Assembly (NCBI RefSeq): GCF_000024985.1
Contig: NC_013524.1
Coordinates: forward strand, 620,001-684,000
Length of the DNA stretch: 64,000 nt
Source of the DNA: Sphaerobacter thermophilus DSM 20745
GTDB lineage: Bacteria; Chloroflexota; Chloroflexia; Thermomicrobiales; Thermomicrobiaceae
Reading direction: 5' to 3'
Shown: piece by piece, positions 1 through 64,000 of the stretch
How the letters are laid out: every line of letters starts with the position of its first letter
Position numbering within the stretch: position 1 is the stretch's first letter
Notes under the pieces: model-generated
Seen by the model: only the letters and a program-made list of their open reading frames with translations
Told to the model about the DNA's origin: nothing
The model's database searches: none
Position numbers and translations under genes: made by a program

Positions 1-1518
1 CGAGTTGTGGTTCACGATCTTCCAGTAACGGGCCGACAGTGGATCGACCACCCGGTGGCCGTCCCCCTCGCGCTCCAACAGGACGGCGTGGGAGCGGAAG
101 GCGTTGCCGTGCGGGTTGTCCGGCCCGAGTGGCTCGGGCGCGGAGTGGACCTCATAGACCGCGTTGACCGGACCGTCGACGTCGAAGTCGAGCCGGTAGT
201 TGAAGAAGTGCTGGTGGATCGGGCCGTAGAGACCGTCGGGCGAGAGGAGCTGGCCGTAGGGCGACTTCTGGCCCGGCGGCAGCGCGGCGGTCGAGACCAA
301 ACCGGTCAGCTTCACCTCGTGCTGGATCGTGCCGTCCTGGTAGAAGTACCAGAAGAAGCCGTACTCGTAGTTGCCGACGGTGGCAATCCAGGAGATGACC
401 AGCCGGCGGGAGCGTCGTACCTCGGCCGTCTCCAGCCGGAAGTCGTAGTGCTTCCAGAGGATGCCGTAGTCCTCCTCGTGGAGGCAGATCGCGTTCTTGA
501 TCACGACCGGGTTTCCGTCGGTGTCGGAGAGGACGGCGTCGAAGTAGCGGATCTCGCCCAGGCAGTCGCAGCCGAGCTCCAGCGAGTTGGCCAGCGCACC
601 GATGTTGTACTCCCCGGCATCGAAGGCGTTCTTGCGCCACTGAGTCGGGGACGGATCGCCGTAGGGCACCACCATCTCGGACAGCGAGGCGCGATAGAGG
701 ATCGGCCGGACGCGGCCCTTGTCCTCGTAGCCGACGGTGTGCAGCACCAGGCCCTCACGCGCGGTGAAGCCGACGCGGAAGCGCCAGCGCTGCCAGCGCA
801 CCTCATGGCCGTCGATCACGAAGCTCGGCCCCTGCGCCTGGTGGATCTCCAGCGGCTTGAGGTCGGTCCGCAGCGGGCCGATGGCCTCCGGGCGGTACTC
901 GCCGGGCGTCTTGGGGACGGGGATGACGCCGTAGTCCTCAACCCGCACGACCTGGTTGGCGTTCAGGTCGAACACGACCACGACGTTGTCGACCGGGTGG
1001 GCGTACCCGTTACCCTCTGGGTCGGGTCGCACCCAGACCAGCGCACGCAGCAGCCGCTGGCCGCGCTCCGACTCGTCGCCGTAGTAGCCGGCCGACCAGG
1101 GCTCGACCATGACCAGGTCGAGGTCGGTGATGCCGCGCTTGCGCATCGCTTCCTGGAAGTCCGGATGCTGCTTGACGACCGACTCGCAGGCGAGGAACTC
1201 ATCGAAGATGATCGGCGGCTGAACATCCGGGACATGCTTCCAGGAGCGGACCTCGCCCGCGGTGATCGACACAACCGCCTCATAGGTGGCACGCTCGGCC
1301 TTATCGAGCACCACGATGAACGCCTCGCGGTCGATCGGGTCGCCCGGCTTGAAGGACTGGACGACGTCCTTGGACGGCTCGTGGAGCGTGATCGAGACGA
1401 TCCGCGCGCTGTCGGTGAGCCCGCGCTGCTCGCGCACGATCTTGCCGGCGGCCGCGATCTCCTCCGGGCCAAGGGGATCCAGCGGATGGCTGACCTGAGA
1501 GCGGACCGAAACTGCCAT
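1..1518 (-). CDS. Copper-containing primary amine oxidase (3'-truncated by window edge)
   Basis: Oxidises primary amines to aldehyde, ammonia and hydrogen peroxide using copper and a self-made topaquinone. 506 codons are visible and the frame is still open at base 1; family members are about 640 residues, so the C-terminal histidine ligands lie outside. The tyrosine that becomes topaquinone is at about residue 384 in VGNYEYGFFW, and the catalytic-base aspartate at about residue 300 in NAFDAGEYNIG; both spacings match bacterial family members. The ATG at 1518 is preceded by GGAGGAGG eight bases upstream. Its neighbour on the same strand is a metal-transporting ATPase with a MerR regulator, which would fit a copper-dependent enzyme, though that link is inference. 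Confidence 0.94.
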   Translation of the reverse strand, partial: MAVSVRSQVSHPLDPLGPEEIAAAGKIVREQRGLTDSARIVSITLHEPSKDVVQSFKPGDPIDREAFIVVLDKAERATYEAVVSITAGEVRSWKHVPDVQPPIIFDEFLACESVVKQHPDFQEAMRKRGITDLDLVMVEPWSAGYYGDESERGQRLLRALVWVRPDPEGNGYAHPVDNVVVVFDLNANQVVRVEDYGVIPVPKTPGEYRPEAIGPLRTDLKPLEIHQAQGPSFVIDGHEVRWQRWRFRVGFTAREGLVLHTVGYEDKGRVRPILYRASLSEMVVPYGDPSPTQWRKNAFDAGEYNIGALANSLELGCDCLGEIRYFDAVLSDTDGNPVVIKNAICLHEEDYGILWKHYDFRLETAEVRRSRRLVISWIATVGNYEYGFFWYFYQDGTIQHEVKLTGLVSTAALPPGQKSPYGQLLSPDGLYGPIHQHFFNYRLDFDVDGPVNAVYEVHSAPEPLGPDNPHGNAFRSHAVLLEREGDGHRVVDPLSARYWKIVNHNS

Positions 1519-1752
1519 GACGCAGACCTCCTCCCGTTGGTCTCGACGTCGCGCACGCCTCGCTGCCGGCCAACGGCGATCGCGCGGGCGTGGCGCAGGG
1601 TAGCCGACCGCCGGCGAGGCACGGAACGGGCGCCTCACCATCGGTCATACCTGCGGAAACCGGTGCTTGCGAGCACTGTACGGAGGGGCGCACAAGATGT
1701 CAAGCGAGCATGAGGGGGCGTGCCGCGTGCTTGGCGCCCGGGTGCAACGGAT

Positions 1753-4260
1753 TCATTCGCCTCGCCACTCCCGGGCACGCCCATGCCCCAGTCGGCCGGC
1801 GAACGAGTTGCCGAGCACCACGCTCACGCTGGCCGCCATCGCCACCATGGCCCAGACCGGCGCGACGAGGCCGGTGATGGCGGCGATGACCCCGATGCCG
1901 TTGAAGGCGAGCGCCAGCCCGACGTTCGTGACGGTCAACTGGTAGCTGCGGCGCGCCAGCTCGCGCGCCTCCACGAGCGTCTCCAGACGCTCGCTTACGA
2001 GCACCACGTCGGCGGCCTCCAGGGTGACGTCGGTGCCGGCACCGATGGCGATGCCCACGTCCGCCTGCATCAGCGCGGGCGCATCGTTGATCCCGTCGCC
2101 CACCATCGCGACCCGCTGGCCCTGCGCCTGTAGCCGGCGGATCTCGGCTGCCTTGTCGCCGGGGAGCACCTCGGCCAGCACCTCGTCGATGCCCGCGGCC
2201 GCGGCGACCGCGCGCGCGGCGTGCCAGTTGTCCCCAGTGAGCAGGACCGGTTTCATGCCCAGCCGGCGGAGCCGCTCCACGGTCGCCCGCGCGTCGGGCT
2301 TCGCCCGATCGGCCAGGGCCAGCACGCCGGCGGCGCGGCCATCGACCGCGACCAGGACGGCGGTCTGCCCGCGGGCGTGGACCTGCTCGACGAGCGATGC
2401 AAGCGGGGCGAGGTTCACGTTCTCCTCGGCCAGGAAGCGCTCGGTTCCAACCAGGAGCCGGTGCCCCGCCACGGTGGCGGCGACGCCGCGCCCGGGCCAG
2501 GCGGCAAACTCGGTCGGCGTCTCGAGCGTGAGCCCTCGGGCGTGGGCCTCGGCCACGATCGCCCGGGCAAGCGGATGCTCGGAGAGCGTCTCGGCGCTCG
2601 CCGCCAGGTGTAGGAGCCGGTCGGTGGCCGCGAGTGGGCTGAGGCACGCGACGAGCTGGGGTTTGCCCTCGGTGAGCGTGCCGGTCTTATCGAAGACGAT
2701 GGTGCGCACGCTGCGGAAGACGTGGAAGGCCTCGCCGGAGCGCATGAGAATGCCGCGTTCGGCGGCTTCGCCACTCGCCCGGATGATGGCCAGCGGCGTG
2801 GACATCCCCAGAGCGCAGGGGTAGCCCATGATGAGCACGCTCAGGGCTGCGAAGCCGCCGCGGAGCAGGTCGGGCGCGCCGGCGAGCAGCCAGGCGCCGA
2901 CGGTCCAGATGAGCAAGCCGGCGGCGCTGGCGGCGAAGACGGCCGGCACGTAGACCACGAGCACCTGGTCGACGAGCCGCAGGATGCCGGGCTTGAGCGC
3001 CCGCGCCTCGGCGACCTGCCGGGCGACGGTCTGCAGGAAGCTCTCGGCACCGACGCGGCTGACCCGGATGATAAGGCTCCCCGCCTGGTTGAGCGAGCCG
3101 CCGATCACCTCGCTGCCGGGCAGCTTATCCACCGGGATGGGCTCGCCGGTCACGAGGCTCTCATCGACCGCCGAGGCGCCGTCGAGGACGACCCCATCCG
3201 CCGGGATGCGCTCGCCGGGGCGCACGCGCACGCGGTCGCCGACGGCAAGCTGGGCGACCGGGACGACCTCCTCACGGCCGTCCGCGGTGAGCCGGTGCGC
3301 GGTCTCCGGAGTGAGGGCCAGGAGACGACGCACCGACTGGGAGGCGCGGACGTGGACAAGCACGGATGCATAGCCGCCGATCAGATGGAAGGCCAGCACG
3401 AACACCGTGGCGCCGAAGAAGCCACCGGCGGGGACGGCCGGCACGACGAGACCGACGAGCCCACCGAGCAGCCCACCGAGCGCCGACGCCGTGACGAGCA
3501 CGTCCTGATTCAGGATGCCGCGGCGGATCGACTGCCAGCCGTTGCGGACGATGATGAAGCGGGCCGGGCCGCCAGCGGTGAAGAGGGCGAGCGCCCCCAT
3601 CGCCAGGGTCCGCTCGAGACTCGGGCCAAGCCAGACGGTGGTGAGCATCACGGCGGAGGCGGCGACCAGCAGGCCGATCGAGAGGACCGCCTTACGCCGG
3701 GCGACGGCCAGATCCCGCTCCTCCTCGGCGAAGCGCTCGGCCTGGTCTGGCTCCCGCACGGTGTAGCCGATGTCCTCCAGCGCCTCGGTGATGATCTCCG
3801 GGGTCACGCGCGCCGGGTCGTATTCGACCAGCGCCTCCTCATGGGCGATCGAGACCTGCACCGACTGCACGCCGTCCAGGCGTCCGATCGCGCGGCGGAT
3901 GGACTCCGTGCAGAGGGAGCAGTGCATGCCGCCGACGCTCAGCAGCAGCTTCTGCTGCGCGGCACCCGGCGTGCCCCGCTCGACGTGCCCCCGACCGCCC
4001 GGCCGGGCCGGTGCGCGCGCGCTCATGCACCCCCCTCCCGCCGGGGCGGTCTCGAAGCCCGCCCGGGCCAGCCTCGCCCGGATCTGCTCGACCGAGACCT
4101 GCTCCGGGTCGAAGGCCACGCGGACCTGCTGTGTTTCCTGGCTGGCCTGGACGCTCGCGACGCCGGGCAGGCGCCGCAGGGCGTTGCCGATCCGCTGCTC
4201 GCACCCGGCGCAGTGGATCGGGGTTCGACCGCTGATGGCGAGGTGGATCGTCTGGGTCAT
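1753..4260 (-). CDS. Heavy-metal P1B-type ATPase with YPC membrane motif
   Basis: Membrane pump moving a soft metal ion, probably copper-like, at the cost of ATP. Two N-terminal HMA domains are visible: residues 1-75 with HCAGC (Cys17, Cys20) and about 105-170 with GMHCSLC (Cys114, Cys117). Then come membrane segments, the TGEP actuator loop (about 371), the phosphorylation site DKTGTLT (Asp524), SEHPLA, and the GDGINDAP hinge near the C-terminus. Odd point: the transmembrane metal site reads GYPCALGMSTP (Tyr480-Pro-Cys482) where copper and zinc pumps have CPC. The first HMA site also lacks the usual GMTC methionine. A perfect MerR-type promoter lies 69-100 bp upstream. 835 residues is normal for a two-HMA pump. 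The metal cannot be assigned from sequence alone. Confidence 0.95.
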   Translation of the reverse strand: MTQTIHLAISGRTPIHCAGCEQRIGNALRRLPGVASVQASQETQQVRVAFDPEQVSVEQIRARLARAGFETAPAGGGCMSARAPARPGGRGHVERGTPGAAQQKLLLSVGGMHCSLCTESIRRAIGRLDGVQSVQVSIAHEEALVEYDPARVTPEIITEALEDIGYTVREPDQAERFAEEERDLAVARRKAVLSIGLLVAASAVMLTTVWLGPSLERTLAMGALALFTAGGPARFIIVRNGWQSIRRGILNQDVLVTASALGGLLGGLVGLVVPAVPAGGFFGATVFVLAFHLIGGYASVLVHVRASQSVRRLLALTPETAHRLTADGREEVVPVAQLAVGDRVRVRPGERIPADGVVLDGASAVDESLVTGEPIPVDKLPGSEVIGGSLNQAGSLIIRVSRVGAESFLQTVARQVAEARALKPGILRLVDQVLVVYVPAVFAASAAGLLIWTVGAWLLAGAPDLLRGGFAALSVLIMGYPCALGMSTPLAIIRASGEAAERGILMRSGEAFHVFRSVRTIVFDKTGTLTEGKPQLVACLSPLAATDRLLHLAASAETLSEHPLARAIVAEAHARGLTLETPTEFAAWPGRGVAATVAGHRLLVGTERFLAEENVNLAPLASLVEQVHARGQTAVLVAVDGRAAGVLALADRAKPDARATVERLRRLGMKPVLLTGDNWHAARAVAAAAGIDEVLAEVLPGDKAAEIRRLQAQGQRVAMVGDGINDAPALMQADVGIAIGAGTDVTLEAADVVLVSERLETLVEARELARRSYQLTVTNVGLALAFNGIGVIAAITGLVAPVWAMVAMAASVSVVLGNSFAGRLGHGRAREWRGE

Positions 4261-4328
4261 CGCGTGATGCTCCTCCCGCGGAGACGGTGGGCCGGCGTCG
4301 CCGACCGGTCTCGCACTGCCATGGCGCG

Positions 4329-4360
4329 AGGGTACACCTTCCAGTCGACTGGAAGGTCAA
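4329..4360 (-). promoter_or_regulatory. MerR-type promoter and operator of the P1B ATPase gene
   Basis: Read on the minus strand: -35 TTGACC at 4360-4355, a 20-bp spacer, and -10 TACCCT at 4334-4329. The spacer is overlong for sigma-70, as in promoters remodelled by MerR proteins. A perfect 22-bp palindrome at 4336-4357, with half-sites ACCTTCCAGTC and GACTGGAAGGT, sits between the two boxes. The half-sites resemble known CueR-type operators. The merR-family gene is just upstream on the same strand. Confidence 0.88.
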
Positions 4361-4408
4361 GGGCCCGGCGCTCGCCTCCTCCTCAAGCGAGACGAGCGCC
4401 GGCGGGGG

Positions 4409-4903
4409 TCAGGCCGGTTGCTGACGGTCGAGGGCGGGCGGGCGCTCCCGACGCCGGGGACGTGCGGGCCGCGGCGCGGCGGTCAGGGGTGGTGTCTGGT
4501 CGCGCTGCGCCGGCTCATGGCGCTCGATGATGCCGCAGACGCAACTGTCGGTGGACATCGCGCCGGCCGCAGTATCGCGGAGTGTCAAGAGCTCCGCCCG
4601 GAATTCGGCCAGCGCCCGGAGCTGCTCGTCCACGGCGGCGAGCTTCCGGTCGAGCAGGGTGAGGACATGCTCACACGGCCGCCGCCCATCGCCGCGGACG
4701 GCGAGCACCTCACGGATCTCCTCGAGGGTGAGGCCGACCGCCCGCGCCTTGAGGATGAAGCGCAGGCGCTCTCGATCCGTGTCGCTGTACAGGCGGTAGC
4801 CCGCCGGCGTGCGGCGCGGAGCCGGGAGGAGCCCAATGGCTTCGTAGTAGCGCAGCGTCTTGGGATTGAGGCCGAGTTCGGCGGCCAGCTCGCCGATGCG
4901 CAT
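4409..4903 (-). CDS. MerR-family metal-responsive transcriptional activator
   Basis: DNA-binding regulator expected to sense a metal and activate the adjacent ATPase promoter. The N-terminal winged helix begins MRIGELAAELGLNPKTLRYY and continues with GLLPAPRRTPAGYRLY, the classical MerR signature. A dimerisation helix follows with Cys in RRPCEHVLTLLDRKL, and a C-terminal CVCG pair near residue 120 could ligate metal, as in zinc- or mercury-type members. The start at 4903 is chosen because GGAGGG precedes it and the domain begins there; an upstream ATG at 4930 is open but adds nine unconserved residues. The last 35 residues are Pro/Arg-rich and not family-like. The cognate operator is 49 bp downstream of its stop, in front of the ATPase. 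Confidence 0.92.
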   Translation of the reverse strand: MRIGELAAELGLNPKTLRYYEAIGLLPAPRRTPAGYRLYSDTDRERLRFILKARAVGLTLEEIREVLAVRGDGRRPCEHVLTLLDRKLAAVDEQLRALAEFRAELLTLRDTAAGAMSTDSCVCGIIERHEPAQRDQTPPLTAAPRPARPRRRERPPALDRQQPA

Positions 4904-5015
4904 CTTCCTGCCACCCTCCCCATCGGGCACTACCGGCCCATTCTACCCGACCAGATCGTCACGCAGCTCTGGCCCTCGATGTGCAAGGGCAGCGACGCGA
5001 GCCGGCCCTCGCCGG

Positions 5016-5044
5016 TTGACAACGGGTAGGGCGAGGCCTAATCT
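5016..5044 (+). promoter_or_regulatory. Sigma-70-like promoter of the potassium uptake operon
   Basis: TTGACA at 5016-5021 and TAATCT at 5039-5044 with a 17-bp spacer, about 40 bp upstream of the first start codon. A GC-rich dyad (GGCGCC words) lies between the -10 box and the gene. Confidence 0.7.
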
Positions 5045-5083
5045 CCAACGGCGCGGCGCCACGGCGCCGGTGGCGCCGTCAGG

Positions 5084-6562
5084 ATGGTCGAGCAGTGCGA
5101 GGCGAGCTCAGGCGTGAGCGATCCCGGACAACCCCGGTCAGGGACTCCACCCCGCTACACGCGCCGGCCCGGCGACCGGGTCGTGCGGCGCGCGGTGCTC
5201 CGGCCCGAAGCCGTCACGCTCGCCGCGCCCAAGGCGCGGCGCCGTCCCCGCCCGCCTGCGCTCGTTCCGGTGCTCGGCTTCGCCGGGGTGATCCTCGTCG
5301 GCGCGATCCTGCTCTCCCTCCCCATTGCCACCACGAGCGGCCGCTCGACACCCTTCATCGACGCCCTCTTCACCGCGACCTCGGCAGTCTCGGTGACGGG
5401 ACTGGTGGTGGTCGACACCGGCACCCACTGGAACGCCTTCGGTCAGGCGGTCGTGCTCGCGCTCATCCAGATCGGCGGCCTCGGCTTCATGGCAACATCT
5501 ACCCTGCTCCTGATGCTGGTGGGACGGCGCGCCACGCTGCGGGATCGCATGGCGCTGGGCCTGACGATGGGGACACCAGAACCGGGCGGAGCGATGCGGT
5601 TGTTGCGCCGTATCGCTCTGATGACCCTGATCATCGAATCCGTCGGGGTACTGCTGCTGTTTCTGCGCTTCACCCAAGAAATGCCGCCCGGGCGTGCCCT
5701 GTGGTGGGGGCTGTTCCACGGGATCTCGGCCTTCAACCAGGCAGGGTTCGACATCGTCGGCGGCTTCCAGAGCATGATCCCCTTCCAGCGCGACCCGTGG
5801 ATTCTCCTGACCATGGCCGTGCTGATCACCCTCGGCGGAATCGGCTATACGCCGCTGGCCGACGTGCTCCGCTGCCGCACCTGGCGACGCCTGACCGTCG
5901 ACACCAAGCTCGTCCTGAGCACCACGGCCGCGCTGCTGGCCGTCGGTATGGTCGGCTACCTGATCATGGAGTGGAACAACCCGGCGACGCTGGGCCACCT
6001 CCCCTGGGGGGATCGGCTGCTCAACGGGTACTTCCAGAGCGTCACGCCGCGCACGGCCGGCTTCAACGCCATCCCGATCGGCGAGATGCGGGACCAGAGC
6101 CTGGTGTTCACCATCGCCCTGATGTTCATCGGCGGGGCGTCCGGCTCGACCGCGGGCGGGGTCAAGGTCCAGACCTTCAGCCTCCTCTTCTTCGCCATCC
6201 TCGCCGCCATCAGCGGCCGGGAGTCGGTGGTCGCCTTCGGGCGCGAAATCCCGCCCCGGCAGATCTACCAGGCGCTCGCGGTCGTCCTCCTCGCCATCGC
6301 GGTGGTCTTCTTGGTCGCTCTGGGGCTGACGGTGTTCGAGCCCTTCGATGCCATCGATGTCGCCTTCGAGACGGTCTCCGGCTTCGGCACGGTGGGCCTC
6401 TCGACCGGGATCACTCCCCAGCTCGGCCCCGGCTCGCGACTGTTCCTGATCGCGATAATGTTCACCGGTCGCCTCGGACCGCTGACGCTGGCGCTGGCAC
6501 TGGCGGCGCGGCCGACCCGGCGCGGCATCGGCTATGCGCGTGAGAACGTGAAGATCGGCTGA
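5084..6562 (+). CDS. TrkH/KtrB-family potassium uptake channel subunit
   Basis: Integral membrane subunit that conducts K+ into the cell. About ten hydrophobic segments follow a basic N-terminal tail of roughly 60 residues. The four pore-loop repeats are visible: SAVSVTGLVVVDTG (about 105), SAFNQAGFDIVGG (about 215), SVTPRTAGFNAIPIG (about 320) and ETVSGFGTVGLSTGITP (about 430), each carrying the selectivity-filter glycine. Length of 492 residues is normal with the tail included. The ATG at 5084 has only a weak ribosome site; GTG at 5114 is an alternative. The regulatory TrkA/KtrA subunit follows 10 bases after the stop, so the two form an operon. Confidence 0.95.
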   Translation: MVEQCEASSGVSDPGQPRSGTPPRYTRRPGDRVVRRAVLRPEAVTLAAPKARRRPRPPALVPVLGFAGVILVGAILLSLPIATTSGRSTPFIDALFTATSAVSVTGLVVVDTGTHWNAFGQAVVLALIQIGGLGFMATSTLLLMLVGRRATLRDRMALGLTMGTPEPGGAMRLLRRIALMTLIIESVGVLLLFLRFTQEMPPGRALWWGLFHGISAFNQAGFDIVGGFQSMIPFQRDPWILLTMAVLITLGGIGYTPLADVLRCRTWRRLTVDTKLVLSTTAALLAVGMVGYLIMEWNNPATLGHLPWGDRLLNGYFQSVTPRTAGFNAIPIGEMRDQSLVFTIALMFIGGASGSTAGGVKVQTFSLLFFAILAAISGRESVVAFGREIPPRQIYQALAVVLLAIAVVFLVALGLTVFEPFDAIDVAFETVSGFGTVGLSTGITPQLGPGSRLFLIAIMFTGRLGPLTLALALAARPTRRGIGYARENVKIG

Positions 6563-6572
6563 GAGGGGTGCC

Positions 6573-7220
6573 GTGGGACGACAAGTCTTGGTGATCGGGG
6601 TCGGTCGATTTGGTAGCGCGGTGGCGCGGGAGTTGGAGCGGCTCGGACACGAGGTGCTCGCGATCGATCGCGACGCGCGGGCGATCGAAGACATCGCGGA
6701 CGACGTGACGCATGCGATCATCGCCGACGCGACCGACAAGGATGTCCTCAGGAAACTCGGCGCGCAGGACTTCGACGTCGCCGTGGTCGCCATCGGCACC
6801 GACGAGCGCTCCAGCATCCTGGCAACCACGTTGCTCAACCGGCTGGGGATCAAGCGGGTCGTCGCCAAGGCCCAGAATCCACTCCACGGCGAGATCCTGA
6901 AGATGGTCGGCGCCGACCGGGTCGTCTACCCCGAGTCGGAGACAGGCACCCGTTTGGCCCACAGCCTGACCATGCCACTCTCGGTCAGCGACTACTTCGA
7001 CGTCGGCCCGGGCTACGGCCTGGCGAAACTCTCCGTCGCCTCCTTCGCCGGCAAGACCCTGGACGAGCTGCAGCTACGCAGCCGCTACGGCGTCACCCCC
7101 CTCTTCCTGCGCCGCGGCGACAAGGTCATCGTCAACCCCCACGGCAGCGAGCGGCTCACCGCCGAGGACGAACTCACCGTCGCCGGGAAAGACGAGCAGT
7201 TGGAGAAGCTGTTCTTGTAG
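6573..7220 (+). CDS. TrkA/KtrA-family potassium channel regulatory subunit
   Basis: Cytoplasmic RCK subunit gating the membrane partner encoded just upstream. A Rossmann nucleotide-binding fold opens with VIGVGRFGSAVARELERLGH followed by the acidic EVLAIDRD that ends beta-2. The second half, from about residue 135, is a TrkA-C domain (LAKLSVASFAGKTLDELQL through SERLTAEDELTVAGKDEQLEKL). The start is GTG at 6573 with GAGAGGGG upstream. At 215 residues it is a single-RCK KtrA type, not the double-length TrkA. Confidence 0.95.
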   Translation: MGRQVLVIGVGRFGSAVARELERLGHEVLAIDRDARAIEDIADDVTHAIIADATDKDVLRKLGAQDFDVAVVAIGTDERSSILATTLLNRLGIKRVVAKAQNPLHGEILKMVGADRVVYPESETGTRLAHSLTMPLSVSDYFDVGPGYGLAKLSVASFAGKTLDELQLRSRYGVTPLFLRRGDKVIVNPHGSERLTAEDELTVAGKDEQLEKLFL

Positions 7221-7411
7221 CGTGCCGCGTGTTCCGTGTTGCGTATTCCGTGTTCCGTGACGGAGCGGCGCGGGCTTGGCGGGTCGCAATCAGCATAGTT
7301 ACGGCGGCGCATTCCCGGGGTTGATTGCATCTGACAATCCGCGACGGGGCTACGGCGGTGGCACGTGCCCAGGGTTCGGGGTTGATGGCGTGGGGATCCC
7401 GCACCGTGGTA
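7221..7411. repeat. GTGTTCCGTG-word repeat patch and adjoining spacer
   Basis: Directly after the ktrA-like stop, 7219-7262 consists of near-repeats of CGTGTTCCGTG and TTGCGTATTCCGTG. The same short words recur at 33.8, 44.5, 45.1, 54.2 and 56.7 kb. No gene is visible between here and the palindromic element that follows. Confidence 0.7.
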
Positions 7412-7783
7412 TGTGCCCGGGCCTAAAGGCGCCGGGCTCACACGATAAGCCGGCTAAAGCCGGCTGGAAACGGTGGCGAGGGAAACGGGTGTGGTGAGAG
7501 GAACATCGGCGTCGGCGCGTGCCCGGGGGTAAACCCCCGGGCTGAGTAATGGGTAAGCCCACTGAAGGGGCTGTGATGGCGACATCCAGGCGTCTCCGGT
7601 TCGGCCGCGGGCTGGACACCGCATCCCCAGCCCCTTTAGTGGGCTTCGCCTTCTCAGCCCGGTGGCTTTAGCCCCGGGCACATGTCGGGCGGCGAGACCC
7701 GACGCCGAGATGTGAGTCCCGGTCCCCCAGCCCGCTTCAGCGGGCTTCGCGTTGTGAGCCCGGGGGTTTACCCCCGGGCCCAT
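7412..7783 (-). repeat. 372-bp composite palindromic element, copy 1 (inverted relative to copies 2 and 3)
   Basis: Four units of about 55 bp, each made of two hairpins (a CCCGGG-type stem and an AGCCC...GGGCT-type stem), at 7412-7467 and 7518-7572 in one orientation and 7628-7682 and 7728-7781 in the other. The unit order (AGCCGGCT type, AGCCCACT type twice, AGCCCGC type) and the core between units 2 and 3 match copies 2 and 3 only after reverse complementing, so the whole element is inverted here. No open reading frame of gene-like composition lies inside. Confidence 0.88.
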
Positions 7784-7873
7784 ACCACAGTCCGGAGATC
7801 TCCACACCACCAATCCCACTCCTACAGCCCCTATGCAACACGAGGCCAGGCCCCGTCGCACCGCGGGAGTGGT

Positions 7874-7888
7874 CTGTTACGATAACAG
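7874..7888. promoter_or_regulatory. Candidate operator dyad before the FAH-family gene
   Basis: Perfect interrupted palindrome CTGTTA-CGA-TAACAG, 55 bp upstream of the next start codon and in an otherwise very GC-rich leader. Its TACGAT centre could double as a -10 box, but no convincing -35 box is seen. No regulator gene is adjacent. Confidence 0.4.
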
Positions 7889-7942
7889 GTACGCCCGGTG
7901 TTGCCGGGCGCGAGGGGTGTTACGCGGCCGGAGGAGGGACGG

Positions 7943-8713
7943 ATGAAGATCGCACGCTTCGTTGAGGCTGGGCAGCCCCGGCTTGGCATCGTCGAGGACG
8001 GGGTCGTGTATCGCGCGGAGGGGAACCTCTTCGACCCCGGTGCATTGCGGCGGGGGGACGCGGTGGGGCCGCTGGAAGAACTAGAGCTGCTGACCCCGGT
8101 CCAGCCAGGGAAGATCGTCGCCGTGGGACTCAACTACGCGCTCCACGTGACGGAGAACGATCCGACCCGCCAGGTGCCGGATGAGCCGGTCCTCTTCATG
8201 AAGCCGACCAGCGCGCTCCTGCCTCACGGCGGGGTGATTCTCCTGCCGCCGGGCGACCGGATCGACTACGAAGCGGAGCTGTGCATTGTCATCGGCCGCC
8301 GCGCCAGCCGCGTGCCGGAGTCGCAGGCGCTCGACTACGTGCTGGGCTACACGTGTGGCAACGACGTCAGCCACCGGGACTATCAGCGCAAAGACGGCCA
8401 GTGGGTGCGCGCCAAGGGATTCGACACCTTCTGCCCGCTCGGCCCGGTGATCGCCACCGACCTCGACCCGAACGACCTCGCCATCCAGTCCCGGCTGAAC
8501 GGCGAGGTGCGTCAGAACAGCCGCACCAGCAACATGATCTTCTCGCCCGCCTTCCTGGTCAGCTTCATCTCCAACGTTATGACGCTGGAGCCGGGCGACG
8601 TCATCATGACCGGAACCCCCGAAGGGGTCGGGCCGATGAAGCCGGGCGACACGATCGAGGTCGAGATCGAGGGCATCGGTACGCTGCGCAACACTACCCG
8701 CGCCCGGGACTAG
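7943..8713 (+). CDS. Fumarylacetoacetate hydrolase (FAH) family protein
   Basis: Metal-dependent C-C hydrolase, decarboxylase or isomerase acting on 2-oxo or enol acids, as in homoprotocatechuate or related ring-fission pathways. The fold is recognised by VGLNYALHVTE, the metal-binding stretch DYEAELCIVIGR, GYTCGNDVSHRDYQ, KGFDTFCPLGPV, and TGTPEGVGPMKPGDTIEVEI near the end. The ATG at 7943 has GGAGGAGGGA seven bases upstream and the protein is 256 residues, typical of the short class. It leads a plus-strand run with an HD protein and a transporter, but no pathway partners are nearby, so the substrate is unassigned. Confidence 0.93.
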   Translation: MKIARFVEAGQPRLGIVEDGVVYRAEGNLFDPGALRRGDAVGPLEELELLTPVQPGKIVAVGLNYALHVTENDPTRQVPDEPVLFMKPTSALLPHGGVILLPPGDRIDYEAELCIVIGRRASRVPESQALDYVLGYTCGNDVSHRDYQRKDGQWVRAKGFDTFCPLGPVIATDLDPNDLAIQSRLNGEVRQNSRTSNMIFSPAFLVSFISNVMTLEPGDVIMTGTPEGVGPMKPGDTIEVEIEGIGTLRNTTRARD

Positions 8714-8780
8714 TGCGGCGGCAGGCTGTGCGCAGGCCGAGCGTGGAACCGGGCGACGCTGGGGAGGGCGGACGCGCACG

Positions 8781-9404
8781 ATGACCGACCGGTGGGACGG
8801 AGTCCTGGACGTGCTGGCACAGGCAGGGGCGCTCAAGCGGCTGGTCCGCCAGGGCTGGGTCGACCGCGGCGTCGAGGAGCCGGAGTCGGTCGCCGACCAC
8901 AGCTACCGGGTGGCACTGCTGGTCCTTCTCCTCGCTGCGGACGATCCCGCGATCAACCTGACCCGAGCGCTGACGCTGGCGCTGGTCCACGACTTGCCGG
9001 AGGCCATCGCCGGGGACGCGACCCCGTTCGACCACGCTCTGGCCTCGCCCGACGCCGCGCCGGAGGAGATCTTCCGTCAGCCTCCCGTCTACTCAGAGGA
9101 GGCAGACCGGGCCAAGCGCGCAGCGGAGGAGGCGGCTATCCGGCAGATGACGGAGCGGCTGCCGCCGCGGCTGGCGGATCTCATCGTGGGCGCCTGGGAA
9201 GAATACGAAGCAGGCGCGACGCCCGAGGCCCGGCTGGTGCGCCAGGCAGACAAGCTGGAGACCTGGCTCCAGGCGCTTGAGTACCGTGCCGTCCAACCCG
9301 ACCTGATCATCGAGTCGTTCCGGATCGGCACGCAGGAGGCGGTCACCGACCCGCGGCTGCGCGATCTCCTGGCAGCCATCCAGGCGCGGTTCTCGCACGA
9401 GTGA
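8781..9404 (+). CDS. HD-domain phosphohydrolase, YfbR/HDDC2-like 5'-deoxynucleotidase
   Basis: Cytoplasmic metal-dependent phosphohydrolase, likely removing the 5' phosphate from deoxynucleoside monophosphates. Metal ligands are visible as His40 in VADHSYRVA, His70-Asp71 in LALVHDLPEAIAGD, and a distal Asp in VRQADKLETWLQALEY. The order and spacing match the YfbR/HDDC2 group rather than signalling HD-GYP proteins. Length is 207 residues. It follows the FAH gene after a 67-bp gap and precedes an MFS gene; this does not indicate a specific pathway. Confidence 0.9.
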   Translation: MTDRWDGVLDVLAQAGALKRLVRQGWVDRGVEEPESVADHSYRVALLVLLLAADDPAINLTRALTLALVHDLPEAIAGDATPFDHALASPDAAPEEIFRQPPVYSEEADRAKRAAEEAAIRQMTERLPPRLADLIVGAWEEYEAGATPEARLVRQADKLETWLQALEYRAVQPDLIIESFRIGTQEAVTDPRLRDLLAAIQARFSHE

Positions 9405-9611
9405 CCGACCTCGCATCGAACACCCAGAGGGGAGGGGATCGTTACGGACACCGACACAGGCACCGAGACCCGAGACCAGCGAGAACGATCGGAGAAGACT
9501 CGGGAGCGGGCACGGAAGCAGCGCCGCCTGAGTGCGATCACTGGATTCGCCACCCGGCTAACGCTGGGTCGCACCACCCCGCTTCGGGGAGCTGGCGCGC
9601 TCGCCGTCCCC

Positions 9612-10784
9612 GTGTACCGCAACTTCTGGCTGGCCAGCATCGTCTCCAACATCGGCAGTTGGATGCAGTACGTGGCCCAGGGCTGGCTGATCCTGGAGCT
9701 GACCAACTCGGCCTTCTACCTCGGGTTGGTCGGCTTGATGCGAGCCGTCCCCGCGCTGTCGATCACTCTGTTCGGCGGGGTGCTGGCAGACCGGCTGGAC
9801 CGCCGCCAGGTGCTTCTGGTCACACAAGCGGCCGCGGGAATTCTGGCACTGACCCTCGGCCTCCTCGACGCCTTCGGGGCCGTGGCCATCTGGCACATCC
9901 TCCTCATCGCCTTCCTCAGCGCCGTGGTCATGGCGATCGACAACCCGACGCGGCAGGCGCTGGTGCCGGATCTGGTCGGCAAGGAGAACATCGCCAGTGC
10001 GGTGGGGCTCAACTCGGCTGCCTGGAACGGGGCGGCGGTGGTCGGCCCGGCGCTCGCCGGCCTGCTCGTTGCAGCCATCGGCACGGCAGGGGCCTTCCTG
10101 CTCAACGGCGTGAGTTACCTGGCGGTCCTCGCGGTGGTGTACCGCATGCCGGCGCAGCCGCCGAAAGGCGACATGCGCGAGTCGATCCTGCAGAACCTCG
10201 TCGCCGGGCTGCGCTATATCCGGAGCGACCGTCGCATCTGGGGTCTGATGCTGGCGATCGGCGTGCCGACCTTCTTCGGCCGGCCGTACCTGCAGTTCAT
10301 GCCCGTCTTCGCCCAGGATGTCCTACGGGTCGGCGCGGGCGGCTACGGCGCCCTGATGGCCGTCAACGGGATCGGCGCACTGATCGGCGCCATCGCCGTC
10401 GCCCCACTTGGGGGGACGAGGCGCAAGGGGTCGCTGCTGCTCGTGGTCACCGCGCTGTTCGGCGCCAGCCTGCTCCTGTTCACCGGCTCTCGGTGGCTGG
10501 TCACGTCGATCCCACTGCTGATGGTGATCGGTGCGACGCAGACGCTCAACATGGGCCTGACCAACACGCTGCTGCAGCTCACCGTGCCGGGCGACATGCG
10601 CGGCCGGGTGATGTCGGCCTACACGCTGATCCCGATGGGCCTCATGCCGCTGGGGCAGATGGTGACCGGGAGCGTCGGGGCGCGCATCACGGTGCCCCTG
10701 GCCGTCGCCATCGGCGCCGGGGTGGTCCTCGCCTTCTCTGTCGCCGCCAGCCGCCTCCTGCCGGCCGTGCGCAAGATGCCGTAG
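9612..10784 (+). CDS. MFS transporter of the EntS/MFS_3 type, start uncertain
   Basis: Twelve-helix exporter. The typical opening VYRNFWLASIVSNIGSWMQ, the loop GVLADRLDRRQVLL after helix 2, and a mid-protein cytoplasmic loop RMPAQPPKGDMRESI separating two six-helix bundles are visible. GTG at 9612 is the first standard start in frame, but it has no ribosome site and lies almost at helix 1. The frame is open upstream to 9405, and a strong GGAGGGG at about 9430-9436 is followed by ATC GTT ACG rather than a start codon. The true N-terminus may therefore be about 55 residues longer, or the original start was lost. Converges with the asparaginase gene, 4 bp away. Confidence 0.9.
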   Translation: MYRNFWLASIVSNIGSWMQYVAQGWLILELTNSAFYLGLVGLMRAVPALSITLFGGVLADRLDRRQVLLVTQAAAGILALTLGLLDAFGAVAIWHILLIAFLSAVVMAIDNPTRQALVPDLVGKENIASAVGLNSAAWNGAAVVGPALAGLLVAAIGTAGAFLLNGVSYLAVLAVVYRMPAQPPKGDMRESILQNLVAGLRYIRSDRRIWGLMLAIGVPTFFGRPYLQFMPVFAQDVLRVGAGGYGALMAVNGIGALIGAIAVAPLGGTRRKGSLLLVVTALFGASLLLFTGSRWLVTSIPLLMVIGATQTLNMGLTNTLLQLTVPGDMRGRVMSAYTLIPMGLMPLGQMVTGSVGARITVPLAVAIGAGVVLAFSVAASRLLPAVRKMP

Positions 10785-10788
10785 CGCA

Positions 10789-11778
10789 CTAGTCGCCGGT
10801 CAGTTGGGCGAAATAGGCACGCACGCGCTCCAGATCCCAGCCGGCGCCCAGCGCGAACATCAGCGCGAGCCGCGCCTTCGGGCCGGAGAGGTCACCGCCC
10901 GAGATCACACCCAGCGCCTCGAGCGACTTACCGCCGCCTCGGCCGCCGTAGGTGAACGTCACCCGGCCGCCGGGGCAGCGGGAGACGACCACCACCGGGA
11001 TGCCGGCTGCGAGCAAGTCGGCGATCGCGTCCTCCCACGGCTCGTACACGTTGCCGGTCCCCGAGGCCTCGACGACCACCCCGCGGGCCTGCCCCTGCAG
11101 CGCGGCACGCAGCAGCAGGTCTTCCATCCCAGCGGCCATCTTGATCAGGTAGACACCCGGGACAGGATCGACCAGCGGCAGCGGAGGCGGCGCCTGCGTC
11201 GGCTGCCGGCGCAGCCAGACGCCGCGGTCGTCGACGATCCCGAGCGGGCCGAGCCCGGGTGAGATGAAGGTGTCGAGCGCCGTGGTGTGGCTCTTGGTCA
11301 CGTCGCGCGCCGCGTGGATCTCATTGTTCAAGACCACGACGGTGCCGAGCTGCCGCGCCGCCGGGTCGGCCGCGACCCGGACCGCTGCTACGAGGTTGCG
11401 CGGCCCGTCGAACCCCGGTTCGCTGGCATTCAGCATGGCGCCGGTGAAGACCACCGGCCCCTCCGAACCGAGCAGGAGACTGAGGGCGAAGGCCGACTCC
11501 TCCATCGTGTCGGTCCCGTGCGTGATCACGACGCCCGCCGTCTCCGGCTCGGCCAGCAGGTCACGAACCGTGCGCGCCAGCGCGGCCATCCGCGCGGGAG
11601 TCATGTTCCAACTGCCGACCAGGGAGAACTCGGTCACGCGGATCTCGGCGATCTCGGACAACACCGGAACCTGAGCCACCAGCTCGTCTGCCTTCACCAC
11701 CGGCACAGCCGCGCCGCTCGCCGGGTCAATGCGGCTGGCGATCGTCCCTCCCGTGGTCACAATCTGGACAACCGGCAT
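10789..11778 (-). CDS. L-asparaginase (bacterial type I/II fold)
   Basis: Hydrolyses L-asparagine, or a related amide, to the acid plus ammonia. Both active-site signatures are present: TTGGTIA with nucleophile Thr9, and ITHGTDTMEE with Thr89-Asp90; the lysine in RDVTKSHTT (about 160) completes the triad. Length is 329 residues and there is no signal peptide, so it should be cytoplasmic. ATG at 11778 is preceded by AGGAG. It is the last gene of a minus-strand run beginning with a deacetylase and containing a polyamine-type ABC transporter, 60 bp after the permease stop, so it may act on an imported amide. Confidence 0.93.
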   Translation of the reverse strand: MPVVQIVTTGGTIASRIDPASGAAVPVVKADELVAQVPVLSEIAEIRVTEFSLVGSWNMTPARMAALARTVRDLLAEPETAGVVITHGTDTMEESAFALSLLLGSEGPVVFTGAMLNASEPGFDGPRNLVAAVRVAADPAARQLGTVVVLNNEIHAARDVTKSHTTALDTFISPGLGPLGIVDDRGVWLRRQPTQAPPPLPLVDPVPGVYLIKMAAGMEDLLLRAALQGQARGVVVEASGTGNVYEPWEDAIADLLAAGIPVVVVSRCPGGRVTFTYGGRGGGKSLEALGVISGGDLSGPKARLALMFALGAGWDLERVRAYFAQLTGD

Positions 11779-11838
11779 ACTCGCTCCTGTCGATCTTCAC
11801 TCCGTGTGCACGTCGCCGCGCGGACCTACCGCATCGGA

Positions 11839-12669
11839 TTACTCCTCGCCAGCCTCCGCGCGCCCGCCCAACCGGCGGAACTGGCCGATCACCGTCGGAA
11901 TGAAGAGCGCGGCCACGATCACAAAGGTGATCAGGATCGTCAGTGTCCCGAGCGCGTAGAGGTCCGGCTCGATGATCTGCACCGTCAGCATCGCCCAGAG
12001 TTGCAGCGGCAAGGTGTTGTCGGACGTCACCAGAACGCTGCGCTCGAATTCGTTCAGGGACAGGGTGAAGCCGAAGAGCGCGGCACTCAAGATTCCCGGC
12101 CAGATGATCGGCAGCACGACCTCGAAGAAGGTTCGGGACTCGCTGGCGCCGAGGTCGCGGGCCGACTCCTCCACGCGCGGGTCGAAGCGGTTGAGTACGG
12201 CAATCATCACCAGGAACGCGAAGGGCAGCGCCCACACCACATGCACTCCGAGGAGCGCCAGGTGGCCGGGCTGGAAGTTGAGGATGCGCCACCACAGGCT
12301 CATGCCGAGGCCGAGCAGGATGCCCGGCGTCATGAGGGCGAGCAGCACCATGGGGAGGAGCGCCGACGATCCTGGGAGTCGCCTCCGGTAGGCGAAGGCG
12401 ATAACCACGCTGAAGACGGCGGCGATCACACCGGTCTCAACCGCCACCAGCAAGGAGCGCAGGATGGCCTCCTGTAGTTCGGAGGCGCGCACCTGGAACA
12501 ATCGCGTCCACCAGTGGAACCCGAAGCCGCGCATGGGGAAGGTCATTCCCCCCTGCGGCCCCTGGAGGGAGAGGACCGCCATCACCAGGATCGGCCCGTA
12601 GAGGAACAGGAGGATGATAACGAAGTAGAGACCGAGGAACCGGTCGAACCAGCGGCCGCGCGCGCGCAT
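11839..12669 (-). CDS. ABC transporter permease, spermidine/putrescine PotC type
   Basis: Inner-membrane permease with about six hydrophobic segments. The cytoplasmic EAA loop that docks to the ATPase is visible as ESARDLGASESRTFFEVVLP. The family ending ALFGFTLSLNEFERSVLVT is typical of PotC/PotI. The start ATG at 12669 overlaps the TGA of the preceding permease as ATGA, implying translational coupling; an upstream in-frame extension to 12939 is only the shadow of that gene. Protein of 276 residues. Confidence 0.93.
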   Translation of the reverse strand: MRARGRWFDRFLGLYFVIILLFLYGPILVMAVLSLQGPQGGMTFPMRGFGFHWWTRLFQVRASELQEAILRSLLVAVETGVIAAVFSVVIAFAYRRRLPGSSALLPMVLLALMTPGILLGLGMSLWWRILNFQPGHLALLGVHVVWALPFAFLVMIAVLNRFDPRVEESARDLGASESRTFFEVVLPIIWPGILSAALFGFTLSLNEFERSVLVTSDNTLPLQLWAMLTVQIIEPDLYALGTLTILITFVIVAALFIPTVIGQFRRLGGRAEAGEE

Positions 12670-13583
12670 CACAGGTCCTCCCCGATTGCCCCCCAGCGCA
12701 GGAGCAGCACGACGCCCAGAACCGTCACCAGGACGAGGATGCTGGCCGCCGCAGCCGCCTGGGGAAACTGCATGTATGTCACGAAGTTCTGGATCGACAG
12801 CCCGACGGAGGTAGAAGCGCCACCACCGATCAGCCGGACGGTCGCGAAGTCGCCCATGCTGAGGACGAAGACGAAGACGGCGCCGATCACGATGCCGGGC
12901 CGGGCCAGCGGCAGGAGGATCTCCCACAGGATGTTCCACCAGCGAGCGCCCATATCGCTTGCCGCCTCCAGCACCGCCGGCTCAATGGTCGACAGCGAGA
13001 AGAAGATCGGCGAGATCATGAAGAGCAAGTACAACTGGGCCATAGCCACCCGGACGGCGAAGTTGGAGAAGAGCAGGAAGTCGAGCGGCGCGGAGATGAT
13101 GCCGAGCGAAAGCAGCGCCGAGTTGAGGACTCCCTCGCGCCCCATCATGGGGATCCAAGCGACTGCACGGATAAGGAAGCTGGTGAAAAAGGGAGCCAGT
13201 GCGATGATAAAGAGCGCGAAGCGGGATCGCAGGTTTGGCACGACGAGCGCAAGGTAGTAGGCGACCCAGAACCCGGCGAGGAAGGTCACGACGGTCGTGA
13301 TGAGCGCGCTTAGCACGGTATTGACGAGTGTGCTGAAGAACGGACCGGACGTTAGCAGGAGCCGGTAGTTGTCGAGGGTGAACGACTGCTCGAAGCCGGA
13401 CAGAGTCGGCTGGAAGAAGCTGACGACGAGCACCACCAGCACCGGCACGAACAGGAACACGAGCAGCCACAGCAGAGGCAGGCTCAACAGCAGTGCCCAC
13501 GACAGATTGGCGGTCAGTCGCCGTCGGCCGAGCGCCGGCACCGGCGCGGCCTCAGGCAGTGAGTAGCTGGACATCAGCATCAT
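12669..13583 (-). CDS. ABC transporter permease, spermidine/putrescine PotB type
   Basis: First of two permeases of a polyamine-class importer. After a short cytoplasmic N-terminus comes a strong first helix (LLLSLPLLWLLVFLFVPVLV), then the periplasmic segment SFFQPTLSGFEQSFTLDNYR, and the EAA loop LEAASDMGARWWNILWEILL at about 205. The start is ambiguous among ATGs at 13583, 13580 and 13574; all overlap the end of the ATPase gene by 23-32 bp. Length is about 300 residues, normal for PotB. Confidence 0.92.
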   Translation of the reverse strand: MMLMSSYSLPEAAPVPALGRRRLTANLSWALLLSLPLLWLLVFLFVPVLVVLVVSFFQPTLSGFEQSFTLDNYRLLLTSGPFFSTLVNTVLSALITTVVTFLAGFWVAYYLALVVPNLRSRFALFIIALAPFFTSFLIRAVAWIPMMGREGVLNSALLSLGIISAPLDFLLFSNFAVRVAMAQLYLLFMISPIFFSLSTIEPAVLEAASDMGARWWNILWEILLPLARPGIVIGAVFVFVLSMGDFATVRLIGGGASTSVGLSIQNFVTYMQFPQAAAAASILVLVTVLGVVLLLRWGAIGEDL

Positions 13584-14703
13584 CCCAATACAACACCAAG
13601 TCGGTTTCGTCCTCCCGGATGTGCTGCCAACTCGTGTCGCTCTCCGGGAGCTTGGCGATCAGCGACAGGCCGCTCGCGGTCTGGCAGTGCAGCTTGACGA
13701 TGTCACCCAGGTACTCGATGAAGGTGGCCCGCGCCGCCACGCAATTGGGTGGAAGATCCATGGCGGCGGTCGCTTCCGGGCGCACGCGCACCGTGGCCGC
13801 CCGGATCGAAGCGTGGACGGGCTGATCGACCGTCAAGGGGTGCGGTACGCCACTGGTCCGCAGCCGCAGGCCATCACACACGACCTCGACAACGTCGCCA
13901 TCTATGCTGAGAACACGCCCGGCCAGGATGTTGTTGTCCCCCATGAAGCTGGCGGTGAACAGGTTGCTGGGGCGGCGGTACACGTCCTGCGGCGAGCCGA
14001 CCTGCTTGATCTGCCCGTTCTCCATGACCACGATCTGGTCGGCGATCGCCAACGCCTCTTCCTGGTTGTGCGTCACGTGAATGAAGGAGATCCGCAAGCG
14101 GCGCTGGAGCGTGCGGAGCTCGACCCGCATCCGGAGCTGGAGGAGCCGGTCCAGGTCTCCCAGTGGCTCGTCGAGCAGGAGCACCGTCGGCTGGGTAACC
14201 AGGGCACGCGCCAGCGCGACGCGCTGCTGCTGCCCTCCGGAGAGTTGCTTCGGGAACCGATCGCGCAGGTTGGAGAGGTCCATGAATTCCAGGGCCTCGG
14301 AAACCCGCTGCTCTCGCTCCGCCGGGGGAAGGCCTCGCATCTTCAAGCCGAACTCGACGTTCTCCGCCACCGTCTTATGCGGAAAGAGAGCGTAGTGCTG
14401 GAAGACGGTCGAGATGTCGCGCTGGGCAGCAGGGACGTCGTTGAGCCGCACTCCGTCGAGCAGGATATCGCCTGCGTCGGCCATCTCGTGGCCACCGATC
14501 ATCCGCAGGAGGGTCGTCTTGCCGCAGCCGGATGGGCCGAGCAGGACGACGTAGCTGCCACCGGGAATTGTCAGATCGATGTGATCGACGGCCGTGGTCG
14601 CGCCGAAGCGCTTCGTGACGCCGCGGAGTACCACCGTCCCCCGCTGGCCGCCGGCCGCCACTCCCTCCTCCGAGGGACGCTCATCCTGAGCCAGGATCGC
14701 CAC
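13552..14703 (-). CDS. ABC transporter ATPase, PotA type
   Basis: Cytoplasmic ATPase powering the adjacent permeases. Walker A GPSGCGKTTLLRM, signature LSGGQQQRVALARAL, Walker B VLLLDEPLGDLD and the switch histidine in FIHVTHNQEEAL are all intact. A C-terminal TOBE domain (from about residue 290) ends the protein. GTG at 14703 is preferred because AGGAG lies nine bases upstream; an in-frame ATG at 14739 adds twelve unconserved residues. Overlap with the PotB-type gene downstream supports an operon. Confidence 0.94.
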   Translation of the reverse strand: MAILAQDERPSEEGVAAGGQRGTVVLRGVTKRFGATTAVDHIDLTIPGGSYVVLLGPSGCGKTTLLRMIGGHEMADAGDILLDGVRLNDVPAAQRDISTVFQHYALFPHKTVAENVEFGLKMRGLPPAEREQRVSEALEFMDLSNLRDRFPKQLSGGQQQRVALARALVTQPTVLLLDEPLGDLDRLLQLRMRVELRTLQRRLRISFIHVTHNQEEALAIADQIVVMENGQIKQVGSPQDVYRRPSNLFTASFMGDNNILAGRVLSIDGDVVEVVCDGLRLRTSGVPHPLTVDQPVHASIRAATVRVRPEATAAMDLPPNCVAARATFIEYLGDIVKLHCQTASGLSLIAKLPESDTSWQHIREDETDLVLYWDDADVQLLTA

Positions 14704-14799
14704 TGTTCCGTGCTCCTCACGCTCGCACGAGTTGCGCACCTAGGCTGGGAACCGCAGCCGGTGCGCCAGGTTCCCCCAGCGCACCGGCCAGCGCAGGTC

Positions 14800-16137
14800 C
14801 TACGAAGCCAGGAACTCGTTCCACTTGGTCACGAGGTACTGGTGCTCGTCCATGACCGAGTTCCACACGGCAATGTTGGATACCCGCGTCACGAGATCGC
14901 CACCGTCGCGAACCGAGCCCGCCTTGGCGACGACAGAGCCAAAGGGATCCAGGAGATCCTCGGCGGCCGGCTTGCCGTCGTACCAATAGTCCCAGTCAGC
15001 CTGGGAGAGGTGACGTTTCACATTCTCCGGGATGCAGAAGTAGTAGCCCTGCCGGGCAACGACTGCGCCAGCCCAGCCGTTGAGCCACCAGTTGAGGTAC
15101 TCATAGCAAGCGTCGAGGACCTTGTCCGACGCGTTCTTGTTGAGCATCATCCCACCGTACCAGCCGCGATAGCCCTCCTTCGGGCTGGCGTAGACGACCG
15201 GTACGTCGCGCACCTGGAGCGCGGTCACGGCCGGCGACCACATGCTCTCAACGACCACTTCACCGCTGGCCATGAGGTTGACCGACTCGTCGAACGAGTT
15301 CCAGAAAGCACGGAACTGACCCGCCCGCTTCTGCTCGATCAAGATCTCCATGATTGTGTCGATCTCCTCGCGGGTCATGTTGCCGATGTTCTGGAAGGTG
15401 GCTAACCCAGCGGCCTGTGCGCCGAGGGCGAGGTCCATCAACCCGGTCGAGGGGTCACTGTAGAGCCCGATCTTCCCCTTGTACTTCGGATTGAATAGGA
15501 TCGCCCAGGAATCGACGTCCTCTTCGTCGACCAGATCACTGCGGTAGCCGAACGAGTCGACATTGAAGGTCAGTGGGAGCATGGAGATCTGCTCGGTCGG
15601 GATGGAGCCGAGCGTGTTGTCGGGCTGAACGTAGAGGATGCGGTACGGCGCGTCGCCATCCCCCTCCTTGGCTTCCGGCGTCAGCTTCCCTTCTTTCGGC
15701 ATCGGTGAGATCTTGTCCCACTCCTGGATGCGGTTGATATCGATGGGAGCGGCATTGCCGGATCCCCAGACGATCTTCACCGAGTTGAACCACTGGTCGT
15801 AGAGATCCCACGACTGGGGCTGGGTCGCTGCCTTCTGCTGCGCGGCAGGGCCATCGTTTACGTCGTATTCGAGCTTGATCCCGAGATCCTTCTCGGCCTG
15901 CTCGCGGATGGGCTCCAGCAGCGTCACCCCGGTGCCCACCACGCGGAGGGTGACGCCGGTGATGACAGCCGGGGCCGGAGAGCCCGAGGCTGTGGTCGGC
16001 TGGGCACCGCCCCCACCCGATCCGGTTTGGGTAGGCTGGCTCGCCTCAGACGAACCGCACGCGGCGAGGAGCGAGGCCCCGAGCGCTCCAGCGGTTAACT
16101 GTAGGAACGATCGACGCGAGAACCCCCGTTGCTTCAT
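14800..16137 (-). CDS. Polyamine-type ABC transporter substrate-binding lipoprotein (PotD-like)
   Basis: Exported solute receptor of the importer encoded downstream. The N-terminus carries a twin-arginine-like SRRSFLQ (Arg8-Arg9), a hydrophobic stretch and the lipobox LLAAC with Cys27, followed by a Ser/Gly/Thr-rich linker, so it should be a membrane-anchored lipoprotein. The mature part is a two-lobed binding protein of the spermidine/putrescine family (NVDSFGYRSDL and LNKNASDKVLDACYEYLNWW are characteristic segments). The ATG at 16137 has AGGAG upstream; the in-frame ATG at 16179 lies beyond that site. The ligand is unknown; the operon suggests an amide or amine compound. Confidence 0.93.
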   Translation of the reverse strand: MKQRGFSRRSFLQLTAGALGASLLAACGSSEASQPTQTGSGGGGAQPTTASGSPAPAVITGVTLRVVGTGVTLLEPIREQAEKDLGIKLEYDVNDGPAAQQKAATQPQSWDLYDQWFNSVKIVWGSGNAAPIDINRIQEWDKISPMPKEGKLTPEAKEGDGDAPYRILYVQPDNTLGSIPTEQISMLPLTFNVDSFGYRSDLVDEEDVDSWAILFNPKYKGKIGLYSDPSTGLMDLALGAQAAGLATFQNIGNMTREEIDTIMEILIEQKRAGQFRAFWNSFDESVNLMASGEVVVESMWSPAVTALQVRDVPVVYASPKEGYRGWYGGMMLNKNASDKVLDACYEYLNWWLNGWAGAVVARQGYYFCIPENVKRHLSQADWDYWYDGKPAAEDLLDPFGSVVAKAGSVRDGGDLVTRVSNIAVWNSVMDEHQYLVTKWNEFLAS

Positions 16138-16233
16138 GTTCTTTCTCCTCAGCCCTGGTATCATCGAATCCGAGGACAACAGGCCTTAGTCTCACCGCGT
16201 GCGTGTCGCTACATCGTCGCTCCTTCCCGCGAG

Positions 16234-17241
16234 CTACGCAGACTGCGCCGCATTCTGGAAGGCGTGCAAGGATTCCTCGATCAGATCGATATCAAGGTCG
16301 CGCGTGATGACGACGATGCGGCTACGCCGGTCGTCGTCGGGCCACTCCCGCAGGTGGCGCGGCGCGTGGATGACGTGCTGCACGCCTTCAAGCACCAGCG
16401 GCCCACCCTCGCCGCCCACGTTCAGGAAGCCCTTCATCCGCAGGATGCGGCTGCCGTGGCGATGGAGCAGCATGGTGAGCCAGACGCCGAACATATGCCA
16501 GTCCAGGGGACGGTCGATCACGATGCAGCGGGACGCGACGGCGCCCATTCCATGAGCGACAACCGGCGCCGGTTCCGGTCCCGTGCCGTCAGCGCTGACC
16601 GCTTCCAGCGCCCCAAGCCCGGCCACGCCGGCAGCCAGCAACCGGTCGAAGTCGGTGCGACCGAACGCGCTGTCGAGCACCATCGCGCTCGGGTTGATCG
16701 CCGCCAGCGTGGCCCGCAGCTCGTCGACGACCTCCTCCTCGACGAGGTCCAGCTTCGTCAGGATGACCGCGTCGGCCGCGGCGATCTGGCGCACTGCTTC
16801 CCCGTAAGTTGCGAGATTCGTCTGTCCGCTGACCGCGTCGAGCGTGACCGCCAGGCGCTCGACCCGGAAGTGGTTGCGCACGACCGGGTCGGACACGATC
16901 GTGTGCACAATCGGCACCGGATCGGCCAGGCCGGTCGTCTCGATCACGACGCGGTCGAAGCGCGGGATGGCACCGCGGTCGCGCTTGCTCAGAAGCTCTC
17001 GCAGCGCGTGCGCGAGATCGCTACGCATGCTGCAGCAGATACAGCCGTGGTCGAGCAGGACCGTGCGCTCATCGGTCTTGCGGATCAGGTGGTGATCGAT
17101 GCCAACCTCCCCAAACTCGTTGACGATGATCGCCACCTCTCCCGCCAGCGGGTGGCGCAGGAAACGACGGAGCAGGGTCGTCTTGCCACTCCCGAGGAAG
17201 CCGGAGACGATGAGGACCGGGATCCGGTTCTCGACACTCAC
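16234..17241 (-). CDS. CobW/G3E-family GTPase, likely metallochaperone
   Basis: GTP-dependent metal chaperone of the COG0523 class. The P-loop GFLGSGKTTLLRRFLRHP is at about residue 13, the metal-binding CxCC motif is seen in DHGCICCSMRSDL (about 65-72), with ETTGLADP and the guanine-specificity motif TKLD further on. The CobW C-terminal domain follows from about residue 230 (FLNVGGEGGPLVLEGVQHVIHAP). GTG at 17241 has GGAGAGG upstream. It sits 21 bp after a small CxxC protein and upstream of a polyamine-type transporter, in the same orientation as a deacetylase that would need a metal; supply of that metal is a reasonable but unproven role. Confidence 0.92.
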   Translation of the reverse strand: MSVENRIPVLIVSGFLGSGKTTLLRRFLRHPLAGEVAIIVNEFGEVGIDHHLIRKTDERTVLLDHGCICCSMRSDLAHALRELLSKRDRGAIPRFDRVVIETTGLADPVPIVHTIVSDPVVRNHFRVERLAVTLDAVSGQTNLATYGEAVRQIAAADAVILTKLDLVEEEVVDELRATLAAINPSAMVLDSAFGRTDFDRLLAAGVAGLGALEAVSADGTGPEPAPVVAHGMGAVASRCIVIDRPLDWHMFGVWLTMLLHRHGSRILRMKGFLNVGGEGGPLVLEGVQHVIHAPRHLREWPDDDRRSRIVVITRDLDIDLIEESLHAFQNAAQSA

Positions 17242-17262
17242 AGGCGACAGGCCTCTCCAGGC

Positions 17263-17616
17263 TTACGCACCGCGCCGCAGGGCAGCCAGCAGGTTGGGAT
17301 CGAGGGGGTCGAGCGGGGCCCCAAGCATGTCCTCGGCGGCCTCCCACACCTGGGCCAGGTCCGGCACGACGGCCGAATTCCCCTTCCGGTCGCGCACGAT
17401 GTAGCTGCTCCCCTCCCAGTCCTGAAGGGTGATGCCCCAGGCCCGCAGCGCCGTGCTCGCCATGCGCGCCCGGCGCGCCCGATCCCGCAGCCGCTGCCCG
17501 CGCCGCGCCATGTGGACCTCCATGACGACGGTGCCATCAGGCTGATCCGGAATCTCGTCGGCACCGACTTCGGACCAGTGATCTTCGGTCCAGAGCACTC
17601 CACACAGGACACACAC
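17263..17616 (-). CDS. Small conserved-looking protein with N-terminal CxxC, unknown function
   Basis: A 117-residue protein opening MCVLCGVLWTEDHWSEVG, so a CxxC pair is followed closely by Asp, His and Glu, a plausible zinc site. The middle is strongly basic (MARRGQRLRDRARRARMAS) and the last third, GITLQDWEGSSYIVRDRKGN, resembles a small beta-sheet domain. GTG at 17616 follows GGAGTGG. It is 21 bp upstream of the CobW-type GTPase, and the pairing suggests a client or partner of that chaperone. I do not recognise a named family. Confidence 0.75.
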   Translation of the reverse strand: MCVLCGVLWTEDHWSEVGADEIPDQPDGTVVMEVHMARRGQRLRDRARRARMASTALRAWGITLQDWEGSSYIVRDRKGNSAVVPDLAQVWEAAEDMLGAPLDPLDPNLLAALRRGA

Positions 17617-17640
17617 GTCGGGCCACTCCGTTCAACCGGG

Positions 17641-17674
17641 CGTGGCCGCCGGGTCCGCGTGCCCGGCGGCCACG
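17641..17674. other. Strong stem-loop between deacetylase and CxxC genes
   Basis: Perfect 13-bp stem, CGTGGCCGCCGGG paired with CCCGGCGGCCACG, around an 8-base loop, in the 188-bp gap between two minus-strand genes of one apparent operon. It has no U-tract, so it may be an attenuating or processing hairpin rather than a full terminator. Confidence 0.6.
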
Positions 17675-17804
17675 CTCCTAATCTCTTTGGGATAAGGCAG
17701 TACGAACCTCGTGGTCTGCGACAGGGACGCTGCCCGACACCTGTGGAGTGGGCGAATGCCCGAGTCCCGTCCCACGTCGGGCGCGCCCCCGTGCGGACGA
17801 CACG

Positions 17805-18728
17805 CTAGTCAGCGACCCACTCCTCGATGACGCTCTCCGGCCGGGCGCTGCCGGTGCGCGGGTAGCGCTGGGCGAAGTCGTCGGCGATCTCCTCGAAGGT
17901 CACCCAGCGGACTCCCGGATGCTGGTTGATGTAGGAGATCAGCCGCTCGTGCATCAGCAACACCTGCGGCCGGCCGCTGACGTCCGGGTGGATCGTCATG
18001 GCGAAGACGGCGTAGTCGTACTCCCGGTACACCCAGTCGAACTGGTCCCGCCACAGTTGCTCGATGTTGCGCGGGTTTTCGAACCCGTAGCTGTTGGGAG
18101 ACTTCTTGACGAACATCATGGGCGGGAGATCGTCAAGGTACCAGTTGGCCGGGATCTCGATCAGGTCGGTCTCCTCGCCGCGCACCAGCGGCTTCATCCA
18201 CGCCTCGGCCGGCTGGGAGTAGTCGATCTTGGTCCAGGAGTCCCCAACCCGGGCGTAGAACGGGTGGAAGTCGTTGTCCATGCGGCTGTGGTCGTACTTA
18301 ATGCCGTGCTTCAAAAGGAGGCCGACCGTCGCCGGGCTCAACTCCCACCAGGGAGCCACGTAGCCGACCGGTCGCCGCCCGGAGAACTGCTCGATCAACT
18401 CGATACAGCGGACCAGGACCGCCTCTTCCTGCTCCGGCGTCATGGCGATCGGGTTCTCATGCGAGTAGCCGTGGAGGCCGATCTCGTGTCCCGCGTCCGC
18501 CACCATCTTCATCTGCTTGGGGAACGTCTCGATCGAGTGGCCAGGGATGAACCAGGTGGTCCGGATACCGTACTTGTGGAACAGCTTCAACAACCGGGGG
18601 CTACCGATCTCACCAGCGAACAGACCGCGCGTGATGTCGCAGGGTGAGTCCTCGCCGCCATAGGAGCCGAGCCAGCCGGCAACTGCATCCACGTCAACGC
18701 CGTAGGCGCAGAGGATCTCCTTCGCCAC
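17805..18728 (-). CDS. NodB-fold polysaccharide deacetylase family protein (PuuE/allantoinase-like)
   Basis: Metal-dependent hydrolase acting on an N-acyl or ring amide. Recognisable points are an early Asp pair in [11 protein letters not shown] (the NodB motif 1 position), the His-xxx-His metal site in [14 protein letters not shown] (His108, His112), the segment [10 protein letters not shown] at the motif 3 position, and [19 protein letters not shown] near the end. The 307-residue length and these variants place it nearer the PuuE-type cytoplasmic amidohydrolases than cell-wall deacetylases, and there is no signal peptide. GTG at 18728 has GAGGAGG eight bases upstream. It heads the run CxxC protein-CobW-ABC importer-asparaginase. 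Confidence 0.88.
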
Positions 18729-19221
18729 TGGAACCTCCTCGAACTACGTCACGTTCCGAGACACCAATACCCGCGCATCTGTGCACAATTGACAGAGACG
18801 CGGACCTATCCTGAGATTTGCGAGTATCTGCATCGTAGCATAGGCCCACACAAACGTCAACGCAGTCCTGGCTCCGTTTCCGCACCTCCGTCGTGAGAGG
18901 CGGCACCGATCCCAGTCACACAATGCCCGGTATTACCTCCATCCGCCATTCTTGGCGAACCCGGCGGCATCCCCTCTGTGTCCCTCCTTCCCATCGCGCT
19001 CGCCACGGATTGCACACAACCGCCATCCCCGAGCCCATCTCGCACGCTTCTCGGCCCGGATACAGCGCGCAAGCATCGCGCCTTCTGGTTGCCCTTGCCG
19101 GAAATCCGGTACAGAATGGAAGCATCATCGGGCAACAATCCACGGACTGGAGACGCACACGCACCACCCCTCCCCTCGCTACCGGCAACCCGGCCGACGA
19201 CGGACGACGAAGGAGGTTCGC
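18729..19221. other. Divergent intergenic region, 493 bp
   Basis: Separates the minus-strand deacetylase operon from the plus-strand acyl-CoA synthetase. It holds the deacetylase promoter at 18832-18860 and, at its right end, AAGGAGG for the synthetase. Open frames here on both strands have no gene-like composition. Confidence 0.6.
18832..18860 (-). promoter_or_regulatory. Promoter of the deacetylase/CobW/ABC operon
   Basis: Minus strand: TTGACG at 18860-18855, 17-bp spacer, TACGAT at 18837-18832. The predicted transcript start leaves a leader of about 100 nt before the GTG at 18728. Confidence 0.7.
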
Positions 19222-20889
19222 ATGGACGGCCTGATGATGGACTTCCCGCTGATCCTCCCAACCATCCTGCGCCGCGCCGAGACGATCTTCGGGGACAGAG
19301 AGATCGTCAGCCGGCAGCCGGACCGCAGCCTCCACCGCTACACCTACGCCGATATGGCCCGGCGCGCGCGGCGGCTGGCTGCGGCGCTGACCGCACTCGG
19401 CCTGCGCCCCGGCGACCGGGTCGGCACCTTCTGCTGGAACCACCACCAGCACCTGGAGGCCTACTTCGGCATCCCGCTTTTCGGCGGTGTGCTCCACACC
19501 CTCAACCTCCGGCTACACCCCGACGACGTGGCTGCCATCATCACCCACGCCGAGGACCGCGCCATCCTGGTTGACGCCGTCCTGCTGCCGATCTTCGAGA
19601 AGATCTGGCCGAAGGTGGCCGTGGAGCACCTGATCGTCATCGGCGACGGCCCGCTGCCCGAGGGCGCGATCGCGTACGAGAACCTGCTGGCGTCAGCCGA
19701 CCCGGAGGGGTTCGTCCCGCCGGAGATCCGCGAGCAGCAGGCCGCGGCGATGTGTTACTCCTCGGGCACGACCGGCCGGGCCAAGGGGGTGCTCTACTCC
19801 CACCGCGCCATCGTGCTCCACTCGCTGGTCAGCGCCACCGCCGACGCGGTCGGACTGCGCGAGGCGGACGCGGTCATGCCGGTCGTGCCGATGTTCCATG
19901 TCAATGCCTGGGGCCTGCCCTTCACCGGAACCCTGGTCGGAGCCAAGCAAGTGCTGCCCGGCCCCTTCCTCAACCCGCCCAGCTTGATCGACCTGATCGA
20001 ACGCGAGCGGGTGACCATCACCGCCGGGGTGCCCACCGTCTGGCTCGGGGTGCTGCAGCACCTCGACCAGAATCCAGGCGCACACGACGTCTCCAGCCTG
20101 GCCCGCATGATCGTCGGCGGACAGGCAGCGCCGGAGGGGATGATCCGTGCCTACCAGGAGCGACACGGGATCGACGTGGTCCACGCCTGGGGCATGACCG
20201 AGATGAGCCCGCTGGGGACCATCACCTACGTACCGAGCAGCCGCCGCGATGCGCCGGCCGAGGAGCAGTACCGCTACCGCGCCAAACAGGGCCGGCCGCT
20301 CCCGCTGGTGGAGATCCGCGCCCGTGGCCCCGAGGGGCTGGTGCCTTGGGACGGGAAGACCATGGGCGAGCTGGAGGTACGCGGCCCGGCAGTCGCCCGC
20401 GCCTACTACAACAACCCGGAGGGCGACACCCAGTTCACCAACGACGGCTGGTTCCGCACCGGCGACATCGTGACCATCGACCCGCTGGGCTACATCGAGA
20501 TCACCGACCGAACCAAAGACGTAATCAAGTCGGGCGGGGAATGGATCAGCTCCATCGCGCTGGAGAACGCGCTGATGGCCCACCCGGCCGTGGCCGAGGC
20601 GGCGGTGATCGCAGCAGCCCATCCGAAATGGCTGGAGCGGCCGGTAGCAGTGGTCGTGCTCAAGGAAGGGCACACCGCCACTGAGACGGAGTTGCTGGCC
20701 CACCTCGCACCGCACTTCGCCAAGTGGTGGCTGCCGGACGCCGTCCTGTTCGTCGACGAGATCCCACGCACCTCGACCGGCAAGTTCCTCAAGTCCGCCC
20801 TGCGCGAGCAGTACCGCGACGTGCTGCGAGCATCGGCCATACCCCCCGCGCCCGAGCACGCCGCCTCAGTCGAGACGAGCGAGGGGTGA
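19222..20889 (+). CDS. Fatty acyl-CoA synthetase (AMP-forming)
   Basis: Activates a carboxylic acid to its CoA thioester via an acyl-adenylate. Adenylation motifs are complete: YSSGTTGRAKGVLYSHRA (P-loop), WGMTEMSPLGT, GWFRTGDIVTID and DRTKDVIKSGGEWIS; the C-terminal catalytic lysine lies in RTSTGKFLKSALREQ. The 555 residues and the DVIKSGGEWISS segment are typical of the medium/long-chain group. ATG at 19222 has AAGGAGG upstream. It stands alone between a divergent promoter region and a repeat element, so the substrate cannot be read from context. Confidence 0.94.
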   Translation: MDGLMMDFPLILPTILRRAETIFGDREIVSRQPDRSLHRYTYADMARRARRLAAALTALGLRPGDRVGTFCWNHHQHLEAYFGIPLFGGVLHTLNLRLHPDDVAAIITHAEDRAILVDAVLLPIFEKIWPKVAVEHLIVIGDGPLPEGAIAYENLLASADPEGFVPPEIREQQAAAMCYSSGTTGRAKGVLYSHRAIVLHSLVSATADAVGLREADAVMPVVPMFHVNAWGLPFTGTLVGAKQVLPGPFLNPPSLIDLIERERVTITAGVPTVWLGVLQHLDQNPGAHDVSSLARMIVGGQAAPEGMIRAYQERHGIDVVHAWGMTEMSPLGTITYVPSSRRDAPAEEQYRYRAKQGRPLPLVEIRARGPEGLVPWDGKTMGELEVRGPAVARAYYNNPEGDTQFTNDGWFRTGDIVTIDPLGYIEITDRTKDVIKSGGEWISSIALENALMAHPAVAEAAVIAAAHPKWLERPVAVVVLKEGHTATETELLAHLAPHFAKWWLPDAVLFVDEIPRTSTGKFLKSALREQYRDVLRASAIPPAPEHAASVETSEG

Positions 20890-21046
20890 GGTCCATCGCC
20901 CGGCGAAGCGGGCCGGCGGAACGATTTGGCGTGCGGCGGCCTGAGCCGCGGCTTTGGTAGCGCGCGGCATGATGCTGCGCTACGGTTGGTTTCGTACCGT
21001 CATCGGGACGCGAGATGGGTGACGCGAGGGGTGTCGCGCGGTGGCA
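20890..21046. other. Spacer leading into palindromic element copy 2
   Basis: 157 bp after the acyl-CoA synthetase stop with no gene. It includes GCGGCCTGAGCCGCGGCTTTGG, split as short GC-rich inverted words, similar to the segment at 59590-59620. Confidence 0.5.
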
Positions 21047-21418
21047 CGTGCCCGGGGGTAAACCCCCGGGCTCACAATGAAAGCCCGCTAAAGCGGGCTG
21101 GGGACATGGGGGCTCACATCCGGATGATAGGGTGTTCACCACCCGTCGCGTGCCCGGGGGTAGACTCCCGGGCTGAGAACGCGAAGCCCACTGAAGGGGC
21201 TAGAGACGCGGTCCCCGGTGGAAGACCGGACCGGATACGCCTGATGGTAGCCATCACAGCCCCTTCAGTGGGCTTACCCATCTATTTAGCCCGGCGGCTT
21301 TAGCCCCGGGCACGAACCGGGCGGCGGGAACCTTATCACCTGGGGGTCGATCCCGCTCTGCTCCAGTCGGCTTTAGCTGGCTTTCCGTTGTCAGCCCGGG
21401 GGTTTACCCCCGGGCCCC
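21047..21418 (+). repeat. 372-bp composite palindromic element, copy 2
   Basis: Units at 21047-21101, 21149-21203 (plus) and 21256-21314, 21363-21418 (minus). Unit offsets (0, 102, 209, 316) nearly equal those of copy 3 (0, 103, 210, 314). The second stems read AGCCCGCTAAAGCGGGCT in unit 1, AGCCCACTGAAGGGGCT in units 2 and 3, and an AGCCGGCT-like stem in unit 4. It fills the gap between two convergent genes, ending 10 bp before the CoA-transferase stop. Confidence 0.9.
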
Positions 21419-21428
21419 AACCACGCGC

Positions 21429-22673
21429 CTACGGCTCCTCTGTGCCCGGAGTTGCTGGGCCGGAGCGCACAATCCCGGCCTCCCGCAGGCGCTCAATCTC
21501 GTCGTCGGAGATGCCGATTTCGCGGAGGATCTCGTCGGTGTGCTCGGCGAAGAGCGGCGGCACCCGGTGCAGCCCCGCCGGCGTCTCACTGAACTTGACC
21601 GGAACCCCCAGCAGCCGCACCGTCCCCATCGTCGGGTGCGCGCGCTCGACCACCATCTCCCGGTGCCGCACCTGCGGGTGCTCCAGCGCCTGGTCAACCC
21701 GGTAGATCGGCCCGCAGGGGATCCCCGCCTCGTTGAAGATGCGCTCCCACTCGTCCGCGGTCCGCGCCTGCAGCTTCTCGCTGATCAGGTCCGCCAGCAG
21801 CAGGCGGTTCTCGTGGCGCGCCCCATTGGTGGCAAAGCGCGGATCGGTCAGCCACTCCTCGGTGCCGAGGATCTCGCACAGCTTCCGCCAGCGCTTCTCC
21901 CCGGTCGCTCCCAGCGTGAGGTAGCCGTCCTTGGCCCGGAAGACCCCGTACGGCGCGTTGATCGGGTGGTGGTTCCCGGCCGGCGGCGGGGTGCCGGCGC
22001 CATTGAGGTAACGCACCGCCTGGAACGACATCAGCCCGACCATGCACTCCAGCAGCGAGGTCTGGATGTGCTGACCGCGACCGGTGCGCTCCCGCGCCTG
22101 GAGCGCCGCCAGGACGCCGTAGGCGCCGAAGAGGCCGGTCACCAGGTCGGCGATGGGGATACCCACGCGCACCGGCTCGCCCCCCTCGAAGCCGGTGACG
22201 CTCATCAGCCCCGAGACGCCCTGGATGATCTGGTCCAGACCGGGGCGGTCGGCGTAGGGGCCGTCGGCCCCGAAGCCGGAGATCGAGCAGTAGATGATGC
22301 GCGGGTTGAGCGCCGAGACGCGCGCGTAGCCGATGTTGAGGGCGTCCATCACCCCCGGGCGGAAGTTCTCGATGACCACGTCGGCCTCCGCCGCCAGGCG
22401 GCGGAAGATCTCCTGCCCCTCCGGACGCTTGATGTCCAGCGCAAGCGAGCGCTTGTTGCGGTTGGCTGAGAGGAAGAAGGCGCTCTCGCCGTGGAAGAAC
22501 GGTGGTCCCGAGGCCCGGCCGTCCTCGCCGCGATCCGGGTTCTCGATCTTGATCACATCGGCACCGAGGTCGCCGAGCCACATGGCGCAGGTCGGCCCCG
22601 CCTGGTGCCGCCCCAGGTCCAGTACACGCACCCCCGCCAGCGGCATCGGCTGAGATCGTTCCTGCTCCGGCAC
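21429..22673 (-). CDS. CaiB/BaiF family III CoA-transferase
   Basis: Transfers CoA between carboxylic acids through an aspartyl-CoA intermediate. The family N-terminus PLAGVRVLDLGRHQAGPTC, DLGADVIKIENP, ANRNKRSLALDIK, FRPGVMDALNIGY and the catalytic-region segment GADGPYADRPGLDQIIQG (nucleophilic Asp in RPGLD) are all present. GTG at 22673 is preceded by AAGGAG. Length of 414 residues is normal. A second CoA-transferase at 26.5 kb belongs to a different, plus-strand cluster. Confidence 0.95.
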   Translation of the reverse strand: MPEQERSQPMPLAGVRVLDLGRHQAGPTCAMWLGDLGADVIKIENPDRGEDGRASGPPFFHGESAFFLSANRNKRSLALDIKRPEGQEIFRRLAAEADVVIENFRPGVMDALNIGYARVSALNPRIIYCSISGFGADGPYADRPGLDQIIQGVSGLMSVTGFEGGEPVRVGIPIADLVTGLFGAYGVLAALQARERTGRGQHIQTSLLECMVGLMSFQAVRYLNGAGTPPPAGNHHPINAPYGVFRAKDGYLTLGATGEKRWRKLCEILGTEEWLTDPRFATNGARHENRLLLADLISEKLQARTADEWERIFNEAGIPCGPIYRVDQALEHPQVRHREMVVERAHPTMGTVRLLGVPVKFSETPAGLHRVPPLFAEHTDEILREIGISDDEIERLREAGIVRSGPATPGTEEP

Positions 22674-23094
22674 GTCAAACTCCTTCCACAGCCACCGTCA
22701 CGCCCGAAATTGGCCTGGTGTGTTCCCGAGCCCCCGGCCCCGCATAGTCTATACCTGCCGGCGCCGCGTCACGTGCCCGAGGTTGCTTTGCTCGGTACAG
22801 ACTCGCGTCGAGTCCGCCGGGGGCACGCGACGCTGCGTAGCACGAGAGGGCAACCGTCGATAACAGTCAGGTGTGGGGAAAACCTGGAGAACCGACAGAA
22901 TCGGGCGTACCACGCGTCAGCCCACCCATGATGGAAACATTCGCTTCACTACTTGCGCATCGCTCACTTTACCAGCGACCAGAGACAGGCGTCAATACCG
23001 AGGATACGGTGACGCAACCTCAATCTTGGTGGTGGTCACGCCTCTCAGAGAAGCAAGGCCGCCGTGATCCCCGACCGATGGATACAGGCCGGAC
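22674..23094. other. Divergent intergenic region without a recognisable gene
   Basis: 421 bp between the CoA-transferase (minus) and the tct operon (plus), less GC-rich than the surroundings, as expected for a promoter-containing region. Short open frames here have no ribosome site or family resemblance. Confidence 0.6.
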
Positions 23095-23123
23095 TTGACG
23101 CCCGCCAATGATTCCTCTACAGT
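23095..23123 (+). promoter_or_regulatory. Promoter of the tctCBA operon
   Basis: TTGACG at 23095-23100, 17-bp spacer, TACAGT at 23118-23123. The start codon of tctC is about 180 bp downstream, so the leader is long enough for regulation, but I see no riboswitch-like fold. Confidence 0.65.
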
Positions 23124-23304
23124 GACAACAAGCGCGAGACAAATAACGGTGTACGAGCTATCACGCTATACCGAACATGTGTTAGCGGCAGCTACTAGCT
23201 TGCGCTGTCGCTGCTTGCTCAGTTCCCGTGAGTCGGCCGGGGTACCGACGAAGCGCGGACCGCCGGAGGTGTCAGCGGTGGGACACCGATTGGGGGATGC
23301 GGAG

Positions 23305-24324
23305 ATGGAGCGTGATCGTAAACCGAGCGGGGGCGGCTGGAGGTTGCTGGTTGCCGTAACCCTGATAGCGTCGATAACGCTGGCGGCATGCGGCACGGCC
23401 GCCGGACAGGCCCGTGGCATTCCGGACGACTACCCCGACAAGGCCATCGAGCTTGTCGTCCCATACGCCCCAGGCGGCGGCTCGGACAACATGGCCCGGA
23501 CCATCACAGCGATTCTCCAACGCGAGGGGATCTTCACCAAGACCATCAACGTGGTGAACCGCGAGGGAGGCAGCGGCACCGTCGGTCAGACGTACGTCGC
23601 CGGTAAGAAGGGCGACAACTACACGATCATGACGATGACCTCCGGCATCATCACCAACGAGTTCGTGCTCGATACGGACATCACCTACCGAGATTTCACC
23701 CCGATCGCGAGGCTGGCGCTCGACCAACTGCTCATCATCGTCCGGGCCGACTCACCCTTCCAGACGATCGAGGATCTGATCAATGCCGCGAAGGAGACGC
23801 CGGATGGCGTGAGTTGGGGTGGCACGGGCCTCGGCGGAGAGGACAGTCTGCTGCTGGCGCAGATCGAGAAGGAAGCCGACGTCCAGCTCAACTACATCAG
23901 CTTCGACAGCGGCGGCGAGGTCCAGGCGGCGTTGCTCGGCGGTCATATCGATGTCGCCTCGGCCAACCCCAACGAGGTGCTCGGGCAGATCGAGGCCGGT
24001 GAAATCCGCGCCCTGGCGGTCGCCGGCCCCGAACGGCTTGGCCAGCTTCCTGACGTACCGACCCTGAAGGAGAAGGGCATCAACGCGATCTACGAGCAGA
24101 CGCGCGGGATCCTCGGGCCACCGGACATGGACCCTGCAGCGGTCGAGTTCTGGGCGGAGATCTTCCGCCAGCTCTCCGAATCGGAGGCCTGGCAGACCGA
24201 ATTCATCGAGGCCAACATGCTGCGCTCCGGGTATCTGGGGCCTGAGGACTACCGGAAGGCGATGGACGAAGAGTCCGCAACCGTCAAGGAACTCATCGAG
24301 GAGATGGGTCTCGGATCGAATTAG
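23305..24324 (+). CDS. tctC: TctC-type tripartite tricarboxylate transporter binding lipoprotein
   Basis: Extracytoplasmic receptor (Bug family) that captures a carboxylate for TctAB. The N-terminus has a basic stretch, a hydrophobic segment and lipobox LAAC with Cys29. Mature protein starts at once with DKAIELVVPYAPGGGSDNMA, the ligand-loop signature, followed by VNREGGSGTVGQTYVAG and GGHIDVASANPNEVLGQ. ATG at 23305 gives 339 residues; the frame is open further upstream but that part is not signal-like. TctB and TctA follow at 9 and 19 bp. Confidence 0.93.
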   Translation: MERDRKPSGGGWRLLVAVTLIASITLAACGTAAGQARGIPDDYPDKAIELVVPYAPGGGSDNMARTITAILQREGIFTKTINVVNREGGSGTVGQTYVAGKKGDNYTIMTMTSGIITNEFVLDTDITYRDFTPIARLALDQLLIIVRADSPFQTIEDLINAAKETPDGVSWGGTGLGGEDSLLLAQIEKEADVQLNYISFDSGGEVQAALLGGHIDVASANPNEVLGQIEAGEIRALAVAGPERLGQLPDVPTLKEKGINAIYEQTRGILGPPDMDPAAVEFWAEIFRQLSESEAWQTEFIEANMLRSGYLGPEDYRKAMDEESATVKELIEEMGLGSN

Positions 24325-24333
24325 GGGTAGCTC

Positions 24334-24825
24334 ATGCGGCTGGCGGAATACATCGCAGCGATCGCGGTGGCGGCGCTGGGGATCGCTGCCATCGGCCTCG
24401 CGCGCCAACTGCCGTATCGCGCCGAATTCGGCGTCGGCCCCGGATTCTTCCCGCTGTGGCTGGGCGTGGTGCTGGTCATCCTCTCGGCGGTCCTGGTTCG
24501 GAGCATCTGGCAAGCGGACCGGCAGCCGGCGACCCCAAGTGAGCCGGCAACCGACGAGCCGGCCCCGAACCAGATCATCCCGGCAGCCGAGGCCCGCAAG
24601 CCGTGGCTGATCTTCCTGGTCAGCACGGCCGCGGTCGTGTTGCTCTTCTCCTACCTCGGGATGGTCATCTCCATGGGGTTGTTCATGCTGGTTACGGTGC
24701 GTTGGGTGGCCGGCCGGTCATGGCGCGCGAGTCTCGCGTACGCCGTCCTATCCCCGATCGCGTTCTACATTGCCTTCGGCGTCTTGCTCTCAGTGCCGCT
24801 CCCAGTGGGGCCGTTCGGATTCTAA
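24334..24825 (+). CDS. tctB: TctB small membrane subunit of tripartite tricarboxylate transporter
   Basis: Four-helix membrane subunit of 163 residues. Segment 1 is IAAIAVAALGIAAIGLA, then the hallmark FGVGPGFFPLWLGVVLVILS, a hydrophilic loop rich in Pro/Ala/Glu (DRQPATPSEPATDEPAPNQ), and two C-terminal helices. AGGGG precedes the ATG. Sequence in this subunit is poorly conserved; identification rests on the VGPGFFP motif and its position between tctC and tctA. Confidence 0.9.
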   Translation: MRLAEYIAAIAVAALGIAAIGLARQLPYRAEFGVGPGFFPLWLGVVLVILSAVLVRSIWQADRQPATPSEPATDEPAPNQIIPAAEARKPWLIFLVSTAAVVLLFSYLGMVISMGLFMLVTVRWVAGRSWRASLAYAVLSPIAFYIAFGVLLSVPLPVGPFGF

Positions 24826-24844
24826 GGACAGAGAGTAGGGCGGC

Positions 24845-26392
24845 GTGATTGATCTGCTCCAGAATCTGCTCCACGGCTTCGCGGTCGCGCTCACACCCAC
24901 AAATCTGCTCTTCGCGCTGATCGGTGTGTTCGCCGGGACAGTCATCGGCGCCCTGCCCGGCATCGGCACCGTCGTCGGCGTGTCACTGCTGCTGCCGCTC
25001 ACGTTCGGCATGGATCCGACCAGCGCCATCATCATGCTGGCCGGCATCTACTACGGCGCCCAGTACGGCGGCACGATCAGCTCCGTGCTGGCCAACATCC
25101 CCGGCGAGTCGGCAACCGTCGTGACGACCCTGGACGGGTATCAGATGGCACGCCAGGGCCGGGCGGCGAAGGCCTTGGGCATCGCGACCATCGGATCGTT
25201 CATCGCCGGGACATTCGGCGTGGTGATGGTGACCCTCCTCAGCCCGGTCCTGACCCGCGTCGCCCTCCAGTTCGGCCCTCCCGAGTACTTCGCCCTGATC
25301 CTGCTCGGCTTCACCGCGATCTCCGCCATCAGTGGCCGCTCGCCCGTCAAGGGACTGATCTCGGTGACCGCCGGGCTGCTCCTGGCCACCGTCGGCCTGG
25401 ATGTCATGTCGGGTCGGCCACGCTTCACCTTTGGGCAGGACTGGATGCTCGACGGCTTCAGCTTCCTGGTCGTGGCCATCGGGCTCTTCGGCCTCGGTGA
25501 GATCCTCGAAGGGATGATGAAGCCGGGCGGGCACCCGGTGGTGCAGGCGCCGCCAAGCTGGCGCGATGCGCTGCCGTCGGCCGCCGACTGGGTCCGCTCG
25601 CGCTGGGCGATCGTGCGCGGCACCGTCGTCGGGTTCATCGTCGGCATTCTGCCAGGCGCCGGGTCGACGCTGGCGTCGTTCATTGCCTACAGCGTGGAGC
25701 GCAAGGCTTCGAAGCACGGCCACGAGTTCGGCAAGGGGGCCATCGAGGGCGTCGCCGCGCCCGAGTCCGCCAACAACGCCGCCTCGGCCGCCGCGATGAT
25801 CCCGCTGCTCACCCTGGGCATCCCCGGATCAGGGACAACGGCGGTGCTGCTCGGCGGATTCCTCCTCTGGGGCCTTCGGCCCGGACCCCTCCTGTTCACC
25901 GAGCACCCGGACTTCGCCTGGGGCCTGATTGCCAGCATGTACATCGGCAACGTCATGCTGGTCCTGCTCAACATGTTCGCCATCCCGCTCTTCGCCAGTG
26001 CGCTTCGGGTGTCGTACCCGATTCAGGCATCCTTCATCGTGATGTTCGCCGTGGTCGGTGCCTACTCACTGGGGAACAACCCGATCGACGTGCTCTTCAT
26101 GGGGATCTTCGGCCTGCTTGGGTTTATCATGAAGCGGCTCGACTTCCCGGCGGCCGGATTGATCCTGGGGTTGGTCCTCGGCCCGCTGGCAGAGCAGAAC
26201 CTGCGTCGGTCACTCACGCTCTCGCACGGCGATTGGTCGATCTTTTTCACCCGCCCCATCTCCGGCGCGCTGATGGTCCTGGCCATCACGGCGCTGCTGT
26301 GGCCGGTCATACGCAGCCAGATCATCGAGCGCTGGCGCGGAGGAGTCGAGCCTGAGCCAGAGCCCGAGGCCGGACTCACCGACGGCGATTAG
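24845..26392 (+). CDS. tctA: TctA large membrane subunit of tripartite tricarboxylate transporter
   Basis: Large permease of 515 residues with about twelve membrane segments. The two conserved family motifs are visible: GALPGIGTVVGVSLLLPLTF with YYGAQYGGTISSVLANIPGE (35-90), and GILPGAGSTLASFIAY with EFGKGAIEGVAAPESANNAA (260-300). Starts with GTG at 24845. With the binding protein and TctB it should import a di- or tricarboxylate or aromatic acid. A CoA-transferase, crotonase-fold protein and CoA ligase follow, which suggests that the imported acid is activated to a CoA ester. Confidence 0.95.
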   Translation: MIDLLQNLLHGFAVALTPTNLLFALIGVFAGTVIGALPGIGTVVGVSLLLPLTFGMDPTSAIIMLAGIYYGAQYGGTISSVLANIPGESATVVTTLDGYQMARQGRAAKALGIATIGSFIAGTFGVVMVTLLSPVLTRVALQFGPPEYFALILLGFTAISAISGRSPVKGLISVTAGLLLATVGLDVMSGRPRFTFGQDWMLDGFSFLVVAIGLFGLGEILEGMMKPGGHPVVQAPPSWRDALPSAADWVRSRWAIVRGTVVGFIVGILPGAGSTLASFIAYSVERKASKHGHEFGKGAIEGVAAPESANNAASAAAMIPLLTLGIPGSGTTAVLLGGFLLWGLRPGPLLFTEHPDFAWGLIASMYIGNVMLVLLNMFAIPLFASALRVSYPIQASFIVMFAVVGAYSLGNNPIDVLFMGIFGLLGFIMKRLDFPAAGLILGLVLGPLAEQNLRRSLTLSHGDWSIFFTRPISGALMVLAITALLWPVIRSQIIERWRGGVEPEPEPEAGLTDGD

Positions 26393-26451
26393 ATCCGGCA
26401 CAGGCTGACGACGTTCAGCGGTCCTTTGGATTGAGTAAGGGGGGCAGGTCG

Positions 26452-27639
26452 TTGTCGGGACCATTCGCGGGAGTGAGAGTCCTGGACCTTTCACGCATCC
26501 TCAGCGGACCCTACTGCACCATGGTGCTCGCCGACTTCGGCGCGGAGGTCATCAAGGTCGAGCGCCCCGGCGCCGGCGATGACACGCGACACTGGGGACC
26601 ACCCTTCGTCGGGGGCGAAAGCGGCTACTTCCTCAGCATCAACCGCAACAAGAAGAGCATCACCGTCGACATGAGCACGCCGGAGGGGCGAGAGATCATC
26701 TACCGCCTCGCCCGCACCGCCGACGTGGCCATCGAGAACTTTCGGCCGGGCACGGCCGATCGCCTGGGCATCGGCTACGAGCGGCTGCGCCAGGAGAACC
26801 CCAGCATCATCTACTGCTCCATCTCCGGCTTCGGTCAGACCGGCCCCTACCGGGACCGGCCCGGCTACGATGCCCTGGCGCAGGCCATGAGCGGCATGAT
26901 GGCGATCACCGGAGAGCCGGACGGCCCGCCGATGAAGCACGGGATGTCGATCGCTGACATCGGCGCCGGCATGTGGGCGGTCTTCGCGATCGCTGCGGCG
27001 CTTTACCACCGCGAGCGAACGGGAGAAGGCCAGGCCATCGACGTCTCGCTGCTCGACGCGCAGCTCTCCTGGCTGACCTACGCGGCCGGCAACTACTTCG
27101 CCTCCGGGAAAAACCCCGGTCGCTACGGCTCCGCCCATCCCAACATCGTCCCCTACCAGCCGTTCGCCACGGCCGACGGCTACATCATGCTGGCGGTCGG
27201 CAACGACCGGCTCTGGCAGCAGTTCTGCCAGGCGGCTGGCCGGCCTGAGCTTGCGGACCAGCCCGGTTTCCGGACGAACGCCGAGCGCGTGACGAATCGC
27301 GCGGACGTCGTCGCCACCGTCGGCGCGATCATGGCGCAGCGAACGACCGCGGAGTGGATGGAGCTGCTGGAGCGCGCCGGGGTGCCAGCCGGGCCGATCA
27401 ACACCGTCGAGCAGATCCTGCATGACCCACACGTGCTCGCCCGAGAGATGGTCGTCACCCTCCAGCATCCGACCGCCGGTGAGGTCAAGACCGTGGGGAT
27501 CCCGGCCAAGCTGTCGGACACGCCCGGAACGGTTCGCTCGGCGCCGCCGCTGCTCGGCCAGCACACGGACGAGGTCCTCGCGGAACTCGGCTACGACGCC
27601 GCCGCGATTGCCGACCTGCGCGAGCGCGGCATTGTCTAG
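26452..27639 (+). CDS. CaiB/BaiF family III CoA-transferase downstream of tctA
   Basis: Formyl-CoA/succinyl-CoA:carboxylate CoA-transferase family. Starts SGPFAGVRVLDLSRILSGPY, followed by DFGAEVIKVERPGAGDDTR, NRNKKSITVDM, FRPGTADRLGIGYERL, and the catalytic Asp in YRDRPGYDALAQAMSG. TTG at 26452 is chosen because AAGGGGGG lies seven bases upstream and MSGP is the usual family start; an earlier TTG at 26431 lacks a site. It probably charges the acid imported by TctCBA. About 40% of residues look shared with the other family III enzyme at 21.4 kb by eye, so they are not recent duplicates. Confidence 0.94.
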   Translation: MSGPFAGVRVLDLSRILSGPYCTMVLADFGAEVIKVERPGAGDDTRHWGPPFVGGESGYFLSINRNKKSITVDMSTPEGREIIYRLARTADVAIENFRPGTADRLGIGYERLRQENPSIIYCSISGFGQTGPYRDRPGYDALAQAMSGMMAITGEPDGPPMKHGMSIADIGAGMWAVFAIAAALYHRERTGEGQAIDVSLLDAQLSWLTYAAGNYFASGKNPGRYGSAHPNIVPYQPFATADGYIMLAVGNDRLWQQFCQAAGRPELADQPGFRTNAERVTNRADVVATVGAIMAQRTTAEWMELLERAGVPAGPINTVEQILHDPHVLAREMVVTLQHPTAGEVKTVGIPAKLSDTPGTVRSAPPLLGQHTDEVLAELGYDAAAIADLRERGIV

Positions 27640-27749
27640 CCACTGGGCCATGGCCGACTCGGGGAAGGAACGCGTCACTTCGCGGTCCCACCGGGAACAC
27701 CGCGATAGCCACGAGCCGGGTCAAAGGAGAGGACAGGGAGCGATAGACG

Positions 27750-28544
27750 ATGACGACCGACCCCGCAAACGAGATCCTGTTCGAGGTGGATGGCCCGGTC
27801 GCCACCATCACGTTCAACCGGCCCGAGGCCATGAACGCGATGACGTGGAACATGTACGACCGGCTGATCGAGTACTGCGACATGATCGACGAGGACGACC
27901 GTATCCGCGTCGTCCACCTCAAGGGCGCGGGCGACCGCGCCTTCGTCGCGGGCACCGATATCAGCCAGTTCCGCACCTTCGACGACCCGGAGGACGCCAT
28001 TCAGTACGAAGTCCAGACCGACGAAGTCGGGAACCGGCTGGAGCGGGTCCGCAAGCCCGTCATTGCAGTGCTGCGCGGCTACTGTGTCGGCGGGGGCGCG
28101 GGGCTGGCGTTGGCTGCCGACTTCCGCTACGCCACGCCGGACCTGCGTTTCGGCATTCCGATCGCGCGCACCATCGGCAACTGCCTCTCGATGCGAAGCT
28201 ACAGCCGGCTCGTGTCGTACGTCGGGCCGATCAAGGCCAAAGAGATGCTCATGCTTGCCCGGCTGCTGAACGCGGAGGAGGCGCTGCAGCTCGGCGTCGT
28301 GACCGAGGTGGTCCCGGCCGAGCAGTTGGAGACCCGAGTGGCCGAGGTGACCGAGCGGCTGCTCTCGCTCGCCCCCCGGACGCTGAGCGCGACCAAAGAG
28401 GGCATCCGCCGCATCGTCGAGCAGCAGGCGCTCGACACCCACGAAGGCGAAGACCTGATTATCTCGTGCTACATGAGCGAGGATTTCCGCAACGCAGTCC
28501 AGGCGTTCGTCGAGCGGCGCAAACCGGTCTGGACTGGGCGGTAG
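27750..28544 (+). CDS. Crotonase-superfamily protein lacking the enoyl-CoA hydratase glutamates
   Basis: CoA-thioester-processing fold of 264 residues. The oxyanion-hole segments DRAFVAGTDISQF (about 62-74) and GYCVGGGAGLALAADFRYA (110-127) are intact. In true enoyl-CoA hydratases the second segment reads GGGCEL with a catalytic Glu; here it is Gly118. The second catalytic Glu, in the P(G/E)xG region, is also absent: that stretch is IARTIGNCLSMRSYSRLV. The protein therefore probably catalyses another crotonase reaction (isomerisation, decarboxylation or thioester hydrolysis). It lies 110 bp after the CoA-transferase and 21 bp before the carbonic anhydrase-like gene. Confidence 0.9.
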   Translation: MTTDPANEILFEVDGPVATITFNRPEAMNAMTWNMYDRLIEYCDMIDEDDRIRVVHLKGAGDRAFVAGTDISQFRTFDDPEDAIQYEVQTDEVGNRLERVRKPVIAVLRGYCVGGGAGLALAADFRYATPDLRFGIPIARTIGNCLSMRSYSRLVSYVGPIKAKEMLMLARLLNAEEALQLGVVTEVVPAEQLETRVAEVTERLLSLAPRTLSATKEGIRRIVEQQALDTHEGEDLIISCYMSEDFRNAVQAFVERRKPVWTGR

Positions 28545-28565
28545 CGCGAAAGGAGCAGCGACCCT

Positions 28566-29099
28566 ATGCCCGTTCGCCCCTTCCGCGGTAAGCACCCCGA
28601 GATCGATCCCAGTGCCTACGTTGCCGACGGCGCCCAGATCATCGGTGATGTCGCACTCGGCCCGCACGCGAGCATCTGGTTCAACGCGGTGCTCCGCGGC
28701 GACGCCGACCGGATCGAGATCGGGGCCGGGAGCAACATCCAGGACGGTGTGATCGTCCATGCCGACCCTGGCTTCCCCTGCCGGGTGGGGCGCGACGTGG
28801 TGGTCGGCCACGGTGCGATCCTCCACGGCTGCGAGATCGGTGACGAGTGCCTGATCGGGATGGGGGCGATCATCCTCAACGGCGCCCGGCTCGGGCCCGG
28901 CTGCGTCGTCGCGGCCGGAGCGCTGGTGCCGGAGGGGAAGGAGTTCCCGCCCCGCTCGCTACTGATGGGCGTACCGGCGACGGTCAAGCGCAGCGTCAGC
29001 GACGAGGACCTGGCCGCCACCCGAGCCGGTGCCGCCCACTATCGGGAACGCGCCACCCTCTACCGGGCGGAGTCGGGGGACACCGAGGGCCGGGGATGA
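28566..29099 (+). CDS. Gamma-carbonic anhydrase / PaaY-CaiE-like hexapeptide protein
   Basis: Left-handed beta-helix trimer of 177 residues with imperfect hexapeptide repeats (PSAYVADGAQIIGDVALGPHASIW onward, shown here in parts: AYVADGAQIIGDV, LGPHASIW). The three zinc histidine positions fit GVIVHADPG, VGHGAILHGCEIG. A C-terminal helix starts SDEDLAATRAGAAHYRERA. In CoA pathways such proteins act as PaaY-type thioesterases or CaiE homologues, and its place after a CoA-transferase and a crotonase protein supports that. AAGGAG precedes the ATG. Confidence 0.9.
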   Translation: MPVRPFRGKHPEIDPSAYVADGAQIIGDVALGPHASIWFNAVLRGDADRIEIGAGSNIQDGVIVHADPGFPCRVGRDVVVGHGAILHGCEIGDECLIGMGAIILNGARLGPGCVVAAGALVPEGKEFPPRSLLMGVPATVKRSVSDEDLAATRAGAAHYRERATLYRAESGDTEGRG

Positions 29100-29151
29100 A
29101 TGCCGACACCTTGCGCATATCGCAACGTTCATGACGCGTGACGCCTCATCC

Positions 29152-29180
29152 TTGCTATGGCAGGAAATGTGCGCTAGGAT
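29152..29180 (+). promoter_or_regulatory. Promoter of the acyl-CoA ligase gene at 29250
   Basis: TTGCTA at 29152-29157, 17-bp spacer, TAGGAT at 29175-29180, about 70 bp upstream of the ATG. This suggests the ligase has its own transcript besides any read-through from the tct cluster. Confidence 0.6.
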
Positions 29181-29249
29181 AGCAATATCAGCCTCTCAAG
29201 AATAACGGCGGACAGGCGCACATCCCGCCTGGACCAAGGAGGCGTTACG

Positions 29250-30884
29250 ATGTCGGAACGTCCCTGGCTAGCGCACTATCCGCCCGGCGTCCCGGCGACG
29301 CTGGAGTATCCCGAGGTCACGCTGGACCAGTTCATCGAGCAGTCGGTGGCCAAGCACGCCGATCTGACCGCGCTGCGCTTCGCCACGATCTCGATGACCT
29401 ACCGTGAGCTGTGGGGCCGGGTGCTGCGCTGCGCCGCGGCCCTGGCGGAGCTGGGCATCGGCAAGGGGGATCGCGTCGCGCTCATGCTGCCGAACTGCCC
29501 CCAGTACGTCATCGCCTACTTCGGCACGCTGCGGGCAGGCGGGATCGTCGTGCAGGTCAGCCCGCTCAGCACCCCGCGCGAGCTGGTGCACCACCTCAGC
29601 ACGTCGGGCGCGGAGACGATCGTCGTAGCCGATATGCTCTACCCGATGGTGCAGGCGGTGCTGCCCCAGGTGAACCTCAGGAACGTGCTGGTGACCCGGC
29701 TGCGGGGTGAGGTGACCCCGGGGCCGGAGGCCCGCGCCTTCGAGGAAGTGCTGATGTCCACGACCGGCGCGCCGCCGGATGTGCAGGTAACGCCCGATGA
29801 CGTCGCGGTGCTCCAGTACACCGGCGGCACCACCGGCATCGCCAAGGGCGCCATGCTGACACACCGCAATCTGGTAGTGAACGTACTGCAGTCGGCCGCC
29901 CCCAACCCTGACTTTCCCAGCGGCGCCGACCTGCGGGTGCTGACGGTCCTGCCACTCTTCCACGTCTACGGCATGACGGTCTGCATGAACCTGGGGCTGG
30001 CCCGCGGCGGGGAGTTGATCCTGCTCCCGCGCTTCGAACCGGCCGAGGTGCTGGAAACGATCAAGGCGACCCAGCCGACCTCGTTCCCCGGCGTCCCGAC
30101 GATGTACGTCGCGATCAACAGCGTCCCCAACGCCGAGGAGTACGGCGTCGGCTCGATCCGCTTCTGCAACTCGGGTGGGGCGCCGATGCCGCTCGAGGTG
30201 ATGGAGGCCTTCGAGCAGCGCTTCGGCGCCACGATTATCGAGGGCTACGGGCTGTCCGAAACCTCCCCGGTCACGCACGTCAACCCGGCGACCGGGCTGC
30301 GCAAGCCGGGGACGATCGGCATCCCGGTGCCGGACACCGACGCCGAGATCGTCGATATCGACACCGGCACCCGCGTCCTCCCGCCCGGCGAGCCGGGCGA
30401 GCTGCGCATCCGCGGGCCGCAGGTGATGGCGGGCTACTGGGGCATGCCGGAGGAAACGGCGGACGCCATGCGCGACGGCTGGTTCTACACCGGCGACATC
30501 GCCACCATGGACGAGGACGGCTACTTCACCATCGTCGACCGCAAGAAGGACATGATTCTGGCGAGCGGCTTGAACGTCTACCCGCGCGAGGTCGAGGAGG
30601 TCCTCTACGAGCACCCGGCGGTGCTGGAGGCCGGCGTCATCGGCGTGCCCGACCCCTACCGGGGCGAGTCGGTGAAGGCCTACGTAGTCCTGAAGCCGGG
30701 GGCGAGCGCGACGGCGGAGGAGCTGGAAGCGTACTGCCGCGAGCATCTCTCCGCCTACAAGGTGCCGCATGCGTTCGAGTTCCGCGACACGCTGCCCAAG
30801 AGCGGGGTCGGCAAGGTGCTGCGCCGCGTGCTGGTTGAGGAGGAGCGCCAGCGCACGCCGGAGGAGACCGCCACAAGCGAGTAG
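29250..30884 (+). CDS. Long-chain-fatty-acid/acyl-CoA ligase (FadD-like)
   Basis: AMP-forming acyl-CoA synthetase of 544 residues. Motifs: LQYTGGTTGIAKGAMLTHRN (P-loop, about 190-210), EGYGLSETSPVTH, GWFYTGDIATMDEDGYF, DRKKDMILASGLNVYPREVEE (split across the hinge), and the catalytic lysine in LPKSGVGKVLRRVL. AAGGAGG sits seven bases before the ATG. It differs from the 19.2-kb enzyme in the hinge (ILASGLNVYP versus VIKSGGEWIS), so the two are distinct subfamilies. Confidence 0.95.
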   Translation: MSERPWLAHYPPGVPATLEYPEVTLDQFIEQSVAKHADLTALRFATISMTYRELWGRVLRCAAALAELGIGKGDRVALMLPNCPQYVIAYFGTLRAGGIVVQVSPLSTPRELVHHLSTSGAETIVVADMLYPMVQAVLPQVNLRNVLVTRLRGEVTPGPEARAFEEVLMSTTGAPPDVQVTPDDVAVLQYTGGTTGIAKGAMLTHRNLVVNVLQSAAPNPDFPSGADLRVLTVLPLFHVYGMTVCMNLGLARGGELILLPRFEPAEVLETIKATQPTSFPGVPTMYVAINSVPNAEEYGVGSIRFCNSGGAPMPLEVMEAFEQRFGATIIEGYGLSETSPVTHVNPATGLRKPGTIGIPVPDTDAEIVDIDTGTRVLPPGEPGELRIRGPQVMAGYWGMPEETADAMRDGWFYTGDIATMDEDGYFTIVDRKKDMILASGLNVYPREVEEVLYEHPAVLEAGVIGVPDPYRGESVKAYVVLKPGASATAEELEAYCREHLSAYKVPHAFEFRDTLPKSGVGKVLRRVLVEEERQRTPEETATSE

Positions 30885-30945
30885 CAACTCCAGACGGACG
30901 TAATGCACCGACACACCCGGCGTCGTCACCTGTCCGGTGGGTCAG

Positions 30946-30973
30946 GTGACAGCACCGGGTGTGTACGTATAAT
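30946..30973 (+). promoter_or_regulatory. Promoter of the VOC-family gene
   Basis: GTGACA at 30946-30951, 16-bp spacer and a perfect TATAAT at 30968-30973, about 60 bp before the ATG at 31033. Confidence 0.65.
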
Positions 30974-31032
30974 GCGAACAGATGAGCGATCCCCGGCAGG
31001 TTCGCACGGCCTCACCGCCGAGAGGAGAAAGC

Positions 31033-31446
31033 ATGGCCCCGAGGATACGGGTCACGAGCCTTTTGGTTGACGACCAGGAGAAGGCCCACGCCTTCTACAC
31101 CGAGAAGCTCGGCTTCATCACCAAGCAGGACCTCAAGATGGAGCAGGGCTGGTGGCTGACCGTCGCCTCGCCCGACGCGCCGGACGAGGTTGAGCTCTCG
31201 CTTGAGCCCAACAACAACCCCACCCTCGCGGGCGCGGCACAGGCGTACCAGCGAGCGCTGTTCGAGAACGGCATTCCGGCCACCGCCTTCGCCGTGGATG
31301 ACATCCATGCGGAGGTCGAGCAGATGAAGGCGCGGGGCGTGCAGTTCACGATGGATCCGACCCCGATGGGGCCGGTCATCGTGGCGATGCTGGACGACAC
31401 CTGCGGGAACCTGATCCAGCTCTTCCAGGTCACCGCGCAGCAGTAG
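31033..31446 (+). CDS. VOC-superfamily (glyoxalase/bleomycin-resistance fold) protein
   Basis: Small metal-binding-fold protein of 137 residues with two paired beta-alpha-beta-beta-beta modules. Module 1: VTSLLVDDQEKAHAFYTEKLGF; module 2: TAFAVDDIHAEVEQMKARGVQF, ending TCGNLIQLFQ. The pattern matches VOC proteins often annotated as glyoxalase; the metal-ligand Glu at the end (usually NLIEL/ILQ) is replaced by Gln, so catalysis is not assured. ATG at 31033 follows AGGAG; the in-frame ATG at 30982 overlaps the promoter and is not used. Confidence 0.88.
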   Translation: MAPRIRVTSLLVDDQEKAHAFYTEKLGFITKQDLKMEQGWWLTVASPDAPDEVELSLEPNNNPTLAGAAQAYQRALFENGIPATAFAVDDIHAEVEQMKARGVQFTMDPTPMGPVIVAMLDDTCGNLIQLFQVTAQQ

Positions 31447-31549
31447 CCCACGCCGCGCGCACCAGCGGACGCGCACCAGCATGGTACAGTTGAGACGCCG
31501 GGGCCACCGTGCCCTGGCGTTGGTTCGTCTGAGCAAGGACTTGCCGCTT

Positions 31550-33742
31550 GTGCGCGACATGGCACCTGCACGTTGGCTCCGCCGCGCTCACCGCCTCCGG
31601 CACCCGTTCCTCGCCCTCCTCGTCTTCACGCTCGCCACTCTGATCGCGCCCGCGGCCCTCGCCCACGGCGAACTGGACGTGGCGCGCAGCACACCGGGGC
31701 CGGGGTCGATCAATGGCGTGCCGCCGGAGGCGGTCGAGCTGTGGTTCACCGAGCCGCTGGAGGAAGCGCGCTCCTCGATCGAGGTCTACGACGCCGACCG
31801 CCAGCGGGTCGACAACGGCGATGTGCAGGTCGACCCGGCCGATCCCCAGCACATGCGCGTCACCCTGCCGCGCCTCCCCGACGGCACCTACACCGTCGCC
31901 TGGCGCTCAGCGTCGCTCGTCGACGGCCACGTGCTGCAGGGGACCTTCGAGTTCCGCGTCGGGCAGGCCCGGCTGCCGGCCGGAGCGGCGGCGACGGACG
32001 GGGAGCGCCCCGCCCCACAGGCGGTCGCGCTGCGCTGGCTCACGCTACTGGGACTCGCGGTGGCCGCCGGGTGGTGGCTGCTCGGCCTCCTCGGCGCGCG
32101 GCTCACCGCTCGTTCCCGCCGGCTGGCGCTGACGGGCGCGGCCGCGGCGCTCCTGGCCGACCTGGCGCTGGTCCCGATGACGGCCTACCTGCCGCCCGGC
32201 GATCTGCCGCGCCAGTCACTCGGCCAGGCTTTCGGCATCATGCCCACGCCGTGGCTGGCTCGCGTCGGGCTCGACGTGGCCGTCGTGGCGCTGCTCGGCC
32301 TGCTGGCGTTGCCCACCCTGCGGCGACGTTGGCGACCATTGCTCGCGCTGGGCGCCCTGCTGACGGCTGCCGCGGTGCTGACGCTCACCCTCACCAGTCA
32401 CTCAGCAGCGCGCGAGTCCTACCGGCCGCTCGCGATCGCACTCAACGCCGCGCACCTGGAATCGATCGTCTTCTGGATCGGCGGGGTCGTACACCTGGCG
32501 GCCACCCCGCGCCTCTGGCGCGAGCAGAGCAGCCCGGCGCTCCGCCGCTTCTCCCGGCTGGCGCTGGTACTGGCACCGGTCGCCTTCCTCGCCGGTGCGG
32601 CGAACGCGGGCGTGCTCCTGCCGCTGAGTCGCCCGCCGTGGACCAGCCCCTACGGCCGGGTACTCCTCCTGAAGACCGGCATCGCGCTTGGGATCCTGGT
32701 GCTCGCCTGGTTCAACCGGCGACAGATCCAGACCGGTCTGCAGCGGCTGGTGGCGCTGCTCCGCTCGCTGCGGGGAGAGGCCGTGCTCGGCATGGGCGCG
32801 CTGCTCGCGGCAGCGGTGCTGGCCCTCACGGCCCCTCCGGCACCTGCCCAGATCGAGCCGCTCCACCTGCGGTTCGACCTCGACGACGAGCGCTATGCCC
32901 ACCTGTTCATGTCGCACCCGGACACCGGGAACCGGGATCTGACGATCTGGCTCAGCGGCCCGGACGGTACCCCGCTCCCCGACGTCCAGCGCGCCTACGT
33001 CACGCTCCGCATGTTGGAGCGTCCGATCGATCCACCGCGGCTGCGCGCCGAGCGCCAGGAGGACGATCGCTGGCTAGTCCCCCGCGCGCCGTTCAGCGTG
33101 AAGGGCTGGTGGATGGCCGAGGTGGAGTTCGCCGGAGACGCCCCCGAACCGGAAGTGGCGACCTTCGTCTTCCTCCTCCCGGACCCGATCTTCATCGGTC
33201 CTGAACAGCGGGAGGAGAACGACCCGGCCGCCGAGGAGCTCTACCAGGCCGCGATCGACCGCCTGTCCCGGCTCACTTCGATGTCCAGCTTCGAGCGGCT
33301 GACGGACGGCTCCGGAAACAGCGTCACCACGGAGTTCGCCTTCGCCGCGCCGAACCGCCTCCGCTACGCCACAGCCGTCGGCGGGGAGTCGATCGCGATC
33401 GGGGACACGCAGTACTACCGCGACGGCAACGGAACCTGGACGGCGCAGCCACGAGCGCGCCCGGTCCGCTTCCCGCTGGCCCAGGTGAACTACTACACCA
33501 ACCCGCAAGGGCTCACCCTCGGCCGGGAGATGGAGATCGACGGCGAAATCTGCCGGCTGGTGAGCTTCTACGCTCCCGCCGACAACACCCGCGGCGAGGT
33601 CTGGTACCTCTGGTGGGTAGGCACAGAAACGCACCACATCCGCCAGGAGGCGATGGTCGCCAACCACCACTACATGATCACCACCTATTCCGACTTCGAC
33701 GCCCCGGTAACGATCGACGCGCCCGAGGTAGCGAGCCGGTGA
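31550..33742 (+). CDS. CopC-CopD copper protein fused to two extra extracytoplasmic domains
   Basis: Membrane protein of about 730 residues. After a signal-like helix (LALLVFTLATLIAPAALA) the mature end is AHGELDVARSTPGPGS, the CopC start with its copper-ligand His. CopC continues with VELWFTEPLEEARSSIEVYD. About eight membrane helices of CopD follow, with NAAHLESIVFWIGG and LLKTGIALGILVLAWFNRRQ. Then come a FixH/YtkA-like beta domain (LDDERYAHLFMSHPDTGNRD) and a C-terminal LolA/LprG-like domain (GDTQYYRDGNGTWTAQP). Start uncertain: GTG at 31550 has AAGGA upstream, but 31481 and 31559 are also in frame. Probably imports or senses periplasmic copper; it neighbours a metal ATPase cluster. Confidence 0.88.
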   Translation: MRDMAPARWLRRAHRLRHPFLALLVFTLATLIAPAALAHGELDVARSTPGPGSINGVPPEAVELWFTEPLEEARSSIEVYDADRQRVDNGDVQVDPADPQHMRVTLPRLPDGTYTVAWRSASLVDGHVLQGTFEFRVGQARLPAGAAATDGERPAPQAVALRWLTLLGLAVAAGWWLLGLLGARLTARSRRLALTGAAAALLADLALVPMTAYLPPGDLPRQSLGQAFGIMPTPWLARVGLDVAVVALLGLLALPTLRRRWRPLLALGALLTAAAVLTLTLTSHSAARESYRPLAIALNAAHLESIVFWIGGVVHLAATPRLWREQSSPALRRFSRLALVLAPVAFLAGAANAGVLLPLSRPPWTSPYGRVLLLKTGIALGILVLAWFNRRQIQTGLQRLVALLRSLRGEAVLGMGALLAAAVLALTAPPAPAQIEPLHLRFDLDDERYAHLFMSHPDTGNRDLTIWLSGPDGTPLPDVQRAYVTLRMLERPIDPPRLRAERQEDDRWLVPRAPFSVKGWWMAEVEFAGDAPEPEVATFVFLLPDPIFIGPEQREENDPAAEELYQAAIDRLSRLTSMSSFERLTDGSGNSVTTEFAFAAPNRLRYATAVGGESIAIGDTQYYRDGNGTWTAQPRARPVRFPLAQVNYYTNPQGLTLGREMEIDGEICRLVSFYAPADNTRGEVWYLWWVGTETHHIRQEAMVANHHYMITTYSDFDAPVTIDAPEVASR

Positions 33743-33756
33743 GGCGTGGGGATTAG

Positions 33757-33856
33757 TGCGTAGTGCGTGTTCCGTGTTGCGTGATCCGTCATCAGCACGC
33801 GGAGTGGAGGCATAACGGAACACGCAGCACGGAACACGCAACACGCACTACTCAAC
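33757..33856. repeat. Inverted pair of GTGTTCCGTG-word repeats
   Basis: Left arm around 33757-33790 carries GTGCGTGTTCCGTGTTGCGTG words; right arm around 33812-33856 carries the complements (ACGGAACACGCAGCACGG, AACACGCAACACG). The arms can fold into a long imperfect hairpin filling the gap between convergent genes. Confidence 0.75.
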
Positions 33857-33859
33857 ACG

Positions 33860-36205
33860 TCACCGCCGCAGCAGGCGCATGCCGTTGGCGATGACGAGGA
33901 GCGAGGCGCCGACGTCGGCGAAGACGGCTTCCCAAAGGGTCGCAACGCCGCCGACCGCCAGCACGAGGAAGACCGCCTTGATGGCCAGCGCCAGCGTGAT
34001 GTTCTGGAGGATCACCCGCTTGGCGGCGCGGGAGAGACGCATCGTGTCGGCGATCTTGCCCAGGTCGTCCCCCATCAGGGCGATGTCTGCCGTCTCCAGC
34101 GCGGCGTCGGTGCCAGCCGCACCCATCGCGATCCCGACCGTGGCCCGCGCCAGGGCCGGGGCGTCGTTGATGCCGTCGCCGACCATGCCGACCGCGCCGT
34201 AGCGCGAGAGCAGGTTCTCGACGGCGCGCACCTTCTGGTCCGGGAGCAGCTCCGCCTCGACTCCGTCAACCCCCAGTTGGCGCGCGATCCCGTCGGCCAC
34301 GGCCTGCCGGTCACCGGTCAGCATGATCGTCTCGCGGATGCCTGCGTCCTTGATAGCGCGGATCGCGGCGGGCGCTTCCGGCCGCGGCGCGTCGGCCAGA
34401 GCGATGATGCCGGCCAGTCGCCCATCGACCCCAACCAGCACCGCCGTCTGCCCCGCCTCCTCCAGGCTCGCCAGGCGCTCCTCGACCTCCGGCGGCACCT
34501 CGCCGCCCAGCACCAGATCGCGCGAGCCGACGCGGACCGTTGTTCCGTCAACTCGCGCCTCGATTCCCCGCGCCGTGTGAGCGGTGACGTCGTGGACGGC
34601 CAGCCCGTCCGTCTCGATGCCCCGCGCCACAGCAGCCCGGCGGATGGCCGCGCCCAGCGGGTGCTCGGAGTAGCGCTCGGCGGCAGCGGCGACGCGGAGC
34701 AGGTCGGCCTCGTCGGCTCCGTCGAGCGGGATCACCGCGGTGACCTCGGGCTGGCCGACCGTGAGCGTGCCCGTCTTGTCGAAGGCCAGTGCCCGCAGCG
34801 ACCCGGCAGCCTCCAGGTAGGCACCGCCCTTGATCAGGACGCCGCGCCGGGCAGCGGCGGCGATCGCCGACACGATGGTGACCGGTGTCGAGATGACGAG
34901 CGCACAGGGGCAGGCGACCACCAGCAGGACCAGCGCGCGGTAGAGCCACTCGGACCACCCGCCATCGAACAGGACGGGCGGGACCACCGCAAGCGCCGCG
35001 GCCAGCGCCACGACGGCGGGCGTGTAGTAGCTGGCAAAGACATCGATGAAGCGCTGGGTCGGCGCCCGCTGGGCCTGCGCGTCCTCCACCATGCGGATGA
35101 TCCGGGCGATGGTCGAGTCGCCCGCGCGCCGCGTCACGCGCACGTCGAGCACCCCGGCGCCGTTGATGGTCCCGGCGAAGAGGTCGTCGCCCGGGGCCTT
35201 CCCGACCGGCACGCTCTCGCCCGTGATCGGCGCCTGGTCCACGGTCGACTCGCCGGCGAGGACCACGCCGTCTACCGGCACCCGCTCGCCCGGCCGCACA
35301 ATGACCACCTCGCCGGGCGCGATCTCGTCGACCCGCACCCGCTGCTCGACGCCGTCCCGGCGCACCACGGCCTCAGCCGGGGTGAGCCGCATAAGGGAAC
35401 GGATCGAACGGCGCGCACGGTCCATGGTGTAGCCCTCGAGTGCCTCGCCGAGGGAGAAGAGGACGACGACGGTGGCCGCTTCGAGCCACTCGCCGATGAA
35501 GGCCGCGCCGATGACCGCAATTGTCATCAGGGCGTTGATGTCGAGCCGGTGGGTGGCCCGCGCCGTCGCGACGGCCTTCCGCGCGATCGGCAGCCCGGCC
35601 ACCAAAGCCGCCAGGGCGTAGAGGAGGGTCGACGCGAGCGACGGGGCACCGAGCAGCGCAAGCGCGGCGCCGGTGATGGTCGCCACAGCCCCGACGGCCA
35701 GCGGCAGATGCTCTTTCGCCAGCCAGGAGGGACGCTCCGGACGCGCCGCCGCAGGGTCGCCGCTCGTCACCCCGACGCGGTAGCCGAGGTCGGACACCCG
35801 CTTGGCGATAGCCTCCCGGCCGACCCGGTTCGCGTCATACTCGACGGCCATTCGTGCGCCGGCGAAGTTGATCGATACCCATTCGACGCCCGGCAAGCGG
35901 CTGATTCCGCGCTCGAGTGTCCGGGCGCAGTCGGCGCAGTCCATCCCCTCGATGGGGACGACCTCGTGGACGTAGCGTGCATTAAGCCGCTGGCCCTCAC
36001 GGCGAGCCAGTGCCTCGATCGTGGCCAGCGGGATCAGGTCCGGATCGTAGTGCAGGATCACCCGGCCGCGCTGACCGGCGACGTGCACACCGTCGATCCC
36101 CTTGGTCGACTGGAGAACGGTGTACACCCGGTCGAGACACTGGTCGCAGGCGGCCGGCTCGGGCGGGAGCAGTTGGGACAGGTCGAGGCGCTGCGTCACG
36201 ATCAC
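33860..36205 (-). CDS. Zn/Cd/Pb-type P1B ATPase (ZntA/CadA-like)
   Basis: Exports divalent soft metals. Residues 1-80 form an HMA-like domain with CDQC (Cys20, Cys23), and a second HMA has GMDCADC (Cys90, Cys93). The membrane motif [15 protein letters not shown] (Cys432, Cys434) is the version seen in Zn/Cd pumps, not copper pumps. Phosphorylation site DKTGTLT (Asp476), SEHPLGAAI and [10 protein letters not shown] are intact. 781 residues. Its ATG overlaps the stop of the upstream ArsR regulator by 4 bp (ATGA), so both are translated from one message. Confidence 0.95.
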
Positions 36206-36606
36206 CGCGCATCCTCCTCCCGGTGCCGCACGTGGTCGAGCGCCTGTGCCACGAGGGTCACGACGTGCTCGTCATCAAGGGCGTAATAGACTAGGCGCCC
36301 CTCCCGCCGCGAGCGCACCAGCCCGAGGTCGCGCAGCGCGCGCAGTTGGTGCGACACGGCCGACTGAGACAGCCCGATGGCGGCCGCGAGGTCCCCAACG
36401 CAGAGCTCCTGCACCTGGAGGGCGGCGATGATCCGGAAGCGGGTCGGGTCACCGAGAGCGGCGAACAGGGCAGTTGTCTGGTCGAGCGTTGCCGCGTCCG
36501 GCAGGTGTTGCCGGGCACGACGCACCGCGTCAACGTGCACGATTTGGCCGGCCGCCGGGGCCGGCTCCAGCTCCCGTAGCTGCTCATTGCGCCGTGGTCG
36601 TGCCAT
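36202..36606 (-). CDS. ArsR/SmtB-family metal-sensing repressor
   Basis: Winged-helix repressor of 134 residues controlling the coupled Zn/Cd ATPase. The core [20 protein letters not shown] carries a cysteine at the alpha-3 ELCVGDLA position used for soft-metal sensing, followed by the recognition helix [18 protein letters not shown] and wing RREGRLVYY. The C-terminal helix [20 protein letters not shown] has the Asp/His pattern of the alpha-5 zinc site. Both sites being present leaves the inducing metal open (Zn, Cd or Pb). Confidence 0.94.
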
Positions 36607-36638
36607 CTACCCTGTCCCCCAGCGTCCGCTCTCCGCAA

Positions 36639-36698
36639 TCACATGAATAACTACACATATACTGGGGCGAGTGTAGCACACAGGCGCGGCGGAGGCAA
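36639..36698 (-). promoter_or_regulatory. Promoter and candidate operator of the arsR-ATPase operon
   Basis: Minus strand: TTGCCT at 36698-36693, 17-bp spacer, TACACT at 36675-36670. Just downstream, 36639-36662 is unusually AT-rich (TATATGTGTAGTTATTCATG on the minus strand), resembling SmtB/ArsR operators in composition, though only imperfect symmetry is visible. Confidence 0.6.
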
Positions 36699-36711
36699 GA
36701 GGGGGTTGGCC

Positions 36712-36815
36712 CTCACCCCCAACCCCCTCTCCCAAGGTTGGGAGAGGGGGCGTGTCTCATCATCGCGTTCCCCCTCTCCCCTTGTGGAAGAGGGGGTAAG
36801 GGGGTGAGGGGTATG
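36712..36815. repeat. Paired CCCTCTCCC...GGGAGAGGG palindromic repeats
   Basis: First palindrome at about 36727-36751 (CCCTCTCCCAAGGTTGGG core) and a degenerate second at 36773-36798, flanked by CCCTCACCCCC and its complement GGGGGTGAGGGG. The same family occurs at 40.2, 47.2, 48.2, 50.9 and 52.8 kb. It ends four bases before the gamma-glutamyltransferase stop and may serve as its terminator. Confidence 0.85.
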
Positions 36816-36818
36816 CGC

Positions 36819-38555
36819 CTACACCCCGATCGCCGTGGCCGGGGTGAAGGGGAAGACGCCGCCATGCAGCTCGCCCGTCTCCTGGTCGATGAGAATGCCG
36901 TTCGGCCGGGCGAAGAAGCTTGCCGAGATCGTCTCATCGCGCGGCACGATCTGGTGGCCGCGCTCGGCCAGGGCGGCGCGCACCTCCTCCGGGAACCGGG
37001 TCGAGATCTCAAGCGCCGGCCCCTCAGTATGCAGGCGCGGCGCGGAGATCGCCGCCTGCATGCCGAGCCCGTAGTCGATCAGGTTCACCAGCACCTGGTA
37101 GATCGCCGACATGACCCGCCGGCCACCGGGGGAGCCGAGCGCGGCGAACGGCTTCCCGTCGCGCAGCACCACGACCGGCGTCGCGGCCGACATGACCCGC
37201 TTGCCCGGCCCGATCGAGGCGACCGCGCCCGGCTCCGGGTCGAACCAGGTGACCGCGTTGTTGAGCAGGATGCCGGTCCCCTCGATGACCACCCCGGAGC
37301 CGAAGATGCCGCCGAGCGTCGAGGTGAGCGCCACCATATTGCGGTCGCGGTCGATGACGGTGATGTGCGTCGTGTTCCCCTCGCCGGGCGCGCCGCTGCG
37401 CTCGACCGGGGACTTCCCGCCGCTGGGATCGAACGGCCAGGGGTCGCCGGGACCTTCCTCCGGCGTCGCCCGAGACGGGTCGATCGTGGCGCGGCGCACC
37501 GCTGCGTACTCCGGCGAGACGACGCCCTGGAGCGGCACCGGCATGAGTGCCGGGTCACCCAGGTGGCGCAGCCGGTCGACCATCGCTCGGCGCAGCGCCT
37601 CCGCGATCAGGTGCAGCGCGTCCGGCGTCTGGAACCCGGCTCCAGCCAGGTCGAACCCTTCGACGATCTTCAGCGCCTCAACGACGGTGGGGAACCCGCT
37701 GGACTCGAGCGCGCCGGCGATCTGGAAGCCGCGGTAGCTCGCGAGGTGCGGCGAGCGCTCGTAGGTGCGGTGTGCCGCGAGGTCCTCCTCGGTGATCAGA
37801 CCACCGTTGCGCTTCATCTCCTCCGCGATCATCCGGGCGATCTCACCCCGGTAGATCACGTCGACGCCCTGTTCGGCGATGATGCTGAGCGTGCGGGCCA
37901 GGTCGGGCTGCACCAGACGGTCGCCCGGGCCGGAGATCGGCGGGGCTGGCGGCGCACCTGACGGCTTCAGATAGACGCGGCGTGTGGACGGGAAGCGCTG
38001 GAGCAGGTCCCAGTTCGCCGCGATCGACATGGCGATGTAGTGGTTGACCTCGAAGCCGTCGGCAGCCAGGCGGATGGCAGGCTGCACGACCTCGCGCCAG
38101 GGCAGGCGCCCGAAGCGCCGATGCGCCTCACCGACGAGGGCCGGCATGCCGGGCACCCCGGGCGCGAGCCACCCGGTGTTGTTGGCGTCGTCCTTGACCG
38201 CACGCCAGTTGTACATCCCGGCCCGCTGGTCGCCCGGCAGGAGTTCGAACATCTCCGGCCGAATCGCCGCCGGGAGGACGGTGCTGCCGTCGAGGCAGGT
38301 GATCTCACCGGTAGCACCGTCGCGGTACACCAGGAACGCGATGCCGCCCAGGCCGCTCATGTGCGGCTCGACGACCCCGATGGCGAAGGCCGTCGCCACC
38401 GCCGCGTCGATGGCGTTCCCGCCGCGGGCAAGTATTTCCGCGCCCGCCTCGGCCGCCAGCGGTTGCATCGCCGCGACCATCCCGTCGCGCGCAACCGCCT
38501 CGGTCTTGTCGATAATCCACTCGCTCCGTCGGCTCCGATTCGCCGCTGCACCCAT
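36819..38555 (-). CDS. ggt: Gamma-glutamyltransferase family protein
   Basis: Ntn-hydrolase precursor that cleaves itself into two subunits. The large-subunit start AVARDGMVAAMQPLAAEAG and GGNAIDAAVATAFAIGVVEPH are classical. The autoprocessing threonine is the first residue of TTHITVIDRDRN in EGNTTHITV (about residue 375), and the small subunit carries GGIFGSGVVIEGTGILLNN and SPGGRRVMSAIYQVL. No signal peptide is visible, so it may be cytoplasmic, as in several GGT-like hydrolases or acylases. ATG at 38555 is preferred (AAGGGG seven bases upstream) over 38585. Confidence 0.93.
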   Translation of the reverse strand: MGAAANRSRRSEWIIDKTEAVARDGMVAAMQPLAAEAGAEILARGGNAIDAAVATAFAIGVVEPHMSGLGGIAFLVYRDGATGEITCLDGSTVLPAAIRPEMFELLPGDQRAGMYNWRAVKDDANNTGWLAPGVPGMPALVGEAHRRFGRLPWREVVQPAIRLAADGFEVNHYIAMSIAANWDLLQRFPSTRRVYLKPSGAPPAPPISGPGDRLVQPDLARTLSIIAEQGVDVIYRGEIARMIAEEMKRNGGLITEEDLAAHRTYERSPHLASYRGFQIAGALESSGFPTVVEALKIVEGFDLAGAGFQTPDALHLIAEALRRAMVDRLRHLGDPALMPVPLQGVVSPEYAAVRRATIDPSRATPEEGPGDPWPFDPSGGKSPVERSGAPGEGNTTHITVIDRDRNMVALTSTLGGIFGSGVVIEGTGILLNNAVTWFDPEPGAVASIGPGKRVMSAATPVVVLRDGKPFAALGSPGGRRVMSAIYQVLVNLIDYGLGMQAAISAPRLHTEGPALEISTRFPEEVRAALAERGHQIVPRDETISASFFARPNGILIDQETGELHGGVFPFTPATAIGV

Positions 38556-38749
38556 CGCCACGCCCCTTTCATCACTGGTCATCACGGCACGCCTGCAGCG
38601 CCGTTTACTCTAACCGATCATGGAAGTGATGGAATGCATTTGAGGGCGGTGGATGCATACACCGTGGTCGGGACTCGGGCTCATTGATGTGAGGATCGCC
38701 GCGCCGAGGTAGGGGCCCAGACGGATGGTACAACGGTTCCCGCACCGTG

Positions 38750-38783
38750 GTCGGTGCCCGGGGGTTCACCCCCGGGCACCGAC
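38750..38783. repeat. Solo 34-bp palindrome related to the composite elements
   Basis: Perfect 16-bp arms, GTCGGTGCCCGGGGGT and its complement, separated by TC. The arms contain the GTGCCCGGGGGT stem of the 372-bp element but none of its second hairpin. It lies in the otherwise featureless 322-bp gap 38556-38877 between the gamma-glutamyltransferase and HAD genes. Confidence 0.8.
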
Positions 38784-38877
38784 CTGGACGCTAGACACCG
38801 TACTAGCAGGGGTTGCCCCGGGCCCACACCAACCACGGCACGCGCGATCCTGCGGCGGGCATGACCCCGCCGTCAGG

Positions 38878-39642
38878 CTAGGGCAAGTCCGCGACGGAGT
38901 CGACGATCCGGGTAGGCTGGTAGGGGAACTTGGAGACCATCTCGCGCGTGGTCACGCCGGTGAGCACCAGCACCGTCTCCAGGCCGCTCTCGATCCCGAT
39001 CAGGATGTCAGTGTCCATCCGATCGCCGATCATGATCGTATTCTCGGAGTGCTCCCCGAGGCGGCGCAGCGCCGTGCGGATCATCAATGGGTTCGGCTTG
39101 CCGATGAAGTACGGCACCGCGCCGATGGCGCGCTCGATCAACGCCGCGACCGCGCCGGTGGCCGGGACGATCCCCTCCTCGCTTGGTCCGGAGGGATCGG
39201 GGTTGGTGGCGATGAAGCGGGCGCCGCCCTGGATCAGCCGGATGGCACGGGTGATCCGTTCGAAGCTGTAGTCCTGGGTTTCACCCAACACGACGTAGTC
39301 GGGGGAACGGTCAGTGAAGGTATAGCCGATGTCTTCCAGCGCTTCGTAGAGCCCGTCTTCCCCAACGACATAGGCGGTGCCCCGGGGGTGTTGGCTGTTG
39401 AGGAACTGCGCGGTAGCCAGGGCCGAGGTGTGGATACGCTCCTCAGGGATCTCCAATCCCATGCGCCGGAGGCGGTGGGCCAGGATGGCTGGCGGGTACA
39501 TCGAATTGTTGGTCATCACGAGGAACGGTCGTCCATCGGCGATGAGCCGCTCGATGAACTCGGGCGCCCCGGGGATAACCGTCCGGCCGCGCACCAGCAC
39601 CCCGTCCATGTCGGTCAGAACGGCCTTCCGATCTTGCGCCAT
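38878..39642 (-). CDS. HAD-superfamily IIA phosphatase (NagD-like)
   Basis: Cytoplasmic phosphatase of 254 residues. HAD motif I is [13 protein letters not shown] (nucleophile Asp and general acid Asp), motif [10 protein letters not shown], the lysine motif [17 protein letters not shown], and motif [15 protein letters not shown]. The C2-type cap with [14 protein letters not shown] fits the NagD/AraL group, which dephosphorylates nucleotides or sugar phosphates. ATG at 39642 follows GGGAGGG; the earlier in-frame ATG at 39705 is not supported. Confidence 0.93.
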
Positions 39643-39845
39643 ACGCCCTCCCGCCTCTCCCGGTGCGTACTGATCCCTCACAAAAGTGTAGCCGAATCCG
39701 AGCAACGGGCTTGCGCAGCGCCGGGCGCGATCCAGCTATGCCGGGTAACCGAAATGTAATTCTTTCTGTGGCCACATCGGTTGAAAATGGAAAGATGAGC
39801 AGGGAATCATAGGTGCAATACAGTCATGCGATGAAGGACGTGGCG

Positions 39846-40097
39846 ATGCAGTTCGTCCTCCTTGACCCGAATCCGGACTCGGCTGCAGAGGTGCGATACG
39901 TACTGAGCGAAGCGGGGCACGACGTGGCGCTGGCGACAACCATCGACGAAGCGTGCCGGGCGGCGGTGCTCACCTCCCCCGACGCCGTGTTGGTCAGCAC
40001 CACGGCCACGCAGATCGACGTGCGCCTGCTGCGCGACAAGCTCCAGCAACTGAACTATACCGGCCCAATCCTCAGGATCGAGCCGGGCATGGAGTAG
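39846..40097 (+). CDS. Short receiver-like (REC-fold fragment) protein without phospho-acceptor Asp
   Basis: An 83-residue protein reading MQFVLLDPNPDSAAEVRYVL, then AGHDVALATTIDEACRAAV and SPDAVLVSTTATQIDVRLL. This follows beta1-alpha1-beta2-alpha2-beta3 of response-regulator receivers, but at the end of beta3, where the phosphorylated Asp should be (PDLVLLD), it has PDAVLVS. The second half of the fold is missing. ATG at 39846 has GAAGGA upstream; a TTGAAA / AATCAT promoter-like pair is at 39781-39810. It stands alone, with repeats downstream. Could be a pseudo-receiver or a degenerate domain. Confidence 0.65.
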   Translation: MQFVLLDPNPDSAAEVRYVLSEAGHDVALATTIDEACRAAVLTSPDAVLVSTTATQIDVRLLRDKLQQLNYTGPILRIEPGME

Positions 40098-40125
40098 GTT
40101 CTGCGGGAACGGGGTGGGGACGTGA

Positions 40126-40333
40126 TGCTTGATGCGTCACGCGTCATACGTCATACGTCATGCGTCATCCGTCAGTCGCCGACTTCCACAGAGCACGCCC
40201 CTCTCCAGACACTGGGAGAGGGGCGTTGTCGTATCGAAATCCAATGAAGATGGGGAGAGCGGCGGCCGCGCCAGACCCGCGTGACAACACTGAGGATCCT
40301 TGACGGATGACGGGTGACGGATGACGTATGACG
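40126..40333. repeat. Inverted CGTCATRCGTCAT repeats around a CCCTCTCC palindrome
   Basis: 40128-40175 is a run of GCGTCATACGTCAT-like words; 40301-40332 carries the complement (GATGACGGATGACGTATGACG). Between them, 40197-40225 has a degenerate CCCCTCTCC/GGGAGAGGGG palindrome. The array fills the space between convergent genes. Confidence 0.75.
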
Positions 40334-40336
40334 CCC

Positions 40337-42862
40337 CTACCGTTGGATGCGCTCGTAGATCAACTCCTGGGTACGGGCGGCGACCTCCTCAGGGTCGACC
40401 GGGATGCGGGCCACACCGGTCTCGACAGCGGCGCGGGCCACGGCCGCGGCGACAGCGGCGGGCACGTGCAGGTCCAGCGCACCAGGGATGACGAAGTCGC
40501 GACTCAACTCCTTGGGCGAGACCAGGTCCGCGATGGCGCGGGCGGCCGCCAGCTTCATCGCGTCGTTGATGTCGGTCGCGCGGGCGTCGAGCGCGCCGCG
40601 GAAGACACCGGGGAAGGCCAGCGAGTTGTTGACCTGGTTCGGGTAGTCGGAGCGCCCGGTCGCCACCACGAACGCCCCGGCCTCCTTGGCCTCGTCCGGC
40701 AGGATCTCCGGCTCCGGGTTGGCCAGGGCGAAGATGATCGGGTCCGGTGCCATGCTGCGGATCATCTCCTGCGTCAGCGCTCCGGCGACGGAGACGCCGA
40801 TGAAGACGTCCGCCCCGACGAGCGCTTCGGTGAGCGTGCCGGTGATCTGCTCCTTGTTGGTCAGGCGGGCCAGTTCCTCCTTGACCCGGTTCAGATCCTG
40901 CCGCCCGCGATGGACGATGCCCCGCCGGTCGCAGAGGATGATGTCACCCACGCCGACGGTCAGCAGGAGGCGCGCGACCGCGACGCCCGCCGACCCGGCA
41001 CCGTTGATGACGATCTTGACCTCTTCGAGCGGGGTACCACGCAGCGTGCAGGCATTGAGCAGCGCCGCCAGCACGATGATCGCCGTGCCGTGCTGGTCGT
41101 CGTGGAAGACCGGCAGATCGAGCCGCTCCTTGAGAGCCGCCTCGATCTCGAAGCAGCGCGGCGCGGAGATGTCCTCCAGGTTGATCCCGCCGAACGACGG
41201 CGCGATGGCGGTGACGATGTCGACGATGGCCTGCGGATCGCGCTCGGCCACGCAGATCGGGAAAGCCTCGACACCCGCCAGCGACTGGAACAGGACCGCC
41301 TTGCCCTCCATGACCGGGAGCGCGGCCTGCGGGCCGATGTCGCCCAAGCCCAGTACGGCGCTGCCGTCGGTCACGATCGCGACCAGGTTCTCCTTGACCG
41401 TCAGGTCGTAGACGACGCCGGGGTTGTCCTGCACCTCGGCGACCGGCGCCAGCGCGGCCGGGGGGACATACAGGAGCTTGAGGATGTGGTGATCCTTGAT
41501 CGGGATCTTGCTCCGGATCTCCAGCACGCCGTTGTACCGCCGTCGTAGGTCGATCGCCTGCTCGCGGAGGGTACGCGGGCGCGGGGCCGAAGAAGGGGCC
41601 GCGGGCCGGGTCCGGGCGGTGGGCATGCCTTCGTAGACGTAGCGCAAGGTATTCTCAGCTACCTCTTCCGGCTCGACATCGTGGACGGCCTCGCCGGTCT
41701 CCTTCGCCGCACGCACCACAGCGGCAGCCAGCGTCGGCGCCACGCGGAAGTCAAAGATGCGGGGCACGATGTTGTCGGCGTGCAACTCATCGTCAGGCAC
41801 GAGCCCGGCCAGCGCCTCGGCGGCATAGACCAGCGTCCGCAGCCGGATGTTGCGGGCGCCCGAGTCGAGCAACCCCCGGAACACGCCCGGGAAGACGAGC
41901 GAGATGTCCATCATGTTGGGGTGGTCGGAGCGACCGGTGCCGACCACGGCGGCCCCGGCGGCCTTGGCCTCCTGGGGCGAGATCTCCGGCGTCGGCAGCG
42001 CCATCGCGAAGACGATCGGGTCTCGCGCCATCTCGGCGATCATCTCCGGGGTGACGGCATCGCCGGTGGAGACCCCAATGAAGACATCGGCGCCACGCAG
42101 CATCTCGGCCAGGCTGCCGCGCCGGTGCTCCGGGTTCGACTCCTTGGCGACGTAGGCCTTGGCCCAGTTCATCCGGTAGGGCCGGTAGGGGTAGATGGCC
42201 CCCGCCCGGTCGCACACGACGAGGTCGCGCACGCCGACGCGGTGGAGCAGGCGGGCGATGCCGATGCCGGCCACGCCCGCCCCGCCGATGACCACCCGAA
42301 TCTCATTCAGTTGCTTGCCAACCACCTTGAGCGCGTTCATCAGCGCCCCGAGCACGAGGATGGCGCTGCCGTGGTGCTGGTTGCTGAAGACCGGGATGTT
42401 GCTGCCCTTCTCCAGGTGGTCGGCGATGGTGAAGCTGTGCGGCGCGCTGATGTGGTCCAGGCAGATCGCGCCGAAGGTGGGCGTGAGGGCCAGGATGGTC
42501 TCGACGACTGACAACGGGTCCCGCTGGTCGAGGCAGATCGGGAAGGCGTCGATCCCGGCGAAGGTCTTGAAGAGGACGCTCTTGGCTTCCAGCAGCGGCA
42601 GCGCGGCCTCGGGCAACCCGGCAGCCAGACCGAAGAGATCCGACCCGTCAGTGACGATGGCCACGGTGTTGCCGCGCGAGGTCAACTCGAAGGAGCTGAG
42701 GGGGTCCTCGCTGATGACACGGCACGCCTCGGCCACGCCAGGGGTGTACACCAGGCTCAATACCGCGCGGTCGCGAATAGGTACTTTACTGGAAACCCCG
42801 ATCAGTCCGCTGTGGCGGCGCCGATAGTTGAGCGCCTCGTCCTGTTGCTCAATGAGATACAC
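40337..42862 (-). CDS. Tandem-fused double malic enzyme, N-terminal copy degenerate
   Basis: 841 residues made of two malic-enzyme modules joined by a Pro/Ala linker (about 413-432). The second (about 433-841) keeps Tyr465, Lys521 in VMEGK, metal ligands Glu563-Asp564 in LEDISAP and Asp589 in FHDDQHGTA, NAD site NGAGSAGVAVARLL, ALANPEPEI (Asn715) and PNQVNNSL (Asn746). The first keeps Tyr39 (YTPGVAEAC) and Lys94, but the metal ligands become DH (136-137) and SNQHHG, and the malate asparagines become ALPTPEI and NMMDISL. So the C-terminal half probably converts malate to pyruvate plus CO2, while the N-terminal half is likely regulatory or structural. The second half departs from YTPGVAE (YVPPAALAP). 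The single start is GTG at 42862. Confidence 0.92.
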   Translation of the reverse strand: MYLIEQQDEALNYRRRHSGLIGVSSKVPIRDRAVLSLVYTPGVAEACRVISEDPLSSFELTSRGNTVAIVTDGSDLFGLAAGLPEAALPLLEAKSVLFKTFAGIDAFPICLDQRDPLSVVETILALTPTFGAICLDHISAPHSFTIADHLEKGSNIPVFSNQHHGSAILVLGALMNALKVVGKQLNEIRVVIGGAGVAGIGIARLLHRVGVRDLVVCDRAGAIYPYRPYRMNWAKAYVAKESNPEHRRGSLAEMLRGADVFIGVSTGDAVTPEMIAEMARDPIVFAMALPTPEISPQEAKAAGAAVVGTGRSDHPNMMDISLVFPGVFRGLLDSGARNIRLRTLVYAAEALAGLVPDDELHADNIVPRIFDFRVAPTLAAAVVRAAKETGEAVHDVEPEEVAENTLRYVYEGMPTARTRPAAPSSAPRPRTLREQAIDLRRRYNGVLEIRSKIPIKDHHILKLLYVPPAALAPVAEVQDNPGVVYDLTVKENLVAIVTDGSAVLGLGDIGPQAALPVMEGKAVLFQSLAGVEAFPICVAERDPQAIVDIVTAIAPSFGGINLEDISAPRCFEIEAALKERLDLPVFHDDQHGTAIIVLAALLNACTLRGTPLEEVKIVINGAGSAGVAVARLLLTVGVGDIILCDRRGIVHRGRQDLNRVKEELARLTNKEQITGTLTEALVGADVFIGVSVAGALTQEMIRSMAPDPIIFALANPEPEILPDEAKEAGAFVVATGRSDYPNQVNNSLAFPGVFRGALDARATDINDAMKLAAARAIADLVSPKELSRDFVIPGALDLHVPAAVAAAVARAAVETGVARIPVDPEEVAARTQELIYERIQR

Positions 42863-42948
42863 GTGACCTGCCCAACATCGCTACGCGGGGTGTCGCCCGG
42901 CCAATGAAACGCCCGGCAGATTTTACATGGCGGCCACAGCCTGCACAA

Positions 42949-44484
42949 TCAGGTTTCAGGCGCCGGATCGCACGTCGTCCAGGACTCGCGCAACACCCGC
43001 CGCAGTAACTTGCCACCCGCGTTACGCGGTAGCGGTTCGTGAGTAAATCGCATTCGCGACGGGATCTTATAGCCTGCCAGCCGCCCCCGACAGAAGGCGC
43101 GGAGGTCCTCGGCCGACAGTTCCGCTCCCGCTTCCAACCGTACCACGGCCGCCACGGTCTGGCCCCACTCGGGGTCGGGTAGGCCGAACACGCCCGCCTC
43201 CCGCACCGCGGGATGAGCCAACAGCACCGCCTCCACCTCGGACGGGTAGACGTTCTCCCCGCCGGTGACGATCAGGTCGTCGCGGCGATCGAGCACGTAG
43301 AGATAACCGTCTTCATCCAGGTAACCGGCATCGCCGGTGTGCAGCCAGCCGTCCACGATCGCCCGTGCCGTCGCCTCCGGCCGCCCATGGTAGCCGGCGG
43401 TCACGATCGGCCCGCGGACCAGGATCTCGCCGGCCTCGCCCGGCGCCGCCGGTCGCCCGTCCTTTTCGATGCGAACCTCGTTGGGGTAGAGCGGCTTGCC
43501 GGCCGAGCCGATCCGGCGAAGCGCGTCCTCTGGCGCCAGCGTCGCCACCTGCGACGCCGTCTCGGTCAGACCATAGGTCTGCATCACCGGAATGCCGCGC
43601 GCGGCGCACATCTCCAGCAGCGGCCGCGGGGCAGGCCCGCCGCCAAGCAGCAGGCAGCGCAGCCAGGGGGGATACGGCTTTTCGCCCCGTGCCGCGAGCA
43701 TGCGCCACACCATCGTCGCCACGACCGAGGCGATCGTCACCCGCTCCTCGTCGATGGCGCGGTTGACCGCCTCGGCGTCGAACGTCTCATGGAGGACGAC
43801 CGTCATGCCGTAGATCGCGCCACGGGTCAGGATCGACAGTCCGCCGACGTGGAACAGAGGCAGGCAGGCCAGCCAGCGGTCGTCGGCGTGCAGGCCCAGG
43901 TTGAGCGCTGAGCCGACGGCGCTCCACCAGAAGTTTCCGTAGGTGAGCAGCGCCCCCTTGGGCCGGCCGGTCGTGCCGGAGGTGTAGACGATGCTGTGGA
44001 TCTCCTCCGGAGCGTGTCGATCGACCAGCGCCACGTCCGCCTCCGGGACTGTCTCCAGCGCGACGGCCCCCGGCGGCGCGTCCGGCACCGCGCCGACCGT
44101 CGCGAGCCGCGGCACCGGCACCGCCGCCGCCACACCTGCGGTGTGCGTGTCGCACACCAACAGCCGGGCGCCGGAGTCGGCCACCTGCCAGGCGACCTCG
44201 CCGGCCGTGAGCCGAATGTTGATCGGCACCAGCACCGCGCCGAGGCGGCCCAGGGCGTGGACGATCTCCACGACGGCCGGCCCGTTCCGCAGCAGGGTCG
44301 CGACCCGGTCCCCGGCGCCGACGCCGAGCGCCGCCAGCCGCCGGGCCATAGCGTCCACCCGCGCGTCCAGTTCCGCGAATGTCCAGGACTCCCCACCGGC
44401 CATCAGCGCCACCCGCTCCGGCGTGCTCCGGGCGCGGGACGCGAGCCAGTCGGGGAGGGGGTGGGTGGGTAGGAGTTGGGTCAT
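42949..44484 (-). CDS. menE: o-Succinylbenzoate-CoA ligase
   Basis: AMP-forming ligase of 511 residues that activates o-succinylbenzoate for menaquinone synthesis. Motifs: [40 protein letters not shown] (typical of MenE), [39 protein letters not shown] and the catalytic lysine in [14 protein letters not shown]. It is the last gene of the minus-strand men cluster. A repeat patch and an S23-type gene separate it from menC, and its upstream region is itself repeat sequence, so its ribosome site is weak (GGAG 14 bases upstream). Confidence 0.93.
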
Positions 44485-44496
44485 AACGTAGTTCCG

Positions 44497-44556
44497 AGCT
44501 CCGTATTTCGTGTTCCGTGTTCCGTGTTTCGTGTTCCGTGTTTCGTGTTCCGTTAG
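44497..44556. repeat. GTGTTCCGTG-word repeat, left flank of S23 gene
   Basis: Six or more tandem variants of CGTGTTCCGTGTTTCGTG between the menE start and the end of the S23-type gene, overlapping the last codons of the latter. The complementary words lie on the other side of the gene at 45118-45172. Confidence 0.8.
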
Positions 44557-45020
44557 AGATCATCCGCGTCGTACGGGGCTCGGTCCTCGTGGACGGCTCG
44601 TCCACGCTGGGCTGGGATGATCACGAGCAAGGAGCGGATTATCTGGGACATCAAGTCGACTCGGTGATGGATCACGTCGTGGTCAAGGACATGCCTGGCC
44701 TTGTAATACCAGTCTCGACTCTCTCGAGCGGAGCCTAGCGAATACTCGTAAAACCGAACACGGTCCCTGTCGGATCCGCGGCTGTACCCTTCAGCGATGT
44801 TCGCGCTGATCGACCCCAGGGATCGGTAGAGTTGCGTCGACAAGGCGAGCGTACGGCGGTCGCGCGTCAGTGCTGTCACGTCGCTCCAGCCGATATCCGC
44901 CGCGTACAGGCTGAGCCGATAAACCTCCATCCGCCATAGCGGATCAGCCACAATCGCCCGCGGCACCGATCGTTGCCATTCCTCAAATGGTACCGTGCCC
45001 ACCTGCCTGCGATCGCCCAC
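44553..45020 (-). CDS. S23 / four-helix-bundle protein (23S rRNA intervening-sequence family)
   Basis: 155-residue helical protein with the family core SISANIAEGYSRGSDRDRVR and FYEYSLGSARESRDWYYKAR, as in proteins encoded by 23S rRNA intervening sequences and their chromosomal relatives. Function in the family is unknown. About 30 extra residues precede the usual start. GTG at 45020 follows GGAGGT. It lies inside the men cluster between menC and menE and is bracketed by inverted GTGTTCCGTG repeats, so it looks inserted rather than part of the pathway. Confidence 0.88.
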   Translation of the reverse strand: MGDRRQVGTVPFEEWQRSVPRAIVADPLWRMEVYRLSLYAADIGWSDVTALTRDRRTLALSTQLYRSLGSISANIAEGYSRGSDRDRVRFYEYSLGSARESRDWYYKARHVLDHDVIHHRVDLMSQIIRSLLVIIPAQRGRAVHEDRAPYDADDL

Positions 45021-45117
45021 CCGTCGTACCTCCGTGCGCTCTACGGTGTCATCATCCCCGTGTTGCCTCTATGGCATGGCTAAGGGGTGCCGTGAGGTAG
45101 CCCACGCTTCTTTCACT

Positions 45118-45172
45118 CGGATTATCCCGCGTTCCGCCACACGCAACACGGAACACGCAACACGGAACTCGA
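45118..45172. repeat. GTGTTCCGTG-word repeat, right flank of S23 gene (inverted)
   Basis: Contains CACGCAACACGGAACACGC words, complementary to the left flank at 44497-44556, and ends at the menC stop. Confidence 0.8.
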
Positions 45173-45173
45173 A

Positions 45174-46244
45174 TCACACCTCCACTCCCAATCCACCTCC
45201 GGCCGGGAGTGCCATCCTCCCCTGGTGAACCTCGAGCGGGCTGGCGAGAAGGTCGCTGGTGAGGAGGGAGCCGGTGGCCAGACCGCAGGCGGGGATGGGA
45301 TCGGGCAGAGTGGCGGCCACGTGCAGGGCGAGCGCGGTGCCGACCCCGGCGTCGATGGTGCTGGTCACGATCGCACGCAGCCCGGCATCGGTCGCCTCCT
45401 CGATGATGTCCCGCGCCGCTCGGGGACCGCCCGCCACCATCGGCTTGACCACGACAGCATCGACCGCGTCGGCCTGGAGCAGCGCCCGCACAGCATCGAG
45501 TGTGGTGGCCGACTCATCGGCCGCGATCGGTACATCGACCGCCCGTCGTACCCGCGCGAGCCCGGCCACGTCACCCGGCGGGACGGGCTGCTCCACCAGA
45601 TCCAGGTTGTAGGCGGCGAGTCGCCGCAGCAGGGCGATAGCCTCGTCGGGCGTCCAGGCGCCGTTGGCGTCAAGGCGTAGCGCGACGTCGGGGCCAACCG
45701 CCGAACGTACCGCCGCCACCCGCTCCACCTCGGCCGAGGGCGACCCGACGATACCGACCTTGAGCTTGACCGTGCGGAACCCGGCCTCGACGGCCTGCTT
45801 CGCGGCCGCGGCCGCGTCCTCCAGGCCGGGGACGCCGACGGTCGCGTTGACCGGCACCTCCGCCGCGTGGTTCGGCGCCAGCAGGGCCGCGAGGGGCACG
45901 CCCCGCGCGCGGCCGAGCACGTCGAGCGCGGCCGTCTCCAGCGCGCAGCGGACCGCGGCCACGCCGGGCCGATCGAGCGGCAGGGCAGCGCAGCGGTCGA
46001 GCAGTGCCTCCAGCGTTGCGCCGGTGAGCGCCGGTGTGAGGGCCTCCAGCAGGGCCGCCGCATCGGCAGCAGTGCCGCCACCGAACTCCGTCAGCGGCGC
46101 AGCCTCGCCCAGACCCTCGACCCCGGCATCCGTCGCCAGCCGGAGGATCAGGCCCTCGCGCGCTGTCGCACGGCCGTGCGCCGTGGCGAACCCGGCGGCG
46201 AAGGGGATGCGGTAGGGTGTGATCTCAAGCCGGGTGACCCTCAC
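45174..46244 (-). CDS. menC: o-Succinylbenzoate synthase
   Basis: Enolase-superfamily dehydratase of 356 residues in menaquinone synthesis. The catalytic lysine pair is in TVKLKVGIVG; metal ligands are Asp in LRLDANGAWTPDEA, Glu in LDLVEQPVPP and Asp in IAADESATT; the opposing lysine is in DAVVVKPMVAGG. The N-terminal capping domain starts VTRLEITPYRIPFAAGF. GTG at 46244 overlaps the menA stop as GTGA, so the two are translationally coupled; a longer open frame upstream is only the shadow of menA. Confidence 0.94.
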   Translation of the reverse strand: MRVTRLEITPYRIPFAAGFATAHGRATAREGLILRLATDAGVEGLGEAAPLTEFGGGTAADAAALLEALTPALTGATLEALLDRCAALPLDRPGVAAVRCALETAALDVLGRARGVPLAALLAPNHAAEVPVNATVGVPGLEDAAAAAKQAVEAGFRTVKLKVGIVGSPSAEVERVAAVRSAVGPDVALRLDANGAWTPDEAIALLRRLAAYNLDLVEQPVPPGDVAGLARVRRAVDVPIAADESATTLDAVRALLQADAVDAVVVKPMVAGGPRAARDIIEEATDAGLRAIVTSTIDAGVGTALALHVAATLPDPIPACGLATGSLLTSDLLASPLEVHQGRMALPAGGGLGVEV

Positions 46245-47146
46245 AGCAGCAGGCCCAGAGCAAGCAATGCGCCGAAGAGCAGGTGGAGCTGGCTCGTGCG
46301 CTTGAGTATCGGGTTCAGGGCGGTGCCGGTCGCGCCGCCGAGCGTGGTCCGGACCAGTGCAATACCCAACGGCAGCGAGAGCCACGACAGCAGCACCCAG
46401 GCGCTGGCGGCGCCGGTCAACCACAACAGCAGCGGGACGAGATAAGCGACAAAGGCGAAGAGGGCGTACTGGACCCGGCTCGCGCGGGCGCCGATCCGCA
46501 CCGCCAGGGTGCGCTTCCCGGCGGCACGGTCGGTGTCGATGTCCCGCAGGTTGTTGATGACCAGGATGTTCGTCACCAGCAGCCCGACCGGCACCGAGAC
46601 GGCGAGCGAGAGCGCGTCGACGGTGCCGGACTGGAGGTAGGCACTGCCGGTGACGGCGATCACGCCGAAGAAGATGAAGACGAAGAGGTCGCCCAGCCCG
46701 TGGTAGCCGAACGGCCAGGGGCCGCCGGTGTATGCCCACCCGCAGAGGATCGACAGCAGACCGATCACCAGGATCGGCCAGCCACCGACCATGACCAGGT
46801 AGAGGCCGACCAGGGCGGCAGCGCCGAAGGTCAGGATCGTCGCCCGCTTCATCTGCTCGGGCGTCACCAGCCCGCGCTGCGTGACCCGCACCGGGCCCAG
46901 CCGCTGAGCGGTGTCGGCGCCCCTGTGGAAGTCGGACAGGTCGTTGGCGTAATTGGTACCGATCTGGATCAGCACGGCGGCCACCAGCGCGGCCAGGAAC
47001 GGGAGCGGGCGGAAGGCGCCGGCGGCCACCCCGGCCGCAGTTCCGACCAGCACCGGCGCGATCGCGGCCGGCAGCGTCGGCAACCGCGCGGCCATCACCC
47101 ACACCTTGATCCGACTCGGCGGTGTCAGCGTCCCGCTCTGCTGCAT
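46241..47146 (-). CDS. menA: 1,4-Dihydroxy-2-naphthoate polyprenyltransferase
   Basis: UbiA-superfamily membrane enzyme attaching the isoprenoid tail to the naphthoquinol head group. The first aspartate-rich motif is in QIGTNYANDLSDFHRGADT (about 62-78) and the second in INNLRDIDTDRAAGKRTLAV (about 195-215). Around nine hydrophobic segments span 301 residues. It begins with MQQSGTLTPPSRIKVWVMAARLPT in a standard arrangement. Downstream menC overlaps it by 4 bp; upstream menB is 170 bp away, with a degenerate CCCTC/GAGGG repeat in the gap. Confidence 0.95.
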   Translation of the reverse strand: MQQSGTLTPPSRIKVWVMAARLPTLPAAIAPVLVGTAAGVAAGAFRPLPFLAALVAAVLIQIGTNYANDLSDFHRGADTAQRLGPVRVTQRGLVTPEQMKRATILTFGAAALVGLYLVMVGGWPILVIGLLSILCGWAYTGGPWPFGYHGLGDLFVFIFFGVIAVTGSAYLQSGTVDALSLAVSVPVGLLVTNILVINNLRDIDTDRAAGKRTLAVRIGARASRVQYALFAFVAYLVPLLLWLTGAASAWVLLSWLSLPLGIALVRTTLGGATGTALNPILKRTSQLHLLFGALLALGLLL

Positions 47147-47194
47147 CTGTGATCGGCCCTCACTCCTCAGCCCTCATTGCTCCCAGGGGCAGTC

Positions 47195-47254
47195 TCCCCT
47201 CCCCCCTTCCCTCCTCTCGGACGGAGCCCACGAGGGGAGAGGGGGAGAAGACAG
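47195..47254. repeat. Degenerate CCCCTCC/GGAGAGGGGG repeat in menB-menA gap
   Basis: Imperfect inverted CCCCTCCCC and GAGGGGAGAGGGGGAG arms around CGGACGGAGCCCACGA. The same inner words (CGGACAGAGCCCACCA) occur at 48.2 kb, so these form a sub-variant of the family. Confidence 0.65.
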
Positions 47255-47316
47255 GCCGGGCAAGGCTCCATGCGATGCCCGCGTGCCCGATCGCGCCGCC
47301 CTCACCCGCGTCAATC

Positions 47317-48144
47317 CTACGGAAAGCGTGGGAACTTGGAGAAGTCGGGCTTGCGCTTCTCGATGAAGGCGTCGCGTCCCTCCTTGGCCTCATCGGTCAG
47401 GTAGTAGAGCAGCGTCGCGTCGCCCGCGAGCTGCTGCAGTCCCGCCAGGCCGTCGGTGTCGGCGTTGAACGCCGCTTTGAGGAAGCGGATCGCCGTCGGG
47501 CTCTTCTCCAGGATCTCGCGCGCCCACTGCACCGCCTCCTCCTCCAGCCGCTCCAGCGGGACGACGGTGTTCACCAGGCCCATCTCGAGCGCTTCCTGGG
47601 CGGTGTACTGACGGCAGAGGTACCAGATCTCGCGCGCCTTCTTGTGCCCGACGACCCGGGCGAGATAGGTCGCACCATACCCGGCGTCGAAGCTGCCGAC
47701 CTTGGGGCCGGTCTGGCCGAAGATTGCGTTGTCCGCGGCGATGGTCAGGTCGCAGAGCAGGTGGAGCACGTGGCCGCCGCCGATCGCATAGCCGGCCACG
47801 ACCGCGATCACCGGCTTGGGCAGGAGCCGGATCTGCCGCTGGACATCGAGGATGTTGAGCCGCGGAATCCCCTGGTCATCGACGTAGCCACCATCGCCCC
47901 GGACCTTCTGATCACCGCCGGAGCAGAACGCCTTGTCCCCCTCGCCGGTCAGGAGCACCACCCCGATCGTCGGGTCCTCCCGCGCGTGGTGGAACGCATC
48001 GGACATCTCGAACACCGTCAGCGGCCGGAACGCGTTGCGGACCTCCGGCCGGTTGATGGTGATCTTGGCGATCCCCTCCCCCTCGGCCCGCTCGTAACGG
48101 ATATCGGTGTACTGCTTGATCGGTACCCAGGTGACTCCGCTCAT
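47317..48144 (-). CDS. menB: 1,4-Dihydroxy-2-naphthoyl-CoA synthase
   Basis: Crotonase-fold ring-closing enzyme of 275 residues. Characteristic segments: [85 protein letters not shown] and the C-terminal [20 protein letters not shown]. The QTGPKVG form is the one found in bicarbonate-dependent MenB enzymes. ATG at 48144 follows GGAGGAGG; an ATG eight codons upstream lies in repeat sequence. Distinct from the crotonase protein at 27.7 kb. Confidence 0.96.
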
Positions 48145-48155
48145 TGGACCTCCTC

Positions 48156-48300
48156 CCTCATGCGTCATGCGTCATACGTCATCCGTCCCCTCACCCCGGC
48201 TCCCTCTCGGACAGAGCCCACCAGGAGAGAGGAGAGCACGTCGTCACGATGTTCCCCCTCTCCCAACGTTGGGAGAGAGGGTCAGGGGGTGAGGGCCGCT
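48156..48300. repeat. CGTCAT-word and CCCTCTCCC palindromic repeats between GNAT gene and menB
   Basis: 48157-48186 is a CGTCATGCGTCATACGTCAT run. 48188-48230 and 48254-48298 are two members of the CCCTCTCCCAACGTTGGG family facing each other, closed by CCCTCACCCC and its complement. The 164-bp gap holds nothing else. Confidence 0.8.
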
Positions 48301-48308
48301 CTCGCGGC

Positions 48309-48890
48309 TCACTTCCCCCGCTCCCACTCGTCAGCCAGGAGGGCATAGATCAACGTGTCGCGCAGCGCGCCGGACGGCGTAATGGCCTCGCTGCGCAGGC
48401 GGGCCTCCAGCCGGTACCCGGCGCGCTCGGCAACCCGGGCGCTGCGGGCATTGTTCGCGTCGCAGCGGATCTCGACTCGCCGCGCGCCGAGGGTTTCGAA
48501 GGCGAAGCGGGTGATGCCGCGCACCGCTTCGGTTACGTACCCCTGCCCCTCGTACCGGGTCCGCACCCAGTAGCCGATCTCCATCTTGGGCACCCGCCAG
48601 TCGATGCGGTGCAGGCCGCTGCTGCCCACGAAGGCGCCGGTCGTCTTCTCGTACAGATGCAACCGGAGCTCAGTGCGGGTCAGGAAGTCGGCCCGCGCCT
48701 GGCGGATGTTCGCTTCAGTGTCGTCCACGCTCGGCACCGGGTGGACCCACTCCATCCAGGGACGCAGCCGGTCGAGCGACTCCAGGATCGCGGCGTTCAC
48801 CTCCGCGCCGTCGCCCGGCAACGGCGCCCGGATCAGCAGCCGCTCCGTCTCGAACTGCTCCGGAAAATCGCGCAGGATGGGTGGGATCAT
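48309..48890 (-). CDS. GNAT N-acetyltransferase (RimJ/RimL type)
   Basis: Acetyl-CoA-dependent acetyltransferase of 193 residues. It opens FETERLLIRAPLPGDGAEVN, has the beta4 segment MEIGYWVRTRYEGQGYVTEA with the acetyl-CoA pyrophosphate loop (RYEGQGY), and RRVEIRCDANNARSARVAER followed by GYRLEARLR, which are hallmarks of the RimJ/RimL group. ATG at 48890 is preferred; the frame is open 62 codons further but overlaps the DUF2283 gene. It has no evident role in menaquinone synthesis despite its place inside the men cluster. Confidence 0.93.
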   Translation of the reverse strand: MIPPILRDFPEQFETERLLIRAPLPGDGAEVNAAILESLDRLRPWMEWVHPVPSVDDTEANIRQARADFLTRTELRLHLYEKTTGAFVGSSGLHRIDWRVPKMEIGYWVRTRYEGQGYVTEAVRGITRFAFETLGARRVEIRCDANNARSARVAERAGYRLEARLRSEAITPSGALRDTLIYALLADEWERGK

Positions 48891-48948
48891 GAGATGCCTT
48901 CGCTTCCATCCACGGTAGGTTCGACCCGGACCAAACGCCTCCCCCGGC

Positions 48949-49167
48949 TCATCGCTCCAGGGAGAGACTCGCCAGCGGCAACTCCACCGCCTCGAGGCGC
49001 GACAGATCAGCGACCTGGCTGGCATGGTCGATATCGATGCCAACGAGCCGGCCCTCCGCGTCGAAGTCCAGCACAACGCCGGGCGCGACCTCGCGCGACT
49101 CTGCGCTGGGCCGCTCGGCCAGATCGATGTAGAGCGAGTCGGTCTCGGGGTAGTAATGGAACTTCAC
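48949..49167 (-). CDS. DUF2283 family small protein, probable antitoxin partner
   Basis: 72-residue beta-rich protein with the DUF2283 pattern FHYYPETDSLYIDLAERPSA, then REVAPGVVLDFDAEGRLVGI and EIDHAS-like IDIDHASQVADL. GTG at 49167 follows AAGGAGG and overlaps the stop of the upstream small reading frame as GTGA. In many genomes DUF2283 genes are the second gene of small toxin-antitoxin-like pairs; here the first gene carries a stop codon. Confidence 0.88.
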   Translation of the reverse strand: MKFHYYPETDSLYIDLAERPSAESREVAPGVVLDFDAEGRLVGIDIDHASQVADLSRLEAVELPLASLSLER

Positions 49168-49403
49168 GGCTGGACCTCCTTGAAACCGCGATCGGGGAAG
49201 GCATTGTGCACGGTCTCGCCGTCCTCGAGCGTCACCACACGCAGATACTTCTAGAGCTCGGGCACCCAGATCCAATATCGAACTCGTCCGTCACCCTGCA
49301 CCTCGCGGTGCGCCGGATTGCGCAGCGCCTCCTCACACCACTCACGCCGGATATAGGGCCGCTTCCGCAAGACCTGCTCTTCAAAATACCGCGTCGTCTT
49401 CAC
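49164..49403 (-). pseudogene. Small toxin-like gene interrupted by an in-frame TAG
   Basis: An 80-codon frame begins GTG at 49403, overlapping the menH stop as GTGA, and reads MKTTRYFEEQVLRKRPYIRR onward. Codon 51 is TAG (49253-49251). After it the same frame continues KYLRVVTLEDGETVHNAF and PDRGFKEVQP to a TGA that overlaps the DUF2283 start. The continuity of sense on both sides shows one ancestral gene; both halves resemble the small basic proteins usually paired with DUF2283. Most simply it is a disabled toxin; readthrough or a sequencing error are alternatives. Confidence 0.75.
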
Positions 49404-50233
49404 GTCCGAGCCGGTCGCTCCCTCTTCTCCACCAGGAACCCCAGCACCGCCTCGACAAACGCCTCAGGCTGCTCCAGGTGCGGGGCATGCCCGGCGTCGG
49501 GGATGATCCTGACCGTCGCCTGCGGCATGGCGCCCGCCATGGCGCGACTGATCTCCACGTATTTTCCGTCAAGCTCCCCGGCGATGAGCAACACCGGCAC
49601 AGCGATCTCACCCAGGCGGTCGTGCACCGGCGCCATGGCCCCGGCGCCCATGCCGCGCAGGCTATTGGCGAGGCCGCGTGGGGTGTGGCTGAGACGCTGC
49701 GCTCGCAGGCGCGCCCGCGTCGCCTCCGGCAGCCGCTGCTGGCTGGCGAAGAGGGGCAATCGCTCCCAGGCATCGACGAAGGCTTGCAGCCCCTCACGCT
49801 CGATCCGGTCGGCCAGGGCCGCATCGCTTGCCACGCGGGCCGCGCGCTCATCCGGGTCGGCGATGCCCGGCGACGCACCCTCCAGCACCAGCGCGCTCAC
49901 CCGCTCGGGCGCGGCCAGCGCCAGGTGCAGCGCCGTCCGCCCACCCATCGAATAGCCGAGCACGGCAGCGCGGTCGATGTCGAGCGCGTCGAGCAGCGCG
50001 ACGAGATCCGCCACGCAGCGATCCATGGCGTACCGGGCCGGGTCGGCGGGCACGTCGGAACGGCCGTGCCCGATCAGGTCGGGCGCGACCGTGTGGAAGT
50101 GCGCCTGCAAGGCGGGCAGCAGCGGCTCCCACGTGGCCGCGCTGCCGGTGAAGCCGTGGAGCAGTAGCAGCGGGGGACCGTCGCCCCCGCGCTCGACGTG
50201 GAGACGGACGCCGTTGACCGCGATCAGGCCCAC
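49400..50233 (-). CDS. menH: Alpha/beta-hydrolase, SHCHC synthase of the menaquinone pathway
   Basis: Probably eliminates pyruvate from the MenD product to give SHCHC. Alpha/beta-hydrolase fold of 277 residues: LLLLHGFTGSAATWEPL (oxyanion region), nucleophile elbow GYSMGGRTAL (Ser at about 95), acid Asp in LIAGELDGKYVEI and His in DAGHAPHLEQPEAFVEAVL. Its start overlaps the menD end by 10 bp. The position between menD and menB-side genes supports MenH over other hydrolases of the fold. Confidence 0.9.
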   Translation of the reverse strand: MGLIAVNGVRLHVERGGDGPPLLLLHGFTGSAATWEPLLPALQAHFHTVAPDLIGHGRSDVPADPARYAMDRCVADLVALLDALDIDRAAVLGYSMGGRTALHLALAAPERVSALVLEGASPGIADPDERAARVASDAALADRIEREGLQAFVDAWERLPLFASQQRLPEATRARLRAQRLSHTPRGLANSLRGMGAGAMAPVHDRLGEIAVPVLLIAGELDGKYVEISRAMAGAMPQATVRIIPDAGHAPHLEQPEAFVEAVLGFLVEKRERPART

Positions 50234-52002
50234 GCCGGCACCTCACCCGCCAGCGCGGCCGACACCGCGCGCCACATCTCGCGGTGGAGCGCCACGTTCC
50301 GCTCCCGGTCGGTCGGCACCTCGACGATGCTCAGACCCGACGCCGCGACGCCTTGCGCAACGGCCTCCCGGAAGGCGTCCCAGGTCGCGATCCGGGTGTA
50401 CGCCGCACCGTAGAGGTCGGCCACGGGGCGGAAATCGAGGCCATGGGGCGTGCCGAAGAGCGCCTCGAAGTGCTCCGGATAGGCGGCCTGGGGCAGGAAG
50501 GAGAAGATCCCACCGCCGTCGTTGTTGAACAGGACGATGGTCGCGCTCAGGTCGTGCAGCTTCGCGGCCAGCAGGCCGTTCATGTCGTGGTAGAAGGAGA
50601 TGTCGCCGATCGCCAGCACCAGCGGTCCGTCGCTGGCGGCCGCGGCGCCGAGCGCGCTGGAGATCACGCCGTCGATGCCGTTGGCGCCCCGGTTTGCCAG
50701 GAAACGGATCGCCCGCTGGCTCCGAGGGAAGAAGGTATCGAGGTCCCGCACCGGCATGCTGTTCCCGGCGAACAGGGTGCTCCCCTCCGGCAGCAGCGCG
50801 GCAAGTTCGGCGAAGACCTTACCCTCGAACAATTCGTCCATTCCGGCCAGCCGCTGCGCGATCGCGCCGCGAGCGGCGCGGTCGGCCTGCTGCCAGGTGG
50901 TGAGCCAGGTGGGTCGGCCCTCACCCCCCGACCCCCTCTCCCAATGCTGGGAGAGGGGGAGATCCGTAAGCGCGGAGCAGAGGTGGGTGGGCGAGGCGTG
51001 GACGACCTCGGCAGCGAGGAGTGCGGGATCCTCCCAGCCGTCGCCACCGTCGACCACGATGTGCCGCGCGGCCGGGTGGCGCTGCAGGTAGAGCAGCACC
51101 GGCTTGGATGTCGGCATGGCGCCGAAGCGCAGCACCAGATCGGGCGCCAGGCGCTCGACGAGCGCCGGGTCGCGCAGGAACGCATCGTAGGCGTCGAGCA
51201 CGACATCGTCCACGTGCGGCCCACAGCGCACGTGCGATAGCGGGTCGGCCAACACCGGGAAGCCGAGCGCGCGAGCAAGCCCAACCACCGCCGGACCGAG
51301 GTCCGGGTCTGTCTGCGGCCCGCAGACGATCAATCCCCGCCGGGCGGCGGCCAGCTCCTTCGCCAGAGCCTGCACCGTCGCCGGGTCGGGCACGCGCGGG
51401 GCACGCGAGACCGTGATACCCGTCGCCACGCCCTCGGCGGGCGCATCCTCCTCCGGTGACAGCGGCATGAGCGGCTCGCGGAAGGGGAAGTTGAGGTGCA
51501 CCGGGCCGGCCGGGTCAGCGAGCGCGGTGGCGGCGGCGCGTGCGGCGAGCATACGGGCGTATCGCAGCATGCCGGGCGTCGCCTCCGGCGGGGCCGCATC
51601 AACGAACCACTTCACGTTGCTGCCGAAGAGATGAATCTGATCGATGGCCTGCGGCGCGCCGACATCGCGCAGCTCGTGCGGGCGGTCGGCCGTCAGCAAC
51701 AGCAGCGGCACCCGGGCATAGCGGGCCTCGACCACAGCGGGGAGGAAGTTCGCCGCCGCCGTTCCGGAAGAGCAAACGACCGCGACCGGCTCGCGCCGCG
51801 CCTTGGCCATGCCGAGCGCGAAGAAGGCGGCCGAGCGCTCGTCCAGGTGCAGCCAGAGGCGGATGTCCGGATGGCGCGCCAGCATCACCGCCAGCGGCGT
51901 GGAGCGGGAGCCGGGCGCGAAGACCACGTGGCGCACCCCCGCCCGGGCGAGCTCGTCCACGAAGGCACCGACGTAGGTGAACAAGACCTGCTCGTGCGTC
52001 AC
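50224..52002 (-). CDS. menD: SEPHCHC synthase, carrying an in-frame repeat insertion
   Basis: Thiamine-diphosphate enzyme joining isochorismate and 2-oxoglutarate. Start region: VDELARAGVRHVVFAPGSRS. The catalytic Glu lies in HLDERSAAFFALGMAKA, and the cofactor-binding motif is GDISFYHDMNGLLAA with NNDGGGIFSFLPQ. 592 residues is longer than the usual 550-580. At about residues 346-362 the protein reads LPLSQHWERGSGGEGR, which is a translated copy of the CCCTCTCCCAACGTTGGG palindromic repeat (50917-50964), placed between the middle and C-terminal domains. GTG at 52002 overlaps the menF stop. Confidence 0.94.
   Translation of the reverse strand: MTHEQVLFTYVGAFVDELARAGVRHVVFAPGSRSTPLAVMLARHPDIRLWLHLDERSAAFFALGMAKARREPVAVVCSSGTAAANFLPAVVEARYARVPLLLLTADRPHELRDVGAPQAIDQIHLFGSNVKWFVDAAPPEATPGMLRYARMLAARAAATALADPAGPVHLNFPFREPLMPLSPEEDAPAEGVATGITVSRAPRVPDPATVQALAKELAAARRGLIVCGPQTDPDLGPAVVGLARALGFPVLADPLSHVRCGPHVDDVVLDAYDAFLRDPALVERLAPDLVLRFGAMPTSKPVLLYLQRHPAARHIVVDGGDGWEDPALLAAEVVHASPTHLCSALTDLPLSQHWERGSGGEGRPTWLTTWQQADRAARGAIAQRLAGMDELFEGKVFAELAALLPEGSTLFAGNSMPVRDLDTFFPRSQRAIRFLANRGANGIDGVISSALGAAAASDGPLVLAIGDISFYHDMNGLLAAKLHDLSATIVLFNNDGGGIFSFLPQAAYPEHFEALFGTPHGLDFRPVADLYGAAYTRIATWDAFREAVAQGVAASGLSIVEVPTDRERNVALHREMWRAVSAALAGEVPAWA
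50917..50964. repeat. CCCTCTCCC palindromic repeat inside menD coding sequence
   Basis: CCCTCACCCCCCGACC leads into CCCTCTCCCAATGCTGGG and AGAGGGGGAG, a full member of the dispersed family. Reading frame is kept through the element. Confidence 0.88.
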
Positions 52003-53429
52003 TCGGTCTCTGCCCCCTCGATCCCCAGCGCCGCGAGCATCGGCCGCAGCTTCACCGACGACTCGGCATACTCCCGCTCCGGGTCGGAGTCGCCCATGAT
52101 GCCGCAGCCGGCGAACAGCGACGCCTCGGCCCCCTCGACCAGCGCCGAGCGCAGGGCCACGGCGAACTCACCCTGACCGGAAGCATCCATCCAGCCCACC
52201 GGCGCGGCGTACCAGCCGCGATCCAGTCCCTCGTGCTCCCGGATGTAGCGCAGCGCCTCCGCGCGGGGCGTCCCGCCCACCGCCGGGGTCGGGTGCAGGC
52301 GCGCGACCAGGTCCATCAGCGTCGCTCCGTCGCGCAGCCGTGCGGTGACCGGGGTGTAGAGGTGGTGCACGTTCCGGACGGAAAGGATCTCCGGCTCGTC
52401 CGGGGTCTCGACCTCGACGCACGGACCGTCGAGCGCCGTGCGGATCGCCCGGACGACGACCGCATGCTCGGCGCGGTCCTTGGCACTGGCGAGCAGCGCA
52501 GCGGCCAGCTCCCGGTCCTCCTCCGGGGTCGCCCCGCGCGGGATCGACCCGGCCAGGCTGGCGACACGGACTGTCCGGCCGTCCAGCCGCACCAGGCGCT
52601 CGGGCGTGGCGCCCAGGAAAACCCGCTCGCCCCGGGCCACGGCGAAGACGTAGCAGCTTGGATAGGCATCGCGCAGCCGCCGGAGCGCCGCCTCGACATC
52701 GAACGGCTCCTCAGCCTCGACCCGCACCTCCCGCGCGAGCACCACCTTCTCCAGATCGCCACGGCGAACCGCCGCTGCAGCCTGGGCGACGGCGGTGAGG
52801 AAACGGGGGACGGCCCTCACCCCCTGCCCCCCTCTCCCAACGTTGGGAGAGGGGGAATCCGGCGCCGACTGCGTGCTGGGCATTCCGTCGTGCTCAATGC
52901 TCCCCTCTCCCAAGGTTGGGAGAGGGGTCGGGGGTGAGGGGTGCCGATCCCCCACCACCACATTCACACGCCGCCAGCACTCGCCGCCCTGCAGAGTGAG
53001 CGTCTGGCGCGGGAGGATGAGGCGAGCGTCAGGGAAGCCGCACCAGCGGGGAGTGGATGGGCGCTCGGGATCGAAGGCGAAGCCGCCGATGACGGTCGGG
53101 CCGGGCCCGTCGCCAACGATCAGCGCCCCATCGAGGAGCGCGCGCCAGGCCGCGTCCGCCGCCGCGAAGCGCTCCGGACCGGTCGGCTCGATGACATGGG
53201 CGGCGCCGACCCCGACCAGGGCGAAGTCCGCGTCAGGTTGGAGCCAGAGGCAGCGGTCACTCGCCGTGGCCGCCTGAGCGAAGACATCGATCGGATCCTC
53301 CGCAGCGACCCGCTCGCTCCAGCTCACCAGGACCGGCGCGCCGCGCTCGGCGGCCAACCGGCGGGCCCGCGCCAGGAGCGGCGCCAGCACCTGCTCCGTG
53401 TCGATCCGCTCTGTCACATCGAGGGCCAC
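51999..53429 (-). CDS. menF: Isochorismate synthase, carrying a double in-frame repeat insertion
   Basis: Chorismate-binding enzyme feeding menaquinone synthesis, 476 residues. The catalytic C-terminal domain has GDLEKVVLAREVRVEAEEPF, FLGATPERLVRLDGRTVRV, SLAGSIPRGATPEEDRELA, HLYTPVTARL, HPTPAVGGTPRAEAL and GYFMDASGQGEF-like GWMDASGQGEFAVALRSA. Between the N-terminal and catalytic domains (about residues 163-205) a stretch including PTPLPTLGEGS and DSPSPNVGRGGQGVRA corresponds to two copies of the CCCTCTCCCAACGTTGGG repeat. The start overlaps the tetR-family gene by 16 bp. Confidence 0.93.
   Translation of the reverse strand: MALDVTERIDTEQVLAPLLARARRLAAERGAPVLVSWSERVAAEDPIDVFAQAATASDRCLWLQPDADFALVGVGAAHVIEPTGPERFAAADAAWRALLDGALIVGDGPGPTVIGGFAFDPERPSTPRWCGFPDARLILPRQTLTLQGGECWRRVNVVVGDRHPSPPTPLPTLGEGSIEHDGMPSTQSAPDSPSPNVGRGGQGVRAVPRFLTAVAQAAAAVRRGDLEKVVLAREVRVEAEEPFDVEAALRRLRDAYPSCYVFAVARGERVFLGATPERLVRLDGRTVRVASLAGSIPRGATPEEDRELAAALLASAKDRAEHAVVVRAIRTALDGPCVEVETPDEPEILSVRNVHHLYTPVTARLRDGATLMDLVARLHPTPAVGGTPRAEALRYIREHEGLDRGWYAAPVGWMDASGQGEFAVALRSALVEGAEASLFAGCGIMGDSDPEREYAESSVKLRPMLAALGIEGAETE
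52812..52942. repeat. Two CCCTCTCCC palindromic repeats inside menF coding sequence
   Basis: Two palindromes (cores CCCTCTCCCAACGTTGGG and CCCTCTCCCAAGGTTGGG) face each other about 45 bp apart, with CCCTCACCCCC and GGGGGTGAGGGG at the outer ends, the same paired design as at 36.7 and 48.2 kb, but here entirely within an open reading frame. Confidence 0.9.
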
Positions 53430-54046
53430 GACACGTCTCCTTCAGGCCCCTCGGACGGCATGCCGACACTGCGGCGGAGCAGCGCTCTGAGGGTCGGGTA
53501 GTACGACTCCAGCGGGGGTGGGTCTGGGTCGAGCAGCCAGTCGGTGACGACCTCGTTGATGGCACCGAACCAGACCAGCCCCGCAACCCGTGTGTCGACC
53601 GGCGCGATGTCGCCGCGGCGGATCCCCTCGTCCAGGTGGCGAGCGATCAGGCCGGCGAACTCTCGGTGGATCTCCAGCATCTTGGTGTTGAACTCGCGCC
53701 CGGCCCCGAGCGCGTCGACGAGGAAGAGCCGGGCCAGCGAGCGGTGCCCGCTGAAGGTGTCGAGGACCACGCGCAGCGCGGCATCCATCTTCGCCAGCGA
53801 GTCCGTCTCGGCGGCGATGGCCGCTTCGGCGCGGGTCATCAGGAGCGCCGCCATGCGGTCGAGCAGCGAGAGGAAGATGGCCTGCTTGTTCGGGAAGTGG
53901 AAGTAGACCCCGCCCTTGGAGGTGCCGGACGCCGCGGCGATCTCGTCCATAGCGGCATCCCGGTAACCCCGCCGGGCGAATATGGCGAGCGCGGCCTCCA
54001 GGATGCGCTCGCGCCGGACCTCGCTGCGCGCCTGCTCTCGCGTCAC
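53414..54046 (-). CDS. TetR-family transcriptional regulator heading the men cluster
   Basis: 210-residue repressor. Helix-turn-helix region: ILEAALAIFARRGYRDAAMD, EIAAASGTSKGGVYFHFPNK, a standard TetR signature. The C-terminal ligand-binding domain includes DTFSGHRSLARLFLVDALG and VAGLVWFGAINEVVTDWLL, resembling regulators of fatty-acid or lipid genes. GTG at 54046 has GAGGGGAG upstream. The gene overlaps menF by 16 bp and a perfect 28-bp dyad lies in its promoter, so it probably represses itself and the men genes. The effector is unknown. Confidence 0.93.
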   Translation of the reverse strand: MTREQARSEVRRERILEAALAIFARRGYRDAAMDEIAAASGTSKGGVYFHFPNKQAIFLSLLDRMAALLMTRAEAAIAAETDSLAKMDAALRVVLDTFSGHRSLARLFLVDALGAGREFNTKMLEIHREFAGLIARHLDEGIRRGDIAPVDTRVAGLVWFGAINEVVTDWLLDPDPPPLESYYPTLRALLRRSVGMPSEGPEGDVSWPSM

Positions 54047-54079
54047 ACCCCGCTCCCCTCACCCGCGGCTCTCGGCGAC

Positions 54080-54115
54080 AAAACCGACCGACGAGTCGGT
54101 CGGTTTTTCATCATA
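54080..54115 (-). promoter_or_regulatory. TetR operator and -10 box of the tetR-men operon
   Basis: Perfect dyad at 54080-54107: 13-bp arms AAAACCGACCGAC and GTCGGTCGGTTTT around GA, the shape of many TetR-family operators. Directly upstream on the minus strand is a -10-like TATGAT at 54115-54110, so the operator covers the expected transcript start. No clear -35 box. Confidence 0.8.
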
Positions 54116-54154
54116 GCAGGGAGTGGGGGTGGGGGGAAGGGGGGAGGCGAGCGC

Positions 54155-54312
54155 GTCATGCGTCACACGTCATACGTCACTCGTCATGCGTCATGCGTGT
54201 TGCGTGTTCCGTGTTGCGTACGTCGTATTGCGTAGTCCGTGCTCGGTGTCCGTGGGCGATAAGGCAGCGGTGGTCCACGAAACACGGAACACGCAATACG
54301 CAACACGCATCA
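54155..54312. repeat. CGTCAT-word run and inverted GTGTTCCGTG-word pair
   Basis: 54157-54207 is a CGTCATGCGTCACACGTCAT run. It passes into GTGTTGCGTGTTCCGTGTTG words (54200-54235), whose complements (ACGAAACACGGAACACGC) lie at 54278-54312, giving an inverted pair ending at the Nudix stop codon. Confidence 0.78.
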
Positions 54313-54316
54313 CGTC

Positions 54317-54853
54317 TCACCCCCACACGATCCGCTCCAGCGTCCCATCGGGGTGGTACGACGCCACGCCGAGACGCGGGGGCTCGCGGCCGGCGGGGTC
54401 TCGCGTCAGGCCGTCGATGAGAAGGGGCAGCACCTGGGCCGTGTTGTCGATGACGTCGAGCCCGGCGATCTCGTCAGCCGTGACCCAGGCGAGATCGCCC
54501 TCATCGCTGGTGGGGAGCACCGGCTCGGCGAGGGTACCGGTGAAGTAGAGAAGGAGCGTCAGCGGTGCGCCGGGGCGGGCCTGGACGAGCACCCGCCGCA
54601 GGGTCAGGCCGGCGATCTGCTCCGGCGCGATGCCCGTCTCCTCCTGGACCTCCCGGAGCGCGGCGGCGTGCAGATCGGCAAGCTCCTCCGGCTCGACGCG
54701 CCCGCCGAGCCCGGTCCAGCGGCCGGGCGCGAAGCGCTTGGTGGCGGCGCGCCGGAGCAGCAGGTAGCGCCCACCGTACGCGAGCAGCACCATCGAGTAG
54801 ACTTCAAGCGCAGGTGGCCGCGCGCGGTCCGCGGCGTCGTTCCCGGTTACCAT
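54317..54853 (-). CDS. Nudix hydrolase
   Basis: Hydrolyses a nucleoside diphosphate linked to another moiety. The Nudix box is visible as GGRVEPEELADLHAAALREV and QEETGI; the spacing between the first Glu region and REV is two residues longer than the standard Gx5Ex7REUxEExGU unless the first Glu is taken differently. Length is 178 residues, with LLRRAATKRFAPGRWTGLGG before the box as in 8-oxo-dGTP diphosphatase-like members. ATG at 54853 follows GAGGGGG. Divergent from the thyX-type gene; both would act on deoxynucleotide pools, which may be coincidence. Confidence 0.9.
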   Translation of the reverse strand: MVTGNDAADRARPPALEVYSMVLLAYGGRYLLLRRAATKRFAPGRWTGLGGRVEPEELADLHAAALREVQEETGIAPEQIAGLTLRRVLVQARPGAPLTLLLYFTGTLAEPVLPTSDEGDLAWVTADEIAGLDVIDNTAQVLPLLIDGLTRDPAGREPPRLGVASYHPDGTLERIVWG

Positions 54854-54898
54854 GCTCGCGCCCCCTCACAGTCCATCGCCAGCTCCAGGCCCGCGTTG

Positions 54899-54927
54899 TT
54901 GACAAGCGTACAATATGTACGTACACT
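54899..54927 (+). promoter_or_regulatory. Promoter of the thyX-type gene with overlapping dyad
   Basis: TTGACA at 54899-54904, 17-bp spacer, TACACT at 54922-54927. A perfect interrupted palindrome GTACA-ATA-TGTAC (54908-54920) fills the spacer and may be a regulator site. Confidence 0.72.
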
Positions 54928-54990
54928 CGGGCTACGCAGCGACGGCCCCCCGTCCCGGCCGTGACCGGGTACCTCCAAGGTGGTGAGCAC

Positions 54991-56682
54991 ATGGCAGCAC
55001 CGGCAGATCGGCAGCAGGCGTTCGAGACCCCGTTCCCGTTTCGGTCGACACCGCCGACCGTCCGGCTCATCGGGCAAGAGTCGGCGCACGACCCGTTCGC
55101 CCTCACCGTCGCCGCCGCCTGGACCTGCTACGGCGCGCGCCCGGCGCGGGTTGAGAACGTGCTCAAGCTGATGGACCCGTCGCTGGATGAGCCGGGCGAC
55201 GAGGTGCGCCCGGCACGGCGTGAGCGTGCCCAGCGGCTTTACCCTGACCTCTTCGCGGCCGGCCACCACACCACCTTCCAGCACGCGAACTTCGTCTTCG
55301 TGCTCGACGGCGTCTCCCGGCTCGCGATCTGGTCCTTCTTCCACAGCCACCCGCACTACAACTCCGAGCAAGTCTCGCAGCGCTACCGCGAGGTCAGCGG
55401 CAAGACGATGGTGACGCCCGACCTGCCCGAGCCGCTGCTGGAGATCTACACGGCTGCCATCGAGCGGGCGCTGGAGGGCTACCGGCGGCTGGTCGACCTG
55501 CTGACACCCGACCTTACCGCCCGCTACGCCCGCGTCTTCCCCGCGCGCGCCAAGGCGCGGGATCCGGAGATGGCGGAGCGGGTCCACCGCGACGTGCAGC
55601 GTAAGGCGCAGGAAGTTGCCCGCTACGTGCTGCCGCTGGCGACCCCGGCACACCTCTACCATACCGTCAACGGGCTGACGCTGCTGCGCTACTACGTGCT
55701 GGCCAACCAGCTCGATGTCCCGGGCGAGGTCCGCTACATCGTGAATCGGATGGTCGAGGAGGTCTTGAAGGTCGATCCCAACTTCCTCGGCGCCCCCGGC
55801 CACCCGCTCGACCTGCGCCTGATCGCGACCGAGGACACCCCGGAGTACCAGGCGCTGGCCAACCTGCGGGCAAACCTCGACCAGACCGGCAACGAGGAAT
55901 TCTTCCGCGAGTTCGACGCCGAGCTGGGCAACTACCACTCAAAGCTCGTCGCCTACAACCCGAACGCCGAGCGCCTGCTGGCCAACGCCGTCCGCACCGT
56001 GCTCGGCCGCAGCCGCGACGAGCTCTCCGACGCCGAGGCGATTGCGCTCGTGCTCGACCCGGCGCGCAACCACTACCACGGGCACTCGCTCTTCCTGGCG
56101 ATGCACTCCAAGCTGATGCAGACGATGAACCACGTCCCCTTCACCTTCCAAAAGCGCATCAGCGGCGCCGAGGAAGCGCAGAACCAGCGGCACCGCGGCA
56201 CGCTCTCCTCCAGCCCGGTGCTCTCAGCCCACCTGCGCCAGGAGCCGGACGTGATCGTGCCGTACGACGTGGCGCGGGTGCCGGAGGCGCTGGAGGAGTA
56301 CCACGCCACGGTGCGCGCCCTCTGGGACGCCAAGAACCGGCTGCTCGACGCGGGCGTCCCGGTCGAGCAGGTGCTCTACCTACTGCCCAACAGCCACCAC
56401 GTCCGCTTCTACGAGACGGGCACGCTGCTCACCTACTTCTGGAAGTGGGTCAAGCGGCTCTGCTACGACGCGCAGCGGGAGATCTTCGAGACGGCCCGGC
56501 AGGAGACAGAGCAGGTCAAGCAGGTGCTCCCCGAGATCGGCCGCTACGTCGCCCGGCCGCCCTGCATGCTGCGCCACGAGGCGGGCACCCGCCCCTTCTG
56601 CCCCGAGGGCGAGCGCTACTGCGGCATCCCCGTCTGGCGCAACTACGACTTCGCCCGCATCGCCGAGCGGCGGATCCTGTAG
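54991..56682 (+). CDS. Duplicated ThyX-type (FAD-dependent thymidylate synthase) protein
   Basis: 563 residues, about twice a normal ThyX, with two ThyX-like halves. The first half has HHTTFQHANFVFVLDGVSRL, FFHSHPHYNSEQVSQRYREV (118-133): the SxRY end of the ThyX motif is kept, but the RHR is replaced by HSH. The second half has the RHR at 400-402 (NQRHRGTLSSSP) and the C-terminal VRFYETGTLLTYFWKWVKR and AQREIFETARQ pattern. Thus the standard RHRxxSxNExSxRY is divided between halves. Likely makes dTMP from dUMP using methylene-tetrahydrofolate and FAD, but activity is inferred. ATG at 54991. Confidence 0.85.
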   Translation: MAAPADRQQAFETPFPFRSTPPTVRLIGQESAHDPFALTVAAAWTCYGARPARVENVLKLMDPSLDEPGDEVRPARRERAQRLYPDLFAAGHHTTFQHANFVFVLDGVSRLAIWSFFHSHPHYNSEQVSQRYREVSGKTMVTPDLPEPLLEIYTAAIERALEGYRRLVDLLTPDLTARYARVFPARAKARDPEMAERVHRDVQRKAQEVARYVLPLATPAHLYHTVNGLTLLRYYVLANQLDVPGEVRYIVNRMVEEVLKVDPNFLGAPGHPLDLRLIATEDTPEYQALANLRANLDQTGNEEFFREFDAELGNYHSKLVAYNPNAERLLANAVRTVLGRSRDELSDAEAIALVLDPARNHYHGHSLFLAMHSKLMQTMNHVPFTFQKRISGAEEAQNQRHRGTLSSSPVLSAHLRQEPDVIVPYDVARVPEALEEYHATVRALWDAKNRLLDAGVPVEQVLYLLPNSHHVRFYETGTLLTYFWKWVKRLCYDAQREIFETARQETEQVKQVLPEIGRYVARPPCMLRHEAGTRPFCPEGERYCGIPVWRNYDFARIAERRIL

Positions 56683-56689
56683 GCGTCGT

Positions 56690-56750
56690 GTGTGTTCCGT
56701 GATGCGTGTTGCGTGTCACGCGTGTTCCGTGATGCCTGTCGCGTGACCTT
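56690..56750. repeat. GTGTTCCGTG-word repeat after thyX-type gene
   Basis: Run of GTGTTCCGTGATGCGTGTTG words without a complementary partner close by. Confidence 0.65.
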
Positions 56751-56776
56751 CTGGTGAGGCACAAGCGGTGTAATCG

Positions 56777-56813
56777 ACCGGGGTCGAGCGCTTCCTCGCT
56801 CGACCCCGGTTTC
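56777..56813 (+). terminator. Rho-independent-like terminator of the thyX-type gene
   Basis: Perfect 14-bp stem ACCGGGGTCGAGCG / CGCTCGACCCCGGT with a six-base loop, followed by TTTC, 95 bp after the stop codon. The T-run is short, as often in GC-rich genomes. Confidence 0.7.
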
Positions 56814-56884
56814 ATGCTCCAGCGCGGTGACCAATCCCCTGCACGCCGCCGTGTGTCACACAATGCTGGACGACCACGCCATTA

Positions 56885-57007
56885 TGTCATCCTGAGCGAA
56901 GCGAAGGATCTCGCGTCAGAACCACCACCCAGTGGGGAGATCCTTCGACTCGGACGGAGTCGCCAGGCCCGGCTGATCGCCGCTCCCGGCTCCGCTCAGG
57001 ATGACAC
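56885..57007. repeat. TCATCCTGAGCGAAG...CTCAGGATGACA dispersed palindrome
   Basis: Outer arms CATCCTGAGCG and CTCAGGATGAC, inner arms GAAGGATCTCGCG and GAGATCCTTCGA, enclosing about 30 bp. This type of repeat is known from many unrelated bacterial genomes. It occupies the gap 56814-57168, in which no gene is visible. Confidence 0.8.
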
Positions 57008-57168
57008 GGCCTCAAACCAAGACTGCCACCACGGGTGCCCGGCGCTCGCTCGTCGGCGAGGGCCGCACTCCGGGACTGTTGTGGAGTCGATACTGTCAGA
57101 GATACAGCGGGGCTAGAACAGTGTGGATCGCCTGCGTATTGTGCGCCGGACTCGTCGTGGCGACCTCG

Positions 57169-57813
57169 TCACCCGCGATGCCGGCCGGAGGTGCTGTCGA
57201 GGTAGTCGATCACCTTCTGGTAATCGGCGGTGTCGATCATGCCGCTCTCGTGGTAGTACGTGATCATCATGCGCAGCCCGAGGATGGGCATGACCCGATA
57301 GCCGTGCTCGTGCAGCCGGGCGACGCCGCCCTGCTCCCGATCGATCAGGACGATCGCGTCGCGGACGATCAAGCCGGCCTTCTCCAGGGTCCGAGCGGTG
57401 GTGAGGATGCTGGTACCGCCGGTCATCAGGTCGTCGATCACCAGGACGGTCTGCCCCGGCACGACCCTCCCTTCGATCTCCGGGTGCGAGCCGTCGGGGC
57501 GCACATAGAGCAGCGGGGTATCGCTGACGAGCGCGTAGGCGGTAGCGATGTGCAGGCCGCCCATCGGCACGCCAGCCACCGCGCCGAAACTGGCCAGGCG
57601 GGGCTTGCGCCGGACCTGATCGGCCTGGATCTCCTGATGGATTAGCCGCGCGATTTGGCGCAGGACCGCGGGGTCGCTGATGAGCACGCGCGGGTTGATG
57701 TAGATCGGCGACCGGCCGGCGGTCGGTCCGAGGTCGAAGTCGCCAAACTGCACACCACCAAGGGCATAGAGCGCCTGGGCCAGATCGAGCTTGGATTCGG
57801 ACCCGAAGAACAC
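57169..57813 (-). CDS. pyrE: Orotate phosphoribosyltransferase (PyrE-like)
   Basis: Pyrimidine biosynthesis: joins orotate to PRPP. The PRPP-binding signature is TVLVIDDLMTGGTSILTT (about 120-138), with SFGAVAGVPMGGLHIATAYA as the preceding loop and RPDGSHPEIEGRV at the mobile loop, where PyrE enzymes normally have a Lys-rich stretch (KxHG); here basic residues are few. 214 residues from GTG at 57813, which has GGGAGG eight bases upstream; the open frame continues to 58041 but that part is not conserved-looking. Stands alone among convergent neighbours, so another type I phosphoribosyltransferase is possible. Confidence 0.82.
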   Translation of the reverse strand: MFFGSESKLDLAQALYALGGVQFGDFDLGPTAGRSPIYINPRVLISDPAVLRQIARLIHQEIQADQVRRKPRLASFGAVAGVPMGGLHIATAYALVSDTPLLYVRPDGSHPEIEGRVVPGQTVLVIDDLMTGGTSILTTARTLEKAGLIVRDAIVLIDREQGGVARLHEHGYRVMPILGLRMMITYYHESGMIDTADYQKVIDYLDSTSGRHRG

Positions 57814-58112
57814 GCTGTCGTCGTCCTCCCGACGTGCGGCACGGCCGATCGGCACGATAGTGGGGAGACGATACCATAATCCCACACTGGTTGCGTACTG
57901 TTTCCTATCCCTCCACACACGCGCCCGGCCGGTGATAATGCCCGCCCGGCACGCACCGCCGCGCTCCTCACCACCGGCACCACCTACACCGTCGTGACTG
58001 CCGTCCCCAAGGCGATGCGGATCCCTCCCCACCCCGCGCACGAACTCGCCCCGGGCGCTATGATGAGCGTCGGGACAAACGGGGTTTAACGCCGCGGCGA
58101 GGGAGGGGGGAG
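57814..58112. other. Divergent pyrE-folC intergenic region
   Basis: 299 bp with no gene. A TATGAT at 58059-58064 could be a -10 box for folC but has no matching -35; on the minus strand TTATGGTAT near 57875 is a possible extended -10 for pyrE. Confidence 0.4.
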
Positions 58113-59471
58113 ATGGACTACCGGGAGGCGATCGCCTACATCATCGAGCGCTCCGGCTACGACCGGGGCTTCGTAGCCAACCCCTTCGACGCCGAGACGG
58201 TCGGCCTCCAACGCACCAAGTGGTTACTGGAAGCGCTCGGCAACCCCGAGGAGCGCTTCACCGCCGTGCACATCGCAGGCACCAAGGGGAAGGGCTCGAC
58301 CGGGGCCTGCGTCGCCGCCATCCTGCGCGCCGCGGGAAAACGCACCGGCCTCTACTCCTCACCCCACCTCCACACCTTCCGCGAGCGGGTCCAGATCGAC
58401 GGCGAGCCGATCACGCCTGAGGACTTCGCCGCCCTGACCGCCGAGCTTGCCGCGGTCAACAGCCGCCTGGCCGAGGCGCGGCCCGACTGGGGCGAGGCCA
58501 CCGCCTTCGAGGTCTCCACCGCGCTCGCCTTCCTCGCCTTCGCTCGGGCTGGTGTTGAGGTCGGCGTGGTCGAGGTCGGACTCGGCGGGCGACTCGACGC
58601 CACCAACGTCGTCACCCCGGCCGTCGCCGTCATCACCCCGATCAGCTACGACCACACCGCCATCCTGGGCGACACCCTCGACGCGATCGCGACCGAGAAG
58701 GGGGGCATCATCAAGCCGGGCCGCCCGGTCGTCCTCGGCCCACAGCCGCCCGAAGCCCTGGCCACCCTGGAGCGGATCGCCGCCGAGCGCGGCAGCCCGG
58801 TCTACCGGGCCGGTCGCGACTGGCATGCGACCGGCACCGACACCGGCTTCGACCTGACCGGCCCGTGGGGGACCATCCGCGACCTGCGCGTCGCGCTGCG
58901 CGGGCGACACCAGGTGGAGAACGCAGCCACGGCCGTCGCCGCCTGCTGGCTACTGCGCGAGCAGGGCATCGACATCCCGGAGGACGCCATCCGCGCCGGG
59001 CTGGCAGCGGTCCACTGGCCCGGCCGCCTGGAAGTCGTGCGTGAGCAGCCCCTGGTCGTGGTCGACGGCGCGCACAACGTCGACGCCGCCGCCCGCCTCG
59101 CCGAGGCGCTGGTCGACACCTTCGGACAGCGCCGCCGCACGCTCGTCCTCGGCATTGCCCGGGACAAAGACATCCCGGCGATGCTGGAGATCCTCGCCCC
59201 GCTGGCGGACCGGATCATCGCCACTGCCTCCCACCACCCCCGGGCCGCCGATCCGGCCCAGGTCGCAGCCGCCGCCCGGGCGGCCGGCGGCGCCGGGCTC
59301 GCCGTCGAGGAGGCTCCCGACATCGCCACCGGGCTACACCGCGCACTGGATGCCGCCGCGCCGGAAGACCTGATCTGCGTCACCGGCTCCCTCTACGCCG
59401 TTTCCGAGGCCCGCGAGGCCCTCGGCCTCGCCCAGGCCGACGACTTCGAGCGCGAGCTGCTGTTCCGGTGA
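58113..59471 (+). CDS. folC: Folylpolyglutamate synthase / dihydrofolate synthase
   Basis: Mur-ligase-family enzyme of 452 residues adding glutamate to folates. Opens with RTKWLLEALGNPEERFTAVH, P-loop AGTKGKGSTGACVAAILRAA (about 48-65), the omega-loop region LYSSPHLHTFRERVQIDGEP, FEVSTALAFLAFARAGVEVG with VEVGLGGRLDATNVV, and SYDHTAILGDTLDAIATEK. C-terminal domain: VVVDGAHNVDAAARLAEAL. GAGGGAGGGGGGAG precedes the ATG. Its polyglutamylated folate product would serve the nearby ThyX-type enzyme, though they are not an operon. Confidence 0.96.
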   Translation: MDYREAIAYIIERSGYDRGFVANPFDAETVGLQRTKWLLEALGNPEERFTAVHIAGTKGKGSTGACVAAILRAAGKRTGLYSSPHLHTFRERVQIDGEPITPEDFAALTAELAAVNSRLAEARPDWGEATAFEVSTALAFLAFARAGVEVGVVEVGLGGRLDATNVVTPAVAVITPISYDHTAILGDTLDAIATEKGGIIKPGRPVVLGPQPPEALATLERIAAERGSPVYRAGRDWHATGTDTGFDLTGPWGTIRDLRVALRGRHQVENAATAVAACWLLREQGIDIPEDAIRAGLAAVHWPGRLEVVREQPLVVVDGAHNVDAAARLAEALVDTFGQRRRTLVLGIARDKDIPAMLEILAPLADRIIATASHHPRAADPAQVAAAARAAGGAGLAVEEAPDIATGLHRALDAAAPEDLICVTGSLYAVSEAREALGLAQADDFERELLFR

Positions 59472-59976
59472 GGAGACGAATACCGCGAATCTCCAGACCG
59501 CTGGTGTGAAGAACCCCGCACGTGGCGCGTGCCCGGGGGTAAACCCCCGGGCTGACTAATAGAAGCCGGCTGAAGCCGGCTTTGGAGTGCGGCGGCAAAG
59601 CCGCCGCTTTGGTATGGCGCGGCGTGATGCCAGGCGCCCGCAGACGGATGGTGCGCGGGGCGCCGCGGCGTGGTTGGCACCCGTAGATGGGTGGCGCGAA
59701 GGTTCCTGCGCCGTGGTCCGGGCCGGGGGGTAATGCCGCCGGGCTGACAGGGGAAGCCCGGGGGTTTACCCCCGGGCACATGCCAGCGGACGGGGCCGGC
59801 ACTGCTCCGTTCGGCGCCCACGCTCCGGATCGTGTCCTATGCCCGAAGCCTGCAAGATTCCGGCGCTCCCACGTCATTCCGCTTCCACCCCACCCAACCG
59901 TTGACGAGGCGGCACGGACTGGCCTATCCTCTGCAGCAGCGTGCGGTCATGACCGTCGATCGAGGAGGAAAGACCG
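59472..59976. repeat. Partial or rearranged palindromic-element sequence
   Basis: 505-bp gap. A single double-hairpin unit of the AGCCGGCT type lies at 59529-59583, and a chimeric unit (CCGGGCCGGGGGGTAATG, then CCCGGGGGTTTACCCCCGGG) at about 59720-59782. The central core found in the three full copies is not recognisable, so this appears to be a remnant or solo insertion. No gene is visible. Confidence 0.7.
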
Positions 59977-60105
59977 TTGGAGAGTCCTGAACGCGCCTAT
60001 GGCCGGGCCGCCGTCGCCTTGGTCGTCCTGTTGATGCTGAACTTCGTAGCGCTGTTCGGCCTCATGGCTCTCGGCCTCTCGCAGGGCTTCAAGATCACCT
60101 GGTAA
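59977..60105 (+). CDS. 42-residue single-pass membrane peptide
   Basis: TTG at 59977 is preceded by GAGGAGGA seven bases upstream, an excellent ribosome site. The peptide reads MESPERAYGRAAVALVVLLM then LNFVALFGLMALGLSQGFKI and TW, that is, a short charged N-terminus and one hydrophobic helix of about 24 residues, ending KITW. A terminator-like hairpin follows 44 bp after the TAA, so this is a self-contained unit between folC and the purine permease. I do not recognise a family. Confidence 0.72.
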   Translation: MESPERAYGRAAVALVVLLMLNFVALFGLMALGLSQGFKITW

Positions 60106-60148
60106 CGCGCCCCGCACTTTCCCCACAGGTGAGTACAGAACATACCCC

Positions 60149-60173
60149 GCCCGCCCGGCATTTTCGGGCGGGC
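60149..60173 (+). terminator. Terminator-like hairpin after the 42-residue gene
   Basis: GCCCGCCCG at 60149-60157 pairs with CGGGCGGGC at 60165-60173 around GCATTTT; weak T content after it. Confidence 0.65.
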
Positions 60174-60312
60174 ATTGTCTGCTGATCTGGTTCACCGTTC
60201 CCTACTCCCATCTGCGTGACGCGTATCCGGCGACGGGCCGCCCCTTCCCGAAGGCGGGAGAGAGGTGCATACGTTCGCAGGACTTGACGCTCACGATCCA
60301 TTGCGCATCCGG

Positions 60313-60342
60313 TCAACAGACCCTACACTCGTCGTGTAGAAT
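60313..60342 (+). promoter_or_regulatory. Promoter and operator-like dyad of the purine permease gene
   Basis: TCAACA at 60313-60318 and TAGAAT at 60337-60342 with an 18-bp spacer. A perfect dyad CTACAC-TCGTC-GTGTAG (60323-60339) overlaps the -10 box, in a position suited to repression. No purine-riboswitch fold was seen in the leader. Confidence 0.55.
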
Positions 60343-60383
60343 GAACCGGCGGCGGTGGTCTTTCGCGGGAGGTGGAGCGTACG

Positions 60384-61835
60384 GTGAGTCAGCAGACGGT
60401 CGCGACACGGCAGGAGCCGGGAACCGAGGGGTTCCTCGACCGGTTCTTTCATCTCAAGGAGTTCGGGACAACCGTCCCGACGGAGGTGATGGCGGGCCTG
60501 ACCACGTTCATGGTCATGGCCTATATCCTTTTCGTAAACCCGATCATCCTGGGCAATCCTGATCTTCCCGATCAATTCCCGATCCGTGCCACCGCGACCG
60601 CGACGGCGCTGGTGGCGGGCGTGATGACGATCATCATGGGCCTGGCGACGAACCGCGCCTACGCCATCGCGCCGGGGATGGGGCTCAACGCCATCGTTGC
60701 CTTCCAGCTCGTCGGCTCGATGGGGCTGACCATGCCCCAGGCAATGGGCGTGATCGTGGCCGAGGGTCTCGTCATCACGGCGCTGGTGCTGCTCGGCATC
60801 CGGCAGGCCGTGTTCAACGCCATCCCAACCGAGTTGAAGAAGGCTATCTCGGTCGGTATCGGGCTTTTCATCCTGTTCATCGGGCTGGTCAACGGCGGGA
60901 TCGTCGTCGCCGACCCGGCGACCCTGGTGGCGCTGGGTGACCTGCGCGGGGCGCCGGTTTTCGTCACCGCCTTCGGTCTGGCCCTCACCATCGCGCTCAT
61001 GGCGCGCAACGTCAGGGGCGCAATCCTGTGGGGCATCCTGGGCAGCACGGTGGCGGCGATCATTGCCAAGGCGGTCACCGGGACCGACGCGTTTGCGCCC
61101 GGCGTGGCTGAGTTGCCGAGCCAGTGGATCGCGACGCCCGACTTCGGCACGATCGGTCAGTTCTCCTTCGGCTTCATCGCCGAACTGGGCGTGCTCACCG
61201 CCATCCTGGTGGTCTTCGCGCTCATGCTCTCCGACTTCTTCGACACCATGGGCACCCTGATTGGGGTCGGCAGCCAGGCGGGCTACCTGAACGAGAAGGG
61301 TGAGCTGCCCCAGGCGCAGCGGGCGCTGGTCGTCGACTCGCTCGCGGCGGTCGCGGGCGGCGCGGCAGGGACCTCCTCCGCCACGACCTACATCGAGTCA
61401 GCGGCCGGGGTCGGCGTCGGTGGGCGCACGGGGCTGGTGGCAGTGGTCACCGGCATCCTCTTCCTGCTGGCGATGCCGCTGGCGCCGCTGGTCGAGGTCG
61501 TCCCGAGCCAGGCGACGGCGCCGGCGCTGATCATCGTCGGCTGGATGATGATGTCGGTGCTGAGCGAGCGCGAGACGCGCACGCAGGACGGCCGGACGAT
61601 CGTCGGCCGGGCCATCGACTTCGCGAACCTCGAGGAGGGACTGCCGGTCGTCGCGACGATGGTGATGATGCCGCTGACCTACAACATCACCAACGGCATC
61701 GGCGCCGGCTTCATCACCTGGACGCTGATCAAGATCTTCAAGGGGAAGTTCCGCGAGGTGCACCCGGCGATGCACATCGCCAGCCTCGCCTTCCTCGTGT
61801 ACTTCCTCCGCAGCTACCTCGGCGTTGAGGTCTAG
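60384..61835 (+). CDS. AzgA/NCS2-family purine permease
   Basis: Hypoxanthine/guanine/adenine-type transporter of 483 residues with about 12-14 membrane segments. Family signatures: GLTTFMVMAYILFVNPIILG near the start, YAIAPGMGLNAIVAF, LPTELKKAISVGIGLFILF-like PTELKKAISVGIGLFI, DFFDTMGTLIGVGSQAG, and GAAGTSSATTYIESAAGVGV-type GTSSATTYIESAAGVGVGGR, the substrate-site region of AzgA-like proteins. GTG at 60384 follows GGGAGGTGG eight to nine bases upstream; an in-frame GTG at 60372 is too close to that site. Confidence 0.94.
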   Translation: MSQQTVATRQEPGTEGFLDRFFHLKEFGTTVPTEVMAGLTTFMVMAYILFVNPIILGNPDLPDQFPIRATATATALVAGVMTIIMGLATNRAYAIAPGMGLNAIVAFQLVGSMGLTMPQAMGVIVAEGLVITALVLLGIRQAVFNAIPTELKKAISVGIGLFILFIGLVNGGIVVADPATLVALGDLRGAPVFVTAFGLALTIALMARNVRGAILWGILGSTVAAIIAKAVTGTDAFAPGVAELPSQWIATPDFGTIGQFSFGFIAELGVLTAILVVFALMLSDFFDTMGTLIGVGSQAGYLNEKGELPQAQRALVVDSLAAVAGGAAGTSSATTYIESAAGVGVGGRTGLVAVVTGILFLLAMPLAPLVEVVPSQATAPALIIVGWMMMSVLSERETRTQDGRTIVGRAIDFANLEEGLPVVATMVMMPLTYNITNGIGAGFITWTLIKIFKGKFREVHPAMHIASLAFLVYFLRSYLGVEV

Positions 61836-61976
61836 CCAAACGCGGAGGCACGCCACACGCGCACGACGGGCGGCGGGGACGGGTTCTCCGCCGCCTGATC
61901 ATTCCCGAGGCCGGCGCGCCAGGACATGGTGCGCCCCCGCACCGCCCCAGACCCCAGGAAGGACGGGTAGCCGACC

Positions 61977-62528
61977 ATGGACCACGCCGACCACGTCCGC
62001 CTGCTGCGCGACGGGGTACCCACAGAGCCAGGGGTCTGGGCCGACCTCGGCTCCGGTACTGGCGCCTTCACCCTGGCGCTGGCCGACCTGCTCGGCCCCG
62101 GCGCGACGATCTACTCCGTCGACCGCGACGCCGACGCACTCCGCCGGCAGGAGCGCGCGATGCAGGCCCGCTTCCCGACCACGACGTTGCACCTCCTCGT
62201 GGCCGACTTCACCCGCCCGCTCCCGTTGCCGCAGCTCGACGGCATCGTCATGGCCAACTCGCTCCACTTCGTACGGGACAAGGAGCCGGTGCTGCGCCTG
62301 ATCCGCGGCTACCTCCGACCCGGCGGACGCCTGCTCCTGGTCGAGTACGACACCGACCACGGCAACCGCTGGGTCCCCTACCCCCTCAGCTACGACACCT
62401 GGGAATTCCTCGCCGCCCGCGCCGGCTTCACCGCCACGCGCCTCCTCGCCGTCCACCCCAGCCGCTACTTCCACCGCATCTACTCCGCCGCCAGCGAGCG
62501 GGGGGAGGACAGCGCACGCCCCTCGTAG
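61977..62528 (+). CDS. Class I SAM-dependent methyltransferase
   Basis: 183-residue methyltransferase. Motif I VWADLGSGTGAFTLALADLL binds S-adenosylmethionine; the acidic residue of beta2 is in IYSVDRDADAL; motif II LLVADFTRPLPLPQLDGIVM and NSLHFVRDKEPVLRLIRGYL with RPGGRLLLVEYD complete the fold. The acceptor substrate cannot be inferred; UbiE/MenG-type methyltransferases differ in length and motifs, so a role in menaquinone methylation is not supported. ATG at 61977. Confidence 0.9.
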   Translation: MDHADHVRLLRDGVPTEPGVWADLGSGTGAFTLALADLLGPGATIYSVDRDADALRRQERAMQARFPTTTLHLLVADFTRPLPLPQLDGIVMANSLHFVRDKEPVLRLIRGYLRPGGRLLLVEYDTDHGNRWVPYPLSYDTWEFLAARAGFTATRLLAVHPSRYFHRIYSAASERGEDSARPS

Positions 62529-62625
62529 GAGCGGATTCGAGGCCCCGGCCCTGCCGCGCCTGCGCGGACGCCCGGGCCGTGGCATGGGCCAGCACGTGTG
62601 GTGGGAGGGTTTTCGCGCGGTGGCG
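62529..62625. other. Spacer before palindromic element copy 3
   Basis: 97 bp of GC-rich sequence without gene signals. Confidence 0.4.
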
Positions 62626-62996
62626 TTTGCCCGGGGGTAAACCTCCGGGCTGACAACGAAAAGCCCGCTAAAGCGGGCTGAGGCGGACCAGGGCTTACAC
62701 CGTGGCGTTGGGTGCCCGCCGTCCGGTCGGTGCCCGGGGATAAATCCCCGGGCTGACACGGCGAAGCCCACTGAAGGGGCTGGGGACGCAGCGCCCGGCG
62801 GGGTGCCGGATCGGATCCGTCTGGATATAGCCATCACAGCCCCTTTAGTGGGCTTACCCTGTATTCAGCCCGGCGGCTTGAGCCCCGGGCACGAACCGGG
62901 CGGCGGGACACCATGCAAGGGTGTGAGGACTGTCCCACCCCAGCCGGCTTCAGCCGGCTTTACTTGTCAGCCCGGTGGCTTCAGTCCCGGGCACAG
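62626..62996 (+). repeat. 371-bp composite palindromic element, copy 3
   Basis: Units at 62626-62681, 62729-62782 (plus), 62836-62892 and 62940-62996 (minus). Stem types follow the same order as copy 2 (AGCCCGC, AGCCCACT, AGCCCACT, AGCCGGCT). In unit 2 the first stem is CCCGGGGAT...ATCCCCGGG where copy 1 and most units have CCCGGGGGT...ACCCCCGGG: a compensated pair change. The core between units 2 and 3 shares the ending GCCATCACAGCCCC with copy 2. Confidence 0.9.
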
Positions 62997-63191
62997 ACCG
63001 CGGTGTTGGACCCCTCCCCACCACCCCACCCCACACACCGACCTGCAATCACGCTTGCACCATGCCACCTTCTTCGCTATGATCGTTGCAGCATCAGACC
63101 GGATATACGGCGGGGGAGCGCGGCCCTGCCCGCGCGGGTGCGCCCAGTCCCGCGCGGGGAAGCGCGGAAGGAAGAGGGGGCTTCGGGACCG
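62997..63191. other. Leader region of the AtuA-type gene
   Basis: 195 bp, mostly GC-rich, with a TATGAT at 63078-63083 that may be a -10 box, and GGAAGGAAGAGGGGG upstream of the ATG at 63192. No gene inside. Confidence 0.45.
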
Positions 63192-64000
63192 ATGAGTACC
63201 CAACGGCAGATGCGCCTCATGTCGCCCACCGGGCATCTCGGCTTCACGCCGATCGAGCGCGGCAGCTTCGAGATCGGCCTCAGGCACGAGCCGGACGCCA
63301 TCGTGGCCGACTCCGGGAGCTGCGACATCGGCCCCTACCCGCTCGGCTCGGACCAGGCCCACAGCCCGCGCGAGTGGCAGATGCACGACATCGAGCTGAT
63401 CGTCCGCGGCGCCCGCGAGCTGGGGATCCCGGCCATCATCGGCTCGGCCTCCGACACCGGTACCGATCGGGGTGTGGATGACTACGTGGCGATGGTGCAG
63501 GAGGTGGTCGAGCGGGAGCGGCTCGGCCCGGTGCGCGTCGCCGCGATCTACTCCGAGATCGACCGCGAGTTTCTGCGCGGGCTGATCCGCGACGGGGTGG
63601 AGATCGCCGGGTTGAACGGCCGGCCGCCCCTGGACGAGGCGACGCTAGACCGCACCGACCGGATCGTGGGGGTGATGGGCGCCGAGCCAATCATCGACGC
63701 GCTGGATGCCGGGGCGGAGATCATCATCACCGGCCGGGCGTCGGACAGCGCCATCTTCGCGGCGCCTGCCCTGCGCGCGGGCTACCCGAAGGCGCTCGCC
63801 TACTGCCTGGGTAAACTCCTGGAGTGTGCTTCCTTCTGTGCCGAGCCCTACATGGGCAAGGAGACCGTCATCGGCACGATCACCGATGAGGACCTGGTGC
63901 TGGAGCCGATGCACCCGGGCCAGCGCTGCACGCCCGCGTCGGTCGCCGGGCACGCCATGTACGAGCGGATCGACCCGTTCACCGAAACGGTCGCGGCCGG
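63192..64000 (+). CDS. Acyclic terpene utilisation AtuA / DUF1446-type protein (3'-truncated)
   Basis: 269 codons are visible and the frame is still open at the window end. The N-terminal part resembles the DUF1446/AtuA family: SGSCDIGPYPLGSDQAHSP, REWQMHDIELIVRGARELGI, IGSASDTGTDRGVDDYVAM, IIITGRASDSAIFAAPALRAG and the conserved cysteine-containing LGKLLECASFC. The family is found in acyclic terpene (citronellol/geraniol) and related acyl-CoA catabolic clusters, but its reaction is poorly defined. ATG at 63192 has a purine-rich site further upstream. Nothing downstream is available for context. Confidence 0.82.
   Translation, partial: MSTQRQMRLMSPTGHLGFTPIERGSFEIGLRHEPDAIVADSGSCDIGPYPLGSDQAHSPREWQMHDIELIVRGARELGIPAIIGSASDTGTDRGVDDYVAMVQEVVERERLGPVRVAAIYSEIDREFLRGLIRDGVEIAGLNGRPPLDEATLDRTDRIVGVMGAEPIIDALDAGAEIIITGRASDSAIFAAPALRAGYPKALAYCLGKLLECASFCAEPYMGKETVIGTITDEDLVLEPMHPGQRCTPASVAGHAMYERIDPFTETVAA

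Follow-up and report, generated by a model that had tools for sequence, protein, structure and literature searches.

Why should one polypeptide carry two malic-enzyme modules, one of which has lost residues for binding metal and malate? This question is raised by a gene of Sphaerobacter thermophilus in the window, i.e., the whole stretch of 64,000 nucleotides of DNA that was analyzed. The coding sequence (40337..42862, minus strand, GTG start), defined by open-frame reading and Pfam, specifies 841 amino acids in a single uninterrupted frame that runs from 42862 to 40337 and is stop-free inside. In line with the original prediction of a fused double malic enzyme, the Pfam domains malic and Malic_M match two stretches each, over the gathering score (125.7 and 170.2 bits). 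Sequence matches and a predicted model also delimit the modules, and the protein is composed of (i) an N-terminal malic-enzyme module (residues 1 to 413; 41624..42862), (ii) a linker that was taken from the predicted model (residues 414 to 429; 41576..41623), with low model confidence at residues 419 to 425, and (iii) a C-terminal malic-enzyme module (residues 430 to 841; 40340..41575), all on the minus strand. With 841 residues and two modules, it departs from the small-homodimer format of one module of ~390 to 440 residues. The fusion partner is indeed a second malic enzyme and not a phosphotransacetylase: no Pfam match to a phosphotransacetylase-like C-terminal domain was found in the 841-residue protein, which also scored below the cut-off of the MaeB-like NCBIfam model PRK12861 (649.5 versus 1178). 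A model for double malic enzymes was not among the NCBIfam matches of the protein. In the S. thermophilus genome (3,993,764 bases, 2 contigs), we found no further malic enzyme and thus no second malic enzyme able to pair with the double one.

The sequence motifs quoted in the original prediction are all present. In the N-half, Tyr39 (codon at 42746..42748, minus strand), the equivalent of MaeB Tyr52, lies within YTPGVAE, and the lysine is Lys94. Here the metal-site Glu-Asp is replaced by Asp136-His137 (42452..42457) and FHDDQHG by FSNQHHG (residues 159 to 165; 42368..42388). The dinucleotide-binding region (residues 193 to 235; 42158..42286) opens with GGAGVAGIGIARLL at residues 193 to 206. 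Ala-Leu-Pro (residues 288 to 290; 41993..42001) stands in place of Ala-Asn-Pro, and NMMDI (residues 316 to 320; 41903..41917) in place of NQVNN, these features all being on the minus strand. The predicted loss of asparagines from this half holds for the Ala-Asn-Pro asparagine, which is Leu289, and for the last two of NQVNN, which are Asp319 and Ile320, but not for the first, which is kept as Asn316. With its metal and malate residues gone, the N-half is unable to form a complete active site, as had been proposed. Within LFKTFAGID of the same half, Lys99 and Asp105 (residues 99 to 105; 42548-42568, minus strand) are invariant, and their C-half counterparts are mostly Gln and always Glu, respectively; these residues perhaps make contacts between the halves.

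The C-half, also read on the minus strand, shows the reverse picture. Its tyrosine segment (residues 460 to 480; 41423..41485) is degenerate, with YVPPAALAP at residues 465 to 473 and a one-residue insertion common to all C-halves, and LFQSLAGVEA is found at residues 524 to 533. The remaining site residues are those of an intact malic enzyme, namely, Lys521 (41300..41302), the equivalent of MaeB Lys107; LEDI at residues 562 to 565 (41168..41179); HDDQHG at residues 587 to 592 (41087..41104); a dinucleotide-binding region at residues 620 to 661 (40880..41005), in which Arg654 and Lys661 occupy the positions of Arg242 and Lys250 in MaeB; Ala-Asn-Pro at residues 714 to 716 (40715..40723); and NQVNN at residues 742 to 746 (40625..40639).

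The degenerate N-half and the drifted C-half form one coherent pattern, because the catalytic tyrosine of these enzymes comes from the partner protomer. Both the small malic enzymes and MaeB form intertwined dimers in which the active site spans two protomers; Tyr52 of MaeB comes from the other monomer and the other catalytic residues from the same chain, Lys107, Glu149, and Asp174 being named without a remark on the other monomer, and the phytoplasma enzyme is cited for the same principle of tyrosine donation (PMC7902834). By this rule, the N-half tyrosine of a fused pair would act in the pocket of the C-half, and the C-half tyrosine in that of the N-half. The original prediction that the active half has drifted is thus borne out as far as the degeneracy of the C-half tyrosine motif is concerned, but by the partner-tyrosine rule this motif would serve the dead N-half site.

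We consider it likely, from the conservation pattern and the predicted structures, that the protein is an asymmetric pseudo-dimer with complementary halves and one composite site per chain, to which the N-half lends Tyr39. An ancestral small malic-enzyme gene was duplicated and fused once, so that an intertwined homodimer with two equal sites, each receiving its catalytic tyrosine from the other protomer, would have become a two-module pseudo-dimer. After the fusion, one site would have been retained and the other abandoned. The retained site would consist of N-half Tyr39 together with C-half Lys521, Glu563, Asp564, Asp588/589, Asn715, and Asn745/746 and the C-half NAD(P) pocket, with the pairing of Tyr39 and the C-half presumably taking place in cis. 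The abandoned site would comprise the C-half tyrosine segment and the N-half pocket, whose metal and malate residues are gone and whose dinucleotide motif is kept. Each chain of 841 residues probably has one working site, at which malate would undergo oxidative decarboxylation to pyruvate and CO2, and either half by itself is predicted to be inactive or nearly so. Arg654 and Lys661 suggest NADP as a possible cofactor. To our knowledge, site-directed tests of tyrosine donation concern homodimers only.

This reading was set against the conservation among 72 double enzymes, and the idea that the tyrosines cross over preceded the tabulation. Invariant in 72/72 doubles were Tyr39, Thr40, and Gly42 of the N-half and Lys521, Glu563, Asp564, Asp588, Asp589, Asn715, Asn745, and Asn746 of the C-half. 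At the mirror positions of the N-half, Lys was present in 56 of the 72 sequences, Glu in 25, Asp in 45, and the first and second Asp of HDD in 0 and 18, respectively; the malate asparagines were kept in 3, 7, and 1 of the 72. The C-half tyrosine is Tyr in 68/72 doubles and otherwise His or Cys, and its TPG motif is eroded throughout; given this frequency, the residue appears to be still under some constraint. Mapped on the tree, the N-half lysine changed 4 times and the C-half tyrosine 3 times, the N-half tyrosine and all C-half site residues never. Among 122 single enzymes, the whole catalytic set is kept almost without exception. Once Tyr39 is pooled with the C-half residues, the full set (Tyr, Lys, Glu-Asp-Asp, Asn, and Asn) is present and invariant in the doubles as well, and these pooled residues are predicted to meet in one physical site. 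Whether a residue has been retained thus depends on the physical site to which it belongs and not on the half that carries it.

The same pattern extends beyond single residues. The N-half is generally less conserved than the C-half, but the opposite applies to its segment 14 to 53 (42704..42823, minus strand), which contains the invariant Tyr39-Thr-Pro-Gly, is conserved above its C-half counterpart, and is predicted to supply what the active site of the C-half lacks. The mean entropy difference was -0.62 in this segment versus +0.23 elsewhere (Mann-Whitney p = 6e-9, a value that serves as a guide only, since the segment limits were set after viewing the conservation profile and neither the sequences nor neighboring columns are independent). 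No other stretch of that length had so large an excess of N-half conservation (1 of 409 positions). Stronger evidence than the p value comes from the repeated losses and from the fit to the published structural rule.

The original prediction had suggested a check for an intramolecular dimer, and predicted structures agree with such a dimer. Two doubles of distant lineages, the window protein and one of the HyVt-111 group, were modeled by AlphaFold2 with pLDDT values of 92.1 and 92.5, respectively, and a pTM of 0.91 each; both models dock the N-half on the C-half, with doubt at the linker and the chain ends. For two modules of ~410 residues, this pTM suggests a confident mutual placement, although AlphaFold2 may lean on homodimers from its training set. 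In structural alignments, of which the first and last aligned residues were available, small malic enzymes align to the C-half alone, whereas nearly all listed entries of large malic enzymes align, in both models, from N-half residue 21 to 25 to the end of the C-half; the exceptions in the list of the window protein were 1do8 and 9myf. Residues 97 to 561 of human ME2, for example, align to residues 25 to 840 of the model, and Tyr39 would by simple offset correspond approximately to Tyr112 of ME2. Because large enzymes, which supply their tyrosine in cis, align from N-half residue ~22 to 25 onward, the models are predicted to have the N-half tyrosine segment at the C-half active site, that is, where this site needs a tyrosine. 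Conservation pattern and alignment ranges agree in suggesting that the tyrosine segment may be donated by the partner module. No families other than malic enzymes were near in the structure comparison.

Of the alternative explanations, the one that survives best, though we hold it to be improbable, is that the N-half is chiefly a regulatory pseudoenzyme whose dead pocket binds NAD(P)(H) or a similar compound and tunes a C-half that alone is catalytic. It accords with the nucleotide signature of the N-half, in which G194, G196, G199, D218, R227, and K235 are each found in 72/72 doubles, and with a stretch (residues 214 to 234) for which conservation in the N-half exceeds that in the C-half. The signature is in fact stricter in the dead site, since C-half Lys661 is found in 67/72 sequences and the third Gly of the C-half in 47/64. 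R227 and K235 of the N-half, like R654 and K661 of the C-half, match Arg242 and Lys250 of MaeB, which are named for NADP specificity (PMC7902834); single enzymes have Arg in 58/122 and Lys in 61/122 cases at these two positions. This explanation, however, does not say why a catalytic motif, that of the tyrosine, should be strictly kept by the N-half when it has eroded in the C-half, and a C-half that catalyzed alone would need its own tyrosine motif. Of the sensor proposed originally, the nucleotide signature stands, but the invariance of Tyr39 indicates that the N-half is probably an obligate catalytic partner and not merely a pseudoenzyme sensor. Most likely, it has been retained because it completes the C-half active site.

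A nucleotide bound in the dead site, with a structural or regulatory role, is nevertheless plausible from the residues retained there. More tentatively, the abandoned site may, besides the lending of Tyr39, have become a dinucleotide-binding regulator that, much like the forskolin-type pocket in adenylyl cyclase, controls the single composite site from the other side of the pseudo-twofold axis. If so, a regulatory abandoned site would have arisen inside an ordinary enzyme of central metabolism that is found in several phyla.

Two further explanations are considerably less probable. In the first, which we regard as very doubtful, N-halves would pair with N-halves and C-halves with C-halves of different chains, giving an active C:C homodimer with a dead N:N appendage. 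Single modules are as a rule homodimeric (PMC7902834), but such pairing predicts a conserved C-half tyrosine and a drifting N-half tyrosine, which is the reverse of what was found, and both models dock the N-half on the C-half. Slightly less credible still is an N-half with a different, metal-free chemistry based on the retained lysine, tyrosine, and nucleotide pocket. The lysine is kept in most doubles, and Asn316 in 63/64; yet the lysine has been lost on about four branches in which the gene was retained, and the replacements of the metal ligands vary among lineages, which suggests decay and not a shared new function.

The weakest explanation, two tandem genes joined by an assembly or sequencing error, found no support, although adjacent unfused malic enzyme genes exist (see below), and has a negligible probability, since the genome consists of two contigs, the frame is stop-free, and the same frame was found in 43 genomes of the order as well as in other lineages; an artefact of this kind is ruled out. 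The search for other double-module proteins that had been suggested returned them across the order and in at least two groups labeled as other phyla. In the order sample of 61 genomes, which includes that of S. thermophilus itself, 43 contained the double as one uninterrupted frame, with relatives that were 64 to 97% identical, and some others contained parts of it at contig ends or broken frames. One copy from the same order (G026, L149:3696-6179) has frame breaks and is possibly decaying or affected by assembly errors. The double is also carried by (i) two genomes from another family of the same phylum; (ii) a metagenome-assembled genome (MAG) listed under Proteobacteria (HyVt-111), together with relatives, with strong matches in 33/297 genomes of the phylum sample; and (iii) a MAG listed under Nitrospirae (NS_11), in which the frame contains errors, and two relatives in which it is intact, the phylum labels of MAGs being record titles that may be imprecise.

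In a tree of both modules, as had likewise been suggested, built from 26 N-halves, 26 C-halves, and 38 single enzymes, each of the three sets formed one group. Branch support was 100/100 for the N-halves, 98/94 for the C-halves, and 99/98 for the separation of doubles from singles. Because of these groupings and the insertion common to the C-halves, all doubles stem from one duplication-fusion event. In another genome of the same phylum (G339, L223:360-3262), two malic enzyme genes lie side by side without being fused. This pair was considered as a fusion intermediate and rejected: unlike the fused pair, both copies have complete active-site motifs, and each has its own N-terminal extension, so that they probably belong to another lineage.

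In the window, the double malic enzyme gene is the last of a same-strand menaquinone run (40337-53429, minus strand) that contains MenF-, MenD-, MenH-, MenB-, MenA-, MenC-, and MenE-like genes; it starts 86 bases past MenE, and Pfam backs six of these neighbors. MenE is also near the double in two other genomes (G007 and G004), where the menaquinone genes are only partly shared, and it was found beside the double at none of the loci checked beyond the family. As no menaquinone linkage was seen beyond the family at these loci, a conserved gene neighborhood was dropped as a functional clue. Other observations in this region are a four-helix protein of the 23S rRNA-intervening-sequence type between MenC and MenE (44553-45020); immediately upstream of MenE, a short tandem repeat (translated NTEHETRNTEHE; ~44490-44605, minus strand); and a palindromic repeat (CCCTCACCC...CTCTCCC) at 52814-52940, 50918-50942, and also 48188-48295. 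The latter lies in frame inside the MenF and MenD coding sequences as well as between genes and has 9 matches in the window versus 0.26 expected.

Compared with known systems, each half has the fold of the small malic enzymes of phytoplasma AYWB (PDB 5CEE) and Thermotoga (TM0542, PDB 1VL6); the C-half matched 5CEE with a Z of 51.7, and the N-half matched by sequence. These enzymes have the same catalytic residues as the pooled halves and a partner-donated tyrosine, but the double has two modules in one chain, with one site kept and the other degenerate. MaeB (PMC7902834), whose malic enzyme domain is ~50% identical to the C-half, shows the tyrosine swap that is predicted for the double and, like the double, has a catalytically dead appended domain; in the double, by contrast, a second malic enzyme is appended, at the N terminus, and a catalytic residue probably comes from it. 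Large eukaryotic-type malic enzymes such as human ME2 have a complete active site in one chain, as is predicted for the double, but have the tyrosine in cis within one module of ~550 residues instead of two paired modules. The C1/C2 pair of mammalian adenylyl cyclase also consists of a duplicated module whose interface holds one catalytic site, the pseudosymmetric counterpart of which is degenerate; it is unrelated to the double, and its dead site is a known regulatory pocket. A literature search on tandem, pseudo-dimer, or two-domain malic enzymes, which covered few subscription journals, yielded nothing relevant.

A number of implications can be derived from these data. (i) In annotation, care is called for because a protein of ~840 residues can be a double malic enzyme instead of a MaeB hybrid and because one half of a double looks dead although it would be needed. 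(ii) The double may serve as a tool for separating chemistry, tyrosine exchange between subunits, and communication between sites in malic enzymes. (iii) The fusion took place once and is now present in several bacterial groups, and of two equivalent composite sites, exactly one would have been kept while the other decayed. The family would thus be a natural experiment on the question of why symmetric dimers that share active sites are so common among enzymes.
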